From contig NZ_AOLJ01000015.1 in NCBI RefSeq assembly GCF_000336775.1, positions 1 through 64,000 on the forward strand: a DNA stretch of 64,000 nucleotides. The letters are read 5' to 3'. Made by a program: the position numbers and the translations under genes. The stretch comes from Haloferax gibbonsii ATCC 33959. Lineage in GTDB: Archaea; Halobacteriota; Halobacteria; Halobacteriales; Haloferacaceae. The notes below the pieces were generated by a model. That model saw only the letters and a program-made list of their open reading frames with translations, made no database searches and had not been told where the DNA came from. This document shows, piece after piece, positions 1-64,000 of the stretch (position 1 is the first letter of the stretch; each line of letters begins with the position of its first letter).

Positions 1-23
1 TCAGAGATGTGTATAAGAGACAG
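1..23. other. Nextera/Tn5 adapter remnant (assembly artefact)
   Basis: Bases 5-23 are exactly the 19-bp Tn5 mosaic end AGATGTGTATAAGAGACAG used in Nextera libraries. The four bases before it resemble the end of the read-2 adapter with one mismatch. This is untrimmed library sequence at a contig end, not haloarchaeal DNA. Frames through it start with the familiar contaminant peptides MCIRDS and MYKRQ. Genomic sequence starts at about base 24. Confidence 0.97.
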
Positions 24-750
24 CCCCGACCCGCTGGCGTTCAACGCGTTTCTCATCCTCCTCGGGACGTTCGTGATGCGCTCGCCGCTCATCGTGGGCG
101 TCCTCCCGCTCGTGACCCGGCGGGCCGCCCTCGGCGTCGGCACGCTCACCGCGTACGCCTACGCCATCGAGTACACCGGCGTCACCACGGGCTGGCCGTA
201 CGGCTGGTTCCACTACGGCGTCGACCTCGGGCCGACGGTCGCCGGCGTTCCGATCGGCTTGCCGGTGTTTTTCATCCCGCTCGTGATGAACGCCTACCTG
301 CTGTGTCTGCTCCTGCTGGGCGACCGCGCCCGCAACGGGGCCGTCCGCCTCGGCGTCGTCATCGCGGCCGTCCTCGCCATGGACGTGGTGCTCGACCCCG
401 GCGCGGTCGCGCTCGGCTTCTGGGAGTACTACCGCCTCGCCGACGACGCGGTGCTGTTCTACGGCGTCCCGCTTTCGAACTACGCCGGTTGGGTCGTCAG
501 CGCGACCGTCGCCGTCGTCGCGCTCGACTGGTCGTTCGACCGCGAGGCGCTCCTCGCGCGGCTCGACCGCACGGAGTTCATGCTCGACGACCTGGTGAGC
601 TTCGTCATCCTCTGGGGCGGCATCAACGCGTGGTTCGGCAACTGGATTCCCGTCGCGGTCGCGGCGCTGTTCGGCGTCGGACTGCTCAAGACGGACCGGT
701 TCGACTCGCGGCTTCTGCGGCTTCCGCGGCGGCTGCCGTGGCGCTCCTGA
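24..750 (+). CDS. cruF: Bisanhydrobacterioruberin hydratase-like carotenoid protein CruF, 5' truncated
   Basis: The remaining 241 residues form a multi-pass membrane protein of the CruF/carotenoid biosynthesis (DUF422) family, with about six or seven hydrophobic segments and Trp/Tyr-rich loops (GWPYGWFHYGVDLGP, LGFWEYY). In haloarchaea CruF hydrates bisanhydrobacterioruberin to give bacterioruberin, the C50 red membrane pigment. The start codon is missing because the contig begins with adapter sequence; an ATG inside the adapter is spurious. crtB lies 2 kb away, which fits a carotenoid locus. The family is clear from sequence; the exact substrate is inferred from haloarchaeal homologues. Confidence 0.85.
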
Positions 751-804
751 GCAGCGGGGTTCGCTCGCGCTCGCGCCCGTCTGTCGCGACCCCAGCGCTG
801 TCTC

Positions 805-1752
805 TCAGTCGGATTCGACGCCGCGACGCCGGCCCCGATAGGCGGCTCCGAGCCGTTTCCACTTGAGCAGGCCGAAGCCGAGGAGGATGAACCCGAAGCC
901 GACGAGCGTGGCCGCGGTGACGGGCTCCGTGAACAGAAGCCAACTGTACACCGTCCCGAAGCCGGCGATGGCGTAGGTGACGAGGTTGAGCTCGACGGAG
1001 CCGAGTCGGGGGAGAAGCGAGAAGTACAGCAGGTAACTGACCGCGCTCGCGAAGACGCCGAGGTAGACGAGGCCGACGACGCCGGCGACCGACACATCGA
1101 CCCCCGCCAGCGACTCCGTCGGACTCGCCGCGCTCGCGAGATGGGTCGCGGCGGCCCCGACGACCATCGCCCACGCGGTCTGGGCGGCGAACGGCATCTC
1201 GGTCTCGATTCGCTGGGCGAGTACGCCGCCGAGCGCGAAGGACGCCGCGGCGAGCACCAGTATCACCTGCCCCGCGGCGTTCGCCCCGAGGAGGTTCGAC
1301 GGGTCCGGGTCGGTGATGACGACTAAGCCGAGGAAGCCGACGACGACGCCGAGCAGTTCGACCGGGCCGAACCGCTCGTCGGGGAGAAACAGCTTCGCGA
1401 AGCCGACGGTCAGTATCGGAATCAGCCCCGCCAGCACCGACGCGACCGCGCTCGGGACGGTCTGCTGGCCGACGTTCTGGAGGACCCCGTAGCCCGCGAG
1501 CGTCAGGAGACCGGCGACCGAGACGGCCGCCCAGTCGCCTCGCGTGCGGGGCCGCCAGTAGTCGGTGCGCCACGCCGCGTACGGCAACAGGAGCGCCGCC
1601 CCGATGTCGAGTCGGAACGCGGCGTACAGAATCGGCGGGAACGACCCCAGCCCGAGCGTCACCGCGGGGTACGTCCCGCCCCACAGCGCCGCCAGAATAA
1701 CGAACAGGACGGCGTTTCGGTACCGACCGGGGAGGAGTTGGTCACCGACCAT
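805..1752 (-). CDS. EamA/DMT-superfamily transporter
   Basis: A 315-aa protein with about ten hydrophobic segments arranged as two EamA repeats. The first begins near residue 13 (FVILAALWGGTYPAVTLGLG, the typical DMT helix 1 with W-G-x-x-x-P) and the second near residue 155. It ends in a short basic cytoplasmic tail (WKRLGAAYRGRRRGVESD). DMT carriers export or exchange small metabolites; the substrate cannot be read from sequence. It is convergent with cruF and lies between cruF and the Bat-type regulator. The start at 1752 leaves the full first helix. Confidence 0.88.
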   Translation of the reverse strand: MVGDQLLPGRYRNAVLFVILAALWGGTYPAVTLGLGSFPPILYAAFRLDIGAALLLPYAAWRTDYWRPRTRGDWAAVSVAGLLTLAGYGVLQNVGQQTVPSAVASVLAGLIPILTVGFAKLFLPDERFGPVELLGVVVGFLGLVVITDPDPSNLLGANAAGQVILVLAAASFALGGVLAQRIETEMPFAAQTAWAMVVGAAATHLASAASPTESLAGVDVSVAGVVGLVYLGVFASAVSYLLYFSLLPRLGSVELNLVTYAIAGFGTVYSWLLFTEPVTAATLVGFGFILLGFGLLKWKRLGAAYRGRRRGVESD

Positions 1753-1912
1753 GGGGCGGCTGATCGGGGACCCCCGGGGTCGCGGGCGCGGTCGAGTCAG
1801 CGGTTCGCGGTGGCGTGTCGAGAATCGATCTCGGCCCGTCGGCGGTCGAGAGCGATGCGTCGGCGTGTGCGCTCATCACCGTGACCTACGCCCGCGAGCC
1901 GGGAGAACCGGA

Positions 1913-1930
1913 GGGTTAGGATGCTAACCC
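1913..1930. terminator. Hairpin at the end of the Bat-type regulator
   Basis: GGGTTAG (1913-1919), loop GATG, CTAACCC (1924-1930) is a perfect 7-bp stem that includes the stop codon of the minus-strand regulator ending at 1924. Its position suggests a 3'-end structure for that transcript. No long T tract follows, so termination activity is an inference. Confidence 0.35.
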
Positions 1931-2667
1931 CCGTCGCCGGGCCGCCCGGTCGGCGGGTCGCGGTCGGCGTCGAGACCGGCGAGCGCGGAGACGGCGGCCC
2001 CGAGGAGCTTTCGCTCCGCGCGGCGGAGCGTCTTCGAGATGGCGACGTCGGAGACGCCACAGCGGTCGCCGAGGGAGGCGAGCGACTCGCCCCGCGGCGT
2101 CTCGTAGTAGCCGTGTTCGACCGCGGTTCGAAGCACCCGCGCCTCCGTCTCGGTGAGTCGCTCACAGCCGTCGAGGAGCGTCGCGGCCTCGTGGAAGTTC
2201 CGGAAGACGGCGGCCGCACCCGAGTCCGTGAGCGGCGTCTGCTCGACGACGGTGAGTTCGTAGCGGCGGTCGAGCGAGTCGAGGGTGGCCGCCGCGGCAT
2301 CCGGCTCGGCGAACCCGAGGTGCCACCGTTCCCAGCCGTCCCTGTCGCGGAACGGAGCGATGACAGCGCCGCCGTTGGCCATGACCGTCTCGATGGCGAC
2401 GGTCTCTTCGAGCACGACGTGGGCCGTCGCGTGCGACCCGCGCTTCCACTTCAGTTCGAAGCGGCGCACGCCGTCGGCGTCTCTGAGCGCGCGGATGCCG
2501 GCCTCCAACTGCGACCGCCCCGGCGACGAGGCTTCGACCCAGAGGTCGCACTGGCCGGTTTCGGGCGAGAGATTCCAGTACGGCGTGGTCAGCGTCACGT
2601 CGTGCGCGGCGGTCACCCGTCCCAGCGGACAGTCGTCTAACCGGGTGTCGAGGGTGACGCGATGCAT
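1924..2667 (-). CDS. HTH-10 (Bat-type) transcriptional regulator
   Basis: A 247-aa cytoplasmic protein. The N-terminal ~160 residues are the variable input domain typical of haloarchaeal Bat-like regulators (alternating beta strands such as FELKWKRGSHATAHVVLEETVAIE). Residues ~168-226 are the C-terminal HTH-10 domain: LTETEARVLRTAVEHGYYETPRG, then SLASLGDRCGVSDVAISKTLRRAERK. Bat in Halobacterium controls bacteriorhodopsin and carotenoid genes. The neighbours here, crtB downstream and cruF nearby, suggest pigment control, but that target is inferred. No PAS or GAF domain is visible, so the signal is unknown. The ATG at 2667 is the natural start. Confidence 0.88.
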   Translation of the reverse strand: MHRVTLDTRLDDCPLGRVTAAHDVTLTTPYWNLSPETGQCDLWVEASSPGRSQLEAGIRALRDADGVRRFELKWKRGSHATAHVVLEETVAIETVMANGGAVIAPFRDRDGWERWHLGFAEPDAAAATLDSLDRRYELTVVEQTPLTDSGAAAVFRNFHEAATLLDGCERLTETEARVLRTAVEHGYYETPRGESLASLGDRCGVSDVAISKTLRRAERKLLGAAVSALAGLDADRDPPTGRPGDGG

Positions 2668-2726
2668 GCCGAGGGCTCTCTCGGCCGCCCACTAAATCTT
2701 TCAGTCGCGGAAAAATCGCGCGTCGC

Positions 2727-3746
2727 TCAGTCCGAGCCCCAGCGGTTCAGCGACCGGAGCCAGCCGGAGACGCGCCCGCTGCGTCGGGGGCGGGTGGCCC
2801 GCGTCGAACCGGGGCCGAACTCCGCGTCGAGGTCGTCGTCGTCCGGGTAGGGGACGACGCTGACGGCCTTGAACACGGCCACGGGGTCGCGCCAGACGGC
2901 CCAGTACGCCGCGGTCTTCGCGAGGAGCGTGAGCTTCCGCCCGAAGCTCAGTTCGGGTGTCGTCGCGAGCGTGTCGTAGCCGAGGTTCCGAATCGAACGG
3001 TGGTGGTCGGCGTACAGCACCGCCGAGAGGAGCACCGGGAACTGGCAGTCCGCCGGGAGGTACTCGATGCCGGCGACGCCGTCGCGGTACAGCGACTCCG
3101 TTCGGCGGAGTTCGTCGCGCATCACGTCGGCGACGCGCTCGTCGAACTCGAGGGCGAGTATCTGCTCGGCGTCGACGCCGTGGCGGTCCAGCGTCGTCCG
3201 CGGGAGGTACACCCGGTCGCGTTCGACCACGTCTTCGCCCACGTCGCGCAGGAAGTTCGACATCTGGAACGCCTGTCCGAGCGCCGTCGCGTGCGGGAGC
3301 GCCGCCTCGGGGTCGTCGGGACGCATGACGTCGGTCATCATCCGACCGACCGCCGAGGCCGACCCGTCCATGTACGTCTCAAGTTCGTCGTAGGTCTCGT
3401 AGCGGTCCTTCTCGATGTCCGACTCCATCGCGTCGATGAAGACGTTCACGTCGTCGGGGTCGATACCGTAGCGCTCTCTGAGTTCGGCGAACGCCGACAG
3501 GACGGGGTCGTCGGTCTCGACCTCGCCGAGCGCCTCGGCGCGGAGGCGTTCGAGACGCTCGCGCTGTTGTGCCGGCGGCGCGGTCTCCTCGGCGTCGACG
3601 ACCTCGTCGGCGACCCGAAAGAACGCGTACAGCACGTACGTGGCGTGTCTGACGCGCTCCGGGAGGAGGCGCGTCGCGAAGTAAAACGTCTTTCCCGTCC
3701 GCTGTTGGATGTCTTTTCCCGCCTCGACCTGTGATTCGTTGAGCAT
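2727..3746 (-). CDS. crtB: Phytoene synthase
   Basis: A 339-aa protein of the squalene/phytoene synthase family that condenses two geranylgeranyl diphosphates into phytoene, the committed carotenoid step. Both aspartate-rich Mg-diphosphate motifs are present: DEVVD at residues 47-51 and DVGED at 168-172 (context NFLRDVGEDVVERDRVYLPR). The ATG at 3746 (MLNESQVEAGKD) is preferred over the upstream one at 3809, because the extra 21 residues are unlike the family. The protein ends in a basic tail. It lies in the same orientation as the Bat-type regulator and in the same locus as cruF, giving the start and the end of bacterioruberin synthesis. Confidence 0.93.
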   Translation of the reverse strand: MLNESQVEAGKDIQQRTGKTFYFATRLLPERVRHATYVLYAFFRVADEVVDAEETAPPAQQRERLERLRAEALGEVETDDPVLSAFAELRERYGIDPDDVNVFIDAMESDIEKDRYETYDELETYMDGSASAVGRMMTDVMRPDDPEAALPHATALGQAFQMSNFLRDVGEDVVERDRVYLPRTTLDRHGVDAEQILALEFDERVADVMRDELRRTESLYRDGVAGIEYLPADCQFPVLLSAVLYADHHRSIRNLGYDTLATTPELSFGRKLTLLAKTAAYWAVWRDPVAVFKAVSVVPYPDDDDLDAEFGPGSTRATRPRRSGRVSGWLRSLNRWGSD

Positions 3747-3914
3747 CGTTTCGTGTACGTGGCCGCATCCGTCTCGGGACCAACTGAGCTGACCGGGGAG
3801 GACAGTCATTCGTTAGGTCTCCGCCGACATAACGCTTCGTGCTGTCGTGAAATCAACCCGCGAACCCGCCGACTTCGCAGTGGTACCAGCGCGGGCGCCT
3901 CCTGTCAGGTTTCG

Positions 3915-4067
3915 TTACCAGAACGTGTCGCTGCAGTCGTAGACGACCCCGTGTTCCGGGCAGACGTACTTGCAGTGGCGGTGGTCCATCGACGTGCCGC
4001 AGAAGGGACAGGGCCGTCCCTTCGGGGACTCGATGGCACACGCGTTCCGTCCGGTGTCGTCGTCCAT
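3915..4067 (-). CDS. 50-aa zinc-finger small protein
   Basis: A short ORF reading MDDDTGRNACAIESPKGRPC at its start, then PFCGTSMDHRHCKYVCPEHG and a DCSDTFW end. It has two Cys pairs of zinc-knuckle type: a CPFCG motif at residues 20-24 and a C-x3-C-PEHG motif at 32-40, plus Cys10 and Cys45. Haloarchaea encode many such CPxCG-type micro-proteins, and some affect biofilm and motility. The function of this one is unknown. It starts at ATG 4067, stops at 3915, and is too short for most gene finders. Codon use (C/G in third positions) matches real genes. Confidence 0.75.
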   Translation of the reverse strand: MDDDTGRNACAIESPKGRPCPFCGTSMDHRHCKYVCPEHGVVYDCSDTFW

Positions 4068-4230
4068 ACGAGTTTTCGTAGGACGCGACCGACATATCCC
4101 TTACTGCCGTCGGGGGGTCCTGCCGGTTCGAGTCGGTCCGCCGGTGAGGCCGAGTCGGTTCCGTCTCGGACACCGGCGAGCGCCGTTGGGGCGGCGGCAC
4201 CGACCGACTCGACGCGTCCGGAGACTCCAC

Positions 4231-4243
4231 CCGAATTTGGTAC
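4231..4243. promoter_or_regulatory. Upstream copy of the 13-bp element CCGAATTTGGTAC
   Basis: CCGAATTTGGTAC ends 109 bp before the start of the HTH gene at 4353. An identical 13-mer at 4964-4976 ends 103 bp before the spondin-domain gene at 5080. The core CCGAATTTGG is nearly palindromic (8 of 10). Two identical copies at similar distances suggest a shared regulator site; this is inferred from position alone. Confidence 0.35.
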
Positions 4244-4352
4244 GGAACTGGAACAACGCTCATGTACGGTCGTCGCCGAGTCGAACTCGTCGCGTCGAAC
4301 GGCACCCGCGAGAATATTACCGCGCTCGACCAATCAACTAAACGAACAGTCG

Positions 4353-4628
4353 ATGGAGAAGGCGCTTTGGTATCTGCTCACGGCGACTCGCGGCGGTGAG
4401 AACCGCGTCCGCATCATCCGCGCCCTCTCGGAGCGCCCGCAGAACGCGAACCGCCTCGCCGACGAGCTCGACGTGGGCTACAAGACCGTCAGACACCACC
4501 TCGACGCCCTCGAATCCCACGGGGTCGTCGAGGCCGGCGGCGACAAGTACGGACGGCTGTACTTCCTCACCGACCAGTTCGAACGGTACCGCGACACCTT
4601 CGAAGAAATCACGACACACCTCGAATGA
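4353..4628 (+). CDS. ArsR-like winged-helix regulator
   Basis: A 91-aa one-domain DNA-binding protein. Residues ~10-75 form a winged helix: NRVRIIRALSERPQNANRLA, then DELDVGYKTVRHHLDALESH and a wing GDKYGRLYFLT. Haloarchaeal proteins of this size with the xVGYKTVRHHLDxL recognition helix are usually co-transcribed with a small membrane protein, as here: the stop codon overlaps the next ATG (ATGA at 4625-4628). ATG 4353 is used because it starts the conserved MEKALWYLLT segment. Target and inducer are unknown; it may act on itself and on the spondin gene through the duplicated upstream 13-mer. Confidence 0.85.
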   Translation: MEKALWYLLTATRGGENRVRIIRALSERPQNANRLADELDVGYKTVRHHLDALESHGVVEAGGDKYGRLYFLTDQFERYRDTFEEITTHLE

Positions 4629-4927
4629 CCATGGCAATGGACACCCAAATCATGGCGGCCAGCGCCCTCTCGGGCGCGAACATCGTCTTCCTCGCGGCGC
4701 TGACCGCCGTGTGGATTCGCAACTACCGGACGTTCCGCACCTCGCTCGTCCTCGGCCTGCTCGCGTTCGCCGTCGTCATGCTCGTCGAGAACGCCGTCGC
4801 GCTCTACTTCTTTTTCACCATGCAGAGCCTCTACTCCGGGGACCCCCACGTCCAGCAGGCCGTGTTGGTCCTCCGCGGCCTCCAACTCGTCGCGCTGGCG
4901 TTCCTGACCTACGTGACGGTCCGGTGA
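4625..4927 (+). CDS. Small three-helix membrane protein coupled to the HTH gene
   Basis: A 100-aa protein with three hydrophobic helices: about residues 10-30 (ASALSGANIVFLAALTAVWI), 38-66 (TSLVLGLLAFAVVMLVENAV and on) and 80-98. A charged WIRNYRTFRTS loop lies between the first two. It overlaps the HTH gene by 4 nt (ATGA), so translational coupling is likely. The pairing suggests a membrane partner or sensor for the regulator, but no known domain is recognised and function is unknown. Confidence 0.75.
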   Translation: MTMAMDTQIMAASALSGANIVFLAALTAVWIRNYRTFRTSLVLGLLAFAVVMLVENAVALYFFFTMQSLYSGDPHVQQAVLVLRGLQLVALAFLTYVTVR

Positions 4928-4963
4928 GCGCCCGGCGGTCTCGACCTTCGGCCCCCGCCCGGT

Positions 4964-4976
4964 CCGAATTTGGTAC
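4964..4976. promoter_or_regulatory. Second copy of the 13-bp element CCGAATTTGGTAC
   Basis: Identical to 4231-4243. It lies in the spacer between the small membrane protein (ends 4927) and the spondin-domain lipoprotein (starts 5080). See the first copy for the interpretation and its limits. Confidence 0.35.
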
Positions 4977-5079
4977 AGAGTCGACCCCGATTCGTCACGG
5001 AGTCACCCCGAATCTCGAAAAACCGCCTTTAGCCGGTCTCGCGTCTTCGTTGTCGTGGCATCGACCACACGTGAGACCA

Positions 5080-5862
5080 ATGACGGACACGACGACTCCG
5101 ACGACGCGACGAACCGTACTCGGACTGACCGGCGCGGGCGTGCTGGCCGCCCTCGCCGGCTGTTTGGGTAGTGCGAGCCTGCCGGGCCAATCGGCCGGAA
5201 ACGGAAACAGCCAGTCCGCGCGAACCTACCGCGTGACCGTGGCGAACCTGACGACGGGACAGCCGTTCACCCCGCCCGCGGTGGTCGCCCACCGCGCCGG
5301 CGTGGAACTGTTCGCCGTCGGCGACCCGGCGAGCGACGCCATCAGGGAACTCGCCGAGAACGGGAACCTCGGCCCGCTTGGCGAACTGGCCGAGGAAACC
5401 GACGACGTTCGCGGCGTCGCGGTCGGCGACGCGCCGCTCGTCCCCGACGAACTCCCGGCGAGCGAGATGTTCCCCGCGGCCGCGACGCTCGAACTGGAGA
5501 CCGACGCCAGCGGCGCGTACCTCTCGTTCGTCAGCATGCTCATCGGCACGAACGACGGGTTCGCCGGCCTCGACACCGTCCCGCTCCCGGAGCGGGTCAA
5601 CGAGTCGCGGTCGTACTTCGCGGCCAGCTACGACGCCGGAACCGAGGTCAACACCGAGGCGTACGGCGACATGGTCCCCCCTGCACAGGCCCTCTACGGC
5701 ATCGACTCCGGGACCGACGGAACCGGCATGAGCGACCCCGACCTCGCCGAGGACGGCGTCATCGCGCCGCACGCGGGTATCGTCGGCGACGGCGACCTCG
5801 ACCCCGCCGTCTACGGCTGGGACGACCCCGTCGCGCTGGTTCAGGTCGAGCGACTCGACTGA
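5080..5862 (+). CDS. Tat-exported lipoprotein with spondin-like domain
   Basis: A 260-aa secreted protein. The N-terminus has a twin-arginine signal (TTRRTVLGLTGAGVLAALAG, RR at 10-11) followed by a haloarchaeal lipobox with Cys28, so it is predicted to be lipid-anchored outside the cell. After a Ser/Asn/Gly linker, residues ~48-200 match the spondin_N type fold: TYRVTVANLTTGQPFTPPAV, a repeated AGVELFAVGDPAS element, and MLIGTNDGFAG. Such domains are found in secreted archaeal and bacterial proteins of unknown role. ATG 5080 is chosen because it places the Tat signal at the N-terminus; the reading frame stays open far upstream by chance. Confidence 0.85.
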   Translation: MTDTTTPTTRRTVLGLTGAGVLAALAGCLGSASLPGQSAGNGNSQSARTYRVTVANLTTGQPFTPPAVVAHRAGVELFAVGDPASDAIRELAENGNLGPLGELAEETDDVRGVAVGDAPLVPDELPASEMFPAAATLELETDASGAYLSFVSMLIGTNDGFAGLDTVPLPERVNESRSYFAASYDAGTEVNTEAYGDMVPPAQALYGIDSGTDGTGMSDPDLAEDGVIAPHAGIVGDGDLDPAVYGWDDPVALVQVERLD

Positions 5863-6349
5863 GTCGGCCGCGACCTGACTTCCCGACCGTTGAAACGCCG
5901 TCGCTCGCGGGAATCGGCGTCGTCGGAGAACAAAACCCGAGGCGTGGACGCCGTCGGAAGCGAACGACCGGGGGCGGTCGTTCGGTGAAACCACGTAGCG
6001 TACCACGCGGCGAGTGCAGGGAGGCCCGACCGCGCGATGCTGTTGCAGCTGCGTCTACCCGTTGTCGGAGCGCGTTGAACCGCTCTGGTGGTGATGGTGG
6101 TGGTGGTGGGGGGCATCCGGTCGGCGAGAGACCGACGCGAACGGGAGGGTCTCTGACAACGGCGATTACCAGTTCGTTATCACCTGTCAAAGCTGTACCG
6201 GTGGTTCGAGGGCCGGGCCATCGGACATCGACGGAGTCGAATTCGGCACTGAGACGGCGTTTCACGCCCCGTGGGATCGGTTCACCTACCGAACTGTCAC
6301 CGGTGTCGGTTCCGAGCGGCGGCGCCTCGCGCGTCGACTCTCGGCCGAG
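5863..6349. other. Long spacer without a convincing gene
   Basis: No frame here has a plausible protein. The reading frames are open because of base composition and give low-complexity Arg/Ser/Thr peptides. It holds a perfect 10-bp hairpin (5961-5984), a TGG/TGA-rich simple repeat near 6086-6113, and two short weak inverted repeats (for example CGGTC/GACCG near 6119-6135). Confidence 0.6.
5961..5984. terminator. Perfect hairpin downstream of the spondin gene
   Basis: CGAACGACCG, loop GGGG, CGGTCGTTCG is a perfect 10-bp stem located 98 nt after the stop at 5862. It could end the spondin transcript or act as an RNA-processing site. No U-rich tail follows, so the terminator role is a guess. Confidence 0.35.
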
Positions 6350-6823
6350 TCACTCGTCGCCCCCGTCGCCGAACTTCGCGTACGGCCGGCGGTGGGTGTT
6401 CCGAATCAGGTCCTCGTCGGAGACGCGAAGCCCCAGTTCGTCTAACTCCTCGCCGATTCGACTGAGGTCGTCGCCGTCGACGCCGATGGCTCGGACCATG
6501 ACGTTTCGCTCGCCGGTCATCACCTCCTGTACCTCGACGACGCCGGGGACCGCGGCGGCGGCCTCGGCCAACTCCTCGCGCTCCGGAATCGGGGCCGTAC
6601 AGACGATGAGCGTGTACAGTTGGTACCCCGCGCGCTCGTAGTCCACGTCGGCGTGGTAGCCGCGGACCACTCCGTCGGCTTCGAGTCGCTGGATACGGTT
6701 TCGGACGGTGCTCGCCGAGGCGTCGAGTTTGTCGGCGATGTCGGTCGACGACGTGCGGCGCGCCTCCGACTGCAACGTGTACAGTATCTTCCTGTCCAGC
6801 GCGTCGAGTTCTCGACTCGTCAT
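6350..6823 (-). CDS. Lrp/AsnC family transcriptional regulator
   Basis: A 157-aa protein. Residues 1-55 are the Lrp winged helix (LDRKILYTLQSEARRTSSTD, IADKLDASASTVRNRIQRLE), and residues ~65-140 the alpha/beta ligand-binding RAM domain (TLIVCTAPIPEREELAEAAA, GVVEVQEVMTGERNVMVRA). These proteins form dimers or octamers and sense amino acids or similar small molecules. A TATA-like GGTTAATG lies about 27 nt upstream on the minus strand, so the transcript is probably leaderless from ATG 6823. The palindrome at 6884-6894 could be its own operator. Target genes are not evident. Confidence 0.9.
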   Translation of the reverse strand: MTSRELDALDRKILYTLQSEARRTSSTDIADKLDASASTVRNRIQRLEADGVVRGYHADVDYERAGYQLYTLIVCTAPIPEREELAEAAAAVPGVVEVQEVMTGERNVMVRAIGVDGDDLSRIGEELDELGLRVSDEDLIRNTHRRPYAKFGDGGDE

Positions 6824-6883
6824 TCGTCCGGTCGTCTGTCGCCCGCGACATTAACCCTCCCGGCATCGTTGTCAGAAGCTTAG

Positions 6884-6894
6884 TTCAAATTGAA
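6884..6894. promoter_or_regulatory. Palindrome TTCAAATTGAA upstream of the Lrp gene
   Basis: TTCAA-A-TTGAA is a perfect 5+1+5 palindrome in the AT-rich divergent spacer, about 60 bp upstream of the Lrp start (6823) and about 95 bp upstream of the CNNM gene (6988). It is a candidate autoregulatory or bidirectional operator by position; there is no direct evidence. Confidence 0.35.
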
Positions 6895-6987
6895 TAATAC
6901 GCGACTCCCGACAATACACTACATATACGTCCGGACGGCCGATGCTTTCTAACGGGTCGAACGCGAACGAAGGGGACACCGACACAG

Positions 6988-8049
6988 ATGAACCCAACAG
7001 AGATCGGTATACGCCTCGTCGCGGGGGCGTTGCTCATCCTCACGAACGGTTTCTTCGTGGCCATCGAGTTCGCGCTGACGCGCGCCCGCCAGTTCACCGA
7101 GTCCGAGTTCGTCGACGGCGACTCCCGACTCGAACGGGCCTGGGAGATGACCCAGGAGCTCGAACTGTATCTCACGACCTGCCAAGTCGGAATCACGGCG
7201 TCGAGCATCGCCGTGGGTATCGTCGCCGAGCCCGCGCTGGCGGCGCTGTTCGAACCGCTACTCGAGCCGCTGTTCGCCGGCACGACGCTCGCGACCATCG
7301 GCGCCGGCGCGCTCCTCGCCTACCTGATCATCAACCTCCTCCACCTCACCCACGGCGAGCAGACGCCGACGTACCTCGGCGTCGAGCGCTCCCGGATGGT
7401 CTGTCGCTACGGGGCGGCGCCGCTGCACTGGTTCTACGTCGCCATCTCGCCCGTCATCAAGTTCGGCGACTGGGTCGCCAAGTGGACGCTCAAGCTCTTC
7501 GGCATCGAGATGTCGGGCGCGTGGCTCGAAACCGAAACCGACGTCATCGAGTCCCGCGGCCAACTCCGCGAGCGTCTGAACTCGCTGCTTCAGGAGGGCG
7601 AACTCACCGAGGAGCGCCGCGACGAGGTGCTCAGCGCGCTGGACGCGGACGAACTCTCCATCAGCGAAATCATGATTCCGACAGACGACATCGTCTCGCT
7701 CTCGACGGCGGCGACGCCCGGCGAGAACTTCGACCGGATTCGGAACACGCCCCACACCCGGTTCCCGCTCGTCGGCGAGTCGCTCACCGACTTCCGCGGC
7801 GTCGTCTACGCGCCCTCCATCATCGACAACTTCGAGGCGCTCCGCGCCGGCGAGCGCTCGTTCGACGAAATCGCCGCGCCGCCGATGACGCTCGCCGCCG
7901 ACACGAACGCCAGCGACGCGTTCGACCAGTTCCAAGCGGAAGACCAGGAACTCGCGCTCGTCCTTCGGGACGGCGAGGTCGTCGGCCTCCTCACCGCGAC
8001 CGACGCTCTCGAAGCCGTCATGGGCGAACTCGACGACCCGCTCGACTAG
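6988..8049 (+). CDS. CNNM/HlyC-type membrane protein with CBS domains
   Basis: A 353-aa protein of the CNNM/CorC/HlyC (DUF21) family. Three or four N-terminal helices (residues ~8-30, 60-85, 90-115, 130-160) carry family signatures such as LTNGFFVAIEFALTRARQ and TCQVGITASSIAVGIVAEPAL. A cytosolic linker (RERLNSLLQEGELTEERRDE) leads to two CBS domains at ~220-345, starting at ISEIMIPTDDIVSLSTAATP. The usual C-terminal CorC_HlyC domain is absent. Family members are linked to Mg2+ and other divalent cation handling; the substrate here is not shown. TATA-like ACATATAC near 6922 suggests a leader of roughly 35 nt. Confidence 0.87.
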   Translation: MNPTEIGIRLVAGALLILTNGFFVAIEFALTRARQFTESEFVDGDSRLERAWEMTQELELYLTTCQVGITASSIAVGIVAEPALAALFEPLLEPLFAGTTLATIGAGALLAYLIINLLHLTHGEQTPTYLGVERSRMVCRYGAAPLHWFYVAISPVIKFGDWVAKWTLKLFGIEMSGAWLETETDVIESRGQLRERLNSLLQEGELTEERRDEVLSALDADELSISEIMIPTDDIVSLSTAATPGENFDRIRNTPHTRFPLVGESLTDFRGVVYAPSIIDNFEALRAGERSFDEIAAPPMTLAADTNASDAFDQFQAEDQELALVLRDGEVVGLLTATDALEAVMGELDDPLD

Positions 8050-8175
8050 CGTCGCAGACGACGTTTTCGGCTTTTTTCGGTGATTGGCCGTCGCTCACAG
8101 CGACGTGGTTTCGCGGAAAACGGGCGCGGCCGTGACGACCCACGGACGGCTCTGCGTGCGTGACGAATCGAAGAA

Positions 8176-8324
8176 TGCCCGGGGTGGGCTCCGAACCCAC
8201 GATCTCCGCATGTCCCAGGTGCGAAGCCGGCATGACTTCGCGAGGGGCGGAGGCTTCCAAGGCGTTCCGCACCGATTGTGAAACCCTATGAGTGCGGCGC
8301 TATGTCCAGCTAAGCCACCCGGGC
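8176..8324 (-). tRNA. Elongator tRNA-Met (CAT) with a 75-nt intron
   Basis: The minus strand folds as a tRNA with acceptor GCCCGGG (8324-8318) pairing CCCGGGC (8183-8177) and discriminator A at 8176. The anticodon stem is CCGCA (8297-8293) with TGCGG (8210-8206). The loop reads C-T-CAT-A, then the intron, then A, giving anticodon CAT at 8290-8288. Removing 8286-8212 (75 nt, just after position 37, the canonical archaeal site) leaves a 74-nt mature tRNA. A 75-nt intron in elongator tRNA-Met is a known Haloferax feature. CCA is not encoded. Confidence 0.95.
8212..8286 (-). other. Archaeal tRNA intron (bulge-helix-bulge type)
   Basis: This 75-nt intron interrupts tRNA-Met one base 3' of the anticodon. 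Its ends (GGGTTTCAC... and ...CACCTGGGAC) can pair with flanking exon bases to form the splicing-endonuclease bulge-helix-bulge. The middle contains GAAGCCTCCGCC and further self-complementary stretches. No clear C/D-box guide is visible, in contrast to the known tRNA-Trp intron of haloarchaea. Confidence 0.85.
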
Positions 8325-8422
8325 TCAACTTCCCGTTGTGTGCTGGTTGTATTTAAGCTTCTCATCTCCGACGACCGCGGGGCGAGTCACCACGCCACTC
8401 GATTCGCGTCATCACCCGCGGA

Positions 8423-8428
8423 TTTATG
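8423..8428 (+). promoter_or_regulatory. TATA-like box for the gene at 8453
   Basis: TTTATG inside GCGGATTTATG is centred about 28 nt before ATG 8453, the spacing expected for a leaderless haloarchaeal transcript. It supports ATG 8453 over the in-frame ATG at 8426, which lies inside the box. The same string precedes the chemoreceptor gene at 62125. Confidence 0.6.
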
Positions 8429-8452
8429 TCCCAACACCGGGTGCACACACGC

Positions 8453-9571
8453 ATGAGCCAACCGGAGATCGTCCAGTCCGTCCTCGGAGAGGAAGACGTG
8501 GTGACGCGCGTCCACCTCGGGGGCGAGGACGAACTGTTTGTGACTCCGACGCGGACGCTCGTCTATCGGGCCGAAGGCCTCCTCTCGGACGAGTCCGTCG
8601 ACGAATTCTCGCACGCCGCGGAGCGACTGTCCGTCAAGGAAGGGCGACGAAAAGCGAAGCTATCGCTCGACTACGGTCTCGACGGGAGCGAGACGTTCTC
8701 GATGTCCTCGAAGCGGCTCGACGACGCGCTCCAACCCATCGTCGAGGGCGTGCTCGCGGCCGCCGGCGTGACCGACGAAGAAGGCGAGCGCGTCGTCCAG
8801 ACGTTCCGTTTCAGCGAACTCACGTTCGTCGTCACCGACGCCCGCGTCGTCCGGCACATCGGCAGCGCGGTCTGGGACGAAGACTACGAGTCGTACCGCT
8901 ACGCCGACGTGACTGACCTCGAATTCGAGTCCGGAAGCGTCGCTACGACGGTCGTGCTCACCGTCGACGGCCGCCAGGAGCGGTTCAAGATTCCCAACGA
9001 GGAGGCCCGGCTCGTCCGCGAGAAACTTGCACGTGCGCTGTGTGACTACCACGGCGTCGGCAGTCTCGAGGAGTTCCGCGTCCAGATGGAGAAAGCGCGG
9101 GCGAACGACGAGTCCGCCGACGCCGCCGACCGCGACAACACCGACTTCGGCGCGGGCCCCGACCCGCTGAGCGCGAATCCCGGTGAGCTGTCCGACGAAC
9201 CGGCGAACGCCACCCGCGCCGAGGGCGACGCGCCCGCCGAGGCGAGCCAGCAGGCCACCCGGACGCAGTCCGTCGAAGCCCCCTCCGCGACCGGCGCGGT
9301 GGCGGAGGCGAAGCAGGCCGCCGAGGCGGCGTCGACCGAGTCGGCGTCGGGCAACGTCGCCGACGCCGCGGACCTCGGGTTCGAGGGGTCCGGCTTCGAG
9401 TCGGCCGCCGAGTCCGAGTCGGCGGGCTCCGGCGCCGTCGATGCCGACTACGCCGAACTTGCAGACGAAATCGAGTCGCTCCGCGAGGTCGTCGAGGCCC
9501 AAAGCGAGCAGATTCGCCACCAGCAGGAGCTGGTCGAACAGCTCATCGAAGAACTCCGCCGCGGGCGGTAA
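8453..9571 (+). CDS. Conserved haloarchaeal protein with C-terminal coiled coil
   Basis: A 372-aa soluble protein. Residues 1-200 form a conserved haloarchaeal domain of PH-like strand pattern, in two similar halves: VTRVHLGGEDELFVTPTRTL with YRAEGLLSDESV, and later RFSELTFVVTDARVVRHIGS with VWDEDYESYRYADVT. Residues ~205-320 are an acidic Ala/Ser/Glu-rich disordered linker. Residues ~335-372 are a heptad coiled coil (ELADEIESLREVVEAQSEQI, RHQQELVEQLIEELRRGR), suggesting oligomerisation. Function is unknown. The start at 8453 is decided by the upstream TATA-like box. Confidence 0.8.
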   Translation: MSQPEIVQSVLGEEDVVTRVHLGGEDELFVTPTRTLVYRAEGLLSDESVDEFSHAAERLSVKEGRRKAKLSLDYGLDGSETFSMSSKRLDDALQPIVEGVLAAAGVTDEEGERVVQTFRFSELTFVVTDARVVRHIGSAVWDEDYESYRYADVTDLEFESGSVATTVVLTVDGRQERFKIPNEEARLVREKLARALCDYHGVGSLEEFRVQMEKARANDESADAADRDNTDFGAGPDPLSANPGELSDEPANATRAEGDAPAEASQQATRTQSVEAPSATGAVAEAKQAAEAASTESASGNVADAADLGFEGSGFESAAESESAGSGAVDADYAELADEIESLREVVEAQSEQIRHQQELVEQLIEELRRGR

Positions 9572-9606
9572 CCGCGGAGTTCGCCCGCCGACGACCGTCC
9601 GGACAC

Positions 9607-9978
9607 CTATTCCCGCCCGAGCACTTTCCTGATACACGACGAGCCGAAGGGCCCGAGTTCGCCGGACTCGAACCGCACGAAGTGGCCGGTGGAGATGGAC
9701 GCGCCGCAGCGGCGGCAGTCGAAGTCGCCCTCGCGCTGGACGACCTGACTCTCGAATCTGACGAACGTGCCGCCGCGGTTGTGACGGACGCGGCCGCCGT
9801 CGCGCTCGATGATGCCCCGAAGCTCCGCGGTATCGAGGATGTCGCGCGTGAGCGTCGGGTCCGTGGTGACCGTCTCGATGCGGTCGACGACCTCGGCGAG
9901 GGAGAGTTCGTCGGCTTCGAGGTGCGCGAGGAGGTCGAGCGCGAGTTCGACGCGCTCGTCGCGTGTGGGCTCGGTCAC
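9607..9978 (-). CDS. Haloarchaeal DUF5830-type protein with Cys motif
   Basis: A 123-aa protein starting at GTG 9978 (VTEPTRDERVELALDLLAHL). Residues 1-65 look like a winged helix (LTRDILDTAELRGIIERDGG followed by basic RVRHNRGGTFVRFE). The C-terminal part carries CRRCG at ~88-92 and a later lone Cys (FGSSCIRKVLGRE). The fold fits a small regulator with a partial zinc site, but function is unknown. An 898-codon frame continues upstream through the gpmI antisense strand; the GTG start and family length argue against that longer product. Confidence 0.75.
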   Translation of the reverse strand: MTEPTRDERVELALDLLAHLEADELSLAEVVDRIETVTTDPTLTRDILDTAELRGIIERDGGRVRHNRGGTFVRFESQVVQREGDFDCRRCGASISTGHFVRFESGELGPFGSSCIRKVLGRE

Positions 9979-10068
9979 GGTTCGGGAGCCAATCGAACCG
10001 GGGCGGGCTAAAGCCCTCCGAAGCACAAAGCGTTTGGTCGCGGCGCGACGACCGACTCCAGAGCTTCC

Positions 10069-10701
10069 GTGCCCCGTCCGCGTCTCGCCGCCGGCCTCGC
10101 GCTCGCGGCCGTCGTCGCCGGTCTCCTGTTCGCGTCTCCAGACGCCGTCATCGCGCGCGCGGCGTGGGTCGCCGCCGACCCCGTCCGACTCGTCGTCGTC
10201 GTGAGCGCGCTCGCGCTCGTCCGCCCGCTTCTCGCGTGGCCGACGACGCTCCTCGCGCTCGTCGTGGGCTACGGCCTCGGCCCGGTCGGCGTGCCGTTCG
10301 CGCTGGCGCTCATCGTCCTCACGAGCGTCCCGCCGTTCCTCTTCGCGCGGCGCTACCGCGGGACGACCAGACTGGCCGAGGTCGGCGAGCGAACCGTCGA
10401 GCAGACGGGGTCCGTCAGGGGCGTCGCCGCGAGCCGCCTGCTGCCGATCCCCTCCGACGTGGTGTCGGTGGCGGCGGGCGTCGCCAACGTCCGGCTCGGC
10501 GCGTTCGCGCTCGGAACCGCCGTCGGCGAACTCCCGTGGGCCGTCGCGGGCGTCATCGCCGGCGCGTCGGTCGAGACGCTCACGACCGAGTCGCTGGCCG
10601 CGGCCGTCCGCCCGGAGTTCGTCGTGCTCGCGGCGGTCGCGGGCGTGTCGATGCTCGTCCCGACCGCGTACCGTCGCTACCGGGCAGAATCGGGCGCGTA
10701 G
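10069..10701 (+). CDS. TVP38/TMEM64 (VTT-domain) membrane protein
   Basis: A 210-aa membrane protein with about six helices, starting at GTG 10069. The VTT (SNARE-associated/DedA-like) core is seen at ~50-175: LALVRPLLAWPTTLLALVVG, YGLGPVGVPFALALIVLTSV, and the conserved SRLLPIPSDVVSVAAGVANV with an F/L-G-x-P-W helix (GTAVGELPWAVAGVIAGASV). DedA/VTT proteins scramble or transport lipid-linked molecules; the exact role here is unknown. It lies alone between a DUF5830 gene and gpmI. Confidence 0.85.
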   Translation: MPRPRLAAGLALAAVVAGLLFASPDAVIARAAWVAADPVRLVVVVSALALVRPLLAWPTTLLALVVGYGLGPVGVPFALALIVLTSVPPFLFARRYRGTTRLAEVGERTVEQTGSVRGVAASRLLPIPSDVVSVAAGVANVRLGAFALGTAVGELPWAVAGVIAGASVETLTTESLAAAVRPEFVVLAAVAGVSMLVPTAYRRYRAESGA

Positions 10702-10751
10702 GGGACGAAAATAGAGGGCAGAGAGTACGTAGAGCGCGCGAGCGGCGGGCC

Positions 10752-12332
10752 CTATTCTAACAGCGACTCGCCGGTCATCGCGGCCGGCTGGTCGACGCCG
10801 ACGAGTTCGAGGATGGTCGGCGCGATGTCGCACAGCGAGCCGCCCTCGCGGACGGTCCGACCGCCCGAAAGCGGGTGTTCGGGGTCGAGGTCGGCGGCTT
10901 CGTCCTCGGCGTCGTTCTCCGGGGCGGCCTCGTCGTCGCGGTCGGCCGCGAGGTAGACGAACGGGACGGGGTTGAACGTGTGGGCCGTGTGCGGGTCGTC
11001 CTCGGTGCCCATGTCGTCGGCGTTGCCGTGGTCGGCGGTGATACAGACGTGGCCGCCGTGCGCGCGGACGCTCTGGACGAGCCGCCCGAGCTGTTCGTCG
11101 ACCGCCTCGACCGCCTCGATGGCGGCCTCGTAGTCGCCGGTGTGGCCGACCATGTCGGGGTTGGCGTAGTTGAGCACCATCACGTTCGGGTCGTCGGACT
11201 CGATGATGTCGATGGCCGAGTCGGTGAGTTCCGCCGCGGACATCTCGGGTTGGAGGTCGTAGGTCGGCACGTCGGGGCTCTCGACGATCTTCCGAATCTC
11301 GCCGTCGAACTCGACCTCGCGGCCGCCGTTGAGGAAGTAGGTGACGTGGGGGTACTTCTCGGACTCGGCCATGCGCAGTTGCGTCATGTCCGCCTCGGCG
11401 AGCACCTCGCCGAGCGTGTCTTCGGGCTGTTCCGGCGGGTAGGCGACCGAGACGTCGAACGTCTTGTCGTACTGCGTCATCGTCGTCATGAGGATCTCCG
11501 GCGGCGCCGTCTCGAACTCCCAGACGGGCTCGATGTCGCAGAGCATCCGAACGAGCTGTCGCGCGCGGTCCGCGCGGAAGTTGAAGAAGATGACCGAGTC
11601 GCCGTCTTCGAGGGCGGGCGCGTCGTCGACGACGGTCGGCTCGACGAACTCGTCGGTGTCGCCGCGGTCGTACGACTCGGTGACGGCGTCGACGGCGGTG
11701 TCGGCGGTCCACTCCGCCTCGCGCTCGACGATGGCGTCGTAGGCGCGCTTGGTGCGCTCCCAGTTCTGGTCGCGGTCCATCGCGTAGTAGCGCCCGGAGA
11801 CGGTGGCGACGCCGCCGGTTCCCTGCTCCTCGGCGACGGCTTCGAGGTCCGAGAGGTACGCCTCGCCGCCGGTGGGACTGGTGTCGCGGCCGTCGGTAAA
11901 GGCGTGGGTGACGGCGTCGACGCCGCGTTCGGCGGCGAGTTCGATGAGCGCGTGGAGGTGCTCCTGGTCGGAGTGAACGCCGCCGTCGGAGACGAGGCCC
12001 ATGAGGTGTACGCGGCCGTCGTGTTCGTCGGCGTGGTCGTAGGCGGCCGTGATGGCATCGTTCTCGAAGAACGAGCCGTCGTCGATGCTGTCGCCGATGC
12101 GGGTGTACGCCTGCTTGACGACGCGGCCGGCCCCGATGTTGAGGTGGCCGACTTCGCTGTTGCCCATCTGGCCGTCCGGAAGACCGACGCGCCGGCCGTC
12201 GACGATGAGCGTCCCGAACGCGCCCGCGTCGCGGTAGCGGTCGAAGTTCGGCGTGTCCGCCGCCTTGATAGCGTCGCGGCGGTCGTGGTCGCCGAGTCCC
12301 CACCCGTCGAGGATGATGAGTGCTGCGTCCAT
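10752..12332 (-). CDS. gpmI: 2,3-bisphosphoglycerate-independent phosphoglycerate mutase
   Basis: A 526-aa cytoplasmic Mn2+-dependent mutase that interconverts 3- and 2-phosphoglycerate in lower glycolysis/gluconeogenesis. The alkaline-phosphatase-fold metal motifs are present: Asp9 in ILDGWGLGD, the catalytic Ser59 in GQMGNSEVGHLNIGAGR, and the C-terminal metal set (NYANPDMVGHTGDYEA, ITADHGNADDM, HTAHTFNPVPF). The middle iPGM-N domain includes FTDGRDTSPTGG and SGRYYAMDRDQNWERTKRAYD. ATG 12332 (MDAALIILDGWG) is chosen over 12389 because the extra 19 residues are basic and outside the family. An acidic insertion (DRDDEAAPENDAEDEAADLD) near the C-terminus is a haloarchaeal trait. Confidence 0.96.
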   Translation of the reverse strand: MDAALIILDGWGLGDHDRRDAIKAADTPNFDRYRDAGAFGTLIVDGRRVGLPDGQMGNSEVGHLNIGAGRVVKQAYTRIGDSIDDGSFFENDAITAAYDHADEHDGRVHLMGLVSDGGVHSDQEHLHALIELAAERGVDAVTHAFTDGRDTSPTGGEAYLSDLEAVAEEQGTGGVATVSGRYYAMDRDQNWERTKRAYDAIVEREAEWTADTAVDAVTESYDRGDTDEFVEPTVVDDAPALEDGDSVIFFNFRADRARQLVRMLCDIEPVWEFETAPPEILMTTMTQYDKTFDVSVAYPPEQPEDTLGEVLAEADMTQLRMAESEKYPHVTYFLNGGREVEFDGEIRKIVESPDVPTYDLQPEMSAAELTDSAIDIIESDDPNVMVLNYANPDMVGHTGDYEAAIEAVEAVDEQLGRLVQSVRAHGGHVCITADHGNADDMGTEDDPHTAHTFNPVPFVYLAADRDDEAAPENDAEDEAADLDPEHPLSGGRTVREGGSLCDIAPTILELVGVDQPAAMTGESLLE

Positions 12333-12514
12333 GCGTCGCCGTTCGGCGCGCCGGGCTAACTGTCCTTTGCTCCCGACATGGAATGACAACGTGTCGCGTA
12401 CGGAGATGAGAGGGCGGCGTTCGCGCCCCGACGGCGGGTTCGAGCCGCCCCGTCCCCGTCCCAGCCGTCCCCGCCCCGACGGTCTTTTCTTTCGGCGCGC
12501 CGTCCGACTCGGCG

Positions 12515-13192
12515 ATGGGTCTGCGAGACTTCGACCTCGGCGCGGCGGTCGACGACTGGACGGAGTACTACCTCGGAAACGGCCCGAGCCTCGTCGTCTT
12601 CCTCGTCCTCAACGCCGCCGCGTTCCTCGTCGGGGTGAGTTTCTACGTCCACTCGGACCCCGCGCTGTCGGACCTGCCGACGTTCCTCTACCCGCTTTTC
12701 GGCGACTCGCCGACCGCCCTCGCGCTGATGACGCTGTCGGCCGCGACGCTGCTTCCGAACCTCGGCCGCCGCGTCGCCGACGCGCCGGTCAACCGGCCGC
12801 TCGCGTACCTCCACACGCTCGCGTTCGTCTGGCTCGTCAAGTACGGCGTCTGGACGGTCGTCGCGCTCAACCTCCGGCCCGACCTCTACGTCGGCTTCTC
12901 TGGGGCCGCGCTCTGGGACTACTGGGGCATCATGCTCACCCACGCGGGCTTTCTCGCGCTCGCCCTCGTCGTCCCGCGCTACGGCGCGACCACGAAGGGC
13001 GCGCTCGGGTTCGCCCTCACCCTCGCGCTCGTCAACGACGTGTTCGACTACGGCCTCGGCTACTACCCGCCGCTGAAGTACGAGGCGGGGGCGCTCCTCG
13101 CGGGCATCACCGTCGCCCTCTCGTTTCTCGCGGTGTTCCTCGCCTCCCGGGCGTTCGACCGCCTCTCAGAGACGCCGGAGACGGCCCCGTGA
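12515..13192 (+). CDS. DUF1405 membrane protein
   Basis: A 225-aa integral membrane protein with six or seven hydrophobic helices. Conserved DUF1405 features include YYLGNGPSLVVFLVLNAAAF, the helix with VSFYVHSDPALSDLPTFLYP, and VNDVFDYGLGYYPPLKYE near the end. The family occurs in haloarchaea and Bacillus and is uncharacterised. A TCTTTTC tract near 12482 lies about 30 nt upstream. It is divergent from gpmI across a 180-nt C-rich spacer. Confidence 0.85.
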   Translation: MGLRDFDLGAAVDDWTEYYLGNGPSLVVFLVLNAAAFLVGVSFYVHSDPALSDLPTFLYPLFGDSPTALALMTLSAATLLPNLGRRVADAPVNRPLAYLHTLAFVWLVKYGVWTVVALNLRPDLYVGFSGAALWDYWGIMLTHAGFLALALVVPRYGATTKGALGFALTLALVNDVFDYGLGYYPPLKYEAGALLAGITVALSFLAVFLASRAFDRLSETPETAP

Positions 13193-13304
13193 GCGCCTCG
13201 GGACGGCCCCGACAGCTCCCCGTGAGCCACAATCGCTAATCGCATGACGGCGCGGAGTATCACATGAGTCAGGCTTTTCCCCGCCCGCAGTCTATGACCT
13301 CGTA

Positions 13305-13958
13305 ATGGACTCCGCGGTACTGCTTGACCTACTCGGGAACGAAAACCGCCGGCGCATCCTGCGGTTGCTCTCGCACAAACCGTGCTACGTCACCGAGATA
13401 AGCGAGTACCTCGGCGTCAGCCCCAAGGCCGTCATCGACCACCTCCGAAAGCTGGAGGACGCGGGGCTCATCGAGTCCCGCACCGACGACCAGCGGCGCA
13501 AGTACTTCCACATCTCGCGGAACCTCAGGCTGGAGGTGAACGTCTCGCCGTACGGGTTCGGGGCGAAAAGCGCCTATCCGCCGAGTCCGAGCCTCGACAT
13601 GGCCGGGCGCTGTCCGCACGTGACGCTCGAAGTCGAGAACGCCGGCACCGACGACGTCTCGGAACTGGCGCGCGAACTCGGGAAACTGGAGGAACTCGAC
13701 AACGAACTCTCCTTGGCCCAGCGGTGGGTGCAGGGCCGCATCACCGACGTGCTCGACCGCCTCAACGACCGCCTCGGCGTCGACGCCGACAGCCGGTTCT
13801 ACGCGGAGATTCTCGCCGCGCTCGCCAACGGGTCGAACACCGTCCGCGGCATCGCGAAGGACCTCAACGCGGACCCCGCGGTCGTCGACAGCGCGCTGCA
13901 CCACCTCGCCGACGGCGGTCTGGTCGCCCACAACGGCGACCGCTGGCGAATCGACTGA
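13305..13958 (+). CDS. ArsR-like transcriptional regulator with two winged helices
   Basis: A 217-aa protein. Residues 1-75 are an ArsR-type winged helix (LLGNENRRRILRLLSHKPCY, VTEISEYLGVSPKAVIDHLR, wing RKYFHISRNLRLEVNVSPYGF). A central 80-residue part is partly coiled coil (ELARELGKLEELDNELSLAQ). The end, ~155-217, is a second small helix-turn-helix (LAALANGSNTVRGIAKDLNA, DPAVVDSALHHLADGGLVA). This two-HTH layout is common in euryarchaea; ligands and targets are unknown. It is convergent with the membrane gene ending at 13962, with only 3 nt between the stops. Confidence 0.87.
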   Translation: MDSAVLLDLLGNENRRRILRLLSHKPCYVTEISEYLGVSPKAVIDHLRKLEDAGLIESRTDDQRRKYFHISRNLRLEVNVSPYGFGAKSAYPPSPSLDMAGRCPHVTLEVENAGTDDVSELARELGKLEELDNELSLAQRWVQGRITDVLDRLNDRLGVDADSRFYAEILAALANGSNTVRGIAKDLNADPAVVDSALHHLADGGLVAHNGDRWRID

Positions 13959-13961
13959 CGC

Positions 13962-14456
13962 CTACAACTCCTCTGTCAGGCCCGCCCGGAGGTCGCGGCC
14001 GAAGTAGTGACCGACCAGCCCCGCGAGCCCGCCGCTCGCCGCGCCGACGCCCGCGATGGCGACGCCGTAGTCCGCGAGCAGTTGGACCGCGAAGGGCGCG
14101 AACACGGCGAACAGCGTCGAGAGGACGAACGCGAGGCCCGCGGCGATTGCGCCGGCGAGGACGACTTCCGTGTAGCGTCGCTTCGACCCGACGAGGCCGA
14201 GGAGGAAGCCGGCGGCGGCGATGCCGACGAACCGCCCGATGAAGCCGACGATGGGAATCGCGCCGCCGACGAGCAGTCCGCCGATGGAGAGCAGGAGCGC
14301 CGCGAGGAATACGCGCGGGGAGAACAGCCCGCCGAGGCGACCGCCGCCGGACGAGGCGGAGCGCTCCGCCCGCATCGAATCGTCGCTCTCGCGGTTCACG
14401 CCGGAGAGCAGGTCGTCGACGGACTGCTCAGACTCCCGTTGGTCCGACCGTTGCAT
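13962..14456 (-). CDS. Haloarchaeal multi-pass membrane protein of unknown function
   Basis: A 164-aa protein with a ~45-residue hydrophilic, Ser/Glu-rich N-terminus and four hydrophobic helices after residue 46 (SPRVFLAALLLSIGGLLVGG, PIVGFIGRFVGIAAAGFLLG, EVVLAGAIAAGLAFVLSTLF, VAIAGVGAASGGLAGLVGHY). Gly-rich helices resemble DUF456/DUF5518-type proteins, but I cannot assign a family with certainty. The final RDLRAGLTEEL is likely cytosolic. Confidence 0.78.
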   Translation of the reverse strand: MQRSDQRESEQSVDDLLSGVNRESDDSMRAERSASSGGGRLGGLFSPRVFLAALLLSIGGLLVGGAIPIVGFIGRFVGIAAAGFLLGLVGSKRRYTEVVLAGAIAAGLAFVLSTLFAVFAPFAVQLLADYGVAIAGVGAASGGLAGLVGHYFGRDLRAGLTEEL

Positions 14457-14537
14457 GTGTACAGGGTCGCGGGCGAGCCTGATGGCTCTTGTGCCGGTGC
14501 GACAGGTGCCCGTCGAAAAGGAGGCGCGACGCGGTCG

Positions 14538-14741
14538 TTACGAACCCCGACCCAAGATGAGGTACAGGAGGATGCCGAGGAGCGGGGCGAGGAAGACGAC
14601 GACCGCCCAGAGGAACGCCGGGTGACTGCTGTTTCGCTTCGCGTCACTGTACGTCCACGCCGCCATCCCGATGGTGACGAGGAACACCAGAAGGAACACG
14701 CCGGCCGCGCCGCCCGACTGGAGGAGTATCGTGGGGAGCAT
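14538..14741 (-). CDS. Small PLDc_N-type membrane protein
   Basis: A 67-aa protein with two helices (~10-30 and 43-63) separated by WTYSDAKRNSSHPAFLWAVV. The D/A-K-R motif followed by W-x-x-V-x-x-x-x-P-x-x-x-x-x-x-Y and the LILGR end match PLD nuclease N-terminal (PLDc_N) domains, which in archaea often stand alone. No catalytic HKD motif is present, so it is not a phospholipase itself. Function is unknown. Confidence 0.78.
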   Translation of the reverse strand: MLPTILLQSGGAAGVFLLVFLVTIGMAAWTYSDAKRNSSHPAFLWAVVVFLAPLLGILLYLILGRGS

Positions 14742-14862
14742 ACGCTGGCCGACGGACGGTCCGGTAAAATGTCTTGTGTCCGTTATGTCGGTGGAGCTAA
14801 CGTCCCCTCAGCCACGCTCGTGGGTCGGGTATGAATCTGTGATAATCGTGGCCAGCAATCGC

Positions 14863-14940
14863 ACCGAACGGTGAGCGTAGCGAGCCGTTCGGTATTTTTG
14901 GTCCAGATTTTTGCTCCGAGCGGGTCGCTATGCGACCCCG
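14863..14940. repeat. Hairpin pair upstream of gatD (GAGCGTAGCGA-loop element)
   Basis: ACCGAACGG (14863-14871) pairs perfectly with CCGTTCGGT (14885-14893), with a T-G pair closing the loop GAGCGTAGCGA. A TATTTTTG tract follows directly. Nearby, GGGTCGC (14922-14928), loop TAT, GCGACCC (14932-14938) forms a second stem. The loop differs by one base from GAGCGAAGCGA, which recurs in the birA hairpins. The first hairpin plus T tract could also act as a terminator or leader structure. Confidence 0.6.
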
Positions 14941-14996
14941 AGGAGGAAAAAGGTGGAATGGTGGGTTTGAAGTCTGCCCCCACGGTATCCCGCGAT

Positions 14997-16244
14997 ATGA
15001 ACGCAGGGGACCGCGTCCGCGTCACCCGCGCGGACGTCACGAACGAAGGCGTACTCATGCCGTCTTCCACCGAGGACCACCTCGTCGTCAAGCTCGACGG
15101 CGGGTACAACGTCGGCATCGCCCGCGAGGGAGCCGACGTGGACGTGCTCGAAACCGACGTGTACGACATCGAAGACGCACAGTCCGAGGGCGACGGCACC
15201 TCAGAAATCGAGTTCGACGACGACCTCCCGACCATCTCGCTCATCTCGACCGGCGGGACCATCGCCTCGACGGTCGACTACCGCACGGGCGCGGTGACCG
15301 CGCAGTTCGACGCCGAGGACGTGCTCCGGGCCGTCCCCGACCTCGCGGGCCGGGCGAACTACCGCGGCCGCGTCGTCGCCAACATCCTCTCGGAGAACAT
15401 GACGACAGACGTGTGGGTCGACCTCGCCGAGGCCATCGCCGAGGAAATCGAGGCCGGGGCCGACGGCGTCGTCGTCATGCACGGCACCGACACGATGCAG
15501 TTCTCCGCGTCGGCGATGTCGTTCATGCTCGACACGCCCGTCCCCATCGTCTTCACGGGCAGTCAGCGCTCGGCCGACCGCCCCTCGTCTGACAACGTGA
15601 TGAACGCCGTCTGCGCCGTCGAGGCCGCCAAGGCCGACGCCGCCGAGGTCATGGTCTGCATGCACGCCTCGGAGTCCGACGACGTCTGCGCGCTCCACGA
15701 GGGGACGCGCGTCCGCAAGAACCACACCTCCCGACGCGACGCGTTCGAGACCGTCGGCGCGAAGCCGCTCGGCGAGGTCGACTACGAGGCCGAGGAGGTC
15801 ACGTTCCGCCGCGACTACGCCCCCCGCGGCGAGGCCGACCTCGCGCTCCACGCCGACATCGAGTCCGAGGTGGAACTCGTGAAGTTCACCCCGGGGATGG
15901 ACCCCGCGGCGCTCGACTACCTCGACGGGAAGGCCGGCGTCGTCATCGAGGGGACGGGCCTCGGCCACGTCCACACCGACCTCATCCCGCGGTTCGAGGA
16001 ACTCGTGGAAGACGGAACCACCGTCGCCATGACCTCGCAGTGTCTCGACGGCCGCGTCTGCGACCGCGTCTACGACACCGGCCGCGACCTGCTCGACGCC
16101 GGCGTCGTCGAGGCGGGCGACACGCTCCCCGGCACGGCGAAGGTGAAGCTCATGTGGTCGCTCGCCAACCTCTCCGACCCGGCCGGCGCGATGGGCCGGA
16201 ACCTCGAAGGCGAGCTGACCCAGCGCTCCGTCCCGTGGGAGTGA
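14997..16244 (+). CDS. gatD: Glu-tRNA(Gln) amidotransferase subunit D
   Basis: A 415-aa asparaginase-like subunit of archaeal GatDE, which releases ammonia from Gln/Asn for conversion of Glu-tRNA(Gln) to Gln-tRNA(Gln). An N-terminal beta-barrel-like domain (1-75) precedes the type I asparaginase domain. Catalytic motifs are present: TGGTIAS at 85-91 (Thr85 nucleophile), HGTDTM at 162-167, and a conserved Lys region (MVCMHASESDDVCALHEGTR). ATG 14997 (MNAGDRVRVT) gives the normal family length. The partner gatE is not in this window. The leader contains the hairpin pair at 14863-14940. Confidence 0.95.
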   Translation: MNAGDRVRVTRADVTNEGVLMPSSTEDHLVVKLDGGYNVGIAREGADVDVLETDVYDIEDAQSEGDGTSEIEFDDDLPTISLISTGGTIASTVDYRTGAVTAQFDAEDVLRAVPDLAGRANYRGRVVANILSENMTTDVWVDLAEAIAEEIEAGADGVVVMHGTDTMQFSASAMSFMLDTPVPIVFTGSQRSADRPSSDNVMNAVCAVEAAKADAAEVMVCMHASESDDVCALHEGTRVRKNHTSRRDAFETVGAKPLGEVDYEAEEVTFRRDYAPRGEADLALHADIESEVELVKFTPGMDPAALDYLDGKAGVVIEGTGLGHVHTDLIPRFEELVEDGTTVAMTSQCLDGRVCDRVYDTGRDLLDAGVVEAGDTLPGTAKVKLMWSLANLSDPAGAMGRNLEGELTQRSVPWE

Positions 16245-16248
16245 ACTG

Positions 16249-17157
16249 ATGGAGATTCGACCCGCCCGACCCGAAGACTACGACGCGGTCGCCGCGTTCA
16301 CCCGCGACACGTGGGCCGACCGCGGCGGGTCGGACTACATCCCCGACATCTACCACGACTGGATTTCCCCCGGCGAGTTAGCGCAGGCGACGCTCCTCGT
16401 CGATATGGGCGAGGAGACGCCCTCCGACGACGTGGCCGCCATCGCGCAGGTCGTCATGCTCTCGGAGTACGAGGGCTGGGCGCAGGGGATGCGCGTCGCG
16501 CCCGACTACCGCGAGCGGGGGCTCGCGACCCGGCTGTCGCACGCGCTTCTCGACTGGGCGCGCGAGCGGGGGGCGCGCCGCGTCCGCAACATGATTCACT
16601 CGTGGAACGTCCCGAGCCTCGCCAACGCCCGCACGGTCGGGTTCGACCCCGGCGTCGAGTTCCGCTGGGCGACGCCCGAACCGGACGCGGCCGCCGAGCC
16701 GGAGACGGCGGTCGGCGACGACGCCGACGCCGCGTGGGCCTACTGGACCGGGTGCGAGGCGCGAACCGCGCTGTCGGGGCTCGCGCTCGACCCCCTCGAG
16801 TCGTGGGCGCTCTCCGAGCTGACCCGCGCGCGCCTCCACGACGCCGCGGCCGACGACCGACTGTTCGTCGTCGGCGACGACCGCGCGACAGGCTTCACCT
16901 ACCGGAATCGAACCTACACCCGCGAACGCGACGACGAGGGCGAGGTGACGTGGGCCGAGTACGCGGTCGCCGCGTGGGACGACGCGCCGGCCTGCGAGTC
17001 GCTGTTGGACGCGGTTCGACGCGACGCCGCCTCGGTCGGCGCGGACCGGACCCGCGTCCTGTTCCCCGAGCGAATCGATTGGATTTCCGACGCGTCGCTC
17101 GCCCGGAGCGACCTCGCGGAGGAACCGACGTTCGTCATGGAAGCGGACCTCTCCTGA
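16249..17157 (+). CDS. GNAT-family N-acetyltransferase
   Basis: A 302-aa protein. Residues 1-140 form a GNAT domain (MEIRPARPEDYDAVAAFTRD; acetyl-CoA loop GMRVAPDYRERGLATRLSHA; AN-ARTVGF at the end). The second half (~160-300) is weakly similar to a degenerate second GNAT lobe (LDPLESWALSELTRARLHDA, RTRVLFPERIDWISDASLA). Haloarchaea have many two-lobed acetyltransferases of unknown substrate. It starts 4 nt after gatD, so the two are probably co-transcribed, but a functional link to tRNA amidation is not implied by sequence. Confidence 0.87.
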   Translation: MEIRPARPEDYDAVAAFTRDTWADRGGSDYIPDIYHDWISPGELAQATLLVDMGEETPSDDVAAIAQVVMLSEYEGWAQGMRVAPDYRERGLATRLSHALLDWARERGARRVRNMIHSWNVPSLANARTVGFDPGVEFRWATPEPDAAAEPETAVGDDADAAWAYWTGCEARTALSGLALDPLESWALSELTRARLHDAAADDRLFVVGDDRATGFTYRNRTYTRERDDEGEVTWAEYAVAAWDDAPACESLLDAVRRDAASVGADRTRVLFPERIDWISDASLARSDLAEEPTFVMEADLS

Positions 17158-17192
17158 CCGGCGCGTCTCGTTCGCTCTCGGCCGAACGCGGC

Positions 17193-18230
17193 CTACTTCC
17201 ACACGACGCCGCGGACTTCGAAGCGCGCGCCGCCGAGTTCCGAGTCGGCCACGTCGAGTTGCCACCCGTGGAGGTCCGCGATTCGCCGGGCCGTCGAGAG
17301 GTGAAGCGAGTCGTAATCGACGCCGAGCAACTGGTTCGGGGTCGGGGCCGTCGCCGCGCGCTCCTCGGACGACGGGCGGGGGCCGTCGTCGTCGACGTAG
17401 AACCCGTCGGCAGTCGTCCCCACGACGACGCTGGAAGGCGGCCCGGGCAAGGCGTTCCGCTCGAAGCAGTTGGTGAGTAGCGCGACCAACAACAGCCCGA
17501 ACAGGTGCGTGTCGGCCAAGAGCGACCCGTCGCCGACAACTCGGTAGGTGGCGTCGTTCGCGCCGTCGAGCGACGCGACGGCCCACGCCTGCGCGACGTG
17601 CTCGCGGAAGCCCACGGGCGCGAGGTCGAGCGTGCTCGATTGTTCGGCGACGTCGATGCCCCACTCGACGAGCGACTCGATGCGCGAGAGGCTCTCGAAC
17701 AGCGCGGCGGCGTCGTCGCCGTCGACCGAGACGAGCCGTTCGGCCGACTCGGTAGCCGACGCGAGGTGGGCTTTCAACTCCGAGGCGAGCCCGCCGACGA
17801 GCGCCGCGAGGTGTTCGTTCTTCTCGTTGACCTGCAGCTCCGCGAGCCGCCTGTCGGTGATGTCGAGGTGGATGACGAGCGCGAACTCCCCGTGTCTCGG
17901 CGTATCTATCGGGACGACGCGGAGCGAGAACCACCGGTAGACTGCGGGCGAGTGACACGGGTATTCGGCGGTGAAACAGTCGCGGTCGCCGCGGAGCACC
18001 GCGCGGATGCCGTCGGCGACGACCCCCGCGATCTCGTCGCTCTCGCGGGCCGCGTCGCACACGTTGAGGTAGTTGACCCCCGTCGAATCGGGGTCGCCGG
18101 CGTACCCGTTCTCGTCGGCGAACGTCCGCCACGCCCGGTTCGTGTAGACGATATCCCCGTGCCTGTCGAGAATCGCCACCGTCGCCGGGAACTCCTCGAA
18201 CCCGCGTTCGATGAGCGATACGTCGTCCAT
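17193..18230 (-). CDS. PAS-domain histidine-kinase-like protein, probably degenerate
   Basis: A 345-aa soluble protein. Residues ~8-130 are a PAS domain (FEEFPATVAILDRHGDIVYT to FALVIHLDITDRRLAELQVN). A helix bundle follows (NEKNEHLAALVGGLASELKA), then a HATPase-like region at ~215-345 with N-box-like LLLVALLTNCFERNA and YVDDDGPRPS in place of DxGxG. The position that normally holds the phospho-accepting His (SHDLRNPL in haloarchaeal kinases) reads ASELKAHL, with Ser where His is expected, and the G2 box is eroded. ATG 18230 fits the PAS start. It may be a non-catalytic sensor. No response regulator is adjacent. Confidence 0.8.
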   Translation of the reverse strand: MDDVSLIERGFEEFPATVAILDRHGDIVYTNRAWRTFADENGYAGDPDSTGVNYLNVCDAARESDEIAGVVADGIRAVLRGDRDCFTAEYPCHSPAVYRWFSLRVVPIDTPRHGEFALVIHLDITDRRLAELQVNEKNEHLAALVGGLASELKAHLASATESAERLVSVDGDDAAALFESLSRIESLVEWGIDVAEQSSTLDLAPVGFREHVAQAWAVASLDGANDATYRVVGDGSLLADTHLFGLLLVALLTNCFERNALPGPPSSVVVGTTADGFYVDDDGPRPSSEERAATAPTPNQLLGVDYDSLHLSTARRIADLHGWQLDVADSELGGARFEVRGVVWK

Positions 18231-18408
18231 TATAGGTGAGAATACGCCGGGGAACAGTTTGACAGTTTCTACCACATCCGGTCCGAAATGCGAATCCCGT
18301 TGCTCGTGGGGGAAACGCGCCGAAAAATCGGTGTTCTGTCGCCGGCGGTCGGGGTGCAGTCGACCGGGGCGTCTGGAATCGGGCTAGTAGAAGTCGCGGT
18401 CGGGGTGG

Positions 18409-19491
18409 TCAGTCCGAGGGAGCGACTCGGGGCTTATGCTCGTTTCCCTCTGTACCCGCCATGGCGAGCACGTCGTCGAAGAAGCCGAGCGAGTCGTGGG
18501 GACCGGGGTGGGCTTCGGGGTGGTACTGGCGCGTGATGACGCTCAGTTCCTCGCTGGCGAGGCCTTCCGCGGTGTCGTCGTTGACGTTGACCTGCGTCAC
18601 GTCGAGTTGGTCGCCGGGGTCGGCGACGGTGTAGCCGTGGTTCTGGGTCGTCATGACGACCTTTCCGCTCTGGAGGTCGCGGACGGGCTGGTTGACGCCG
18701 CGGTGGCCGAAGGCCATCTTCTCGGTGGTGCCGCCGAGCGCGCTGGCGACGATCTGCTGGCCGAGGCAGATGCCCGCCAGCGGGACCTCGCCGGCGAACT
18801 CCTCGACGAGGTCGCGCGTCGCGGTGTAGTTCTCGGGGTCACCGGGGCCGTTGGAGATGAACAGCACGTCGGGTTCGAGCGCGGTCACGTCCTCGGCGTC
18901 CGCGTCGTAGGGAAGCACGTGGACCGTCGCGCCGCGGTCGACGAGGGAGTCCACGATGGAGCCCTTCGCGCCGCAGTCGACGAGCGCGACGGTGGTGTCG
19001 CCGTCGCCCTCGAACGTCGTCAGCTCGGTCGTGGTGACCTGCGCGCCGATGTCGACGTGCTCGCTCATGCCCTTACACTGCGCGAGTTCTTCCTTCGCGT
19101 CCTCGGGGGTCACGTCCTCGCCGACGGCGATTCCGACCTTCATCGCGCCCTCCTCGCGGATGGACGTGACGAGGTCGCGCGTGTCGAGGTGGTCGACCGC
19201 CGGGACGCCCTCGTCGGCGAGCCACTCGACGACCTCCTCGGTGAACTCGCGTGCGACGGCCGCCCGAGGGTGGACCCGGTCGGACTCGAATCGCTCGGCT
19301 CGGACGCCGTAGTTCCCGATGAGGGGGTACGAGAAGGTGAGCACTTGTTCTTCGTACGAAGGGTCGGTCAGACTCTCTTCGTATCCCGTATATGCGGTTG
19401 TGAACACCAGTTCACCGCGTGTGCGCCCCGGAACACGGCCACGCGCTTCGACCACGCGACCGTCTTCCAGCGCCAGATAGGCGTCCGACAT
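18409..19491 (-). CDS. carA: Carbamoyl-phosphate synthase small subunit
   Basis: A 360-aa glutaminase subunit that supplies ammonia to CarB for carbamoyl phosphate (arginine and pyrimidine synthesis). The N-terminal CPSase_sm_N domain (LALEDGRVVEARGRVPGRTR, YTGYEESLTDPSYEEQVLTF) is followed by a class I GATase with nucleophile Cys242 in LAGICLGQQIV and the His/Glu pair in QYHPEAHPGP. ATG 19491 (MSDAYLALEDG) is used because the upstream ATG adds seven non-family residues. carB is not within this window. It is divergent from an Lrp gene, sharing a 97-nt control region with a perfect inverted repeat. Confidence 0.96.
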   Translation of the reverse strand: MSDAYLALEDGRVVEARGRVPGRTRGELVFTTAYTGYEESLTDPSYEEQVLTFSYPLIGNYGVRAERFESDRVHPRAAVAREFTEEVVEWLADEGVPAVDHLDTRDLVTSIREEGAMKVGIAVGEDVTPEDAKEELAQCKGMSEHVDIGAQVTTTELTTFEGDGDTTVALVDCGAKGSIVDSLVDRGATVHVLPYDADAEDVTALEPDVLFISNGPGDPENYTATRDLVEEFAGEVPLAGICLGQQIVASALGGTTEKMAFGHRGVNQPVRDLQSGKVVMTTQNHGYTVADPGDQLDVTQVNVNDDTAEGLASEELSVITRQYHPEAHPGPHDSLGFFDDVLAMAGTEGNEHKPRVAPSD

Positions 19492-19542
19492 TACGAGAAA
19501 CGAACGGAACACGGGTGCATAAGTGTTACTTTCGAAGTCGAG

Positions 19543-19557
19543 TTACGAAATTCGTAA
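19543..19557. promoter_or_regulatory. Inverted repeat TTACGAA-A-TTCGTAA between carA and lrp
   Basis: A perfect 7+1+7 palindrome, TTACGAAATTCGTAA, lies 31 bp before the Lrp start and 51 bp before the carA start. It overlaps the expected TATA/BRE region of the Lrp promoter. Its symmetry and place suggest that the Lrp protein binds here to control itself and perhaps carA. Confidence 0.55.
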
Positions 19558-19588
19558 TCGGTAAGTCGCTGGGGACGGCACGTGAGAT

Positions 19589-20002
19589 ATGGACGAGCTT
19601 GACCGACGCATCCTCGATATCCTTCGACGGGACGCTCGGACCCCCAACACGGAGATTGCGGCCGAAGTCGGGACCTCCGAGGGGACCGTCAGGAACCGCG
19701 TCGAGCGGTTGGTCGAGGAGGGCGTCATCGAGCGCTTTACGATTTCGACCCGCACGGGGAACCTGAAGGCGATGATAGAGGTGACCGTCGCGGTCGACGT
19801 CGACACCAACGACGTGTCCGAGCTGATGGCCGACTGGAAGGACGTGGACTTCGTCTGGCAGGTCTCCGGCGAGGAGGACATCGTCCTCGTCGTCGACGCC
19901 GCCGACACCCGCGCCGTCAACGACCTCATCACCCGCGCCCGCGAGCACGACGACGTGAAGAGCACGAAGACCCGCCTAATCCTCGACGAGCGCCTCGGCT
20001 AA
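19589..20002 (+). CDS. lrp: Lrp/AsnC family transcriptional regulator
   Basis: A 137-aa Lrp protein. Residues 1-50 are the DNA-binding domain (MDELDRRILDILRRDARTPN, TEIAAEVGTSEGTVRNRVER). Residues ~60-135 are the RAM domain (NLKAMIEVTVAVDVDTNDVS, GEEDIVLVVDAADTRAVNDL). It is divergent from carA and precedes idi, so a link to amino-acid or nitrogen status is plausible. The palindrome at 19543-19557 is a likely operator. Ligand unknown. Confidence 0.93.
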   Translation: MDELDRRILDILRRDARTPNTEIAAEVGTSEGTVRNRVERLVEEGVIERFTISTRTGNLKAMIEVTVAVDVDTNDVSELMADWKDVDFVWQVSGEEDIVLVVDAADTRAVNDLITRAREHDDVKSTKTRLILDERLG

Positions 20003-20074
20003 TCCCGCGCCGCCGCCGCGTGGTCCGCGGTTCGCATCGAAGCTTAGTTGACCCCCGACTCCGACGGAAGGCAC

Positions 20075-20644
20075 ATGAGCAACGCAGCGGCCGACGAGGC
20101 TACTGAACTCCACAAGAACGCAGCGCAGGACGTCATCGCCGTCGACTCCGACGACAACGCCGAGGGGACGGTCAACCGACTCGACGCCCACACGGGCGAC
20201 GGCATCCGCCACCGCGCGTTCACCTGCCTCGTGTTCAACGAGGAGGGACAGATACTCCTCGCCCAGCGCGCGCCCAACAAGCGCCTGTGGGACACCTCCT
20301 GGGACGGCACCGTCGCCTCCCACCCCGTCGAGGGCCAGACCCAAGAGGAAGCCACCGAAGAGCGCCTCGAAGAGGAACTCGGCATCTCGCCCGACCAGTA
20401 CTCCGACCTCCGCGTCACGGACAAGTTCGAGTACAAGCGCTACTACGAGAACGCCGGACTGGAGTGGGAGGTCTGTGCCGTCCTGAAGGTCACGCTCGAA
20501 GACACCTCCCTCGACCCCGACGAAGAGGAAATCGCGGGCATGCTCTGGGCGGATTACGAGCACCTCCACGACAACCCCGAGTGGTACCGCCAACTGCGTC
20601 TCTGCCCGTGGTTCGAAATCGCCATGCGCCGTGACTTCGAGTAG
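20075..20644 (+). CDS. idi: Isopentenyl-diphosphate delta-isomerase, type I
   Basis: A 189-aa Nudix-fold isomerase that interconverts IPP and DMAPP for isoprenoid lipids, carotenoids and quinones. Visible motifs: DRxxAH-type GDGIRHRAFTCLVFNEEG, the Nudix-like stretch EEATEERLEEELGISPDQY, and the C-terminal RLCPWFEIAM. The position of the catalytic Cys of E. coli Idi (SVCGHP) reads TVASHP, with Ala81; from memory, haloarchaeal Idi proteins share this change. ATG 20075 is preferred to 20048, since TATA-like AGCTTAG lies about 30 nt upstream. It overlaps the JAMM gene by 14 nt. Confidence 0.94.
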   Translation: MSNAAADEATELHKNAAQDVIAVDSDDNAEGTVNRLDAHTGDGIRHRAFTCLVFNEEGQILLAQRAPNKRLWDTSWDGTVASHPVEGQTQEEATEERLEEELGISPDQYSDLRVTDKFEYKRYYENAGLEWEVCAVLKVTLEDTSLDPDEEEIAGMLWADYEHLHDNPEWYRQLRLCPWFEIAMRRDFE

Positions 20645-21050
20645 GCTCTCGCTCGCGGTCGACGCGCGGCAGTCGGTTCTCTCGCACGCCCGCGAGGGAG
20701 CCGCCAGCGACCCGCCCGCGGAGGTCTGCGGCGTCCTCGCCGGCGACGGCGACGCGCGCACCGTCACCGCCGCCCACCCCGTTTCGAACGTCGCCGACGA
20801 CCCGCGGGTCGCCTACGAACTTGACCCCGAGGAGACGGTTTCGATTCTCGAAGCCATCGAGTCCGCGGGCGACGACGCGGTCGGCTTCTACCACTCGCAC
20901 CCCGAGTCCGACCCGGTCCCGAGCGCGACCGACCGGGAACAGGCGTCGTGGCCGGGCTACGTCTATCTCATCTGCTCGCCCGACGGCCGGATGACCGCCC
21001 ACGAGTGGACCGGCGACGAGTTCGGCGAACTCACTATCGCGGTCGAGTGA
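20631..21050 (+). CDS. jamm1: JAMM/MPN+ metalloprotease (HvJAMM1-like desampylase)
   Basis: A 139-aa zinc metallopeptidase of the JAB1/MPN+ family. Haloferax volcanii HvJAMM1 removes ubiquitin-like SAMPs from proteins and from SAMP2 chains. Starting at GTG 20631 puts the catalytic residues at Glu31 (PPAEVCGVLAG), His88 and His90 (FYHSHPESD), Ser98 and Asp101, with Cys115, the same numbering as I recall for HvJAMM1, which supports this start. It overlaps the 3' end of idi by 14 nt in another frame, so translation is likely coupled. It may also act in MoaE/SAMP maturation for sulfur transfer. Confidence 0.95.
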   Translation: MTSSRLSLAVDARQSVLSHAREGAASDPPAEVCGVLAGDGDARTVTAAHPVSNVADDPRVAYELDPEETVSILEAIESAGDDAVGFYHSHPESDPVPSATDREQASWPGYVYLICSPDGRMTAHEWTGDEFGELTIAVE

Positions 21051-21103
21051 CCCGTCGGCCTCCCGAACCTCGCCGGTACGCCGCGACCGCCGGCACGCTT
21101 CGG

Positions 21104-21121
21104 TGAGAATATCCTTTCTCA
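21104..21121. promoter_or_regulatory. Inverted repeat TGAGAA-N6-TTCTCA before the SDR gene
   Basis: TGAGAA (21104-21109), TATCCT, TTCTCA (21116-21121) is a perfect 6-bp dyad ending 16 nt before ATG 21138. It covers the region where a TATA box would lie, so a bound protein could block transcription. Proposed from sequence symmetry only. Confidence 0.4.
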
Positions 21122-21137
21122 GTTCACAGACGCAGCC

Positions 21138-21836
21138 ATGGAACCCGACCGCTACGACGACCTCGACGGACAGGTCGCACTCGTCACCGGCGCGAACCGA
21201 GGTATCGGCCGCCAGATAGCCGAGAACCTCCGCGACCGCGGCGCGACGGTGTACGCGGGGTCGCGCAGCGTCACCAACGAGACGCCCGAGGGCACCGAAC
21301 GCGTCCTCCTCGACGTGACCCAAGAAGGCGACATCGAGGAGGTCGTCGACGGCATCTTCGCCGACCAGAACCGCCTCGATATCCTCGTCAACAACGCCGG
21401 CGTCGGCGGCGAGGGCGAGGACATCGTCGCCGAGTCGACCGAGCGAATCGACCGCACCCTCGGCGTCAATCTCCGCGGGCCGATGCTCCTGTGCAAGCAC
21501 GCGGTTCCCCTCCTCCTCCAGTCCGACGGCGGCCGCGTCGTCAACGTCTCCTCCGGGATGGGCGCGCTGGGCGAGGGGCAGTCCGGCGGGTCGCCCGCGT
21601 ACCGAATCTCGAAGACCGGCCTCAACGGCCTCACCGCCTACCTCGACGGCCAGTACGGCGACGACGGTCTCATCGCCAACTCGGTGTGTCCCGGCTGGGT
21701 GCGCACCGACATGGGCGGCGAGGAGGCGAACCGGCCGGTCGAGAAGGGCGCGGAGACGCCGACGTGGCTCGCCACGTTCAAGCCCGGCGCGCCCGCGGGG
21801 AAGTTCTGGCGCGACAAGGAAGTCATCGACTGGTAA
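21138..21836 (+). CDS. Short-chain dehydrogenase/reductase
   Basis: A 232-aa classical SDR. The Rossmann motif TGANRGIGR is at residues ~17-25, NNAG at ~82-85, catalytic Ser in VNVSSGMGALG, and the YxxxK pair in SPAYRISKTGL. PGWVRTDMGG after the active site is typical of NADPH-using carbonyl reductases. Substrate unknown. It has its own promoter with a dyad and is convergent with kynU, with a 27-nt gap. Confidence 0.92.
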   Translation: MEPDRYDDLDGQVALVTGANRGIGRQIAENLRDRGATVYAGSRSVTNETPEGTERVLLDVTQEGDIEEVVDGIFADQNRLDILVNNAGVGGEGEDIVAESTERIDRTLGVNLRGPMLLCKHAVPLLLQSDGGRVVNVSSGMGALGEGQSGGSPAYRISKTGLNGLTAYLDGQYGDDGLIANSVCPGWVRTDMGGEEANRPVEKGAETPTWLATFKPGAPAGKFWRDKEVIDW

Positions 21837-21863
21837 GCGACCGACTCCCCGCCGCCGCGACCC

Positions 21864-23135
21864 TCACGTGACGCCGCCACTCTGCTTCTCGAACGCCTCG
21901 TATTCGTCCCCGTCCAGAATCTCTCGGAAGTGCTCGACCGCCCGGTACACGTCCTCGAAGCCGACGTAGGCCGGCGCGGGAGCCATCCGGACGACGTTCG
22001 GTTGACGGAAGTCCACGATGACGCCCCGTTCCTTGAGCGCGAGGCTGACGCGGTAGGCCTCGGGGTGTTCGACCGCGACGTGGCCGCCGCGGGCCGCGGG
22101 GTCACGCGGGGTTCCGACCTCGCACTCCGGCAGTCGCTCGTCCACGAGGGCGATGAGGTAGTCCGTGAGCGCCAGCGACTTCTCGCGGAGGGCGGCCACG
22201 CCGCCGGCGTCCTCGACGACGTCGAGCGCGCCGTCGAGGGGGGCCGCGGACAGCACCGGGACCGTCCCCGACTGGAACGCGCCGGCCGACTGCGCCGGCT
22301 CGTAGGTCATCACCATGTCGAACTGCGTCTCCTTGTCGTTGCCCCACCAGCCGGCCAGCGCGGGCGTGACGCCGAAGTGGCGCTCGTTGACGTAGAGGCC
22401 GGCGATGGAGCCGGGGCCGGCGTTGAGGTACTTGTAGTGACACCAGACGGCGAAGTCCACGCCGACCTCGGAGAGCCGGTGCGGGACCGCGCCGACCGAG
22501 TGCGCGAGGTCGAAGCCGGCCAGCGCGCCGGCCTCGTGAGCGGCTTCGGTGATGGCCTCGACGTCGAACAGTTGGCCGCTCCGGTAGAGGACCGAGGGGA
22601 GAAACACCATCCCCACGTCGTCGTCGATGGCGTCGAGCACGTCCTCGGTCTCGATGGTCCGCCCGTCGCGACTCTCGACCACGCGGAGCGCCTCGTCGGG
22701 GTCGCGGCCGGCGTGCCGGAGTTGCGCGCGAATCGCGTAGTGGTCCGTCGGGAAGTCGAGGTCGTCGACGACGATGTTCTCGCCGCGGGCGGGGTCGTAG
22801 AACGTCCCGACGAGCGCGTGGATGTTGACCGTCGTGGAGTTGGCGACGACGACCTCCTCGGGCGTCGCGCCGACGAGCGGGGCGAGTCGCTCGCCCAGTC
22901 GCTCGCCGTAGGTGAACCACTCCGGGTCGGCGTCGGTCCACCCGCGGATGGCGAGGTCGCGCCACTCGTCGACGACGCGTTCGAGGGCCGCCTCCGCGTC
23001 GACAGACAGCGGGCCGAGCGAGTTGCCGTCCATGTACAGTTCGCCCTCAGGGACGTAAAAGCGGTCTCGGAGGTCCGAAAGCGGGTCCGCCGCGTCCATC
23101 TCGCGGGCGGCCTCGACGGTGGGGTCGTCGGTCAT
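21864..23135 (-). CDS. kynU: Kynureninase
   Basis: A 423-aa PLP enzyme (fold type I) that cleaves kynurenine to anthranilate and alanine. Key features: YMDGNSLGPLS near residue 35, the cofactor Asp in GFDLAHSVGAVPH, and Lys235 in WCHYKYLNAGPGS, the PLP-binding lysine. The C-terminal small domain includes VIVDFRQPNVVRMAPAPAY. ATG 23135 (MTDDPTVEAAR) fits better than the upstream start, which adds nine basic residues. No tryptophan dioxygenase or formamidase lies nearby, so the pathway partners are elsewhere or missing. Confidence 0.94.
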   Translation of the reverse strand: MTDDPTVEAAREMDAADPLSDLRDRFYVPEGELYMDGNSLGPLSVDAEAALERVVDEWRDLAIRGWTDADPEWFTYGERLGERLAPLVGATPEEVVVANSTTVNIHALVGTFYDPARGENIVVDDLDFPTDHYAIRAQLRHAGRDPDEALRVVESRDGRTIETEDVLDAIDDDVGMVFLPSVLYRSGQLFDVEAITEAAHEAGALAGFDLAHSVGAVPHRLSEVGVDFAVWCHYKYLNAGPGSIAGLYVNERHFGVTPALAGWWGNDKETQFDMVMTYEPAQSAGAFQSGTVPVLSAAPLDGALDVVEDAGGVAALREKSLALTDYLIALVDERLPECEVGTPRDPAARGGHVAVEHPEAYRVSLALKERGVIVDFRQPNVVRMAPAPAYVGFEDVYRAVEHFREILDGDEYEAFEKQSGGVT

Positions 23136-23219
23136 ACGCGTGTCGAAGCGCCGGCGCGACAAGTAGATTCACGACCCGCACGGCGTGGTGTTTTTCACGG
23201 TCGCCCGCGGCCCACCGGT

Positions 23220-24248
23220 ATGGCTCTCTTTGACGGTGACTCCCGACGCGACCCCGAGGACGATTCTAATGGCTCGTCTGCCATCGGTGTCGCCGACCGC
23301 GCGGCCGACCTCGACCCGAAGGCTCACGCGGCCGTCGCCGAGGTCGAGCGTCTGGGCCTCCCCGAGTGGTCCGCGCTCGGCGTCGAAAGCGCCCGCCAGG
23401 TCGAAGACGAGGTGTTCTCGGCCGGCGACGCCCCCGAAGTCGCCCGCGTTACGAACTTCGCAATCGACGGCGAGAGCGGCGACGGGGCCGCCTCAGCCCA
23501 CGAGATACCGCTCCGCATCTATCACCCCGAACCCGGCGAGACGCGTCCCGCGCTCGTCTTCTTTCACGGCGGCCTCTGGGCGATGGGCACGCTGGACTCC
23601 ATCGACGGCGTCTGCCGACGGCTCGCGGTCCGCTCGGGCCGCGTCGTCGTCTCGGTCGACTACCGACTCGCGCCCGAGCACCCGTTCCCCGCCGGCCTCG
23701 ACGACTGCGTGCGGGCGGTCGAGTGGCTCGCCGAACGCGGCGCGTCCGTCGGAGCCGACCCCGACCGAGTCGCCGTCGCGGGGACCAGCGCCGGCGGGAA
23801 TCTCGCGGCCGCCGTCTCCCTCCACGCCCGCGAGTTCGACGGCCCGACCATCGAGAGACAGGTCCTCCTGTACCCGATGACCGACTGCTCGGCCGACCAC
23901 GACTCGCTCCGGGAGAACGCCGACGGCCCGCTTCTCACCCGCCGCGACGTGCTGTGGGCCCACGACACCTACCTCCGAAACCCGGTGGACCGCTACAACC
24001 CCTTCGCCGCGCCGCTCCGGGCCGACTCGCACGCCGACCTCCCGCCGGCGCACGTCGTCACCGCCGGCTTCGACCCGCTTCGAGACGAGGGCGCGGCCTA
24101 CGCGTCGGTACTCGACGCCGCCGGCGTGGAGGCCGTCCACGACCACGAGGCCGCCATGCCGCACGGCTTTCTGAGCCTCGCGGCCGACGTCGACGCGGCG
24201 GACGCGGCGCTCGACCGGGTCGCTGACGCGCTGGAAAACGAGGGGTGA
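23220..24248 (+). CDS. Alpha/beta hydrolase, hormone-sensitive-lipase family esterase
   Basis: A 342-aa HSL-type esterase. An oxyanion-hole motif FFHGGLW stands where most relatives have HGGGW. The nucleophile elbow is GTSAGGNLAAAVSLH, the acid is in TAGFDPLRDEG and the catalytic His in AAMPHGFLS. The N-terminal 70 residues are acidic and variable (MALFDGDSRRDPEDDSNGSS). It hydrolyses short acyl esters by family; the natural substrate is unknown. It is divergent from kynU and ends 6 nt before the convergent HypE-like gene. Confidence 0.9.
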   Translation: MALFDGDSRRDPEDDSNGSSAIGVADRAADLDPKAHAAVAEVERLGLPEWSALGVESARQVEDEVFSAGDAPEVARVTNFAIDGESGDGAASAHEIPLRIYHPEPGETRPALVFFHGGLWAMGTLDSIDGVCRRLAVRSGRVVVSVDYRLAPEHPFPAGLDDCVRAVEWLAERGASVGADPDRVAVAGTSAGGNLAAAVSLHAREFDGPTIERQVLLYPMTDCSADHDSLRENADGPLLTRRDVLWAHDTYLRNPVDRYNPFAAPLRADSHADLPPAHVVTAGFDPLRDEGAAYASVLDAAGVEAVHDHEAAMPHGFLSLAADVDAADAALDRVADALENEG

Positions 24249-24254
24249 GTCTGC

Positions 24255-25295
24255 TTATTCGTCGGCACCCGACTGCTCGGCCTCGCTGGCGAGCCGGTCG
24301 TAGGCGGCCCACGAGGGGTCAACGTCGGGGTGCTCGATGCGCTCGCCGTCGACGACGACGCCCTCGCCCGCGACGACGGTGCCGGCGACGCCGACGGGGG
24401 TGCCGCGGGCGTCGAGCGCGGCGACCACGTCGTCCGTGACGTCGGGGTCCGTGGCGACGACGAGCGACCCGGCGGTGGTCGAGCGCCACGGGTCGATGCC
24501 GAGGAAGTCGCAGGTCTCGCGGACGCCGGGCCGGAACGGGATGCTCGACTCGTCGATTTCGAGTTGGACGCCCGCGCTCTCGGCGATTTCGTTGAGCGCG
24601 CCGTGGACGCCGCACTCGGTGGCGTCGTGCATGGCGTGGACGCCGCGGCCGCCGGCGGCCGAGACGGTCATCGCGTCGCGGACCGCGTCGGTCTCGTCGA
24701 GTCGCGCCTGCGCGGCGGCGAGCACGTCGTCGTCGAGGTCGGCGAAGGCGTCCGGAAAGAGCGTCGTCAGGAGGCCGGTCGCCTCGACGCCGGGGCCCTT
24801 CGTCACGAGCACGTCGTCGCCGGGTCTCGCGCCGTCCGGGCGGACCACGTCGTCGTGGTCGCCGACCGCGAGGGCGGTCGCGCCGCCGACCCACGGGTAC
24901 GAACAGCCGGCGTAGCGGGCGGTGTGGCCGGTGACGATGCTGACGCCGAGGTCGTCGGCCTCGTCGTGCATCGCGCCCCAGAGTTCGGCGAACTGCTCGT
25001 CTGTCATCTCGGGCGGGAGGGTAAAGGAGACGGCGAGGTGCGAGGGGTCCAGCCCCGAGACGGCGATGTCCGAGAGGACGATGTCGATGGCGAACCGGCC
25101 CGCGCGCTCGAAGCCGAGCGCGGGGAGCACGGAGACGGGGTCGGTCGCGATGGCGACGGCGGTGCCGTCGATGTCGAGGAGGCCGAAGTCGACGCCGTGG
25201 GTCGGGCCGAGCGCCACGTCGTCGCGGGCCGCGCCCAACCGCGGGTAGATGTACTCGTCGAAGAACTCGCGGTCGACCTTTCCGAGGTCGGTCAT
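24255..25295 (-). CDS. AIR synthase-related (HypE/PurM-like) protein
   Basis: A 346-aa protein with the two-domain PurM/HypE fold. Motifs include GPTHGVDFGLLDIDGTAVAI with ATDPVSVLPALGFERAGRFA, and the ATP-binding DIVLSDIAVSGLDPSHLAVS, then VTGHTARYAGCSYPWVGGAT and HDATECGVHGALNEIAESAG. It lacks the C-terminal Cys of true HypE (the end is EQSGADE), and no hydrogenase genes are near. It likely binds ATP and a phosphorylated or carboxylated substrate, but the reaction is unknown. Confidence 0.85.
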   Translation of the reverse strand: MTDLGKVDREFFDEYIYPRLGAARDDVALGPTHGVDFGLLDIDGTAVAIATDPVSVLPALGFERAGRFAIDIVLSDIAVSGLDPSHLAVSFTLPPEMTDEQFAELWGAMHDEADDLGVSIVTGHTARYAGCSYPWVGGATALAVGDHDDVVRPDGARPGDDVLVTKGPGVEATGLLTTLFPDAFADLDDDVLAAAQARLDETDAVRDAMTVSAAGGRGVHAMHDATECGVHGALNEIAESAGVQLEIDESSIPFRPGVRETCDFLGIDPWRSTTAGSLVVATDPDVTDDVVAALDARGTPVGVAGTVVAGEGVVVDGERIEHPDVDPSWAAYDRLASEAEQSGADE

Positions 25296-25609
25296 ACGCG
25301 ACCTGCGGGGGCCGCGAGTAAGAACGTACTCATCCGGCGACGACGGGTCCGGCCCGGTGGGGTTCGAGGCCCGGTCGTGGGCGCAGTCGCTCGCCGGTCG
25401 AAAGGTGGGACGGTCCCCCGTCCCTGCTCATGAAGAGACGCGGAGACGGTTCGAAGGGGCATGGAAAGTCCCACCACCGGACTGCTCCCGCGTCGATTCA
25501 ACGTGCACGCCGGACGTACAAGAACCTCGCTAAGTTCCCTCGATGGACCTATATAGCTTCAACGAGCAACCAGCAAATATTGCTCATTAATCAAAATCGC
25601 CGGCGGAGC
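25296..25609. other. AT-richer spacer between HypE-like and hydrolase genes
   Basis: This 314-nt spacer separates two minus-strand genes and shows no plausible gene. Its left third should carry the HypE-like promoter. The end near 25545-25600 is AT-rich (CTATATAG, CAAATATTG, CATTAATCAAAA) and contains a hairpin GAGCAA (25564-25569)/TTGCTC (25580-25585), which could be the 3' end of the hydrolase transcript stopping at 25610. Confidence 0.5.
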
Positions 25610-26560
25610 TCAGACTGGGCGATGGCCCGCCTCGTCGGGGGTGTTGTTCGGCGTTCGCCACGCGTCGTCGAGGTGTTCGACGAGCGCGCGGGCGACGGCC
25701 ACCGGCTCCTCGTGGTGGACCCAGTGGGTCGCCTCGTCGAACGTCTTGAGGTGGCCGTCCTCGCAGAACGCGAGGCTCTCGCGCGCCATCTTCGGCCGGA
25801 GGAACCGGTCCCGGGTCCCCCAGACGACGAGCGTCGGGGGCTCGACCGTCTCGACGCGGGGTCGCGGGCGCTCGCGGGCGACCGCCCGATACCAGTCGAC
25901 CATCGAGCCGTAGGCTCCGGAGACCGACCACGCGGCGCGATAGCAGTCGAGGTCGGCCGCCGAGAACGTGCCGGGAAGCGCGGTGCCGGTCATCGTCCGC
26001 TCCAAGACGGCCCAGTCGCCGACGGGGGCGACGAGCTCGGGGAGCTTCGGCAGTTGGAAGAACAGGACGTACCAGCTCCGGAGCTGCTGGGCCGGGTCGC
26101 GTCTGAGGTGGCGGGAGAGCACTACCGGGTGCGGGAGGTTCATCGCGGTGAGAGAACGCACCCGGTCGCGGTGGTGGAGCGCGGTCCACCACGCCACCGC
26201 GCCGCCCCAGTCGTGACCGACGACGTGGGCCTTCTCGTGGCCGAGCGCGTCCGCGACGCCGACCACGTCGTCGGCGAGCTCGTCGATGCTGTACCACTCG
26301 ACGCCCGAGGGGCGGTCGCTCAGGTTGTAGCCGCGCTGGTCGAGCGCGACGACCCGGTAGCCCGCTTCGGTCAACGGGCGGAGGTAGTCCGCCCACGCGT
26401 ACCAACACTCCGGAAAGCCGTGGAGGAGGACGACGAGTTCGCCGTCTTCCGGTCCGGCTTCGACCGCGTGGAGCGTGACCTCACCCGCGTCGATGCGGCG
26501 GCTCGTCGCCTCGACGGACAGCTCCGCGTCGTCGCGCGACAGCCCCGATTGCTTCGCCAT
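25610..26560 (-). CDS. Alpha/beta hydrolase, epoxide-hydrolase-like
   Basis: A 316-aa alpha/beta hydrolase. The oxyanion segment LLHGFPECWYAWADYLRPL is that of epoxide hydrolases and dehalogenases. GHDWGGAVAWW carries an Asp nucleophile at the elbow, LVVWGTRDRFL the acid, and ATHWVHHEEP the His. A cap domain with WSVSGAYGSMVDWYR provides Tyr residues. Together these favour soluble epoxide hydrolase, although dehalogenase activity cannot be excluded. ATG 26560 (MAKQSGLSRDD) is preferred; the frame continues open upstream without similarity. Confidence 0.88.
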   Translation of the reverse strand: MAKQSGLSRDDAELSVEATSRRIDAGEVTLHAVEAGPEDGELVVLLHGFPECWYAWADYLRPLTEAGYRVVALDQRGYNLSDRPSGVEWYSIDELADDVVGVADALGHEKAHVVGHDWGGAVAWWTALHHRDRVRSLTAMNLPHPVVLSRHLRRDPAQQLRSWYVLFFQLPKLPELVAPVGDWAVLERTMTGTALPGTFSAADLDCYRAAWSVSGAYGSMVDWYRAVARERPRPRVETVEPPTLVVWGTRDRFLRPKMARESLAFCEDGHLKTFDEATHWVHHEEPVAVARALVEHLDDAWRTPNNTPDEAGHRPV

Positions 26561-26654
26561 ACCCCCGCTACGGCGGCGAAGGACAAATGTGCCGCGGCGA
26601 CGCGAGAGGCCATCGGCGGCGAGAAAACGGGTCGGTTCCGCGGCGCCCTTCGGA

Positions 26655-28874
26655 CTACCCGAACAGGCGCTCCCTGATGCTCCGCGAGCGACTCCGCTCG
26701 GCCAGGAGGACCGAACACTCCACGTCGTCGACGACGTCCATGACGACGGTGCCGCGGACGAGCCGCGAGAGGAGGCCGCGTTCCGTCGCGCCGACGACGA
26801 GCAGCGACGCCTCGGTCGCGTGCGACTCGATGGCTCTCTCGACGTCGCCGGTCTCGACGGTGAGCGTGGCGTCGCCGAGACCGCGCTCGTCGGCCCACTC
26901 GCGGAGGAACTGCTCACCCGCTTCCCTGTCGTCGGCGACGTGGAGAAGCTCTATCTCCGCGTCGCAGAACTCGCGCAGGACCGAGGCGATAGACGCCGAG
27001 AGGTCGGAGTCCGGACCGCCGGCGGTCGGCACGAGCACGTGCGAGGGGTCGAACCCGCGGTCCTTCAGCACCAACACGTCGTAGGGGAGCGCGTGCGTTA
27101 TCTCCTCGAACGCGCTCTCGGCGCGGCCGGGCGACCCGTGGCTGTCGGGGCCCCAGCCCATGACGACGAGGTCGGCGCTGTAGGTCTCCGCCGCGTCGAA
27201 GACCTCCTCGAACGACCGGTGAGAGAGGACCGTGTGGGTCTCGATGTCCACGCCGAGTTCGTCGGCGTCGACGCGGGCCTGTTCGAGCAGGCGGTCGGCC
27301 TCGGCGAAGTCGTACTCCTCGCGGGCCGATTCGAGCGCGGTCTGGTCGGGCACCTTCACGATGTGGACGCCGACGAGCGTCCCGTCGTTGGCCTTGGTGA
27401 CGGCCCCGGCCAGCGAGATGAGGTCGCGCTCGCTTTCGGGGTTCGAGAGGGGGACCATGACGCGATAGCCGCCGTCGGGCTGGACCGACGTGGCGGCCGA
27501 GACTGCGGCATCCGGGAGCTGTTCCGACTGCTGGAGCAGGTACTTCCCGAGGATGCCCTGTTTCGTCGCCCTGGTGCGGGCGTAGGCGGCGTACCACAGC
27601 ATGGCGAACACCACGAACCCGGCAGCGAGGAGGACGATGTTGTTGGCGAAGAAGGCGATGAGGGCGAACGACGTAATCGCCCCGAGGATGGGGGTGATGG
27701 GGTACAGCGGAACCCGGTAGTCCGGCTGGTAATCCTCGGGGTCGGACACGCGCATCACGATGAGCGCAACGTTGAGCAGCCCGTAGATGATGAGGTGGAG
27801 GACGCTCCCGGCGTTCGCGAGGGTGTTGACGTCGGCCAGCAGGATGAACAGGAGGATGAACCCGCCGGTGATGGCGATAGAGCGGTACGGCGTGCCGAAC
27901 CGGGGGTGAATCTCGTTGAGCTCCTCGGAGACGATGCGGTCGCGCCCCATGGCGAAGTTGATGCGCGAGGAGGCGAGAATCGAGGCGTTCGCGGACGAGG
28001 CGGTCGCGAGGAGGCCGCCGAACAGCATCGCACCCGCGCCGACCGGACCGATGAGGAGCCGGGCGACGTCGACGACGGCGGTGTCGTTTCCGGCGACGAG
28101 GCTGTTGTCCACCGCGGCCAGCACGGTCAGGAGGACGAGCGCGTACACCACCGTCACGATGACGACGCTGCCGAGGACGGCCCGCGGGAGGTTCTTCCCG
28201 GGGTTCTTGATCTCCTCCGCGACGGAGGTGATCTGGACGAATCCGAGGTACGAGACGAAAATGAGGCCGGTCACGGGGAGGAGCGGCGACACGCCCTTGT
28301 CCGGCGGGACGAACGGTCGGAGTTTTGCGAGGTCCGCGTTCAGCAGTCCGAAGACCGTGAACACGGCGAGGATGGCCAACAAGATGAGCACGATGGCGTT
28401 CTGTAGCTTCCCCGTCTCCTTCGCGCCGACGTAGTTGATGAACACGAAGAGGAGACCGCCCGCGAGGGCGACGAGTTTCACGCCGGAAACCGTGATACCG
28501 CCGAGGACGAGGCTCGGAATGGGGAGGAACGTCACCACGTACTGACCGAACCCGGTCATGTAGAACGCGGAGGCGAACGCGAGCCCCATCCAGTTGCCCC
28601 ACCCGGCGACGCTGCCGAACAGCGGCCCGAGGGCGTGGTTGATGTAGTAGTACGCGCCGCCGGATTTCGGCATCGCGGTGCCCAGTTCGCTGGCGGACAT
28701 GGCGGTCAAGAGCGCGATGACGCCGCCGAGGACGAACGCGGCGGCCGCGAGCGGCCCGGCCTGTTGGACCGCTGCCCCCGGAAGCACGAAGATGCCCGCG
28801 CCGATCATCGTCCCGATACCGATAGTCAATGCCGCGAGCGGGCCGAGGTCTTTGGCGAGTTCCCCGTCCGTCAT
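26655..28874 (-). CDS. APC-family amino acid transporter fused to two UspA domains
   Basis: A 739-aa protein. Residues ~8-440 have about 12 helices of the amino-acid/polyamine/organocation family, including helix 1 IGIGTMIGAGIFVLPGAAVQ and a consensus segment RINFAMGRDRIVSEELNEIH. The C-terminal ~270 residues form two UspA-like lobes (YRVMVPLSNPESERDLISLA and HVLVPTAGGPDSDLSASIAS), the second ending LVVGATERGLLSRLVRGTVV. In haloarchaea such fusions are annotated as cationic amino acid transporters (cat). Cytosolic Usp lobes may bind nucleotides and gate transport. It overlaps the upstream usp gene by 4 nt (ATGA). Confidence 0.92.
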   Translation of the reverse strand: MTDGELAKDLGPLAALTIGIGTMIGAGIFVLPGAAVQQAGPLAAAAFVLGGVIALLTAMSASELGTAMPKSGGAYYYINHALGPLFGSVAGWGNWMGLAFASAFYMTGFGQYVVTFLPIPSLVLGGITVSGVKLVALAGGLLFVFINYVGAKETGKLQNAIVLILLAILAVFTVFGLLNADLAKLRPFVPPDKGVSPLLPVTGLIFVSYLGFVQITSVAEEIKNPGKNLPRAVLGSVVIVTVVYALVLLTVLAAVDNSLVAGNDTAVVDVARLLIGPVGAGAMLFGGLLATASSANASILASSRINFAMGRDRIVSEELNEIHPRFGTPYRSIAITGGFILLFILLADVNTLANAGSVLHLIIYGLLNVALIVMRVSDPEDYQPDYRVPLYPITPILGAITSFALIAFFANNIVLLAAGFVVFAMLWYAAYARTRATKQGILGKYLLQQSEQLPDAAVSAATSVQPDGGYRVMVPLSNPESERDLISLAGAVTKANDGTLVGVHIVKVPDQTALESAREEYDFAEADRLLEQARVDADELGVDIETHTVLSHRSFEEVFDAAETYSADLVVMGWGPDSHGSPGRAESAFEEITHALPYDVLVLKDRGFDPSHVLVPTAGGPDSDLSASIASVLREFCDAEIELLHVADDREAGEQFLREWADERGLGDATLTVETGDVERAIESHATEASLLVVGATERGLLSRLVRGTVVMDVVDDVECSVLLAERSRSRSIRERLFG

Positions 28875-29332
28875 GTTTCACCGTCTTCGTCGGCGTCGTC
28901 CGCCGGCAGCACGACCACGGGACGGTCGCTGTGCCGAATCAACTCCTCGCGGACCGCGCCCGAAAAGAGGTCCCACCACGAGCGGCCGCCGCGCGGGGTG
29001 AAGACGATGGCCGTCGCGTCGGCCTCGCGAGCCGCTTCGAGAATGGCGTCGCCGACGTCGGTCGCGAACCGGAGGTCGGTCTGAAGTTCGATGCCGGCGT
29101 CGTCCGCGGCGCGGCGGGCGATGTCGAACAGTTCGTCCGCGACCTCCTCGCGCTGTTCGACGCCGGCTTTGTCCGGCGCGCCGCCCGCCTTCTCGATGAC
29201 GTGGACGACGGAGGCCCGACCATCGGCCGCCGCGATGCGCGGGAACGCGGTGGCACAGGTAGTATCGGCGTCGTCCGCGTTCGCGAGCGGGAGCAGCGGG
29301 CGAGAGAACAGCGACTCGACGTGTTCAGTCAT
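28871..29332 (-). CDS. UspA-family protein coupled to the permease
   Basis: A 153-aa universal-stress-protein domain (SRPLLPLANADDADTTCATA at the start, AREADATAIVFTPRGGRSWW near the end, then VREELIRHSDRPVVVLPADD). The usual ATP-binding Gx2Gx9G(S/T) loop is altered (TPRGGRSWWDLFSGAVREEL), so nucleotide binding is uncertain. The stop overlaps the permease ATG, indicating translational coupling, so it may regulate that transporter. ATG 29332 is chosen because upstream residues are not Usp-like. Confidence 0.88.
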   Translation of the reverse strand: MTEHVESLFSRPLLPLANADDADTTCATAFPRIAAADGRASVVHVIEKAGGAPDKAGVEQREEVADELFDIARRAADDAGIELQTDLRFATDVGDAILEAAREADATAIVFTPRGGRSWWDLFSGAVREELIRHSDRPVVVLPADDADEDGET

Positions 29333-29526
29333 GTGTCGGACCTGCGAGAGTGGAGTAAGGGAGGCGATTCCACCCGGCGGAACGGGATTGTGCCGGGGCG
29401 AGCGAGCCCACTTCACAACGTGACCGTCGGGAATTCATGCGCGGAGGTTGTGCGGCAATAGATTTAGAAGTTCGCAAACCGGGGCACAGCGTCGAATCGA
29501 ATCGAACGCGGAGGGAGCGCGCCCGC

Positions 29527-29922
29527 TCAGACGGCGGTGACCCACGCCCGGTACGCCTCGTCGCGGCCGTAGACCGCCTGAAAGACGCGGTCTGCGAAGC
29601 CGGCGAGGCGGTTCGCGTCCGAGCGGGCGGTGATGCGGACGTTCGTCCCCTCGGCCTCCTCGGGGCTCTCCAGTTGGTCGATTCGGAACTCGGGGAACTC
29701 CGCGAGCAGCCCCTTGAGCCGGTCGAGTTCCTCGTCGGTCACGTCCATGTTGAACGTCTGGTCGGCGAACTGAATCCACGGGCCGGGCCCCTCGCCGTCG
29801 ACGTCGGCGAGGCGTTCGGCCTCGATGGTGAGAAAGGCGCTGCCGCGGTCGCGGTGCGCCGACACGGCGTCGGCGAAGAGCTTTCGGCGCTCGCGCGCGG
29901 TGTCGCCCTCGAATCGGGTCAT
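29527..29922 (-). CDS. Conserved haloarchaeal protein of unknown function
   Basis: A 131-aa soluble protein: MTRFEGDTARERRKLFADAV, then GSAFLTIEAERLADV, PWIQFADQTFNMDVTDEELD, RLKGLLAEFPEFRIDQLESP and a C-terminal RVFQAVYGRDEAYRAWVTAV. The pattern of strands and helices suggests a small alpha/beta domain. I do not recognise a characterised family. ATG 29922 was chosen over 29949, since the first nine extra residues are basic and unlike the rest. Confidence 0.72.
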   Translation of the reverse strand: MTRFEGDTARERRKLFADAVSAHRDRGSAFLTIEAERLADVDGEGPGPWIQFADQTFNMDVTDEELDRLKGLLAEFPEFRIDQLESPEEAEGTNVRITARSDANRLAGFADRVFQAVYGRDEAYRAWVTAV

Positions 29923-30012
29923 GCGACTTGCTACACGCGCGCGGTACAAAAACGGCCCGCGTCGGGGCGGTGAGTCCCGGACCGCGGAGCGACCGGAACG
30001 GCCGTCAGCGCG

Positions 30013-31032
30013 TCAGAACAGCGCGAGAACCGCGACGAGCGCGAGCGCGCTGATGGTGAGCAGTTGCAGTCCGAGGACGGCGAGCGGAGCCGCGCCCGTC
30101 TGTCGCATCGCGTCGAGCCGAACGTCGAGGCCGAGACCGACGAACGCGAGCGCGAACAGGGCGTCGCTGGCGGTGCCGACGGTCGCGAGCGTCGCCTCCG
30201 AGAGGAGGCCGAGGTTGGCGACGGCGGCGACGGCGACGAAGCCGACGAGGAACCGGGGAACGCCGTCGAAGACGGCGCGCAGACCGGTGGCTGCCTCCTC
30301 GGCCCGGCCGGCGTAGCGAACCGCGTAGGCGACGGCGACGAAGCCGAGCATGGAGTTTCGCGCGAGTTTGGTCACGGTCGCCCAGCGACCGGCGACCTCG
30401 GAGTGGGCGAAGCCGGCCGCGGTGACGGGGCCGGTGCTGAACATGCTCAGGCCGGCCCAGATGCCGAACTGACGGCCGGACAGCGGAAGCAGGTCGCCGG
30501 CGATGGGGAACACCGCGAGGGTGAGCGCGTCGAACAGGAGGACCGCGGCGACGACGTGGGTGAGGGACTCGCCGTCGGCGTCGATGGTGCCGGCGATGGC
30601 GGTGGCCGCGGAGACGCCGCAGACGCTCGCGCCGGCCGCGAGGAGCGACCCGGTCTTGTCGGCGAGGCCGAACACGCGGCCGGCGACGGCCTCGACGAGG
30701 AGGACGCCGGCGGCGACGGTGACGACGACGAGCGCGACGAGCACCGGCCCGGAGGCGACGAGTTCGTCGATTGCGATGCGAGCGCCGAGCAGGACGATAC
30801 CCGTTTCGAGGAGGAGCTTCTGCGTGTCGACGCCGGGGCGCGCCCAGTCGGGAACGCCGACCGTGTTGGCGACGACGGCCCCGAAGAGCACGCCGAGCAG
30901 GAGCGCGTTGACGCCGGGGACGAAGCCGGCGACGAGCGCCGCCGCCCCCGCGAGGACGACGAGGATGCCGACGCCCGGTGCGAGTCGCGCGAGCCGGCCG
31001 ATGCCGGCGTCCGAGCTCTCCCCGGCGCTCAC
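30013..31032 (-). CDS. YeiH/UPF0324 family putative sulfate exporter
   Basis: A 339-aa membrane protein with about ten helices. Family signatures: PGVNALLLGVLFGAVVANTV, LLLETGIVLLGARIAIDELV, and the discontinuous-helix motif GASVCGVSAATAIAGTIDAD followed by FDALTLAVFPIAGDLLPLSG and FGIWAGLSMFSTGPVTAAGF. Family annotation is putative sulfate/sulfonate exporter; direction and substrate are unproven. GTG 31032 is chosen as start; it forms a GTGA overlap with the 48-aa ORF upstream. The frame remains open further upstream but reads as Arg-rich antisense-like peptide. Confidence 0.87.
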   Translation of the reverse strand: MSAGESSDAGIGRLARLAPGVGILVVLAGAAALVAGFVPGVNALLLGVLFGAVVANTVGVPDWARPGVDTQKLLLETGIVLLGARIAIDELVASGPVLVALVVVTVAAGVLLVEAVAGRVFGLADKTGSLLAAGASVCGVSAATAIAGTIDADGESLTHVVAAVLLFDALTLAVFPIAGDLLPLSGRQFGIWAGLSMFSTGPVTAAGFAHSEVAGRWATVTKLARNSMLGFVAVAYAVRYAGRAEEAATGLRAVFDGVPRFLVGFVAVAAVANLGLLSEATLATVGTASDALFALAFVGLGLDVRLDAMRQTGAAPLAVLGLQLLTISALALVAVLALF

Positions 31033-31175
31033 GGCCCGAGCGTCGCGAGGACGGTCACGACGACGAGCCCGAGGGCGGTCGCGCGCCAGCCGCGTTCGAG
31101 CGTACACCACAGACCGTACGCGCGCTCGACGGTGGCCGCGCCGAACGCGTCGCGCATGAGGGACGAATCGCGCAT
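31029..31175 (-). CDS. Possible 48-aa membrane micro-protein before YeiH
   Basis: MRDSSLMRDAFGAATVERAY, then GLWCTLERGWRATALGLVVV and TVLATLGP: an amphipathic N-terminus followed by one C-terminal helix. Its stop overlaps the GTG start of the YeiH-type gene (GTGA), as in translationally coupled operons. ATG 31175 or 31157 could start it. No family is recognised; the overlap and membrane helix are the only support. Confidence 0.5.
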   Translation of the reverse strand: MRDSSLMRDAFGAATVERAYGLWCTLERGWRATALGLVVVTVLATLGP

Positions 31176-31353
31176 CTGTCGGTGCCACGAGGGCCGCGCC
31201 GTTGAACGTGTCGCTTCCGTCTGTGAAACCGGCAACAAAACCCGCGAACACCGCGGTGGGACGGCCGTGAGAGCTGTAGAACGACGAACAAGGAGCAACA
31301 TTGTCTCGTTCCTCTGACCGCCGCCGTCGCAGAACTCAGTACGTATCTTCAAC

Positions 31354-31361
31354 ACTATATG
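31354..31361 (+). promoter_or_regulatory. TATA-like box of adk
   Basis: ACTATATG is centred about 27 nt before ATG 31384, in an otherwise GC-rich spacer. It implies a leaderless adk transcript beginning at or next to the start codon and selects 31384 over the in-frame ATG at 31372. Confidence 0.6.
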
Positions 31362-31383
31362 CTCTCGCCGGATGGGGTCAGAT

Positions 31384-32010
31384 ATGGGAAAGCGCATCCT
31401 CCTGCTCGGAGCGCCGGGCGCAGGTAAGGGCACACAGTCGAAGCGACTCGCCGAGACCTACGGCGTCGAACACGTCACCACCGGCGACGCGCTGCGCGCG
31501 AACAAGGACATGGAGACCGAGTACGGGACGCCCCGCTCGTTCATGGAGAAGGGCGAACTCGTCCCCGACGCGGTCGTCAACGAAATCGTCGAGGCCGCGC
31601 TGGAAGACGCCGACGGCTACGTCCTCGACGGCTACCCGCGGAACCTCTCGCAGGCGGAGTACCTCACCGAAATCACCGACCTCGACGCGGTCATCTACCT
31701 GCAGGTCGCCGAGTCCGAGCTCGTCGAGCGCCTCACCGGCCGTCGCGTCTGCGACGACTGCGGCACGAACTTCCACGTGAAGTTCAACCAGCCCGAAGCG
31801 GAGGGCGTCTGCGACGACTGCGGCGGCGAACTGGTCCAGCGCGACGATGACACCGAAGAGACGGTCCGCGAGCGCCTGTCGGTGTTCAAGGAGAACACCG
31901 AGCCGGTCATCGAACACTACCGCGACGAGGGCGTCCTCGTCGAGGTCGACGGCGAACAGACCCCCGACGAGGTCTTCGAGGACGTTCAGGTCGTCGTCGA
32001 CGACGCGTAA
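31384..32010 (+). CDS. adk: Adenylate kinase
   Basis: A 208-aa enzyme balancing ATP + AMP and 2 ADP. P-loop [16 protein letters not shown] is at residues ~7-22, the AMP-binding TTGDALR and [14 protein letters not shown] follow. The LID carries two CxxC pairs ([12 protein letters not shown] and [10 protein letters not shown]), predicting a structural zinc. It begins the archaeal adk-DUF106-cmk-cbf5 cluster that often follows secY. Leaderless promoter at 31354. Confidence 0.97.
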
Positions 32011-32131
32011 GCGCGCACTCGGAACGACGTTTTTCACCGACTATACTCGGAGCGCCGGCGCTGTCGCCGGCGCGCCCGCTCTCGTCTCCAGAGTAAAACC
32101 TTGATAACAGCCGGTTGCTAAAGGGCCGGTA

Positions 32132-33052
32132 ATGGCACGAATCGAATCTCGGGTGCGCGACCTCGTCGGCTCCGACGCCGACATGCGCGCCGCCGTCGAA
32201 ACCGTCATCGAACGGGCGGACGACGGAGAAGTCGAGTGGGCCGACGTTCGCGACGAGCTCACGAGCGGCCAGTGGGGTCGCCTCATCGAGAAAGGCATCC
32301 TCGTCGACGGCGACGAGGGGTTCCGGCTCGCCGACGCGGCGGAGACCCGCGCCGGCCTCGAAGACGACACGTCCGACTCCGGCGGCTCGTCGTCGTCCTC
32401 GTCGGTCGATACCGACACCGGCGACTCCTCGTGGTCGAAGTACGACAAGGGCGCGGCCGTCGTCACGGTCGGCCTGTTCCTCGGCTACTCCGTCTCCGAG
32501 GTCCGGAACGTCATCGGCGGCGTGATGGACGTGGCGCTCGGCCCGCTGGCCGACATGCTCCCGTTCTACGCCGTCGTGATGGTCCTCGCGCTCGCGACCG
32601 GCCTCTACTCCACGCTCCTGCAGGCGAACCTCATGGACATGGAGAAGATGGGCATGTATCAAGAGCGGATGAAGGACATCCAACAGCGACAGAAGGACGC
32701 CAAGGAGCGCGGCGACGACGCGGCGCTCGAGAAGATTCAAGAAGAGCAGATGGAGGCGATGGGCGACCAGATGGGCATGTTCAAAGAGCAGTTCCGCCCG
32801 ATGGTCTGGATCATGTTCCTCACCATCCCGGTGTTCCTCTGGATGTACTGGGCTATCGGCGTCGGCGGGGGCTCCGACCCGCACATCGTCACCGATAACA
32901 TCGTGCTCCCGCTCGTCGGGTCCGTCGAGTGGAAGCAGGGTGTCATCGGGCCGATGCAGGCGTGGATTGTCTGGTACTTCCTCTGCTCGATGGGCTTCAC
33001 CCAGATCATCCGCAAGAGCCTGAACATCGACATGTCGCCGTCGGCGTCGTAA
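32132..33052 (+). CDS. DUF106 membrane protein (Oxa1/EMC3-like)
   Basis: A 306-aa protein. Residues 1-75 form a small acidic winged-helix-like domain (RIESRVRDLVGSDADMRAAV, WGRLIEKGILVDGDEGFRL). A Ser/Asp linker leads to the DUF106 core: helix ~105-125, helix ~140-160 (AVVMVLALATGLYSTLLQAN), a Met/Gln-rich coiled coil (MEKMGMYQERMKDIQQRQKD), then helices with FRPMVWIMFLTIPVFLWMYW. Archaeal DUF106 proteins are related to the Oxa1/YidC/EMC3 membrane insertase family. The position in the adk-cmk-cbf5 cluster near protein-export genes fits that role. Confidence 0.9.
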   Translation: MARIESRVRDLVGSDADMRAAVETVIERADDGEVEWADVRDELTSGQWGRLIEKGILVDGDEGFRLADAAETRAGLEDDTSDSGGSSSSSSVDTDTGDSSWSKYDKGAAVVTVGLFLGYSVSEVRNVIGGVMDVALGPLADMLPFYAVVMVLALATGLYSTLLQANLMDMEKMGMYQERMKDIQQRQKDAKERGDDAALEKIQEEQMEAMGDQMGMFKEQFRPMVWIMFLTIPVFLWMYWAIGVGGGSDPHIVTDNIVLPLVGSVEWKQGVIGPMQAWIVWYFLCSMGFTQIIRKSLNIDMSPSAS

Positions 33053-33196
33053 GCCGACCCGCGCGACTCGAAACGACTCCGTTTCTCTCTCCGTTTCCGC
33101 GTCTCACCACCCTCGGTTCTCTCCCACTCTCCCCCGTGAGAAGCCTCCGCAGGGGCCGTCGGCAACGATAACACCTTTTAGCCGACCGCACGCAGC

Positions 33197-33781
33197 ATGG
33201 ATATGTTACTGACCGTCTCCGGACCACCGGGCAGCGGGAAAAGTACGACCGCCGCCGCGCTCGCCGAGGCGTTCGACCTCGAACACATAAGCGGCGGGGA
33301 CATCTTCCGCGAGCTCGCCGCCGAGCGCGACATGACCGCCGTCGAGTTCAACAAACTCGCCGAGGAGGACGACCAAATCGACCGCGACCTCGACCGCCGC
33401 CTCCGCGACATCGCCCTCGACCGCGACGACGTGCTCCTCGAATCCCGCCTCGCCGGCTGGCTCGCCGGCGACGCCGCCGACCTCCGCTTCTGGCTCGACG
33501 CCCCCGTCGACGTTCGCGCCGAGCGCATCGCCGACCGCGAGGACAAAGCGCCCGACATCGCCCGCGAGGAGACGACGACCCGCGAGGCGAGCGAGGCCAA
33601 GCGGTACGACGCCTACTACGACATCGACATCACGGACCTCTCTATCTACGACATCGCGCTCAACACGGCCCGCTGGGGGCCCGACGAGGTGACCGCCATC
33701 TGCATCGCTGCGGTCGACTCCTACGATTCCGAGGCCGACGAGGGCAAGTACCCGGTCGACGGCGTCCGTTACGACTTCTGA
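33197..33781 (+). CDS. cmk: Cytidylate kinase
   Basis: A 194-aa archaeal CMP/dCMP kinase. P-loop [18 protein letters not shown], the substrate motif [30 protein letters not shown], and the LID segment [20 protein letters not shown] are present. ATG 33197 and the in-frame ATG 33203 ([10 protein letters not shown]) are both possible; CCTTTTAG at ~33174 lies 19-25 nt upstream and slightly favours 33203. It ends 2 nt before cbf5, so the two are co-transcribed. Confidence 0.95.
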
Positions 33782-33783
33782 CC

Positions 33784-34653
33784 ATGCTCCGAGACCCGCC
33801 CGAACACCGGAGCGTCGACGACCTGCTTTCGTTCGGCGTCGTCAACCTCGACAAGCCGCCGGGGCCGTCGGCCCACCAAGTCACCGGCTGGGTCCGCGAC
33901 ATGGCCGATGTCGACCGTGCCGCCCACTCCGGGACGCTCGACCCGAAAGTGACCGGCTGTCTCCCCACGCTCCTCGGCGACGCGACCCGCATGGCGCAGG
34001 TGTTCCTCGAAGGCTCGAAGGAGTACGTCTCCGTGCTCGAACTCCACGGGCCCGCGCCGGCCGACATCGACTCGACCGTCGCCGAGTTCGAATCGAAGCT
34101 CTACCAGAAGCCCCCGCGGAAGTCCGCCGTCTCGCGCCGCCTCCGCGTCCGCGAGGTGTACGACCTCGACCTCCTCGAAGTGAAAGACAGACAGGCGCTA
34201 TTGCGCATCCGCTGCGAGTCGGGGACGTACATCCGAAAACTGTGTCACGACCTCGGACTCGCGCTCGGCACCGGCGGCCACATGGGTCACCTCCGCCGGA
34301 CCGCGACCGACCCCTTCGACGACGCGGACCTCGTGACGCTCCACGACCTCGCGGACGCCCTCGCGTTCGCCGAGGAGGGCGACGAGTCGTGGCTCCGCGA
34401 CGTGGTCTCGCCCGCCGAACGGGCGCTGTCGCACCTCCCATCGGTCACCGTGGCCAACAGTGCGGCCCGCGAGATCGCCAACGGCGCGCCCGTCTACGCG
34501 CCCGGCGTCTTCGACGTCGACGCCGACGCCTCCCGCGGCGACCTCGTCGCCTGTTACACCGACGACGGTTCGGCCGTCTGTCTGGGCGAACTCGTCGGCG
34601 ACGCGGACGCCGACGCCGGCGAGGTCGTCTCGCTGGAAGCCGTGTTAGTCTGA
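33784..34653 (+). CDS. cbf5: H/ACA RNP pseudouridine synthase Cbf5 (TruB-like)
   Basis: A 289-aa catalytic subunit of archaeal H/ACA guide-RNA pseudouridylation, also able to modify tRNA U55. The TruB domain carries the catalytic Asp53 in HSGTLDPKVTGCLP, with GVVNLDKPPGPSAHQVTGWV before it and RCESGTYIRKLCHDLG after it. A C-terminal PUA domain starts near residue 215 (PSVTVANSAAREIANGAPVY). It closes the adk-DUF106-cmk-cbf5 cluster. Confidence 0.96.
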   Translation: MLRDPPEHRSVDDLLSFGVVNLDKPPGPSAHQVTGWVRDMADVDRAAHSGTLDPKVTGCLPTLLGDATRMAQVFLEGSKEYVSVLELHGPAPADIDSTVAEFESKLYQKPPRKSAVSRRLRVREVYDLDLLEVKDRQALLRIRCESGTYIRKLCHDLGLALGTGGHMGHLRRTATDPFDDADLVTLHDLADALAFAEEGDESWLRDVVSPAERALSHLPSVTVANSAAREIANGAPVYAPGVFDVDADASRGDLVACYTDDGSAVCLGELVGDADADAGEVVSLEAVLV

Positions 34654-34665
34654 GACCGGTTCGCG

Positions 34666-34950
34666 CTACTTTCTCCGGCGCTTTTTCTCCGCGTCCGCGA
34701 GCGTCTCCGCCTGCTCGTTGACCGACGCGACCTCTCGTTTCGCGTCCGACTTGTCGAGGTCGTAGACGTAGCGCCACGACGCCAGCGGGTAGCCGTGGGA
34801 CTCCTCGGGGCGGTCCGCCGACGGTTCGGACTCGGAACCGCGACGAATCGCCCACCACCGGAGGCCTGCGACGCCCACCGCGAGGAGAACGAGGAGCATC
34901 GCGACGAACGGGAGGAGTCCGAGCGGGACGCTCTGGAGGGACGTGAACAT
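34666..34950 (-). CDS. Small membrane-anchored protein, unknown function
   Basis: A 94-aa protein with one N-terminal helix (residues ~8-32, VPLGLLPFVAMLLVLLAVGV) and a charged cytosolic tail containing SWRYVYDLDKSDAKREVASV and a Lys/Arg-rich end (DAEKKRRRK). It is convergent with cbf5, with a 12-nt gap. No known domain is recognised. Confidence 0.72.
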   Translation of the reverse strand: MFTSLQSVPLGLLPFVAMLLVLLAVGVAGLRWWAIRRGSESEPSADRPEESHGYPLASWRYVYDLDKSDAKREVASVNEQAETLADAEKKRRRK

Positions 34951-35123
34951 ACGTTGTCATTACTTCCGAGGCGGCAAAAGCGTACTCGTGGGGCGGAATC
35001 GGTTTCTTGGCACCGCTCGAACCGCACGACGACGGTGCGATACAGTGGCACGACAGCCCTTCGCGTCGCCGCGACGAAACGAAGGGCTTAACCGCGAGAC
35101 ACGCATCGCTTTGAATGCACCCC

Positions 35124-35194
35124 GGGACCGTGGGGTAGTGGTATCCTCTGCCGATGGGGTCGGTAGGACCTGAGTTCGACTCTCAGCGGTCCCA
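35124..35194 (+). tRNA. tRNA-Pro (GGG)
   Basis: A 71-nt cloverleaf: acceptor GGGACCG (35124-35130) pairs CGGTCCC (35187-35193), discriminator A35194. The anticodon stem TGCCG/CGGTA encloses loop A-T-GGG-G-T, so the anticodon is GGG (Pro). The T arm includes GTTCGAC. No intron; CCA is not encoded. A remnant copy of its ends lies 127 nt downstream. Confidence 0.95.
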
Positions 35195-35224
35195 TACTTT
35201 TGCCGACGCAACACGACGAGCCGT

Positions 35225-35515
35225 GAGTCCGTCAGGACTCCGGCGAGACCCGCCGTCGGGTCACGTATGCACGGAACTGAGCGTCGACCCCGGAAGTCGC
35301 AGCCAGCGAGCGAAGCGAGCGGGACCGTCTTCCGACGTTCGACTCTCAGCGGCCCCGTACCACCGTTTTACGTCGTCGACTGTCGCTCTGCGAGCGACAG
35401 TCTCCTCACAAAAAGCTGTCCTCGTGAGCGACAGCGAACGAATGCTCGTGAGACGCCTCGCGTCTCACGGTGGACTAAAAACTCCCCGCGAGGGCTCGCT
35501 CTGCTCGCCTCGCGG
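35225..35515. repeat. Cluster of alternating inverted repeats
   Basis: Two hairpin classes mix here. Short-loop stems (loops GTCA, CCGT, TGC, CTC) alternate with stems whose loops resemble GAGCGAAGCGA. Examples of the latter are GAGCGACAGCGA at 35426-35437, an imperfect stem around GAGCGAAGCGA near 35308-35318, and the reverse-strand form GCTCGCTCTGCTCG in the loop of 35486-35515. The 11-bp stem GACTGTCGCTC/GAGCGACAGTC (35378-35402) is perfect. Confidence 0.65.
35321..35361 (+). pseudogene. Remnant of tRNA-Pro
   Basis: GGGACCGT at 35321-35328 matches the 5' acceptor end of the tRNA-Pro at 35124. Bases 35337-35359 match its T arm and 3' acceptor (35174-35196) at 21 of 23 positions. The D arm and anticodon arm are gone, so this is a deleted tRNA copy. 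It may be a scar left by an integrative element that used the tRNA 3' end, or a plain duplication followed by deletion. Confidence 0.65.
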
Positions 35516-35618
35516 TGCAGTAACCGAAGGGTGGCGGGTGTCTATTCAGGCTCAGAAGAGGTCAATTTGGTACGAGACCCAGTTCCAACGTAACCGACTC
35601 GCACGACCGAACCGAGTC

Positions 35619-35816
35619 TCACTCCCCGTAGAGCAGATACGAAAACGCCAGAAACGCCAGCACCGACCCGACGAAGAACGCCAACAGCCCCATCGTTCCG
35701 CCAGTCCGCGACCCGACGAACACCGCGGAGACGCCTCCTACGAGCGCCGAACCGAGCAGGAGAAACGCGCCGCGTTGCCACTCCTCGACGAACTCGACCA
35801 CACTCTTTTCAGCCAT
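35619..35816 (-). CDS. Small two-helix membrane protein
   Basis: A 65-aa protein: MAEKSVVEFVEEWQRGAFLL, then helices at ~17-37 and 43-62 (GTMGLLAFFVGSVLAFLAFS) and a YLLYGE end. ATG 35816 is chosen because the preceding 17 codons read unlike a membrane protein. The family is not recognised. The codon pattern is normal for the genome. Confidence 0.7.
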   Translation of the reverse strand: MAEKSVVEFVEEWQRGAFLLLGSALVGGVSAVFVGSRTGGTMGLLAFFVGSVLAFLAFSYLLYGE

Positions 35817-35929
35817 ACAACATTTTTCTCGGCGGCAGACAAAAATCTCGTGGTGACTCCGGGACAAACACGGTGTGACAGACCGTCACACCCTGCAACA
35901 ACCACCAAAAAACGGCCGGGAACCGCTAT

Positions 35930-36199
35930 TCAGGTCGAGACGGCATCGCAGGTCCAGCCGGGGTCGCTCCCCGTGCGCCGGATGAGGTCCGCGCGGCACG
36001 CCGGACAGTAGTCGGGGACCGTCGTTTCGCCCCGCGGGACATAGACGCCACCGCCGCATTCCACGCACGCATCGGCGACGACTGTCGTGCAGTCAGCACA
36101 GAGGTTGAAGTCGTCAACCGTGAGGTCGCGCAGCACTTCGAGCTTTTTGTCCAGGATGTACTCGTCGATAACCGCCTGACAGCTGTGGCACGGCTTCAT
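35930..36199 (-). CDS. Small multi-Cys zinc-binding protein
   Basis: An 89-aa protein with four CxxC pairs: CHSC (4-7), CADC (~34-37), CVECG (~45-49) and CPAC (~65-68), plus a lone Cys near the end (GWTCDAVST). This spacing predicts two zinc ribbons. From memory it resembles the haloarchaeal DUF7571 family. TATA-like TATATG on the minus strand lies about 36 nt upstream of ATG 36199. Function unknown; a regulatory or RNA-binding role is possible. Confidence 0.75.
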   Translation of the reverse strand: MKPCHSCQAVIDEYILDKKLEVLRDLTVDDFNLCADCTTVVADACVECGGGVYVPRGETTVPDYCPACRADLIRRTGSDPGWTCDAVST

Positions 36200-36536
36200 A
36201 GCGATACAGCGTGTCAATTGAGACCATGGCACATATACCTGTCGTCGTAGGTGTCTCTTGTCGCGGAATGTCAGTTAGGGCGGAGGCTCATCGATGCCGG
36301 ATATGCCACGTTTGCACGCGAGCGACCCTAGCGCGGCCGGTGCGAACGTGTTTCACAGAAATCATAAGTTACTACATGACGAATTACGTTTGCTGCTGTC
36401 AGAGGCACATCAGGGCGACAAGCGGAACCATTCGCCCTCTACCCATCTACTCTCTCGGCTATCGATTCGAGCCGGCGGTACCGAGAATCGACCGTCTGAG
36501 CGGCGTCCGAGCGGCCTCCGAGGGCCGGCCCAGACC
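36200..36536. other. AT-richer spacer, no gene recognised
   Basis: This 337-nt spacer is less GC-rich than its surroundings, especially 36330-36400 (CACAGAAATCATAAGTTACT and flanks). It holds the promoter of the zinc protein (TATATG near 36231-36236). No reading frame with haloarchaeal codon use or a recognisable domain is present on either strand. It may be degraded DNA from a past insertion. Confidence 0.45.
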
Positions 36537-37058
36537 TCAACCCCGCGTTCCCGCGTCGGTTGGACTGTCCCCGTACATCTCAGCGAACAGCGCGCCCGTC
36601 GCCCGGTGGACCCCCACGAGAACGACCACGCTCGCGACGATAGTCGCGACCGACTGCGGCGTCGAGAGCAGGCCGAGCGAGACGATGAGCGTCGTCGCGC
36701 AGGCCGGCGGGTGGACCGCGTCGAGTTCCACCATTCCCCAACTCGTCGCAGCGACCGAGACCGCCCCGCTCGTGACGAGGCGCAGCGTGTCCGTCGACGC
36801 GGCCGAGAGCGACGGGTCGAGCGTCACGCCGGGGGCGACGAGCGCGTAGGCCGCGAAGCCGACGACGGCGCCGACGGCGTGGCCGCCGACGATGCGAGAC
36901 GAGCGGGAGCGCCCGCCGCGACGGCGGAAGGCGAGGACGAACGCCGTGGGGCCGAGGCTCGGAAAGACGAACGGCTCGCCGGTCGCCCACGCGATGCCGC
37001 CGAGTGCGGCGACGAGCAGGCCGGCGGAGAGTCCCGTTTCGAGACCGCGTCGAGACAT
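36537..37058 (-). CDS. HPP-family membrane protein
   Basis: A 173-aa membrane protein with four or five helices. It has the family-defining HPP motif in ELDAVHPPACATTLIVSLGL, preceded by PFVFPSLGPTAFVLAFRR and IVGGHAVGAVVGFAAYALVA. HPP proteins are integral membrane proteins; some plant and cyanobacterial members transport nitrite in plastids. The role here is undefined. Confidence 0.87.
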   Translation of the reverse strand: MSRRGLETGLSAGLLVAALGGIAWATGEPFVFPSLGPTAFVLAFRRRGGRSRSSRIVGGHAVGAVVGFAAYALVAPGVTLDPSLSAASTDTLRLVTSGAVSVAATSWGMVELDAVHPPACATTLIVSLGLLSTPQSVATIVASVVVLVGVHRATGALFAEMYGDSPTDAGTRG

Positions 37059-37194
37059 GTGACACGCTCTGTCGACGCGGCGTGAAAACGGTGTCTAACT
37101 CTGGACGAATCGAACCGGTTCCGTGGGGCTCGCCGACAGATACCGCGTGCTCCGCACGCCCACGTTGAAGTGCGACCGCGACGACGGACGGGAT

Positions 37195-37779
37195 ATGTGC
37201 GGAGCCGCGTTTCTCGAAGGCGACCGCGTCGAACTCAGAACCGTCGAGTCGGAGCACGTCGAGTTCCTCCACGAGACGGTCAACGACCCGCGGGTTCGGC
37301 GGGGAATCGCCGCCGCCGACCCGGTGACGCGGGCGACAGAGCGCGAGTGGGTCGAGTCGCGCGGCGACGGCGACGACATCAACTTCGTGGTCGTGGTCAA
37401 CGGCGACCCGGTCGGGACTATCGGGCTCAAACCGCCGAACGTCGTCACCGGCGCGGCCGAGGTCGGCTATCTCGTCGCGCCCGACCACTGGGGCAACGGC
37501 TACGCGACAGACGCGCTGCGGACGCTCTGCGGCTACGCCTTCGGCGAGCGCCGACTCAACAAACTGTACGCGAACGCCTACGAGACGAACCCGGCGTCGA
37601 CCCGCGTGCTGGAGAAGGCCGGCTTCGAACGCGAGGGCGTCCACCGGGAACAGGGATTCGTCGACGGCGACCACGTCGACGTGCTTCGATACGGTCGACT
37701 CGCCGACGAGTGGCGAGACGAAGAGAAGGTCGGCGACGCCGAAGGCGAGTCCGGGAGCGACGCCGACGGGTGGATATAG
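37195..37779 (+). CDS. RimJ/RimL-type GNAT acetyltransferase
   Basis: A 194-aa GNAT protein: LEGDRVELRTVESEHVEFLH, acetyl-CoA loop VGYLVAPDHWGNGYATDALR, and NKLYANAYETNPASTRVLEK with AGFEREG. This is the ribosomal-protein/aminoglycoside-type (RimJ/L) layout. The C-terminus is acidic. ATG 37195 is preferred to 37123 because the first 24 codons add a basic, non-family segment. It is convergent with asd, leaving a 1-nt gap. Substrate unknown. Confidence 0.9.
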   Translation: MCGAAFLEGDRVELRTVESEHVEFLHETVNDPRVRRGIAAADPVTRATEREWVESRGDGDDINFVVVVNGDPVGTIGLKPPNVVTGAAEVGYLVAPDHWGNGYATDALRTLCGYAFGERRLNKLYANAYETNPASTRVLEKAGFEREGVHREQGFVDGDHVDVLRYGRLADEWRDEEKVGDAEGESGSDADGWI

Positions 37780-37780
37780 C

Positions 37781-38815
37781 CTAAATCCAGCCCTCTTGGG
37801 CGAGGAGTTCGCCGTTGAGGACGGACGCACCGGCCGCGCCGCGAATCGTGTTGTGCGCGAGGCAGTTGTACTTCACGCCGCGTTCAGTCGCCTGGATGCC
37901 GCCGGCGGAAATCTGCATGCCGTCGCCGCGCTCGCGGTCGAGGCGGGGCTGCGGGCGGAAGTTGTCCTCGAAGACGTGGATGAGCTGTTCGGGCGCGCTC
38001 GGGAGGTCGACGCCGGGGTACTCGCGCATCGCGGCCGCGACGTCCTCGGGGGAGGCGTCGTCGGCGAGGTCGGCGAAGACGCTCTCGAGGTGGCCGTCGA
38101 GCGTCGGGATGCGGTTACACGAGGCGTTGACCTCCGCGCCGTGGAGCGCGACCTCCGCGCCGTCGAACGAGCCCAGAAGCTTGCGGGACTCCGTCTCCAT
38201 CTTCTCTTCTTCGCCGCCGATGTGCGGGATGGCGTTGTCGATGATCTCCATCGAGGTGACGCCGTCGTAGCCCGCGCCGGAGACCGCCTGCAGGGTCGTG
38301 ACGTCGACGCGTTCGAGGCCGAACTGGTCGAGCGCGGCGAGCGTCGGGACCATCGTGATGGTCGAGCAGTTCGGGTTCTTCACGAGCGCGCCGTCCCAGC
38401 CGCGCTCGTCGCGCTGGACCTCGATGAGGTCGAGGTGCCCCGGATTGATCTCCGGAATCGTGAGCGGCACGTCGGGGGCCATGCGGTCGTTCGAGGAGTT
38501 CGACGAGACGACGTAGCCCGCCTCGAGGAACTCGGGTTCGACCTCGGCGGCGACCGACGACGGGAGCGACGAAAACAGGAGGTCGATGTCGTCGGGCACG
38601 TCCGCGGGGTCGGTGCTGCCGACTTCCATCGCGGCCACGTCGTCCGGGATGGGGGTGTTGACGCGCCACTTCGCGGCCTCGTCGTATCGCTTGCCCGCGC
38701 TCGACTCGCTCGCGGTCAGCGCCGCGAGTTCGAACGTCGGGTGGTCTTCGAGGAGCTGGATGAATCGCTGTCCGACTGCGCCGGTTGCACCGAGGATGCC
38801 GACTCGTACTGCCAT
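37781..38815 (-). CDS. asd: Aspartate-semialdehyde dehydrogenase
   Basis: A 344-aa NADP-dependent enzyme making aspartate semialdehyde for Lys, Thr and Met synthesis. N-terminal Rossmann GILGATGAVGQRFIQLLEDH, catalytic Cys150 in LVKNPNCSTITMVPTL, and the catalytic His region AEVNASCNRIPTLDGHLES place it in the archaeal/fungal-type branch. A TATA-like CTTATG about 27 nt upstream on the minus strand supports a leaderless start at ATG 38815. It is divergent from pccA. Confidence 0.96.
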   Translation of the reverse strand: MAVRVGILGATGAVGQRFIQLLEDHPTFELAALTASESSAGKRYDEAAKWRVNTPIPDDVAAMEVGSTDPADVPDDIDLLFSSLPSSVAAEVEPEFLEAGYVVSSNSSNDRMAPDVPLTIPEINPGHLDLIEVQRDERGWDGALVKNPNCSTITMVPTLAALDQFGLERVDVTTLQAVSGAGYDGVTSMEIIDNAIPHIGGEEEKMETESRKLLGSFDGAEVALHGAEVNASCNRIPTLDGHLESVFADLADDASPEDVAAAMREYPGVDLPSAPEQLIHVFEDNFRPQPRLDRERGDGMQISAGGIQATERGVKYNCLAHNTIRGAAGASVLNGELLAQEGWI

Positions 38816-39012
38816 TACCCGTGTCGTAGTGTGGCACACGCATAAGGCCGTTTGGATTTGAACCAGTATTCGCGGCGTATAGTGCCAGAGAAGTGTAATC
38901 TCGGCCGTTCCTTCACGGTCGAACACGTAAATCGTCGTCTGTCGAAGCGGGCACCGACGTGCGTTGGTAAAACCGATAGAATAACGTGCGGTTCCCTGAA
39001 AGACTACCGCAA

Positions 39013-40815
<1,803 letters not shown>

Positions 40816-40881
40816 TCCCGAGACCTCGGGACCGACGCCCGAACCGCGAACCTCTTTTCCCGTGCGCCGGTATCCACCCGC

Positions 40882-42012
40882 ATGAGCGACACGCGACGCG
40901 CCCTCCTCGACGCACTCGCCGAGGGTCCCGTCTCCGGGCCCGACCTCGCCGACCGACTGGGCGTCTCCCGCGCCGCCGTCTGGAAGCACGTCGAGTCACT
41001 CCGCGACGAGGGGTTCGGCGTCGAGAGCGCCGGCGACGGCTACGTCGTCACCGACGTGCCGGAGTACGGCGGCCCGGCAATCGAGTACGGCCTCGAAGTC
41101 GACTACGACATCGAGTTCCACGAGACGCTCGACTCCTCGAACGTCCGCGCCCGCGAACTCGCCGCCGAGGGCGCGAGCGACGTGGTCGTCGTCGCCCGCG
41201 AGCAGACCGCCAGCCGGGGGAGAAAGAACCGCGAGTGGTCCGCGCCCGACGGCGGCGTCTGGATGAGCCTGCTCGTGCGCCCCGACGAACCGCCGGCGTA
41301 CGCCCCGCTGTACACGCTGGCGATGGCCGTCGCCGTCTGCGACGCGGCGCGCGAGGCCGGGGTGGACGCGAGCATCAAGTGGCCGAACGACGTTATCGTG
41401 AGCGAAGCGAACGATAACCCGTCGGGCGCGTCAGCGTCCGACGGTGTCTCCGCGAGCGAAGCGAGCGGAGGTTCACCGGCTCACGCCGGTGGCGTTGCCA
41501 CGAGCGAAGCGAGTGGCAGTTCGTCTGCGAATGCAGACGGCATTTCCGCGAGCGAAGCGAGCGGAGGTTCGAAGGACTCCGACACGCCTACTGACCGCGG
41601 CTACCGAAAGCTCTGCGGCATCCTCACCGAGATGGAAGGCGAGGCCGACCGCGTCTCGTGGCTCGTCATCGGCCCCGGAATCAACGTCAACCTCGACCCC
41701 GCGGACCTCCCCGAGGGCGCGACGAGCGTCGCCGCGGAAGCGGGCCCCGTCGAACGCCGCGTGTTCGTCCAGCGGGTGCTCGAACGCTTCGACGAACTGC
41801 GCGGCGACATCGACGCCGTCCTCCCGGCGTGGCGCGAGCGGGCGGACACGCTCGGCAGGCGGGTCCGCGTCCACACCGCGAGCGGCGTCATCGAGGGGGA
41901 GGCGGTCGATATCGAACACCCCGGCACGCTCGTCGTTCGAACCGACGAGGGCGAAAAACGAGTCCACGCCGGCGACTGCGAACACCTGCGCCCGGCCGAC
42001 GGCGGGCGCTGA
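40882..42012 (+). CDS. birA: Biotin-[acetyl-CoA-carboxylase] ligase/repressor BirA with an inserted hairpin-encoded segment
   Basis: A 376-aa bifunctional protein. Residues 1-60 are a winged helix (LLDALAEGPVSGPDLADRLG, VSRAAVWKHVESLRDEGFGV). The biotin-ligase domain has EQTASRGRKNREWSAPDGG (the RG-biotin loop) and KWPNDV, followed by KLCGILTEMEGEADRVSWLV and a C-terminal SH3-like domain (RRVRVHTASGVIEGEAVDIE). Between VIV (~173) and KLCGIL (~239) lies a ~65-residue Ser/Ala/Gly-rich insertion with four SEA(S/N) units, encoded by alternating hairpins (41392-41565). This is normally a short loop, so activity may persist. It is directly downstream of its substrate gene pccA. Confidence 0.93.
   Translation: MSDTRRALLDALAEGPVSGPDLADRLGVSRAAVWKHVESLRDEGFGVESAGDGYVVTDVPEYGGPAIEYGLEVDYDIEFHETLDSSNVRARELAAEGASDVVVVAREQTASRGRKNREWSAPDGGVWMSLLVRPDEPPAYAPLYTLAMAVAVCDAAREAGVDASIKWPNDVIVSEANDNPSGASASDGVSASEASGGSPAHAGGVATSEASGSSSANADGISASEASGGSKDSDTPTDRGYRKLCGILTEMEGEADRVSWLVIGPGINVNLDPADLPEGATSVAAEAGPVERRVFVQRVLERFDELRGDIDAVLPAWRERADTLGRRVRVHTASGVIEGEAVDIEHPGTLVVRTDEGEKRVHAGDCEHLRPADGGR
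41392..41565. repeat. In-frame array of hairpins with a constant GAGCGAAGCGA loop
   Basis: Seven adjacent inverted repeats lie inside birA. Four have different perfect stems but the same 11-nt loop GAGCGAAGCGA: GTTATCGT/ACGATAAC (loop 41400-41410), CTCCGC/GCGGAG (41454-41464), TGCCAC/GTGGCA (41502-41512) and TCCGC/GCGGA (41550-41560). Between them are CCGTCGG/CCGACGG (12-nt loop), CACCGGC/GCCGGTG (loop TCAC) and CGTCTGC/GCAGACG (loop GAAT). Loop-to-loop spacing is 54, 48 and 48 nt, so the frame is kept. Confidence 0.85.
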
Positions 42013-42043
42013 AACCGCGACCGACCCCCGCGCGGCTACGTCG

Positions 42044-42610
42044 CTATTCTCCGCCGTCGGCGGTCGCCGTCGAATCGGCGGCGGCGTCAGCCTCCGCGGG
42101 AGAATCCGCGGGCGACTCGGGCGCGGCGTCGTCCGGTACCTCGACGGCGAACTCGTCCGCGTCGTCGCCGCCGCCCTCGATGCGGACGGTCAGGACGGGG
42201 ACTTTCGACGCCCGGACGACCTTTTCCGCGACCGACCCGAGGAGGAGGCGGTCGATACCGCCGCGGCCGTGGGTTCCCATCACGATGAGGTCGCACCCGC
42301 CGCGCTCGGCGAACTCGACGATTTCCCGGCTCGGCGTCCCTTCGAGGACGTGCGTCTCGACGGGGACGCCCTGCGACTCGGCCGCGCGCTCGACCTGGTC
42401 GAGCGCCGACTCGGCGTCGGCGCGCAGCATGTCGTCGAGCCCCTCCCACGACGATTCCATCGGGAGCCCCGCGAAGCTCCCGGCGTTCACCACGTACACC
42501 CCGTGGAGTTCCGCATCGTGGACGGCCGCTAACGCCGCCGCGTGGACCGCGACGCGCTCGGAGCCGGCGGAGCCGTCGATGGGAACGATGATTCGGTCGT
42601 ACAACACCAT
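42044..42610 (-). CDS. UspA-family universal stress protein
   Basis: A 188-aa protein. Residues 1-140 are a UspA domain with the complete nucleotide-binding pattern: VPIDGSAGSERVAVHAAAL at the start and MGTHGRGGIDRLLLGSVAEK (Gx2Gx9GS) near ~118. The C-terminal ~45 residues are a disordered acidic Ala/Asp/Glu tail, unusual for the family. ATG 42610 (MVLYDRIIVPIDG) is preferred. ATP or AMP binding is expected; the client is unknown. Confidence 0.92.
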   Translation of the reverse strand: MVLYDRIIVPIDGSAGSERVAVHAAALAAVHDAELHGVYVVNAGSFAGLPMESSWEGLDDMLRADAESALDQVERAAESQGVPVETHVLEGTPSREIVEFAERGGCDLIVMGTHGRGGIDRLLLGSVAEKVVRASKVPVLTVRIEGGGDDADEFAVEVPDDAAPESPADSPAEADAAADSTATADGGE

Positions 42611-42742
42611 GACACTTGATAACATTTTCTCGGGGTCGGTAATAACCCTTTGCTACGGGAGGAGTACTGCGAGAATAGGTCGGTTCCATGGGAGTTCTGG
42701 GCGGCTTCGGTCGGAAGCCGAAGGCGGGGACGTCGCCCGAAC

Positions 42743-43756
42743 TCAGAGGTACACGTCTTTCACGTCCGCCTGCCCGGCGCGGCGGACGACGGCGCGGACC
42801 ACGTCCTCGACGCCCGCGAGGTTGTCCGTGTCGCCGTCGAGGACCAGCAGCTTGGCGTCGCGGCCCTCCTCGACGAGGCCGTAGTTCAGTCCGGCGATGT
42901 CGGCCCCGTTGACGGTCGCCATGCGGAGAACCTCGGCGGCGGAAACGTCCGCCAGCTTGGAGGTGAACTCCATCTCGCGGAACATCGAGGGGCTGTTGAG
43001 CATCACGTTGTCCGTGCCGAGCGCGACGGTGGTGCGGTCGGCCAGTTCGCGAATCGGCGCGACGCCCGCGTCGGTGACGAGGTTCGACCGCGGGCAGATG
43101 ACGACGGGAATCTCGCTGTCCTCGACGCGTTCGAGGTGGAGCGCCTCCGGGTGGACCATGTGGACGAGGAAGTCCGGTTCGAGGTCCAACGCGGCGTTGA
43201 TGTCGTGGGCGTCGCGCTCGCCCGCGTGGATGCCGAACAGCTTTCCGGCGGCCGCGGTCGCGTTCCGGAGCGCGCCGAACTCGCCGTCGCGCGCACCCGA
43301 CGCGCCGAACCCGTCGGCGATTTCCATCGCGTCGGCCGTCTCGCGCCCGAAGACGACCGCCTCGATGTCGCGGCCGTCGAGCGCCCGCCGGATGACGTCG
43401 ACGCCCTCGACGCCGCCCTCGCGGAACTCCAGACAGGCCGCCGTGCCGCCGGCCTCCATCATCCGGAGCGACCGGTGCATCGCGGCGGCTTTCTCCTCGG
43501 TGCTCGCCGCGCGGAGGAGCCGGTGTTTCAACCCGTCCGGCGGCGCGACGAGGTCGTCGAGCGACAGTCCCTCGCCGGCCTCCTTGGCGATGGAGTCGCC
43601 GAGGTGGGTGTGGGCGTTGACGAACGCGGGCAAGATGATGTCCGTCGACTCGGTCTCTGTCTCCTCGATTGCGGTTATCGTGCCGTCTTCGACGACGACC
43701 CGCCCCTCGACCGGGTCGAAATCGCGGCCGCGGAGTATCGTACCCTCGAGTTGCAT
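42743..43756 (-). CDS. Amidohydrolase-superfamily protein (nucleobase/S-adenosylhomocysteine deaminase-like)
   Basis: A 337-aa metal-dependent hydrolase. It has the beta-sandwich start (GTILRGRDFDPVEGRVVVED), metal-binding FVNAHTHLGDSI, later His residues in FGIHAGERDAHD and HMVHPEALHLE, and the metal Asp in VALGTDNVMLNSPSMFREME. The layout resembles the TRZ/ATZ deaminase group. Substrate cannot be set from sequence. It ends 53 nt upstream of the HD-domain pair in the same direction only by proximity. Confidence 0.87.
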   Translation of the reverse strand: MQLEGTILRGRDFDPVEGRVVVEDGTITAIEETETESTDIILPAFVNAHTHLGDSIAKEAGEGLSLDDLVAPPDGLKHRLLRAASTEEKAAAMHRSLRMMEAGGTAACLEFREGGVEGVDVIRRALDGRDIEAVVFGRETADAMEIADGFGASGARDGEFGALRNATAAAGKLFGIHAGERDAHDINAALDLEPDFLVHMVHPEALHLERVEDSEIPVVICPRSNLVTDAGVAPIRELADRTTVALGTDNVMLNSPSMFREMEFTSKLADVSAAEVLRMATVNGADIAGLNYGLVEEGRDAKLLVLDGDTDNLAGVEDVVRAVVRRAGQADVKDVYL

Positions 43757-43808
43757 CGCTCTCGAATGCGTCTCGGCGGTGCTTGAACCTCCCGTCTCGG
43801 GACGGGGA

Positions 43809-45032
43809 TTACTCGAACTCGTCGAGCGTCGCGTTGAGGCCGCTTCTGACCTCGGCGACGAGCGCGCCGTCGACGTCGAGGCCGAGCACGTCCGCGGCCG
43901 CGCGGCCGACGCGCTCCGTCTCCTCGCGCGGGGCGTAGACGCCGAGTCGCCACTGCTGTTCCTGTGCGGTCCGCAGCGCCTGCACGAGCGGCGACTCCCG
44001 CTCCAACTGCCGAATCTCGCCGTTGACCATCACCCGCGACGACGACTCGGTCATCGACGGGCGCGAGGGCACGTCGAGGATGACCGACTCGGGCGACGCG
44101 TCGGCGGCGTCGGCGATGTCCCGCTCGAACGCCGCGAGCGCGTCGTGCCCGGCGTCGATAATCGAGTCGGGGACGTTCGGCAACTCCGCCCAGACGGCCC
44201 GCTTGTAGAGGTCGCGGGTGGCCAGTCGCTCGGCGAACTCGCTCGTCGAGTCGGTGAGTTTGAGCGCGACGAGCAGGTCGGGGTCGTCCATTCGACGGAG
44301 TTCCTCGGCGTCGATGTCCGGCTCGGCGAGCAGTCGCTCCGACGCGCGCCGGAGCATCGCCTTCGAGATGCGCGCGACGTGGTGCTGGTAGACGGTCGGG
44401 TTCATGAGCGCCCGGGCGAGCAGGAGCGATTCAGCGGTCTGGACGTTTCCCTCGGCGAGGACCAACTCGCCGTCGACGAACGTCAGCTCTCGAATCAGGC
44501 GCTCGTGGTCGATGGTGCCGTAGGGGACGCCGGTGTGGTGGGCGTCGCGGACGAGGTAATCCATCCGGTCGACGTCCAACTCACCGGAGACCAACTGGCC
44601 GAACTCGCCGTCGCCCTCGACTAAGGCGGCGACCCGCTCGGGGTCCAGTCCCTCGTCCTCAAGCGTCTCGCCGACGGTCCCGCGGGCGACGAGTTCCTCC
44701 ACGTCGTCGTGGTACTTGCCGGTGTGGCGGTGGGTCACGTCCTCGATGTTGTGGCTGTAGGGTCCGTGGCCCACGTCGTGGAGGAGCGCCGCGGCCTCGA
44801 CGTGGGCGGCGGCGTCGCCCTCGATGCCGAGGTGCGAGAGGGCGCGGGAGGCGAGGTGGTAGACGCCGAGGCTGTGTTCGAACCGCGTGTGGTTCGCCGA
44901 GGGGTAGACCAGTTGGACGGTTCCCAACTGCTTGATGCGCCGGAGTCGCTGCATCTCCGGCGTATCGAGGAGGGCTTCGGCCGCGCCCTCGACCTCGATG
45001 TGGTCGTGGACGCTGTCCTTGATGGTCGTCAT
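43809..45032 (-). CDS. HD-domain phosphohydrolase (dGTPase/SAMHD1-like), copy 1
   Basis: A 407-aa HD-superfamily protein. The metal ligands are visible: His53 in HTRFEHSLGVYHLA, His85-Asp86 in ALLHDVGHGPYSH, and a later Asp in GELDVDRMDYLVRDAHHTGV. These match archaeal SAMHD1/dGTPase-like triphosphohydrolases, which hydrolyse dNTPs or other nucleotides. The C-terminal ~100 residues form an extra domain ending NATLDEFE. ATG 45032 starts the conserved MTTIKDSVHDHI. It is a tandem paralogue of the gene at 45103-46275. Confidence 0.9.
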   Translation of the reverse strand: MTTIKDSVHDHIEVEGAAEALLDTPEMQRLRRIKQLGTVQLVYPSANHTRFEHSLGVYHLASRALSHLGIEGDAAAHVEAAALLHDVGHGPYSHNIEDVTHRHTGKYHDDVEELVARGTVGETLEDEGLDPERVAALVEGDGEFGQLVSGELDVDRMDYLVRDAHHTGVPYGTIDHERLIRELTFVDGELVLAEGNVQTAESLLLARALMNPTVYQHHVARISKAMLRRASERLLAEPDIDAEELRRMDDPDLLVALKLTDSTSEFAERLATRDLYKRAVWAELPNVPDSIIDAGHDALAAFERDIADAADASPESVILDVPSRPSMTESSSRVMVNGEIRQLERESPLVQALRTAQEQQWRLGVYAPREETERVGRAAADVLGLDVDGALVAEVRSGLNATLDEFE

Positions 45033-45102
45033 TGTGGGTGAATCGGCCGCCATCGGTGAAAAAGGGTCGGACGGGTGGTGTGTCTCCGGCTCTCTCCGCG
45101 CC

Positions 45103-46275
45103 TCAGACCGGGGTCGTCACGCGAACCGGAAGCCCGAGCACGTCCACGGCGGCCGCGGCCACCTCGTCGCGGACCGCGTCGGGCGCGTAGACGCCGAGTC
45201 GCCACTGCGTCCGCTCGGCCGACCGGAGCGCGCCCACGAGTTCCGAGGCGTCTTCGAGCCGCCGGACGACGCCGTTGACGACGACGCGCGACCGGGACTC
45301 CTTGATTCGCGGGCGCGACGGCGCGTCCACGATGACCGACTCGGGCGACACGTCGGCGGCGTCGGCGACGTCCCGCTCGGCCGCCCGCGTCGCCTCGAAG
45401 TCGAGTTCGACCACGTCGGTCGGCACGGCGTCGATGGGGGCCCAGACGGCCCGCTTGTAGAGGTCGCGGCGCTCGATTCGGCGGCCGAGGTCGGGCACGC
45501 GCTCGCCGAGCGCGACGAGCAGGTCGTGGTCGGCCATCCGGACGAACGCCTCGATTGGCACGCCGCCGTCGACGAGGCGCTCGGAGGCGCGTTCGAGCAT
45601 CGCGCCCGCGATGCGGGAGACGTGGTGACGGTAGACGGTCGCGTTCATCAGTGCCCGCGCGAGAAGGAGCGATTCGGCGGTCTGGACGTTCCCCTCGGCC
45701 AACACGAGTTCACCGTCCCGGTACCGGAGTTCGCGGATGAGGCGGCCGTGGTCGATAGTGCCGTAGGGGACGCCCGTGTGGTGGGCGTCGCGGACGAGGT
45801 AGTCCATCCGGTCGACGTCCAACTCGCCCGAAACCAACTGGCCGAGGCCGCCCGCGCCGTCGACCATGTCAGCGACGCGGGCGGGGTCGAGGCCGTGGTC
45901 GATCAGGACGTCGCCGACCTCGGTCCCGTCGAGCAGATGGTGAATCTCGTCGTGGTCGCGGCCGGTGCGCCGGCGGATGAGGTCCTCGGTCTGGTGGCCG
46001 TAGGGGCCGTGGCCGATGTCGTGGAGGAGCGCGGCGGCGCGGACGTGAGCGGCGCGGTCGCCGTCGACGCCGAGGTGCGAGAGGGCGCGGGAGGCGAGGT
46101 GGTAGACGCCGAGGCTGTGTTCGAACCGCGTGTGGCTCGCGGAGGGGTAGACGAGCCGGACCGTCGAGAGCTGTTTGATGTGTCGAAGCCGCTGGAAGGC
46201 GGGCGTATCGACGAGTTCGGCGGCCACGGGGTCGAGCGAGATGTAGTCGTGGACGCTGTCCTTGACGGCGGTCAT
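45103..46275 (-). CDS. HD-domain phosphohydrolase (dGTPase/SAMHD1-like), copy 2
   Basis: A 390-aa paralogue of the neighbouring gene, with the same HD set: HTRFEHSLGVYHLASRALSH, ALLHDIGHGPYGHQ and GELDVDRMDYLVRDAHHTGV. All metal ligands are retained, so both copies may be active. It lies 70 nt upstream of copy 1 in the same direction. A 67-bp stretch (46069-46135) is identical to 44826-44892 of copy 1, suggesting recent duplication or gene conversion. Confidence 0.9.
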   Translation of the reverse strand: MTAVKDSVHDYISLDPVAAELVDTPAFQRLRHIKQLSTVRLVYPSASHTRFEHSLGVYHLASRALSHLGVDGDRAAHVRAAALLHDIGHGPYGHQTEDLIRRRTGRDHDEIHHLLDGTEVGDVLIDHGLDPARVADMVDGAGGLGQLVSGELDVDRMDYLVRDAHHTGVPYGTIDHGRLIRELRYRDGELVLAEGNVQTAESLLLARALMNATVYRHHVSRIAGAMLERASERLVDGGVPIEAFVRMADHDLLVALGERVPDLGRRIERRDLYKRAVWAPIDAVPTDVVELDFEATRAAERDVADAADVSPESVIVDAPSRPRIKESRSRVVVNGVVRRLEDASELVGALRSAERTQWRLGVYAPDAVRDEVAAAAVDVLGLPVRVTTPV

Positions 46276-46374
46276 AGCGGGTGTTGCACGAGAGGAGTCA
46301 AATAGCCGAGCATTCGGGTCGTCGCGGGGACGGAATGGCTGCCCGTGCGGCTGTTCGGCCCCGTGCCGCCCGCT

Positions 46375-46977
46375 TCACCGCTGGGAGAACTGCCCGACGA
46401 CCTGCTCTGCAGTCGCGTCGGCGACGACGCCGACGAGGTGCGCGCGGTAGGCGGGTCGGCTGACGACCCCGGTTCCGGCGCTGTCGACCGACGCTTCGAC
46501 CGACCCCGCGAGGTCGGGACCGTCGGTCGACTCGAAGACGAGCGCGTCGCCCGAGAGCGCCGCGTCGACGTGTCTCGCGTGCCCGCCGGCGTCGAAGGCC
46601 GCGCGCCACGCCACCGACCCCGCAGGCGCGACCGGGTTCCAGCGCGAGTCCCACTCGTCCACGACGACGACCACGACCGGACCATCAACGTCCTCGTCGC
46701 GGGCGTCGGCCGGTTCGAGGGTCACGCCGCGCTCCGCGAACGATTCGACGAGTGCTGCCGTGAGGTCGTCGCGGACGGCTTCGGGCGCGTCGACCACGAG
46801 GGTCCCGTCGGTAACCGGCGGGAGCGAATCGACGTTCGCCCCGCCCGACGCGGCGGTCGCCGAGGCCGTCGTCTCGTAGCTCGCCGCCTCGAAATCGAGG
46901 GCGAGCAGGCCACCGGCGACGGCGGCGACGACGAGAACGACCGCGACCGCGACCGTGGTTCGAGGTGACAATTCCAT
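46375..46977 (-). CDS. Membrane-anchored extracytoplasmic protein, unknown function
   Basis: A 200-aa protein with one N-terminal helix (residues ~8-27, TVAVAVVLVVAAVAGGLLAL) and an exported domain: a YETTASATAASGGANVDSLP linker, then TDGTLVVDAPEAVRDDLTAA, VESFAERGVTLEPADARDED and a C-terminal AHLVGVVADATAEQVVGQFS. It is not Tat-type and has no lipobox. ATG 46977 is chosen because the helix then begins at the N-terminus. No family is recognised. Confidence 0.75.
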   Translation of the reverse strand: MELSPRTTVAVAVVLVVAAVAGGLLALDFEAASYETTASATAASGGANVDSLPPVTDGTLVVDAPEAVRDDLTAALVESFAERGVTLEPADARDEDVDGPVVVVVVDEWDSRWNPVAPAGSVAWRAAFDAGGHARHVDAALSGDALVFESTDGPDLAGSVEASVDSAGTGVVSRPAYRAHLVGVVADATAEQVVGQFSQR

Positions 46978-47111
46978 GGATGGTATATTCGTCTCGCTGC
47001 GGCGATAGCCGTTCTGTGACGCGTGTTGTCTGTAGTCCGCCCCGTCGAACGGTGATGGCGGTGGTTCGACCGCCCACAAACCGTTTCACTCGGGGGCGAC
47101 GAGACGCTGAC

Positions 47112-47372
47112 ATGAGTCTCCGCTCGGCGCTCGGAAACGCCGTCGGCTACGCGCTCCTCGGCTTCGCCTGTCTCTCCGTGGCTTTCGCGGGCTACTGGGC
47201 CGCGATGAGCGCCTTGACCGGCGTGACTGCCGGGCGCGTGATGTTCGTCGTCTCCGGCCTCGGAGCGGCCGTGACGACCGGCTTTTCGGGTTATTTCGTC
47301 AGGAAGGCGGTCGCCGGACAGGTGATGCCCGCTGAGTTCGACGTGTCGGTGGCCTACCGCGGCGGGCCCTGA
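47112..47372 (+). CDS. Small two-helix membrane protein
   Basis: An 86-aa protein starting MSLRSALGNAVGYALLGFAC, with helices at ~10-32 and ~40-62 (GRVMFVVSGLGAAVTTGFSG) and a short tail (MPAEFDVSVAYRGGP). ATG 47112 is used; the frame is open upstream but the peptide there is not membrane-like. No characterised family is recognised. It lies upstream of cofD. Confidence 0.7.
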   Translation: MSLRSALGNAVGYALLGFACLSVAFAGYWAAMSALTGVTAGRVMFVVSGLGAAVTTGFSGYFVRKAVAGQVMPAEFDVSVAYRGGP

Positions 47373-47477
47373 CGAGGGCTTCGTCGGTCTCCGCGGCCGT
47401 ATCGACCGCGTGGACCGCGACCGGCCGTCGTCTCCGGTGAAGGAACTTTCAAACGGACACTCGCCCTACGGCGCACC

Positions 47478-48470
47478 ATGGTCACCTTCCTCGCCGGGGG
47501 TACGGGCACCCCCAAACTCCTCGACGGGGCCGCCGGGGTGTTCGACCCCGCCGAGACGACCGTCGTCGCCAACACCGGCGACGACGTGGAACTCGGCGGC
47601 CACCTCGTCTGTCCCGACGTGGACACCGTCCTCTTCGCCGGCGGCGGCGTCCTCGACACCGACCGCTGGTGGGGCGTCGCCGGCGACACCACCGCGACCG
47701 ACGACGAACTCCACCGGCTCGCCGACGCGGCCGGCCTCGAACCCGGCCCGCGATACCTCCCCGAGTCGGCCCAGACCACCGGCCGCGACATCGCCCGCTG
47801 GCGTCGCTTCTCCGGCGTCGCGGAGTTCATGGAAATCGGCGACCGCGACCGCGCGGTCCACATCACCCGAACCTCGCTTCTCGACGAAGGGGACACGCTG
47901 ACCGAGGTCACGGAAACCCTCGCCGACGCCTTCGACCTCGACGCGTCGCTCCTCCCGATGAGCGACGACCCCGTGGCGACGCTGATTCACACCGACGAGG
48001 GGACGATGCACTTCCAGGAGTACTGGGTCCACCGCCGGGCAGACCCCGCCGTCCGCGACGTTGAGTTCCGCGGCGCTGCCGACGCGACCGTCACCGACGA
48101 GGTCGCCGACGCCCTCGCGGACCCCGTCGTCGTCGGTCCCTCGAACCCGGTCACGAGCATCGGGCCGATGCTCGCCATCGACGGCTTCGCGGACGCCCTC
48201 GCCGACACGCCGGTCGTCGCCGTCTCGCCGTTCGTCGAGGACACCGTGTTCTCCGGGCCCGCCGCCGACCTCATGGAGGGCGTCGGCTACGACCCCTCGA
48301 CCGCGGGCGTCGCCGAGGCCTACCCCTTCGCCGACGCGTTCGTCCTCGACCGCGACGACGGCACCGACCTCGACCGCCCGGTGGTCAGAACCGACACCCG
48401 AATCGACGGCCCGGAAGACGCCGAGCGCGTCGCCCGCGCCGTCGCCGAGGCGCTCGCGGAGGTGTCGTGA
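47478..48470 (+). CDS. cofD: 2-phospho-L-lactate transferase (F420 biosynthesis)
   Basis: A 330-aa enzyme that transfers a phospholactyl (or phosphoenolpyruvyl) group to Fo, giving F420-0. The CofD signature is present: [40 protein letters not shown], and the Fo/GTP-site [23 protein letters not shown]-like TTTCAAAC lies ~27 nt upstream. It begins a tight operon in which the next three genes overlap end to start. Confidence 0.95.
48458..48464 (+). promoter_or_regulatory. Shine-Dalgarno GGAGGTG for the Dus-like gene
   Basis: GGAGGTG lies inside the 3' end of cofD, 5 nt before ATG 48470. This spacing favours ATG 48470 over the adjacent GTG 48467 and shows leadered, coupled translation inside the operon. 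Confidence 0.6.
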
Positions 48471-49261
48471 TGTTCGACCCGCGCGTCGCCGTCGCGAGCC
48501 TCAGCGGCGAGTCCGACGCCGCGTGGGCGGACGCCGCGGCACCGCACGTCGGCGCGGCGTTCCTCGGCGGCGTCGCCCTCGACGACGCCTCGCAGGCGGC
48601 GGCCCGCGAACTCGTCGCCCGCGGGCGCTCGGAGTTCCTCGCCGACGACCCGGTCGCCTTCGTCTCCGACCAACTCGCTTCCCTCGCCGGATTCGACGGC
48701 GAGGACCGCTTCGTCGCGGTCAACGTCAGGGCGACCTCGCCGGCCCCGATTCGGGAGGTCGCGGCCGTCTGCGCCGACCGCGGCGCGGGCGTGGAGATAA
48801 ACGCCCACTGCCGACAGGACGAACTCCGCGCCGTCGGCTGCGGCGAGACGCTCCTGCGCGACACCGACCGACTGGCCTCGTACGTCGCCGCGGCCGCCGA
48901 GTCGGGCGCGCCGGTCGGCGCGAAAGTCCGTGCCGAAATCGACGATGTGGACCTCCCGAGTCTCGCGGTCGCGCTCGCCGACGCCGGAGCCGACTGGGTC
49001 CACGTCGACGCGATGGACTCCGAGGCCGTGATTGCCGACGTGGCCGCCGCCGCGCCCGAACTCTTCCTCGTCGCCAACAACGGCGTCCGCGACCGCGAGA
49101 CGGCGACCGAGTACCTCGATTACGGGGCCGACGCGGTGAGCGTCGGGCGGCCGAGCGACAACCCGGCGGTCCTCCGCCGGGTCCGAACCGCCGTGGACGA
49201 CTGGTTCGGTGGCCGCGAGGACGCGGCCGATTCGGGCGACGAGAGCGGGGTGTCCGCCTGA
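48470..49261 (+). CDS. Dihydrouridine-synthase-like TIM-barrel flavoprotein
   Basis: A 263-aa TIM-barrel protein related to Dus enzymes. VAVNVRATSPAPIREVAAVC leads to VEINAHCRQDELRAVGCGET, where Cys of NAHC matches the Dus catalytic NxxC; FMN-phosphate binding is suggested by LVANNGVRDRETATEYLDYG and ADAVSVGRPS. It is shorter than true Dus (about 320 aa), lacking the C-terminal tRNA-binding helical domain, so a different substrate is possible. It overlaps cofD by 1 nt (TGATG) and citG-like by 1 nt. Confidence 0.8.
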   Translation: MFDPRVAVASLSGESDAAWADAAAPHVGAAFLGGVALDDASQAAARELVARGRSEFLADDPVAFVSDQLASLAGFDGEDRFVAVNVRATSPAPIREVAAVCADRGAGVEINAHCRQDELRAVGCGETLLRDTDRLASYVAAAAESGAPVGAKVRAEIDDVDLPSLAVALADAGADWVHVDAMDSEAVIADVAAAAPELFLVANNGVRDRETATEYLDYGADAVSVGRPSDNPAVLRRVRTAVDDWFGGREDAADSGDESGVSA

Positions 49262-50121
49262 TGGTCGCGCCCGTCTCCGACCGCGGGTTCGGCCCCGCGC
49301 GCCACGCCGAACTCGCGCTCCTGCTCGAAGTCGCCGGCACGCCCAAGCCGGGGAACGTCGACCGCCGCCGCGACCTCTCGGACCTGCACTTCGAGCACTT
49401 CCTGACGGGCGCGGTCGGCTCCGCGGCCGGCCTCGGACTCGCCGCGTCGGGCGCGCCCGTCGGCGAGGCGTTCGAGGAGGCGGTCGCCGGCATGAGCCGA
49501 CAGGGCGGCGGGAACACGCAGTTCGGCTGTCTCCTGCTTCTCGCCCCGCTCGTCCGGGCCGCGGCCGACGGCGACCGAAACCTCTCGCCCGCCGGGGCGA
49601 CCGACGTGGTCGAGTCGACCACCGTCGCCGACGCGGTCGATTTCTACCGCGCCTTCGAACACGTCGACGTGGCCGTCGGCGACGTGCCCGAGGACGCCCC
49701 CGACCTCGACGTTCGGCGCGGCGGCGACGCGGCCGACGCGCTCCGGGACCGCGAGTTCACGCTCTACGACGTGATGGACCTCAGCGCCGAGCGCGACGCC
49801 AACGCCCGCGAGTGGGCCGGCGGCTTCGCCCGGACCTTCCGCGCGGCCGAGGCCATCCTCGCCGACGACGGCCCCGTCACCGACCGCGTCGCTCGCGCGT
49901 TTCTCGACCTCCTCGCGGAGGAACCGGACACGCTCGTCGCGACGAACCACGGCGAGGCCGTCGCCCGCGACGTGATGGACCGCGCGGCCGCGGTCTCGGA
50001 CCTCGACGAGGCCGAGGAACTGGCCGACGAGTTCGTCGCCGAGGGAATCAACCCCGGCACGACCGCCGACATCGTCTGCGCGGCGACGTTCGTCGCGCTG
50101 GAGCGGGGGGTCCCGCTGTGA
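49261..50121 (+). CDS. Triphosphoribosyl-dephospho-CoA synthase-like (CitG/MdcB family)
   Basis: A 286-aa CitG-family protein. Family motifs: ELALLLEVAGTPKPGNVDRR, GLAASGAPVGEAFEEAVAGM, the glycine-rich GGGNTQFGCLLLLAPLVRAA, and EGINPGTTADIVCAATFVAL. In bacteria CitG makes the prosthetic-group precursor of citrate lyase or malonate decarboxylase, but neither enzyme is present here. Archaeal homologues probably act on another nucleotide cofactor. It overlaps its neighbours (TGATG, GTGA) in the cofD operon. Confidence 0.85.
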   Translation: MVAPVSDRGFGPARHAELALLLEVAGTPKPGNVDRRRDLSDLHFEHFLTGAVGSAAGLGLAASGAPVGEAFEEAVAGMSRQGGGNTQFGCLLLLAPLVRAAADGDRNLSPAGATDVVESTTVADAVDFYRAFEHVDVAVGDVPEDAPDLDVRRGGDAADALRDREFTLYDVMDLSAERDANAREWAGGFARTFRAAEAILADDGPVTDRVARAFLDLLAEEPDTLVATNHGEAVARDVMDRAAAVSDLDEAEELADEFVAEGINPGTTADIVCAATFVALERGVPL

Positions 50122-50819
50122 GCGACGACGAGACAGTGGACGCGGGACGTCGAGCCGGCGACCGCGACAGCGACGACTGGCCCGTCGAACTCCGCGGCGT
50201 CACCGAGACGGTCGTCGCCACGCTCGGGCCGAACGACCGGTGGAACTTCGCGGCGCTCGGCGTCCGCGCGCCGGAGTCCGACGCCGGAACCGACGATAGC
50301 GGCGGCTCGGCTACCGGCTCTCCCCCGCCCGCGACCGCGACGACGTGGGGAAACACCCGAACCCGTCGGAACTTCCACCGGCAGGGGGGCGGCGTCGTCC
50401 AGTTCGTCTCCGACCCGCGGGCGTTCGTCGAGGCCGCGATGACCATCTACGAGCGAGACTCGCCGCTCCTCGATTCGGCCGACGCGTGGGCCGAAGTCGA
50501 GGCGACCGCGGTCGATTCCGGCGAGGACGGCGGGACCGAGTGGGAGGAATGGGAACTCCGGCCCGTCGATGCCGCGGTCGAGCAACGCCGACCGTTCACC
50601 ATCAATCGCGGCTTCGGCGCGGTCATCGACGCGACGGTGGCGGCCTCGCGCCTCGACGTGCCGGCGTTCGACACCGACGACCTGCTGGACCGGCTCGCGT
50701 ACTTCGCCGAGACGGTCGGGAAATGCGGCGGGGAAAGAGAGCGCGAGGCGTTCGCGCGAATCGACGAGTTGACGGGCTGGCGCGAGCGGGCGGCCGCGAG
50801 ACGGAACGAATCGTTTTAG
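50118..50819 (+). CDS. DUF447 protein
   Basis: A 233-aa protein starting at GTG 50118. The DUF447 beta-barrel core reads VELRGVTETVVATLGPNDRW with NFAALGVRAPE, a variable acidic insert, then TRTRRNFHRQGGGVVQFVSD (the DUF447 core is split-barrel, FMN-binding-like). The C-terminal half is helical, with TINRGFGAVIDATVAASRLD. The family has flavin-reductase-like fold but no known reaction. It overlaps the CitG-like gene by 4 nt (GTGA); its 3' end contains the rps17e promoter. Confidence 0.82.
   Translation: MSDDETVDAGRRAGDRDSDDWPVELRGVTETVVATLGPNDRWNFAALGVRAPESDAGTDDSGGSATGSPPPATATTWGNTRTRRNFHRQGGGVVQFVSDPRAFVEAAMTIYERDSPLLDSADAWAEVEATAVDSGEDGGTEWEEWELRPVDAAVEQRRPFTINRGFGAVIDATVAASRLDVPAFDTDDLLDRLAYFAETVGKCGGEREREAFARIDELTGWRERAAARRNESF
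50809..50818 (+). promoter_or_regulatory. TATA-like box of rps17e inside DUF447
   Basis: CGTTTTAGTG at the very 3' end of the DUF447 gene, including part of its stop codon, is centred about 30 nt before ATG 50844. It suggests that the ribosomal protein gene has its own, mostly leaderless promoter besides operon read-through. Confidence 0.5.
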
Positions 50820-50843
50820 TGTTCGTCCGGGGAATCTTCCGAC

Positions 50844-51032
50844 ATGGCAATCAAGCCCAAGTACGTCAAGCAGCTTGGTAACATCCTGCTGGAGCGATAC
50901 CCGCAGGCGTTCAACACGGACTTCGAGACGAACAAGGACAGCGTCGAAGAACTGACCACGGTCGAGTCGAAGGGCGTCCGCAACCGCATCGCCGGCTACA
51001 TCACGCGCAAGAAGGGCGGCCAGGGCGCGTAA
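50844..51032 (+). CDS. rps17e: 30S ribosomal protein S17e
   Basis: A 62-aa ribosomal protein of the archaeal/eukaryotic S17e family: MAIKPKYVKQLGNILLERYP, QAFNTDFETNKDSVEELTTV, ESKGVRNRIAGYITRKKGGQ. Full length for the family. It has its own promoter (50809) just after the cofD operon. Confidence 0.97.
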   Translation: MAIKPKYVKQLGNILLERYPQAFNTDFETNKDSVEELTTVESKGVRNRIAGYITRKKGGQGA

Positions 51033-51217
51033 GTTCGAGTCAGTCGATTCTCTCTGCGAACACATCTTCTCCAGCCCGCGCGGAGCGGCCGCGCCGGTCC
51101 GCGCGCGACGGGCCGCGCGACGCCCGCACGGCTCGGTCCCCAGTAAACGATTCCCGTACGAACTGCTCCCCACCGTTCCCCTCCGCTCACCATCGCTTTC
51201 GACCGGTCCGGAGGAAG

Positions 51218-51226
51218 CGTTTAGTC
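51218..51226 (+). promoter_or_regulatory. TATA-like box of the phosphodiesterase gene
   Basis: CGTTTAGTC lies about 27 nt before ATG 51249, within the 216-nt C/G-rich spacer after rps17e. This places the transcript start at or beside the ATG (leaderless) and confirms 51249. Confidence 0.55.
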
Positions 51227-51248
51227 CGCCCTCCCGCGATGCACCGAC

Positions 51249-51905
51249 ATGCGCGTCATCGGTCACCGCGGCTGTCCCGCCCTCGCCCCCGAAAACACGC
51301 TCGCCGCCTTCGACGCGGCCGCGGCGCGACTCGACTGGGTCGAACTCGACGTCCGGCGCTGCGGCTCCGGCGAACTCGTCGTCTTCCACGACGAGACGCT
51401 CGACCGCCTGACGGGCGCGACCGGCCGCGTCGCCGACACGAGTCTCGTTGACCTGCAAGAACTCACCGTCGGCGACTCCGACGAGTCGATTCCGACGCTC
51501 GCCGCGGTGTTCGACGCCCTGCCGGACCGCGTCGCGGTCAACGTCGAACTGAAGGTGGCCGGCCTCGCCGACGACCTCGCCGCCGTCGTCGGCGACGCGG
51601 GAAACGAGGTGCTCGTCTCGTCGTTCGACGCCGAGGCGCTCCGCGAGGTGCGCGAGACGACCGCGCTCCCGGTCGCCTTCCTCTTCGCGGCCGACTGGAC
51701 GGAGTCGCTGTCGGTCGCCGCCGACCTCGACTGCGCGGCCGTCCACCCGCACTACGACCTGCTCTCGTCGGCGCGGGTGGACGAGGCGCACGGCCGCGGC
51801 TTCGAGGTCAACGCGTGGACGGTTCCCGACCGCGAGGTCGCGCGGCGACTTCGAGAGTACGGTGTGGACGGCGTCATCGTCGACGACCCGAAACTCGCGG
51901 AGTGA
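51249..51905 (+). CDS. ugpQ: Glycerophosphodiester phosphodiesterase
   Basis: A 218-aa GDPD TIM-barrel enzyme that splits glycerophosphodiesters from lipid head groups into glycerol phosphate and an alcohol. Catalytic and metal residues appear in MRVIGHRGCPALAPENTLAA (His6, Arg7, Glu), WVELDVRRCGSGELVVFHDE (Glu, Asp, His) and VNVELKV. No signal peptide is present, so it is cytosolic. Confidence 0.93.
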   Translation: MRVIGHRGCPALAPENTLAAFDAAAARLDWVELDVRRCGSGELVVFHDETLDRLTGATGRVADTSLVDLQELTVGDSDESIPTLAAVFDALPDRVAVNVELKVAGLADDLAAVVGDAGNEVLVSSFDAEALREVRETTALPVAFLFAADWTESLSVAADLDCAAVHPHYDLLSSARVDEAHGRGFEVNAWTVPDREVARRLREYGVDGVIVDDPKLAE

Positions 51906-51941
51906 ACTACCGAGCATCGACCGCCGGCTACTGACCGCCGG

Positions 51942-52250
51942 TTACCGAGACCGAGTCCGAGCGTCGCCGCGGAACGCCTGAAACGCCGTCTGGTCCCGTT
52001 TCACACCGAGCGCGAGCGAGAGGAGGGCGACGACGACGCAGACCCCGACCGCGACAGACGGGAGGACGCGATCGTGAATGTAGCCGTTCGCCATCCCGAG
52101 TTCGACGCAGGTCCCGGCGAAGACGGCGGCGAGCGCCGCGGAGACGAAGTCGGGTTCGCCCTCGTCGGCGTAGTGTGCGGCGGACGCGACGGCGGCGAAC
52201 CCGGCGAGGACGGCGTTGAGAAACAGCCAGACGAGCGCGGTTTGGGCCAT
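51942..52250 (-). CDS. Small membrane protein, unknown function
   Basis: A 102-aa protein with three hydrophobic helices: ~5-25 (ALVWLFLNAVLAGFAAVASA), ~36-55 and ~65-85 (VAVGVCVVVALLSLALGVKR), ending with a basic tail (GDARTRSR). It is convergent with ugpQ. No family recognised. Confidence 0.7.
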   Translation of the reverse strand: MAQTALVWLFLNAVLAGFAAVASAAHYADEGEPDFVSAALAAVFAGTCVELGMANGYIHDRVLPSVAVGVCVVVALLSLALGVKRDQTAFQAFRGDARTRSR

Positions 52251-52313
52251 ATTGGTCCGACTGATGTCGGACGAGAATGTATGCGTTCTGTCGTGAAACT
52301 GCAGTCCTCAGAC

Positions 52314-52583
52314 TCAGAACCGGTCGGTGCGGCCCGAGGCGGCCCACGCGTCGGTCGGCGCGCCGGTGGGGACGCGACGGCCACAGCCGGTGACCGATTC
52401 GAGGCGACCGGCGTAGCGCCAGCGCTGCTCGTTCCACGTCTCCTCGCCGTCCGCTGCGGCCGCGGCGGCCGCGGCGACCGACTGGTCGTGGAGGTGCGCG
52501 CCGACGGCGGCGGCGATGGCCGCGGCCTCCTCGGCGTCGGCGTCGTCCGGAATCGACAGCCCAGACAGCAACTCCCCGCTCAT
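52314..52583 (-). CDS. pccX: PccX-like small subunit of propionyl-CoA carboxylase
   Basis: An 89-aa protein: [20 protein letters not shown], an Ala-rich helix ([20 protein letters not shown]), then [20 protein letters not shown]. The W-x-x-x-x-R-x-x-x-RL pattern is that of acyl-CoA carboxylase epsilon/gamma small subunits. In Haloferax mediterranei PccX is needed for activity of the PccA-PccB-PccX complex. It overlaps pccB by 4 nt (ATGA), so the two are coupled. Confidence 0.87.
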
Positions 52584-54130
52584 AGCGGGATGTTGCCGTG
52601 TTTCTTGTCGGGTTGGGACTTTCGCTTGGAGTTCAGCATCCGGAGGTCCGAGATGAGGCGCTCGCGGGTCTCGCCGGGTTCGATGACGTCGTCGATGAAG
52701 CCGCGGTCCGCGGCGGTGTAGGGGTTGGCGAACTCCTCGCGGTACTCCTCGATGAGTTCGTCGCGGCGGGCGTCGGGGTCGTCCGCGGCGTCGAGTTCGT
52801 CGCGGTAGAGGATGTTGACCGCGCCCTGCGGGCCCATCACGGCGATTTCGGCGGTCGGCCACGCGTAGTTCACGTCCGCGCCGAGGTGCTTCGAGGCCAT
52901 GACGTCGTACGCGCCGCCGTAGGCCTTGCGCGTGATGACGGTCATGAGCGGCACCGTCGCCTCGGAGTAGGCGTACAGGAGCTTCGCGCCGTGGCGGATG
53001 ATGCCGTTGTGTTCCTGGTCCGTGCCGGGCAGGAAGCCGGGCACGTCCACGAAGGTGAGGATGGGGATGTTGAACGAGTCGCAAAAGCGGATGAAGCGCG
53101 CGCCCTTCTCGGAGGCCTCGATGTCGAGGGTGCCGGCGTTCACGCGGGGCTGGTTGGCGACGATGCCGACCGAGCGGCCGTCGAGGCGGCCGAAGCCGAC
53201 GACGATGTTCTTCGCGAAGTCCTCCTGGACGCCGAAGAACGAGCCCTCGTCGAGGACGCCGTCGAGCACGTCGTGGATGTCGTAGGGCTTGCGGGGTTGG
53301 TCGGGGACGACCTCGGCGAGGTCGTCGTCGACGCGTTCGGGGTCGTCCCACGGCTCGACGCGCGGGGGGTCTTCGACGTTGTTCTGCGGGAGGTACGAAA
53401 GCAGGTGGCGGATGTCGTCGAGCGCCTGTTCTTCGGTGTCGGTGGCGAAGTGGGCGACCCCGCTTGTCGAGGTGTGCGTCGTCGCGCCGCCGAGTTCGTC
53501 GAAGGTGACCTCCTCGCCCGTGACCGTCTTGATGACGTCCGGGCCGGTGATGAACATGTGGCTCGTGTCGCGGACCATGAACGTGAAGTCCGTCAGCGCG
53601 GGGGAGTACACCGCGCCGCCGGCGCAGGGGCCCATGATGGCCGAAATCTGCGGGATGACGCCGGACGCCTCGGTGTTGCGGCGGAAGATTTCGCCGAAGC
53701 CGCCGAGCGACTGGACGCCCTCCTGAATCCGCGCGCCGGCGGAGTCGTTGAGACCGACGACGGGTGCGCCGACCTCCATCGCCTTGTCCATCACCTTGCA
53801 GACCTTCTCGGCGAACACCTCGCCGAGCGAGCCGCCGAAGACGGTGAAGTCGTGGGCGAAGACGAAGACGGTCCGGCCGTCGACCTCGCCGTAGCCGGTG
53901 ATGACGCCGTCGCCGGGCAGTTTCGTCTCCTCCATCCCGAACTTGTGGTTGCGGTGGGTCCGGAACTGGTCGAACTCGCGGAAGGTACCGTCGTCGAGGA
54001 AGTAGTCGATGCGCTCGCGGGCGGTCATCTTGCCCTTGTCGTGCTGGGAGGCGATTCGGTCCTCGCCGCCGCCCTTCAGGGCTTCCTCGCGCTTCTCGCG
54101 GAGTTCGTCGATCCGGTCTTCCATCGTCAT
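52580..54130 (-). CDS. pccB: Propionyl-CoA carboxylase carboxyltransferase subunit
   Basis: A 516-aa carboxyltransferase beta subunit (crotonase-like repeats). The acyl-CoA site is in [20 protein letters not shown] and [20 protein letters not shown]; the biotin-carboxyl side in [20 protein letters not shown] and [20 protein letters not shown] and [23 protein letters not shown] 54130 or 54124 (MEDRIDEL) may start it. It works with PccA (39013-40815) and PccX. The promoter region carries an 18-bp palindrome. Confidence 0.95.
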
Positions 54131-54206
54131 GCCAGACCACCTTCGCTCATTGGAGCAACGGTCCGCAGTCCTCGGTCAAAGGAGTTCCGCAATCCGGCAA
54201 CCCTTA

Positions 54207-54224
54207 CTTCGACAGTTGTCGAAG
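54207..54224. promoter_or_regulatory. 18-bp palindrome upstream of pccB
   Basis: CTTCGACAGTTGTCGAAG has two perfect 8-bp arms around GT, 77-94 bp before the pccB start. It lies just upstream of the likely promoter area. The symmetry fits a dimeric repressor or activator of the carboxylase operon; the regulator is not known from this window. Confidence 0.5.
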
Positions 54225-54350
54225 AATAGGTGGAACAATCATCATAGTTAGCGACGCGAAGCACTCCCCACGTTCGCGTCGGTCGAAAACGGAGCAAAGG
54301 GAGCAGTCGGAGTCGAGTCAGCGCCCCGAACGCGGCCGGGAGAGCCCCAC

Positions 54351-55769
54351 TCAGACGACCGAGTTGGGCTGTCGCAGGCCCAAGAAAGCGGCGGCGGACG
54401 CGACGACGGCGACGCCGACGGTCGGCCAGAAGCCGATGGTCGTGTCCACGCCGAAGTGCGTGAGGAGCGTGAAGACGAGGAACAGCGGGAGGACGACGCC
54501 GACGGCGAAGAGCCACGGCGTGCCGAGAGACTTCGAGAACTCGCCCGCGCCGGCGGCGAACTCCTCGAGCGCCTCGCGGCCCATGACCCAGCCGACGAAC
54601 AGGAGGAACGCGGCGAGGCCGGCGGTCAGGAGGACGTTCACGAGCGGGCCGGCGACGAAGCCGAAGATGCCCGGGTTGAACGCGCAGACGGTTCCGGTGA
54701 CGGCGACGAGCGCGGTCATCCCGGTGACGGCGCGTTTGCGAGAGACGCCGTACTCGTCGACGAGGAACGCGACGGGGATTTCGAGCATGCTGATGGAACT
54801 CGACAGCGCCGCGAGCGTCACGACGGCGAAGAACGCGGTGGCGATGAGCGTCCCCGCGGGGAGCTGCGAGAACGCCCCCGCGAGGCCGACGAACAGCGCG
54901 CCCGGTCCGGTCCCGGTCTCGGTCGGGTTGACGCCCTGCGAGAACAGGAGCGGGAAGACGACGAGACCCGTGATGACGCCGACGCTCGTGTTGAGGACGG
55001 CGATGGCGCTGCCGTCGAAGGGAAGCGAACGGTCCTCGTCGAGGTACGAGGAGTACGTTATCATCGTGCCCGCGCCGAGCGAGAGCGTAAACAGCGCCTG
55101 TCCGGCGGCGGGACCGAGGATAGCGAAGAAGTTCTCGGTGATGACCGAGGGGTCGAAGCGGAGGAAGAAGGCGTAACCGGCGGCCGCGTTAGGCTGGGTC
55201 GCGGCCCAGGCGGCGAGGCCGGCGAGCAGGACGAGCACGGCGGGCATCATGATTTTCGTGCCGAGTTCGATGCCCTTGCGGACGCCCGCGAAGACGATGA
55301 GCGCCGTCAGTCCGAGAAACAGGAGGTGGTAGAGCGCGGCGTCGACGCCGGCGGAGACGCCGCCGAAGTACTGGCCCGGATTCGTGAAGTACGCGGGGCT
55401 GCCGCCGACGACCGCGGCCCCGCTTTCGAGGAGATACCGGATGATCCACCCGCCGACGACGCTGTAGAACGAGAGCAGCGAGATGCCGGTGACGACCGAG
55501 AACGCGCCGACGACGCCCCACGTTTTCGACCCCGAGAGGTCCCGGAGCGCGCCGACCGGCGACTTCTTCGCCCGGCGACCGATGACGAACTCGCCGAGCA
55601 GACCGGGGACGCCGACGAGGAGGACGATACCGAGATACACGACGAGGAACGCGCTGCCGCCGTTTTCGGCGGTCTGCCACGGGAATCGCCAGATGTTCCC
55701 GAGGCCGACCGCGCTGCCGACGGCCGCGAGGATGAACCCGAGCCGTGTTGCCCATGTTTCTCGTGTCAT
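54351..55769 (-). CDS. Sodium- and chloride-dependent (SNF/NSS) transporter, copy 1
   Basis: A 472-aa NSS-family symporter with about 12 helices. The N-terminal signature TRETWATRLGFILAAVGSAV with GLGNIWRFPW contains the Na+ and substrate-binding unwound helix 1. GAGTMITYSSYLDEDRSLPF and ALSSSISMLEIPVAFLVDEY are also family-typical. Likely substrates are amino acids or related solutes. ATG 55769 starts MTRETWATR. It is a tandem paralogue of the next gene with a 52-bp identical stretch. Confidence 0.93.
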   Translation of the reverse strand: MTRETWATRLGFILAAVGSAVGLGNIWRFPWQTAENGGSAFLVVYLGIVLLVGVPGLLGEFVIGRRAKKSPVGALRDLSGSKTWGVVGAFSVVTGISLLSFYSVVGGWIIRYLLESGAAVVGGSPAYFTNPGQYFGGVSAGVDAALYHLLFLGLTALIVFAGVRKGIELGTKIMMPAVLVLLAGLAAWAATQPNAAAGYAFFLRFDPSVITENFFAILGPAAGQALFTLSLGAGTMITYSSYLDEDRSLPFDGSAIAVLNTSVGVITGLVVFPLLFSQGVNPTETGTGPGALFVGLAGAFSQLPAGTLIATAFFAVVTLAALSSSISMLEIPVAFLVDEYGVSRKRAVTGMTALVAVTGTVCAFNPGIFGFVAGPLVNVLLTAGLAAFLLFVGWVMGREALEEFAAGAGEFSKSLGTPWLFAVGVVLPLFLVFTLLTHFGVDTTIGFWPTVGVAVVASAAAFLGLRQPNSVV

Positions 55770-55941
55770 TGACACCCATTGCCAGTCCACCGGTAAAAGG
55801 GCTTTCGAACCAACGATACGTCATCGGAGAAATTTAACGGTTTTGAGTGGTCTACGCGTGAAAATCACCGTCGAATAGCCGAGAAAAACGCACCGCTACC
55901 GACGATTCCTAGGCGCGATGAAAGCGGGACCGGTCGCCGCC

Positions 55942-57279
55942 TCAGAGGGGCGGAACGATGGCCGGGCTCTCGCCGAGGAACAGCGTCTGAAGCCCGAGGG
56001 CGAGCGTCGCCACGACGGCGACGATAACGAGCGTGCGGACCAGCCAGAGCCACGTCAGGCCGACGCCGTCACCGAGTCCGCTGCCCTTCATCAGCTCGTC
56101 GATGGCGGGCGCGCCGTAGACCCACGCCGCGAAGACGAGGATGCCGAGGACCGAAAGCGGGAGCAGCAGTTTGTAGGCGAGCGTGTCGAACCAGCCGAGC
56201 CACGCGGTGTCGATTGCCGACGGGACGCCGAGCAGGAAGATGACGCCGCCGAGACCGACGGCCATCTGCGGGCGGGAGACGTCGTAGTTGTCGATGGACC
56301 ACGAGACGACGACTTCGAGGAGGCTGATCGCAGACGAGAGCGCCGCGATGAGCACGACCACGAAGAAGACGAGGCCGATTATCTGGCCGCCGGGGATGTC
56401 GGCGAACGCGCCGGCGACGCTGATGAACACCGCGCCCGCGCCGCTCGTGTTGGGGTCGATTCCCTGGGCGAACAGGAGCGGGAGGACGACGAGACCGGCG
56501 AGGATGCCGACGAAACTGTTCAGGAAGACGATGGTGATACCGTCGCCGAACAGGCTCTGGTCGCCGTCGATGTAGGAGGCGTAGGTTATCATCGCGCCCA
56601 TGCCGAGCGACAGCGAGAAGAACGCCTGCCCGACCGCGAAGGGGACGATGTCGGCGAAGTTCTCCGTGAGCGCGTTGAAGTCGGGCGAGAGGAAGTACGC
56701 GTAGCCCGCGGACGCGCCGGGGAGCGTGAAGGCGAAGGCCGCGAGCACGCCGAGGATGACGACGATGCTCGGAACCATCAGTTTCGTCGCCTTCTCGATG
56801 CCGTCTTCGATGCCGGCGGCGACGATGCCGACGACGAGCGCCATGAACACGGCGTGGAGCGCGAGCGCGTCCATCCCGGCGGACACCTGACCGAAGTACT
56901 CTGCCGGGGCGGCGAAGTACGCGCCGGTCAGGCTGCCGCCGATGTACCGGAGGACCCAGCCGCCGACGACGCTGTAGTACGACAGAATCCAGAAGCCGGT
57001 GAACAGGCCGATAGCGCCGACGACGCGCCATTCCTTGTAGCCGAGCTTTTCGAAGGCGTTGATGGTGTTCAGGTTGGTCTTGCGTCCGATGACGAACTCG
57101 GCGAGGATGGCCGGGAGGCCGATGCCGAGCGCCGCGATGATGTAGACGATCAGGAAGGAGGCACCGCCGAACTGAGCGGTCTTGAACGGGAACTGCCAGA
57201 TGTTCCCGAGGCCGACCGCGCTGCCGACGGCCGCGAGGATGAACCCTGCCCTGGTTGCCCACGTTTCACGTTCGGTCAT
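55942..57279 (-). CDS. Sodium- and chloride-dependent (SNF/NSS) transporter, copy 2
   Basis: A 445-aa NSS-family protein with about 11 helices. Its N-terminus TERETWATRAGFILAAVGSA followed by VGLGNIWQFP and the segment GMGAMITYASYIDGDQSLFG parallel copy 1, but FK instead of FPW follows helix 1 and the middle part differs, so substrates may differ. ATG 57279 starts MTERETWATR; the longer 57369 start adds a non-family segment. The gene is 172 nt upstream of copy 1. Confidence 0.93.
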   Translation of the reverse strand: MTERETWATRAGFILAAVGSAVGLGNIWQFPFKTAQFGGASFLIVYIIAALGIGLPAILAEFVIGRKTNLNTINAFEKLGYKEWRVVGAIGLFTGFWILSYYSVVGGWVLRYIGGSLTGAYFAAPAEYFGQVSAGMDALALHAVFMALVVGIVAAGIEDGIEKATKLMVPSIVVILGVLAAFAFTLPGASAGYAYFLSPDFNALTENFADIVPFAVGQAFFSLSLGMGAMITYASYIDGDQSLFGDGITIVFLNSFVGILAGLVVLPLLFAQGIDPNTSGAGAVFISVAGAFADIPGGQIIGLVFFVVVLIAALSSAISLLEVVVSWSIDNYDVSRPQMAVGLGGVIFLLGVPSAIDTAWLGWFDTLAYKLLLPLSVLGILVFAAWVYGAPAIDELMKGSGLGDGVGLTWLWLVRTLVIVAVVATLALGLQTLFLGESPAIVPPL

Positions 57280-57499
57280 GTCTATCACCCTGTTGCCGAT
57301 GTGGGTGTGATAAATGACGCGGTATGCCGTCGCATATCGGAGCGAAAATCGACATAATTCTCCAACCAACTATAGGATGTGGCACGTTCGTCCGAATTCA
57401 GGCCTCGATTAGCCTCATTTTTCTAACGAGTGTCGTGTTCGTGAATCCCTTGCGTACCGCGTAAAAATTCGCGCGCACCACAACGAATGTCATACCCTA

Positions 57500-57520
57500 T
57501 CGTGGCGAATGTTGCCACGA
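57500..57520. terminator. Hairpin downstream of the SDR gene at 57531
   Basis: TCGTGGC (57500-57506), loop GAATGTT, GCCACGA (57514-57520) is a perfect 7-bp stem just after the stop of the minus-strand SDR gene. It sits between two minus-strand transcription units and may mark the 3' end of the SDR transcript. Confidence 0.4.
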
Positions 57521-57530
57521 AACAGGGGCG

Positions 57531-58238
57531 TCAGGCCTCGCCGTACACCGGGACGGCCGCGCCGCTCGTCACGGGGGTCGCGTCCGAACAGAGCGCGAGG
57601 ACGGTCCGGGCGATTTCCTCGGGTTTCACCCACTTCTCGAAGTCGGCGTCGGCCATCATCTCGCGGTTCATCGGCGTGTCGATGACGCTCGGCATGACCG
57701 CGTTCGCGCGCACGACGCCGCGGTTCTCCTCGGCGATGGTCTCCGTGAGCAGGCGGACGCCCGCCTTCGACGCCCGGTAGATTCCGTCGCCTTCGCCACC
57801 CTCCAGCGACGAGCGGGCCGAGACGCTCACGACGGATCCCTCGGTCTCCCGGAGGTGCGGAATCGCGTGTTTCGACGCGAGGAACATCGTCTTGAGGTTC
57901 ACGTCGAACAGGAAGTCGAACGTGTCCGCCTCCGTCTCGTCGACGGGCGTCCCGCCGCGCCACGTCCCGGCGATGTTGGCGAGGTGGTCGAGGCGGCCGA
58001 AGTCGGAGGCGACCTCGCCGACGACGCGCGCCACGTCGTCCTCGTCGGTGAAATCACCCTCGTAGAATCTGACACCCTCGGACTCGAAAAAGCCGTCCTC
58101 GTCGTCGGGTTCGACCACGTCCGCGGCCGCGACCGACGCGCCCGCCTCGTGGAACGCGCGAGCGATTGCGCCGCCGAGCGCGCCGCTCGCGCCGGTCACG
58201 AGAGCCACGGTTCCGTCGAAATCGAATGTCACGTCCAT
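57531..58238 (-). CDS. Short-chain dehydrogenase/reductase
   Basis: A 235-aa classical SDR: cofactor motif TGASGALGGAIARAF, an Asp that favours NAD (AAADVVEPDD), ANIAG, catalytic Ser in SVVSVSARSSLEGGEGDG and Tyr-x3-Lys in IYRASKAGVRLL. PSVIDTPMNREMM follows. ATG 58238 (MDVTFDFDGTVALVTG) is the likely start; longer frames add Arg-rich residues. Substrate unknown. Confidence 0.91.
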   Translation of the reverse strand: MDVTFDFDGTVALVTGASGALGGAIARAFHEAGASVAAADVVEPDDEDGFFESEGVRFYEGDFTDEDDVARVVGEVASDFGRLDHLANIAGTWRGGTPVDETEADTFDFLFDVNLKTMFLASKHAIPHLRETEGSVVSVSARSSLEGGEGDGIYRASKAGVRLLTETIAEENRGVVRANAVMPSVIDTPMNREMMADADFEKWVKPEEIARTVLALCSDATPVTSGAAVPVYGEA

Positions 58239-58370
58239 GCGCGTGCAATTAGTGCGCACGGGACATAATTCGGTCGCGGCTGTGTGCCCGTCGGCGACCG
58301 GCCGCGTCGTCACCCTTCCGCGTCGGTGACCGCCTGCCCGGATTGCCGCGGGCACGACGAGGCGGTCCGG

Positions 58371-59336
58371 TCAGGGCGTGATGACCAGTTTTCCGAGGAA
58401 GCTGTCTTCCATGACCGCGCGGTGGGCCTCGGCGGCCTCGTCGAGGTCGTAGGTCCGCGCCACGTCGATTTCGAACTCGCCCGCGCCCATCTGGCCGGCG
58501 AGCTCGCGCAGGGGAGCCGACAGGTCGGGCGTGTTGAACATGCTCATCATCGTGAGCGAGAGGTCCTTACCGCGGGCCGACGACGACAGGTCGAAGCCGA
58601 CTTCCGGGTCGTTCTCGCCGATGCCGACGACGCGACCGCCGTGGGCGGCCACGTCGGCGTCGAACTGGAGGTAGTCGTCGAGTCGGTGGTCGAGCGTCAG
58701 GTCTACTCCGTCGCCCGTCGCGGCGTCCACGACGGCGTCGGCGAGGTCGTCGCGGGCGTAGTCGAGAACCACGTCCGCGCCGAGTTCGGCCACGCGGTCG
58801 TGGTAGTCGGGCGCGGCGGTGGCGACGACGCGAGCGCCGGACGCGGCGGCGAGCTGGACTGCGGCGTGACCGACGCCGCCGGAGCCGCCGTGAATCAGGA
58901 CGGTGTCGCCGAGTTGCATCCCGCCGTGGTCGACGAGGGCGCGCCACGCCGTGACGCCGGCGACGCCCGCGCCGCCGGCCGCGACGAGGTCCACGTCGTC
59001 CGAGAGGACCGCGAGCCGGTCGGTCGGGACGGCCGCGAACTCGGCGTAGCCGCCGTAGTGGTCCTTGCCGATGCCGGTGCCGACGACGTGGTCGCCCTCC
59101 GCGAAACCGGAGACACTGGACCCGACCGCCGCGACCGTTCCGGCCACGTCGACGCCGGGAATCATCGGCATCGCGAAGGGCTGGTACGAGCCCTCGCGGA
59201 AGTACGTGTCGACGGGGTTGACGCCCGCGGCCGCGACTTCGACGAGGACCTCGCCCGCCGCCGGGTCGGGCGTGTCGATGTCGTCTACCTGAAGCACGTC
59301 GCGTCCGCCGTGGTCGTGGAATCTGACAGCGCGCAT
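58371..59336 (-). CDS. NADPH:quinone oxidoreductase-like (MDR family)
   Basis: A 321-aa medium-chain dehydrogenase/reductase without the zinc-ligand pattern of alcohol dehydrogenases. AAGVNPVDTYFREGSYQPFA, GVDVAGTVAAVGSSVSGFAE and the NADPH-binding GDTVLIHGGSGGVGHAAVQLA fit the QOR/zeta-crystallin type. Expected to reduce quinones or enones with NADPH. It is a single gene divergent from sucCD. Confidence 0.92.
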   Translation of the reverse strand: MRAVRFHDHGGRDVLQVDDIDTPDPAAGEVLVEVAAAGVNPVDTYFREGSYQPFAMPMIPGVDVAGTVAAVGSSVSGFAEGDHVVGTGIGKDHYGGYAEFAAVPTDRLAVLSDDVDLVAAGGAGVAGVTAWRALVDHGGMQLGDTVLIHGGSGGVGHAAVQLAAASGARVVATAAPDYHDRVAELGADVVLDYARDDLADAVVDAATGDGVDLTLDHRLDDYLQFDADVAAHGGRVVGIGENDPEVGFDLSSSARGKDLSLTMMSMFNTPDLSAPLRELAGQMGAGEFEIDVARTYDLDEAAEAHRAVMEDSFLGKLVITP

Positions 59337-59472
59337 GCCGAACGATGGGGTCGGACGGGTGATAAATTCGGACGACTCGGGGCGAATCGCGGCGACACCG
59401 ACGGCGGCTTGCTCGGCGCGTTCGACCTCCGAGATTCGTACGTGCAGGCGTACGTCTGCGTATCCTGTAGAC

Positions 59473-59495
59473 TTATCCGATTTTATTCCGGATAA
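59473..59495. promoter_or_regulatory. Inverted repeat in the sucC upstream region
   Basis: TTATCCG (59473-59479), 9-nt loop, CGGATAA (59489-59495) is a perfect 7-bp dyad in an AT-rich part of the 271-nt spacer between the quinone oxidoreductase and sucC. It could be an operator for the divergent pair. Nearby CGTACG is repeated as CGTACG-N6-CGTACG at about 59437-59454. Confidence 0.35.
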
Positions 59496-59577
59496 ATTAT
59501 GAATTCCGAGGTTAATTCGGTCATGAGTGAGCCTCTCCGGCGATTTTCACCTGTCGGCTCTGAACGGAGATGAATGG

Positions 59578-59584
59578 GATTTAA
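59578..59584 (+). promoter_or_regulatory. TATA-like box of sucC
   Basis: GATTTAA is centred about 27 nt before ATG 59608 and 33 nt before ATG 59614. A leaderless sucCD transcript is therefore likely, beginning at or very near 59608. Confidence 0.5.
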
Positions 59585-59613
59585 GCGCGTGCCTTTCCCT
59601 CCCACGCATGGTA

Positions 59614-60759
59614 ATGAAGCTTCACGAATACCAGGCGAAGGATATCTTCGCAGAGGCTGGGATTCCGGTGCCAGAGTCCCGTCTCGCGTCGTCGGTAGAG
59701 GAGGTCATGGAGGCGGTCGAGGAGATCGGATACCCCGCCGCCATCAAGGCGCAGGTACACGTCGGTGGGCGTGGCAAGGCCGGTGGCATCAAAATCGCCA
59801 TGGACGAGGACGAAGCTCGACAGGCCGCGGAGGACATCCTCGGGATGGACCTCAAGGGCTACACGGTCGACCGGGTGCTCGTCGAGGCCGGCGTCGACTT
59901 CGAAAACGAACTGTACGTCGGTATCACGATGGACCGCAGCGAGGGCAAGCCCGTCGCGATGGTCTCGACGGAGGGCGGCGTCAACATCGAGGAAGTCGCG
60001 GAGGAGACCCCCGAAGCCATCGCCCGCGAGCACATCGACCCCGCGTTCGGCCTGCACCCCTACCAGGCCCGCAAGGTCGTCTTCGAGGCGGGCATCCCCC
60101 GCGACGTGGCCTTCGACGTGGCCTCGTTCCTCACGACGCTGTACGACCTCTACGAGTCGAACGACGCCTCGGACATCGAAATCAACCCCGTCATGATTAC
60201 GTCCGACCGCGACATCGTCGCCGCGGACGCCGTCATGAACATCGACGACGACGCCCTGTTCCGTCACGACGACCTCGCGGCGATGGAAGAGGACGCCTAC
60301 GAGAACGACCTCGAGGCCAAGGCCGGCGAGTACGGCTTCGACTACGTCCGTCTCTCGGGTAACGTCGGCATCATCGGCAACGGCGCCGGTCTCGTCATGA
60401 CGACGCTCGACCTCGTGGACTACTTCGGCGGCGAGCCCGCCAACTTCCTCGACATCGGCGGCGGCGCGAAGGCCGAGCGCGTGGCGAACGCGCTGGACAT
60501 GGTCTTCTCCGACGAGAACGTCGACTCCGTCGTGTTCAACATCTTCGGCGGCATCACCCGCGGCGACGAGGTCGCCAAGGGTATCAACGAGGCGCTGGAG
60601 AGCTTCGACGAGATTCCCAAGCCGGTCGTCGTCCGCCTCGCGGGCACGAACGCCGAGGAGGGCATGGAGATTCTGAACACGGACCTCGTACAGGTCGAGG
60701 GGACGCTGGAGGACGCCGTCCAGCGTGCCGTCAAGAACGCACAGGAGGTGTCCCAATGA
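59614..60759 (+). CDS. sucC: Succinate-CoA ligase (ADP-forming) beta subunit
   Basis: A 381-aa TCA-cycle subunit that binds nucleotide and succinate. [20 protein letters not shown] and the ATP-grasp segments [24 protein letters not shown] and [19 protein letters not shown] are typical. ATG 59614 is the family start; the in-frame ATG 59608 (MVMKLHEYQ) is closer to the expected transcript start and could be used. sucD overlaps its end by 4 nt. Confidence 0.96.
60744..60750 (+). promoter_or_regulatory. Shine-Dalgarno GGAGGTG before sucD
   Basis: GGAGGTG lies in the last codons of sucC, 5 nt before sucD ATG 60756. It fixes the sucD start and supports coupled translation of the two subunits. Confidence 0.7.
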
Positions 60760-61625
60760 GCATTTTCGTCGACGACGACACGCGAGTGGTTGTACAGGGT
60801 ATCACGGGTGGCGAAGGCAAGTTCCACACCCGCCAGATGATTGAGTACGGCACGAACGTCGTCGCCGGGACCTCCCCCGGGAAGGGCGGTCAGGACGTCG
60901 ACGGCATCCCCGTCTACGACACCGTCGAAGAGGCCGTCGACGAGGAAGACGCCAACGCCTCCGTCGTGTTCGTCCCGCCGGCGTTCGCCGGCGACGCCAT
61001 CTTCGAGGCGCTCGACACGGACCTCGACCTCGTCGTCGCCATCACCGAGGGCGTCCCGACGCAGGACATGGCCAAGGTCAACAAGCGTCTGTCGGAGACC
61101 GACACGCGCCTCATCGGCCCCAACTGCCCGGGCATCATCACGCCCGGCGAGGCCAAACTCGGCATCCTCCCCGGCAACATCTTCGAGGAGGGTAACGTCG
61201 GTCTCGTCTCCCGCTCCGGTACGCTCACGTACCAGGTCGTCTCGAACCTGACCGAGCGCGGCATCGGCCAGACCACCGCCATCGGCATCGGCGGCGACCC
61301 CATCATCGGCACGTCGTTCGTCGACGCCCTCGAGGCGTTCGAGAACGACCCCGACACCCACGCCGTCGTCATGTGCGGCGAAATCGGCGGCGAGGACGAA
61401 GAGCAGGCCGCGAAGTACATCGCGGAGAACATGGACACGCCGGTCGCCGGCTTCATCGCGGGCCGCACGGCACCGCCGGGCAAGCGTATGGGTCACGCCG
61501 GCGCTATCGTCTCCGGTTCGGGCACGGGCACCGCGGAGTCCAAGATTTCCGCCCTCAACGACGCGGGCGTCCCCGTCGGCGACACGCCCAACGAGGTCGC
61601 CGACCACATCGAAGACTTCCTCTAA
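60756..61625 (+). CDS. sucD: Succinate-CoA ligase (ADP-forming) alpha subunit
   Basis: A 289-aa subunit carrying the phosphohistidine intermediate. CoA-binding [20 protein letters not shown] and [26 protein letters not shown], and the catalytic His247 in [14 protein letters not shown] are present. It overlaps sucC (ATGA) with a strong ribosome-binding site. Together they make succinate and ATP from succinyl-CoA. Confidence 0.97.
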
Positions 61626-61671
61626 GCCCGCTCGAACGCGGTTTTCGACTCGCTTCGATTCTTTTTCCCAC

Positions 61672-61965
61672 CTATCGCAACGTCGCGCCGCACAGCCCAC
61701 AGCGTCCGCCGTCGGCCGCGTTCGGCACGCCGCACTCCCGGCAGACCGCCGTTCGCCGGCGCGATTTCTCCCGTGCGGACCGCAGGAACGTCGTCGGGTC
61801 GACCGCCGTCCCGGTCGGCCCGCCGCCCTCGTCGACTCTGTCGAGGACGCGCTCGACGAGGTCGTCCTCGCGCATGGCGTCGAGCAGTCTGACGAACCCG
61901 ACGAACAGGAGCGACGGCGCGACGATACAGAAGCCCGCCACGAGCAGGCGGAACTCGGTTTCCAT
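61672..61965 (-). CDS. Small membrane protein with C-terminal zinc ribbon
   Basis: A 97-aa protein with one N-terminal helix (residues ~5-25, FRLLVAGFCIVAPSLLFVGF), a charged linker (AMREDDLVERVLDRVDEGGG) and a C-terminal zinc ribbon CRECG-x8-CGLCG (AVCRECGVPNAADGGRCGLC). ATG 61965 begins METEFRLLV. It is divergent from the chemoreceptor gene. Function unknown; such proteins may tether partners to the membrane. Confidence 0.78.
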   Translation of the reverse strand: METEFRLLVAGFCIVAPSLLFVGFVRLLDAMREDDLVERVLDRVDEGGGPTGTAVDPTTFLRSAREKSRRRTAVCRECGVPNAADGGRCGLCGATLR

Positions 61966-62094
61966 GTGGCTTGCTAGCGTTCGACAGACGTATGGTTGAC
62001 GCTCGTGTCGCCCGCGGGAACTCGCGCGCGCGTCGGCGGTTCGTAGGCCGTCGCCGCCGACTATATTATCTAGATTGATACTCAGGTGCGCGGA

Positions 62095-62100
62095 TTTATG
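62095..62100 (+). promoter_or_regulatory. TATA-like box of the chemoreceptor gene
   Basis: TTTATG within GCGGATTTATG is centred about 28 nt before ATG 62125. The ATG inside this box (62098) is in frame but is part of the promoter. The same 11-nt string precedes the gene at 8453 at the same distance. Confidence 0.6.
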
Positions 62101-62124
62101 CACCGCATTCCGGTCGGTACGGTA

Positions 62125-64000
62125 ATGGCCGAGAATCTCGTTTTGGAGGCCGAATCACGGCTTCCTGATGCGATTACGGAGAGCTACACGCGGCGGCTGG
62201 TCGCCGCGATGCTGCTCGTTTCAGTCCTCGTCGCCGGCGTCGGAGTCGTCCAGTATCAACAGACGGCATCCACGATAGACGAGGACGCCCGCGCCGACCT
62301 CCTCACCGAGGCCGAACGCGAGGCCCTGCAGGTGAACACGTGGTTCGACGAGCGGACCCGCCTCGCGACCATCGTCGCCGACGACCCCTCCGCCGGGAGC
62401 ACCCTCGACGGGCGGTCCTCGGCGACCCTGACGGCCGCCAAAGAGGACATGCCCGCCGACGTGGCCGCGCTCCACTTCGTCGACACCGAGACGACGACCG
62501 TCCTCGGCTCGTCCGAGGAGGGCGCGGTCGGGACGACGCTGTTCGAAAGCGGGTCGCTTCCGCTCCCCGCGAGCGCCGACCTCTCGGACGACGGCGTCGA
62601 GCGGACCACCGTCTACGTCGAAGACGGCGTCGCCTACATGGGCTTCGTCGCGCCGCTTCCGTCCATCGAGCCCCGCGCAATCGTCCTCGTCGCCGAGGCG
62701 TCCTCGCTCGGGGCCGCGCTCGACGGCAACCACATCGACGGCGGCTTCACCCAACTCGTCACGACCGACGGACGCGTCCTCTACGACGGCGGCGGCGGCC
62801 AGTCGAACGTCGCCTACCCCGCCGCCGAGGCGTCCGAACTCGACGCCGCCTTCGCCGGCGCGACGGGCGTCTCCCGCCTCGCACCCGTCGAGGGCTTCGT
62901 CTCCTCGCCGCACGTCGTCGCGCACGTCCCCGTCTCCGGCGGCGTGCTCCTCCTGCACGCGCCGGCCAGCAGCGTCTTCGCGCTCTCCCGGAGCGTCGGC
63001 CTCCAGATTGCGACGCTCCTCGCGCTTTCGATGCTCGGCTTCGTCGCCTTCGCGCTCATCGTCCGCGGGAACACCGCGCTCCCGCTCGTGGACCTCGCGT
63101 CGACCGTCTCCGCGCTCCGCGACGGCGACCTCGACGTGGAACTCGAAACCGACCGGCGAGACGAGTTCGGGCAGGTCGTCCGCGGCGTCGACAACCTCCG
63201 CGACGACCTCCGCGACCAGCGGGCCGACGCCCGCGCCTACAGCGAGGCGATGACCCGCGCGGCCGACGGCGACCTCCGCGTCCGCCTCCCGACCGACTCC
63301 GAGAGCCGCGATATGGCGACGGTCGCCGCCGCGTACAACGAGATGATGGACGACATCGAACAGACCGTCGGCACGGTCAAGACCTTCGGCGAGGACGTGG
63401 CGACGCTCGCCGACCGCGTGGCCGACCGCGCCGACGACGTGTCCGCCGCGAGCGAGGAGGTGTCCGCGTCGGTCCAGCAGATTTCCGAGGGAGCGAGCGA
63501 GCAGACCGACAGCCTCGTCGCCGCCGCCGACGAGATAAACGACCTCTCCGCGTCCATCCAGCAGATAGCGTCGTCGGCCGACGAACTCGTCCGGCTCACC
63601 GAGGAGGCCGAGGCGCGCTCGCTCGACGGCCAGACCGCCGCCACCGACGCCCTCGACGACATCGACGCCGTGCGCGCCGAGACGGAGGCGACCGTCGACG
63701 AGGTCCGCGAACTCGACGACCGCCTCGCCCGAATCGAGGACATCGTCGAGGTCATCACCGACATCGCGGAACAGACCGACATCCTCGCGCTCAACGCGAA
63801 CATCGAGGCCGCCCGCGCGGGCGAGGCCGGCGAGGGCTTCGCCGTCGTCTCCAACGAGGTCAAACAGCTCGCACAGGAGACCAAGTCCTCGGCGGGCGAC
63901 ATCGAGTCGCTCGTCGCCGAAATCGAGACCCAGCGCGACGCCGTCGTCTCCCGCATCGAACGCATGCGGGCGCAGGTCGAAGAGAGCGCGACCTCGGTCG
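62125..64000 (+). CDS. Methyl-accepting chemotaxis transducer, 3' truncated by the window
   Basis: An open frame of at least 625 codons running off the right edge. Residues ~25-43 are TM1 ([20 protein letters not shown]). An extracellular domain of about 245 residues, likely Cache/4HB-like, follows ([20 protein letters not shown]). TM2 is at ~290-315 ([20 protein letters not shown]), then HAMP ([20 protein letters not shown]), and the coiled-coil signalling domain with the conserved hairpin tip [20 protein letters not shown] and [17 protein letters not shown] near residues 547-587. It would signal to CheA/CheW; the ligand is unknown. ATG 62125 fits the promoter. Confidence 0.93.

Follow-up and report, generated by a model that had tools for sequence, protein, structure and literature searches.

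The Hairpin Array in birA

What is an array of hairpins doing inside the coding sequence of a biotin ligase, and where could it have come from? The question is raised by birA of Haloferax gibbonsii ATCC 33959, which lies in the window analyzed here, a stretch of 64,000 nucleotides (positions 1 to 64,000 of contig NZ_AOLJ01000015.1). The initial annotation had described seven hairpins standing side by side within the gene, and all seven are present between 41392 and 41568, each of them folding by itself (Table 1). As it had also claimed, four of the hairpins have exactly the same loop, GAGCGAAGCGA, starting at 41400, 41454, 41502 and 41550 (spacings of 54, 48 and 48 nt), on differing stems that are perfect over 8, 6, 6 and 5 Watson–Crick base pairs; the three short-loop hairpins alternate with these four. 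The insert is in frame between KWPNDV and KLCGIL and encodes SEAS/SEAN repeats. In the AlphaFold2 model of BirA, residues 176–238 have a pLDDT below 50 and form a loop between strands 170–174 and 241–254.

Table 1. Positions in the window of birA, its hairpin units and the intergenic module.
Feature	Position	Strand	Remarks
birA host gene, biotin-[acetyl-CoA-carboxylase] ligase with HTH domain, 376 aa	40882..42012	+	ORF; Pfam BPL_LplA_LipB, HTH_11, BPL_C
Variable in-frame insert between KWPNDV and KLCGIL, 213 nt here	41395..41607	+	Genus range 57–267 nt; predicted disordered
Unit 1, hairpin A: GTTATCGT-GAGCGAAGCGA-ACGATAAC	41392..41418	+	R3 match 41392–41446, E 2.3e-9 in 464 kb
Unit 1, hairpin B: CCGTCGGGCGC-gtca-GCGTCCGACGG	41419..41444	+	Folds alone
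Unit 2, hairpin A: GTCTCCGC-GAGCGAAGCGA-GCGGAGGT	41446..41472	+	R1 42.6 bits
Unit 2, hairpin B: CACCGGC-tcac-GCCGGTG	41474..41491	+	Folds alone
Unit 3, hairpin A: GTTGCCAC-GAGCGAAGCGA-GTGGCAGT	41494..41520	+	R3 match
Unit 3, hairpin B: CGTCTGC-gaat-GCAGACG	41521..41540	+	Folds alone; GTCTGC/GCAGAC core
Unit 4, hairpin A: ATTTCCGC-GAGCGAAGCGA-GCGGAGGT; no B hairpin after it	41542..41568	+	R3 match
Intergenic A-B module: GTCCTCGTGAGCGAcAGCGAACGAATGC-TC-GTGAGACGcctcGCGTCTCAC-GGTG	35418..35472	+	R3 47.9 bits, E 6.5e-8

A 201-nt stretch of birA folds better than all 200 of its dinucleotide shuffles, with z-scores of −6.7 as RNA and −4.0 as DNA, and a z-score of −6.7 is also obtained against permutations of the insert's own synonymous codons. 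When the codons are resampled from the GC-richer usage of the host, however, the z-score is only −1.8; folding energy alone is thus not decisive, and the case rests on comparison. The bare 11-mer GAGCGAAGCGA is found 21 times in the genome against 18 times for its reversal, which is no enrichment, so that the finding would look refuted if judged by such counts alone; enclosed in a perfect stem, unlike on its own, the 11-mer is enriched. The exact capped hairpin is confined to birA in a 464-kb sample of its own genome, which indicates a low copy number.

The decisive evidence comes from comparisons, among them that of birA across the genomes of 15 Haloferax species. The insert is in frame in every genome and ranges from 57 to 267 nt, with the same kinds of hairpins, different stems and different numbers of units; in two species the array is reduced to a few remnants within 57–75 nt. 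The same site is filled in related genera, where the stems differ as well, as in VIVSEAND (ATC/GAT) versus VLVSEANE (CTC/GAG). Among the birA copies of the capped hairpin (hairpin A below), 95% of the alignment cells are paired and 9 of 10 base pairs show two-sided change; the cells with such change number 69, compared to 18 ± 6.5 in shuffles and 4–21 when the partners are slid. The idea that the array reflects selection on structure, or the copying of a structured unit, is therefore strongly supported.

The loop site itself may hold other material. In one species (G050, whose locus is also that of the Halopenitus persicus record L167), an acidic (GDRDDADE)n-like repeat without capped hairpins fills the BirA loop, from which the site seems to be generally permissive.

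The Capped Hairpin and the Two-Hairpin Module

The element shared by the four hairpins had been taken for a constant 11-nt loop. It is indeed common to all four, but it is not a plain loop: GAGCGAAGCGA parses as GA-GC-GAA-GC-GA, in which two opposed tandem G·A steps enclose two base pairs and a GNA triloop. The mirror palindrome noted earlier is a by-product of this GA-xy-GNA-y'x'-GA arrangement. Among relatives, the inner pairs of the cap covary (GC/GC, AC/GT, GT/AC and GG/CC) and the triloop is mainly GNA; the G·A pairs presumably adopt the sheared geometry. The mini-hairpin d(GCGAAGC), with its GNA loop, is familiar from DNA biophysics and aptamer work, and the same GCGAAGC is contained in the cap. 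The synthetic motif, however, comes without the flanking tandem G·A and the free stem of the natural hairpin, whose cap also varies as GNA with covarying closing pairs. A kink-turn of the kind bound by L7Ae was ruled out, since the cap is a symmetric GA/GA without a three-nucleotide bulge. A covariance-model search of 13 loci against Rfam 15 matched only tRNAs at E ≤ 0.1.

The capped hairpin, which we call hairpin A, follows the pattern GT-stem-GAxyGNAy'x'GA-stem'-GC and is one half of a larger repeat. Two hairpins with a fixed polarity make up the repeat unit, which spans about 54 nt or 18 codons: hairpin A comes first, a second hairpin B after it, and commonly GGTG at the end; many copies read GC-TC-[B]-GGTG, in other families too. 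Outside birA, 42 of 72 copies have a B hairpin of 6 bp or more immediately 3' of hairpin A; 1.2 were expected, and 7 were found on the 5' side. In an alignment of A and B made without the birA sequences, 16 of 18 pairs covary, with 69 cells of two-sided change versus 19 when shuffled.

A Dispersed Family of the Haloarchaea

Because the stems vary freely with compensation, members of the family are found by covariance model. In the scan of Haloferax genomes proposed in the initial annotation, model R1, trained on hairpin A of birA, found 11–24 copies in each of the 15 genomes (E ≤ 1), with its best matches outside birA, while the control model R2, in which the loop was scrambled by turning GA to AG and reversing the triloop, gave 0–3 matches per genome and none under E 0.018. 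A third model, R3, was built from the A+B alignment without birA sequences (one of its seeds is the pheT copy described below). In a back-test on 464 kb of the genome that carries this birA, its top match was unit 1 of the gene. Since the seeds had been located by the birA-trained R1, the independence of this back-test extends to hairpin B and its linkage and does not include hairpin A. In a sample of 120 genomes of the phylum, 18 of the 19 positive genomes belong to the window's own order (the haloarchaea), and the remaining one is marginal. Copy numbers are low outside birA and the flanks of tRNA genes.

The majority of the copies are noncoding and intergenic. Where they are linked to tRNA genes, 49 of 50 lie on the 3' side, at distances of 42–283 nt (one at 423), and they accompany many different tRNAs; many of these positions are orthologous between species, so the counts overstate the number of independent events. 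Pieces of tRNA 3' ends are often repeated beside the hairpins, and this is also seen in the window, whose intergenic module is 224 nt 3' of a tRNA-Pro gene (35124–35194). The 3' end of this tRNA (35174–35197) is repeated 163 nt downstream at 35337–35360 with 92% identity over 24 nt; an A-type cap, GCGAGCGAAGCGAGC (35306–35320), lies between the two repeats, and the A-B module follows behind them. The arrangement resembles a scar left by integration at a tRNA.

Tandem arrays are not limited to coding DNA. A haloarchaeon of another family has seven tandem hairpin units, mostly identical, with a period of 52 in a noncoding region (L362, G181:C2:230779-231117) that seems to lie between gene ends. 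There is also a more uniform intergenic subfamily, AAAAAnCT-GTCTTCGTGAGCGnnAGCGAACGAAGGC-TC-GTGAGACGCnnnGCGTCTCAC-GGTGGAnnAAAAA, often next to a hairpin flanked by T and A runs (near position 1501 of L255, L256, L261, L264, L265, L270, L271, L272, L275, L276 and L287); these hairpins are possibly two-way terminators. In several Haloferax species (L063, L064, L065, L070, L075), an rdgB/HAM1-like gene has hairpins of this style in the sense orientation immediately behind its stop codon, and some of these have a longer cap.

One rival explanation takes the repeat for an RNA regulatory element: the hairpins would act in the transcript, as partial terminators, pause sites, processing signals or binding sites for a protein, and would be kept in birA for this role. 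In a reporter assay, 59% of transcripts were terminated at a hairpin from an H. volcanii coding region (PMC7237163). The non-Watson–Crick pairs in the stems are mostly G·U rather than A·C, 24 versus 3 in birA and 12 versus 1 elsewhere (one fixed U·G pair omitted; shuffled expectation 58:35 and 46:33, respectively), and a U·G wobble beside the outer G-C is kept in noncoding copies as well. The G·U excess suggests pairing in one particular strand, be it RNA or one of the DNA strands, although the seed sets admitted G·U and inflated it; a less biased count, with stem-less stretches removed, is about 17:4. Against an RNA role, the tRNA-downstream copies are found in either orientation (26 sense and 23 antisense), the coding copies lie in unrelated genes and are missing from most orthologues, and two Haloferax species have only the reduced birA array. 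We consider the RNA element an unlikely explanation of the array.

In-Frame Copies in Other Genes

For four genes, the filled sites could be compared with empty orthologous ones. An XPD-like helicase of one species carries the copy EFGD-VPASGASGSMRGGSPSRT-GFET and exceeds its 12 empty orthologues by exactly 54 nt. An aldo-keto reductase of two species reads RDG-VSASEASRRQGAIEASDR-ERTM, again a gain of 54 nt, and the site is empty in a third. A GHL5 glycoside hydrolase has a 57-nt insertion in one species at a site that is empty elsewhere, and pheT of two species has 18 residues in place of one, a net gain of 51 nt over the empty site. Further copies, VPASEANGGS... and VPASDASGGS..., come from other haloarchaea, where they lie in a urocanase and in an AAA helicase.

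In all seven genes, birA included, the coding copies use one common frame and one orientation (VxASEAS), which argues that the peptide is filtered too; the view that selection was not on protein was in this respect too strong. Could the protein then be the whole story, an acidic and flexible Ser/Ala linker being what selection favors in BirA and the hairpins a by-effect of repeated codons? The common frame and the SEAS/SEAN repeats would fit, as would the comparably stable folds that resampling from host codon usage often yields. Most copies, however, encode no protein; the covariation alters amino acids, as in the I..D, I..N and L..E pairs; and permuting the codons of the insert itself destroys the fold. 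We attach next to no credence to selection on the protein as the sole cause.

Comparison with Known Repeats

The best reading of the module is as an analogue of the protein-coding palindromic repeats known as RPE in Rickettsia and WPE in Wolbachia (PMC2996958, PMC2229807, PMC10969869), and of the palindromic elements of Methanocaldococcus jannaschii (Suyama 2005, as cited in the same three papers), only held together by structure. Like these, it is a short and stable hairpin repeat that is both intergenic and in frame within unrelated conserved genes, mostly in unstructured segments of the protein, and its insertion sites are polymorphic between species, filled in some orthologues and empty in others. 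The differences are equally clear. RPE-like repeats form sequence families of 105–150 bp, whereas the haloarchaeal module is about 54 nt, has two hairpins in a fixed order, and shares only the cap, the ends and the layout among its copies. Freely varying, compensated stems and tandem amplification inside one gene are found only in the haloarchaeal module, which also has a strong association with tRNA 3' flanks. With units of this size and with differing stems, it works like an RPE and is not to be filed as one.

The initial annotation had also compared the array to BIMEs. The layout supports the likeness: REP/BIME repeats and the module are small palindromes in pairs or clusters that occur for the most part between genes and to their 3' side, with tandem arrays, and a further point in common is the wobble conserved close to the base of hairpin A. 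Membership, here with mobilization by a Y1 (RAYT/IS200-like) transposase, is not supported. REP sequences comprise GTAG and CGTC superfamilies, the latter also without a known transposase (PMC3733652). Judged on the GTAG type, the haloarchaeal module has neither the tag at its ends (by inspection), nor a conserved stem sequence, nor a dependence on Y1, and it differs further in its low copy number and in-frame copies. A search of the 15 carrier genomes for a mobilizing Y1 transposase (Y1_Tnp, PF01797) found none in four of them (G002, G005, G006 and G007), which have 12–23 repeat matches each, and one of the four, G005, has a coding insertion of its own. RAYT-type mobilization is thus not required now, and we find it highly improbable that these are Y1-mobilized REP/BIME repeats.

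Small transposase-free palindromic repeats are known from haloarchaea. The PATEs of Haloquadratum are derivatives of IS605-type ends and fall into sequence families found by BLASTN, and its SMRs measure about 110 bp and have terminal inverted repeats. The account of the two (PMC3119063) mentions neither an A-B double hairpin nor in-frame copies within conserved genes, which sets them apart from the module as far as the descriptions go. Neither the motif string nor a description of the family was found in the openly searchable literature, and an earlier description in a subscription journal is possible. The family is seemingly undescribed so far, and the proposal of an undescribed structured or mobile mini-element gains support from this, from the dispersal and from the filled and empty sites, the movement being the part that we infer.

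How the Array May Have Arisen

We consider it probable that the birA array is made up of four tandem copies of a dispersed haloarchaeal two-hairpin module that has been gained, multiplied and lost in a permissive loop. The copies would move either when a transient hairpin is copied under the guidance of its structure or with the aid of factors acting in trans; a search for target-site duplications turned up no clean one. In this scheme, a small non-autonomous repeat spreads for the most part between genes, above all right behind the 3' ends of tRNA genes, and now and then a copy may enter a protein gene. The survivors would be those in the sense orientation and in one frame, within flexible surface loops, where that frame gives a flexible, acidic, Ser/Ala-rich peptide, VxASEASGxS.... 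The beta-turn after KWPND of BirA would have become a hot spot, in which units were gained, tandemly multiplied and lost as the Haloferacaceae diverged. The stems may change and the fold still be kept through compensatory change, or because one arm serves as the template by which the other is corrected. The 5' arm of unit 1 coincides with V-I/L-V codons that insert-free relatives have too, so the simple insertion of a whole unit does not explain unit 1; this is a hint that one arm can be copied from the local sequence by hairpin-templated synthesis. The array in birA probably has no gene-specific function of its own.

One may ask whether an element is needed at all. Template switching during replication can perfect imperfect inverted repeats, and a purely mutational palindromization, without element or selection, would account for stems that are all different yet near perfect, and for the 3' arm of unit 1, which is complementary to codons of insert-free relatives. 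Palindromization, however, leaves unexplained the GA..GA/GNA cap, the A-B-GGTG order, the size of about 54 nt and the insertions of exactly 54 nt, and correction running through the cap should have erased the G·A mismatches. As the only process at work it appears improbable to us.

There is a bolder version of the mobile module, which we put forward tentatively as a possibility, in which secondary structure is the heritable identity of the family: the machinery would read the capped pair of hairpins and tolerate or rewrite the stems. If this is true, each new copy could take local sequence into its arms.

Protein-coding palindromic repeats have so far been reported from Rickettsia, Wolbachia and one methanogen. 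The module would add to these a family, spread over haloarchaea, that is defined by fold rather than by sequence, together with a case of stepwise amplification within one enzyme gene across a whole genus. The covariance model gives annotators a handle on repeats that BLAST cannot group. The series of birA inserts from 57 to 267 nt is natural material for studying how repeats enter proteins, and in Haloferax volcanii there is a tractable relative in which ongoing movement, and the copying of structure alone, may be tested.
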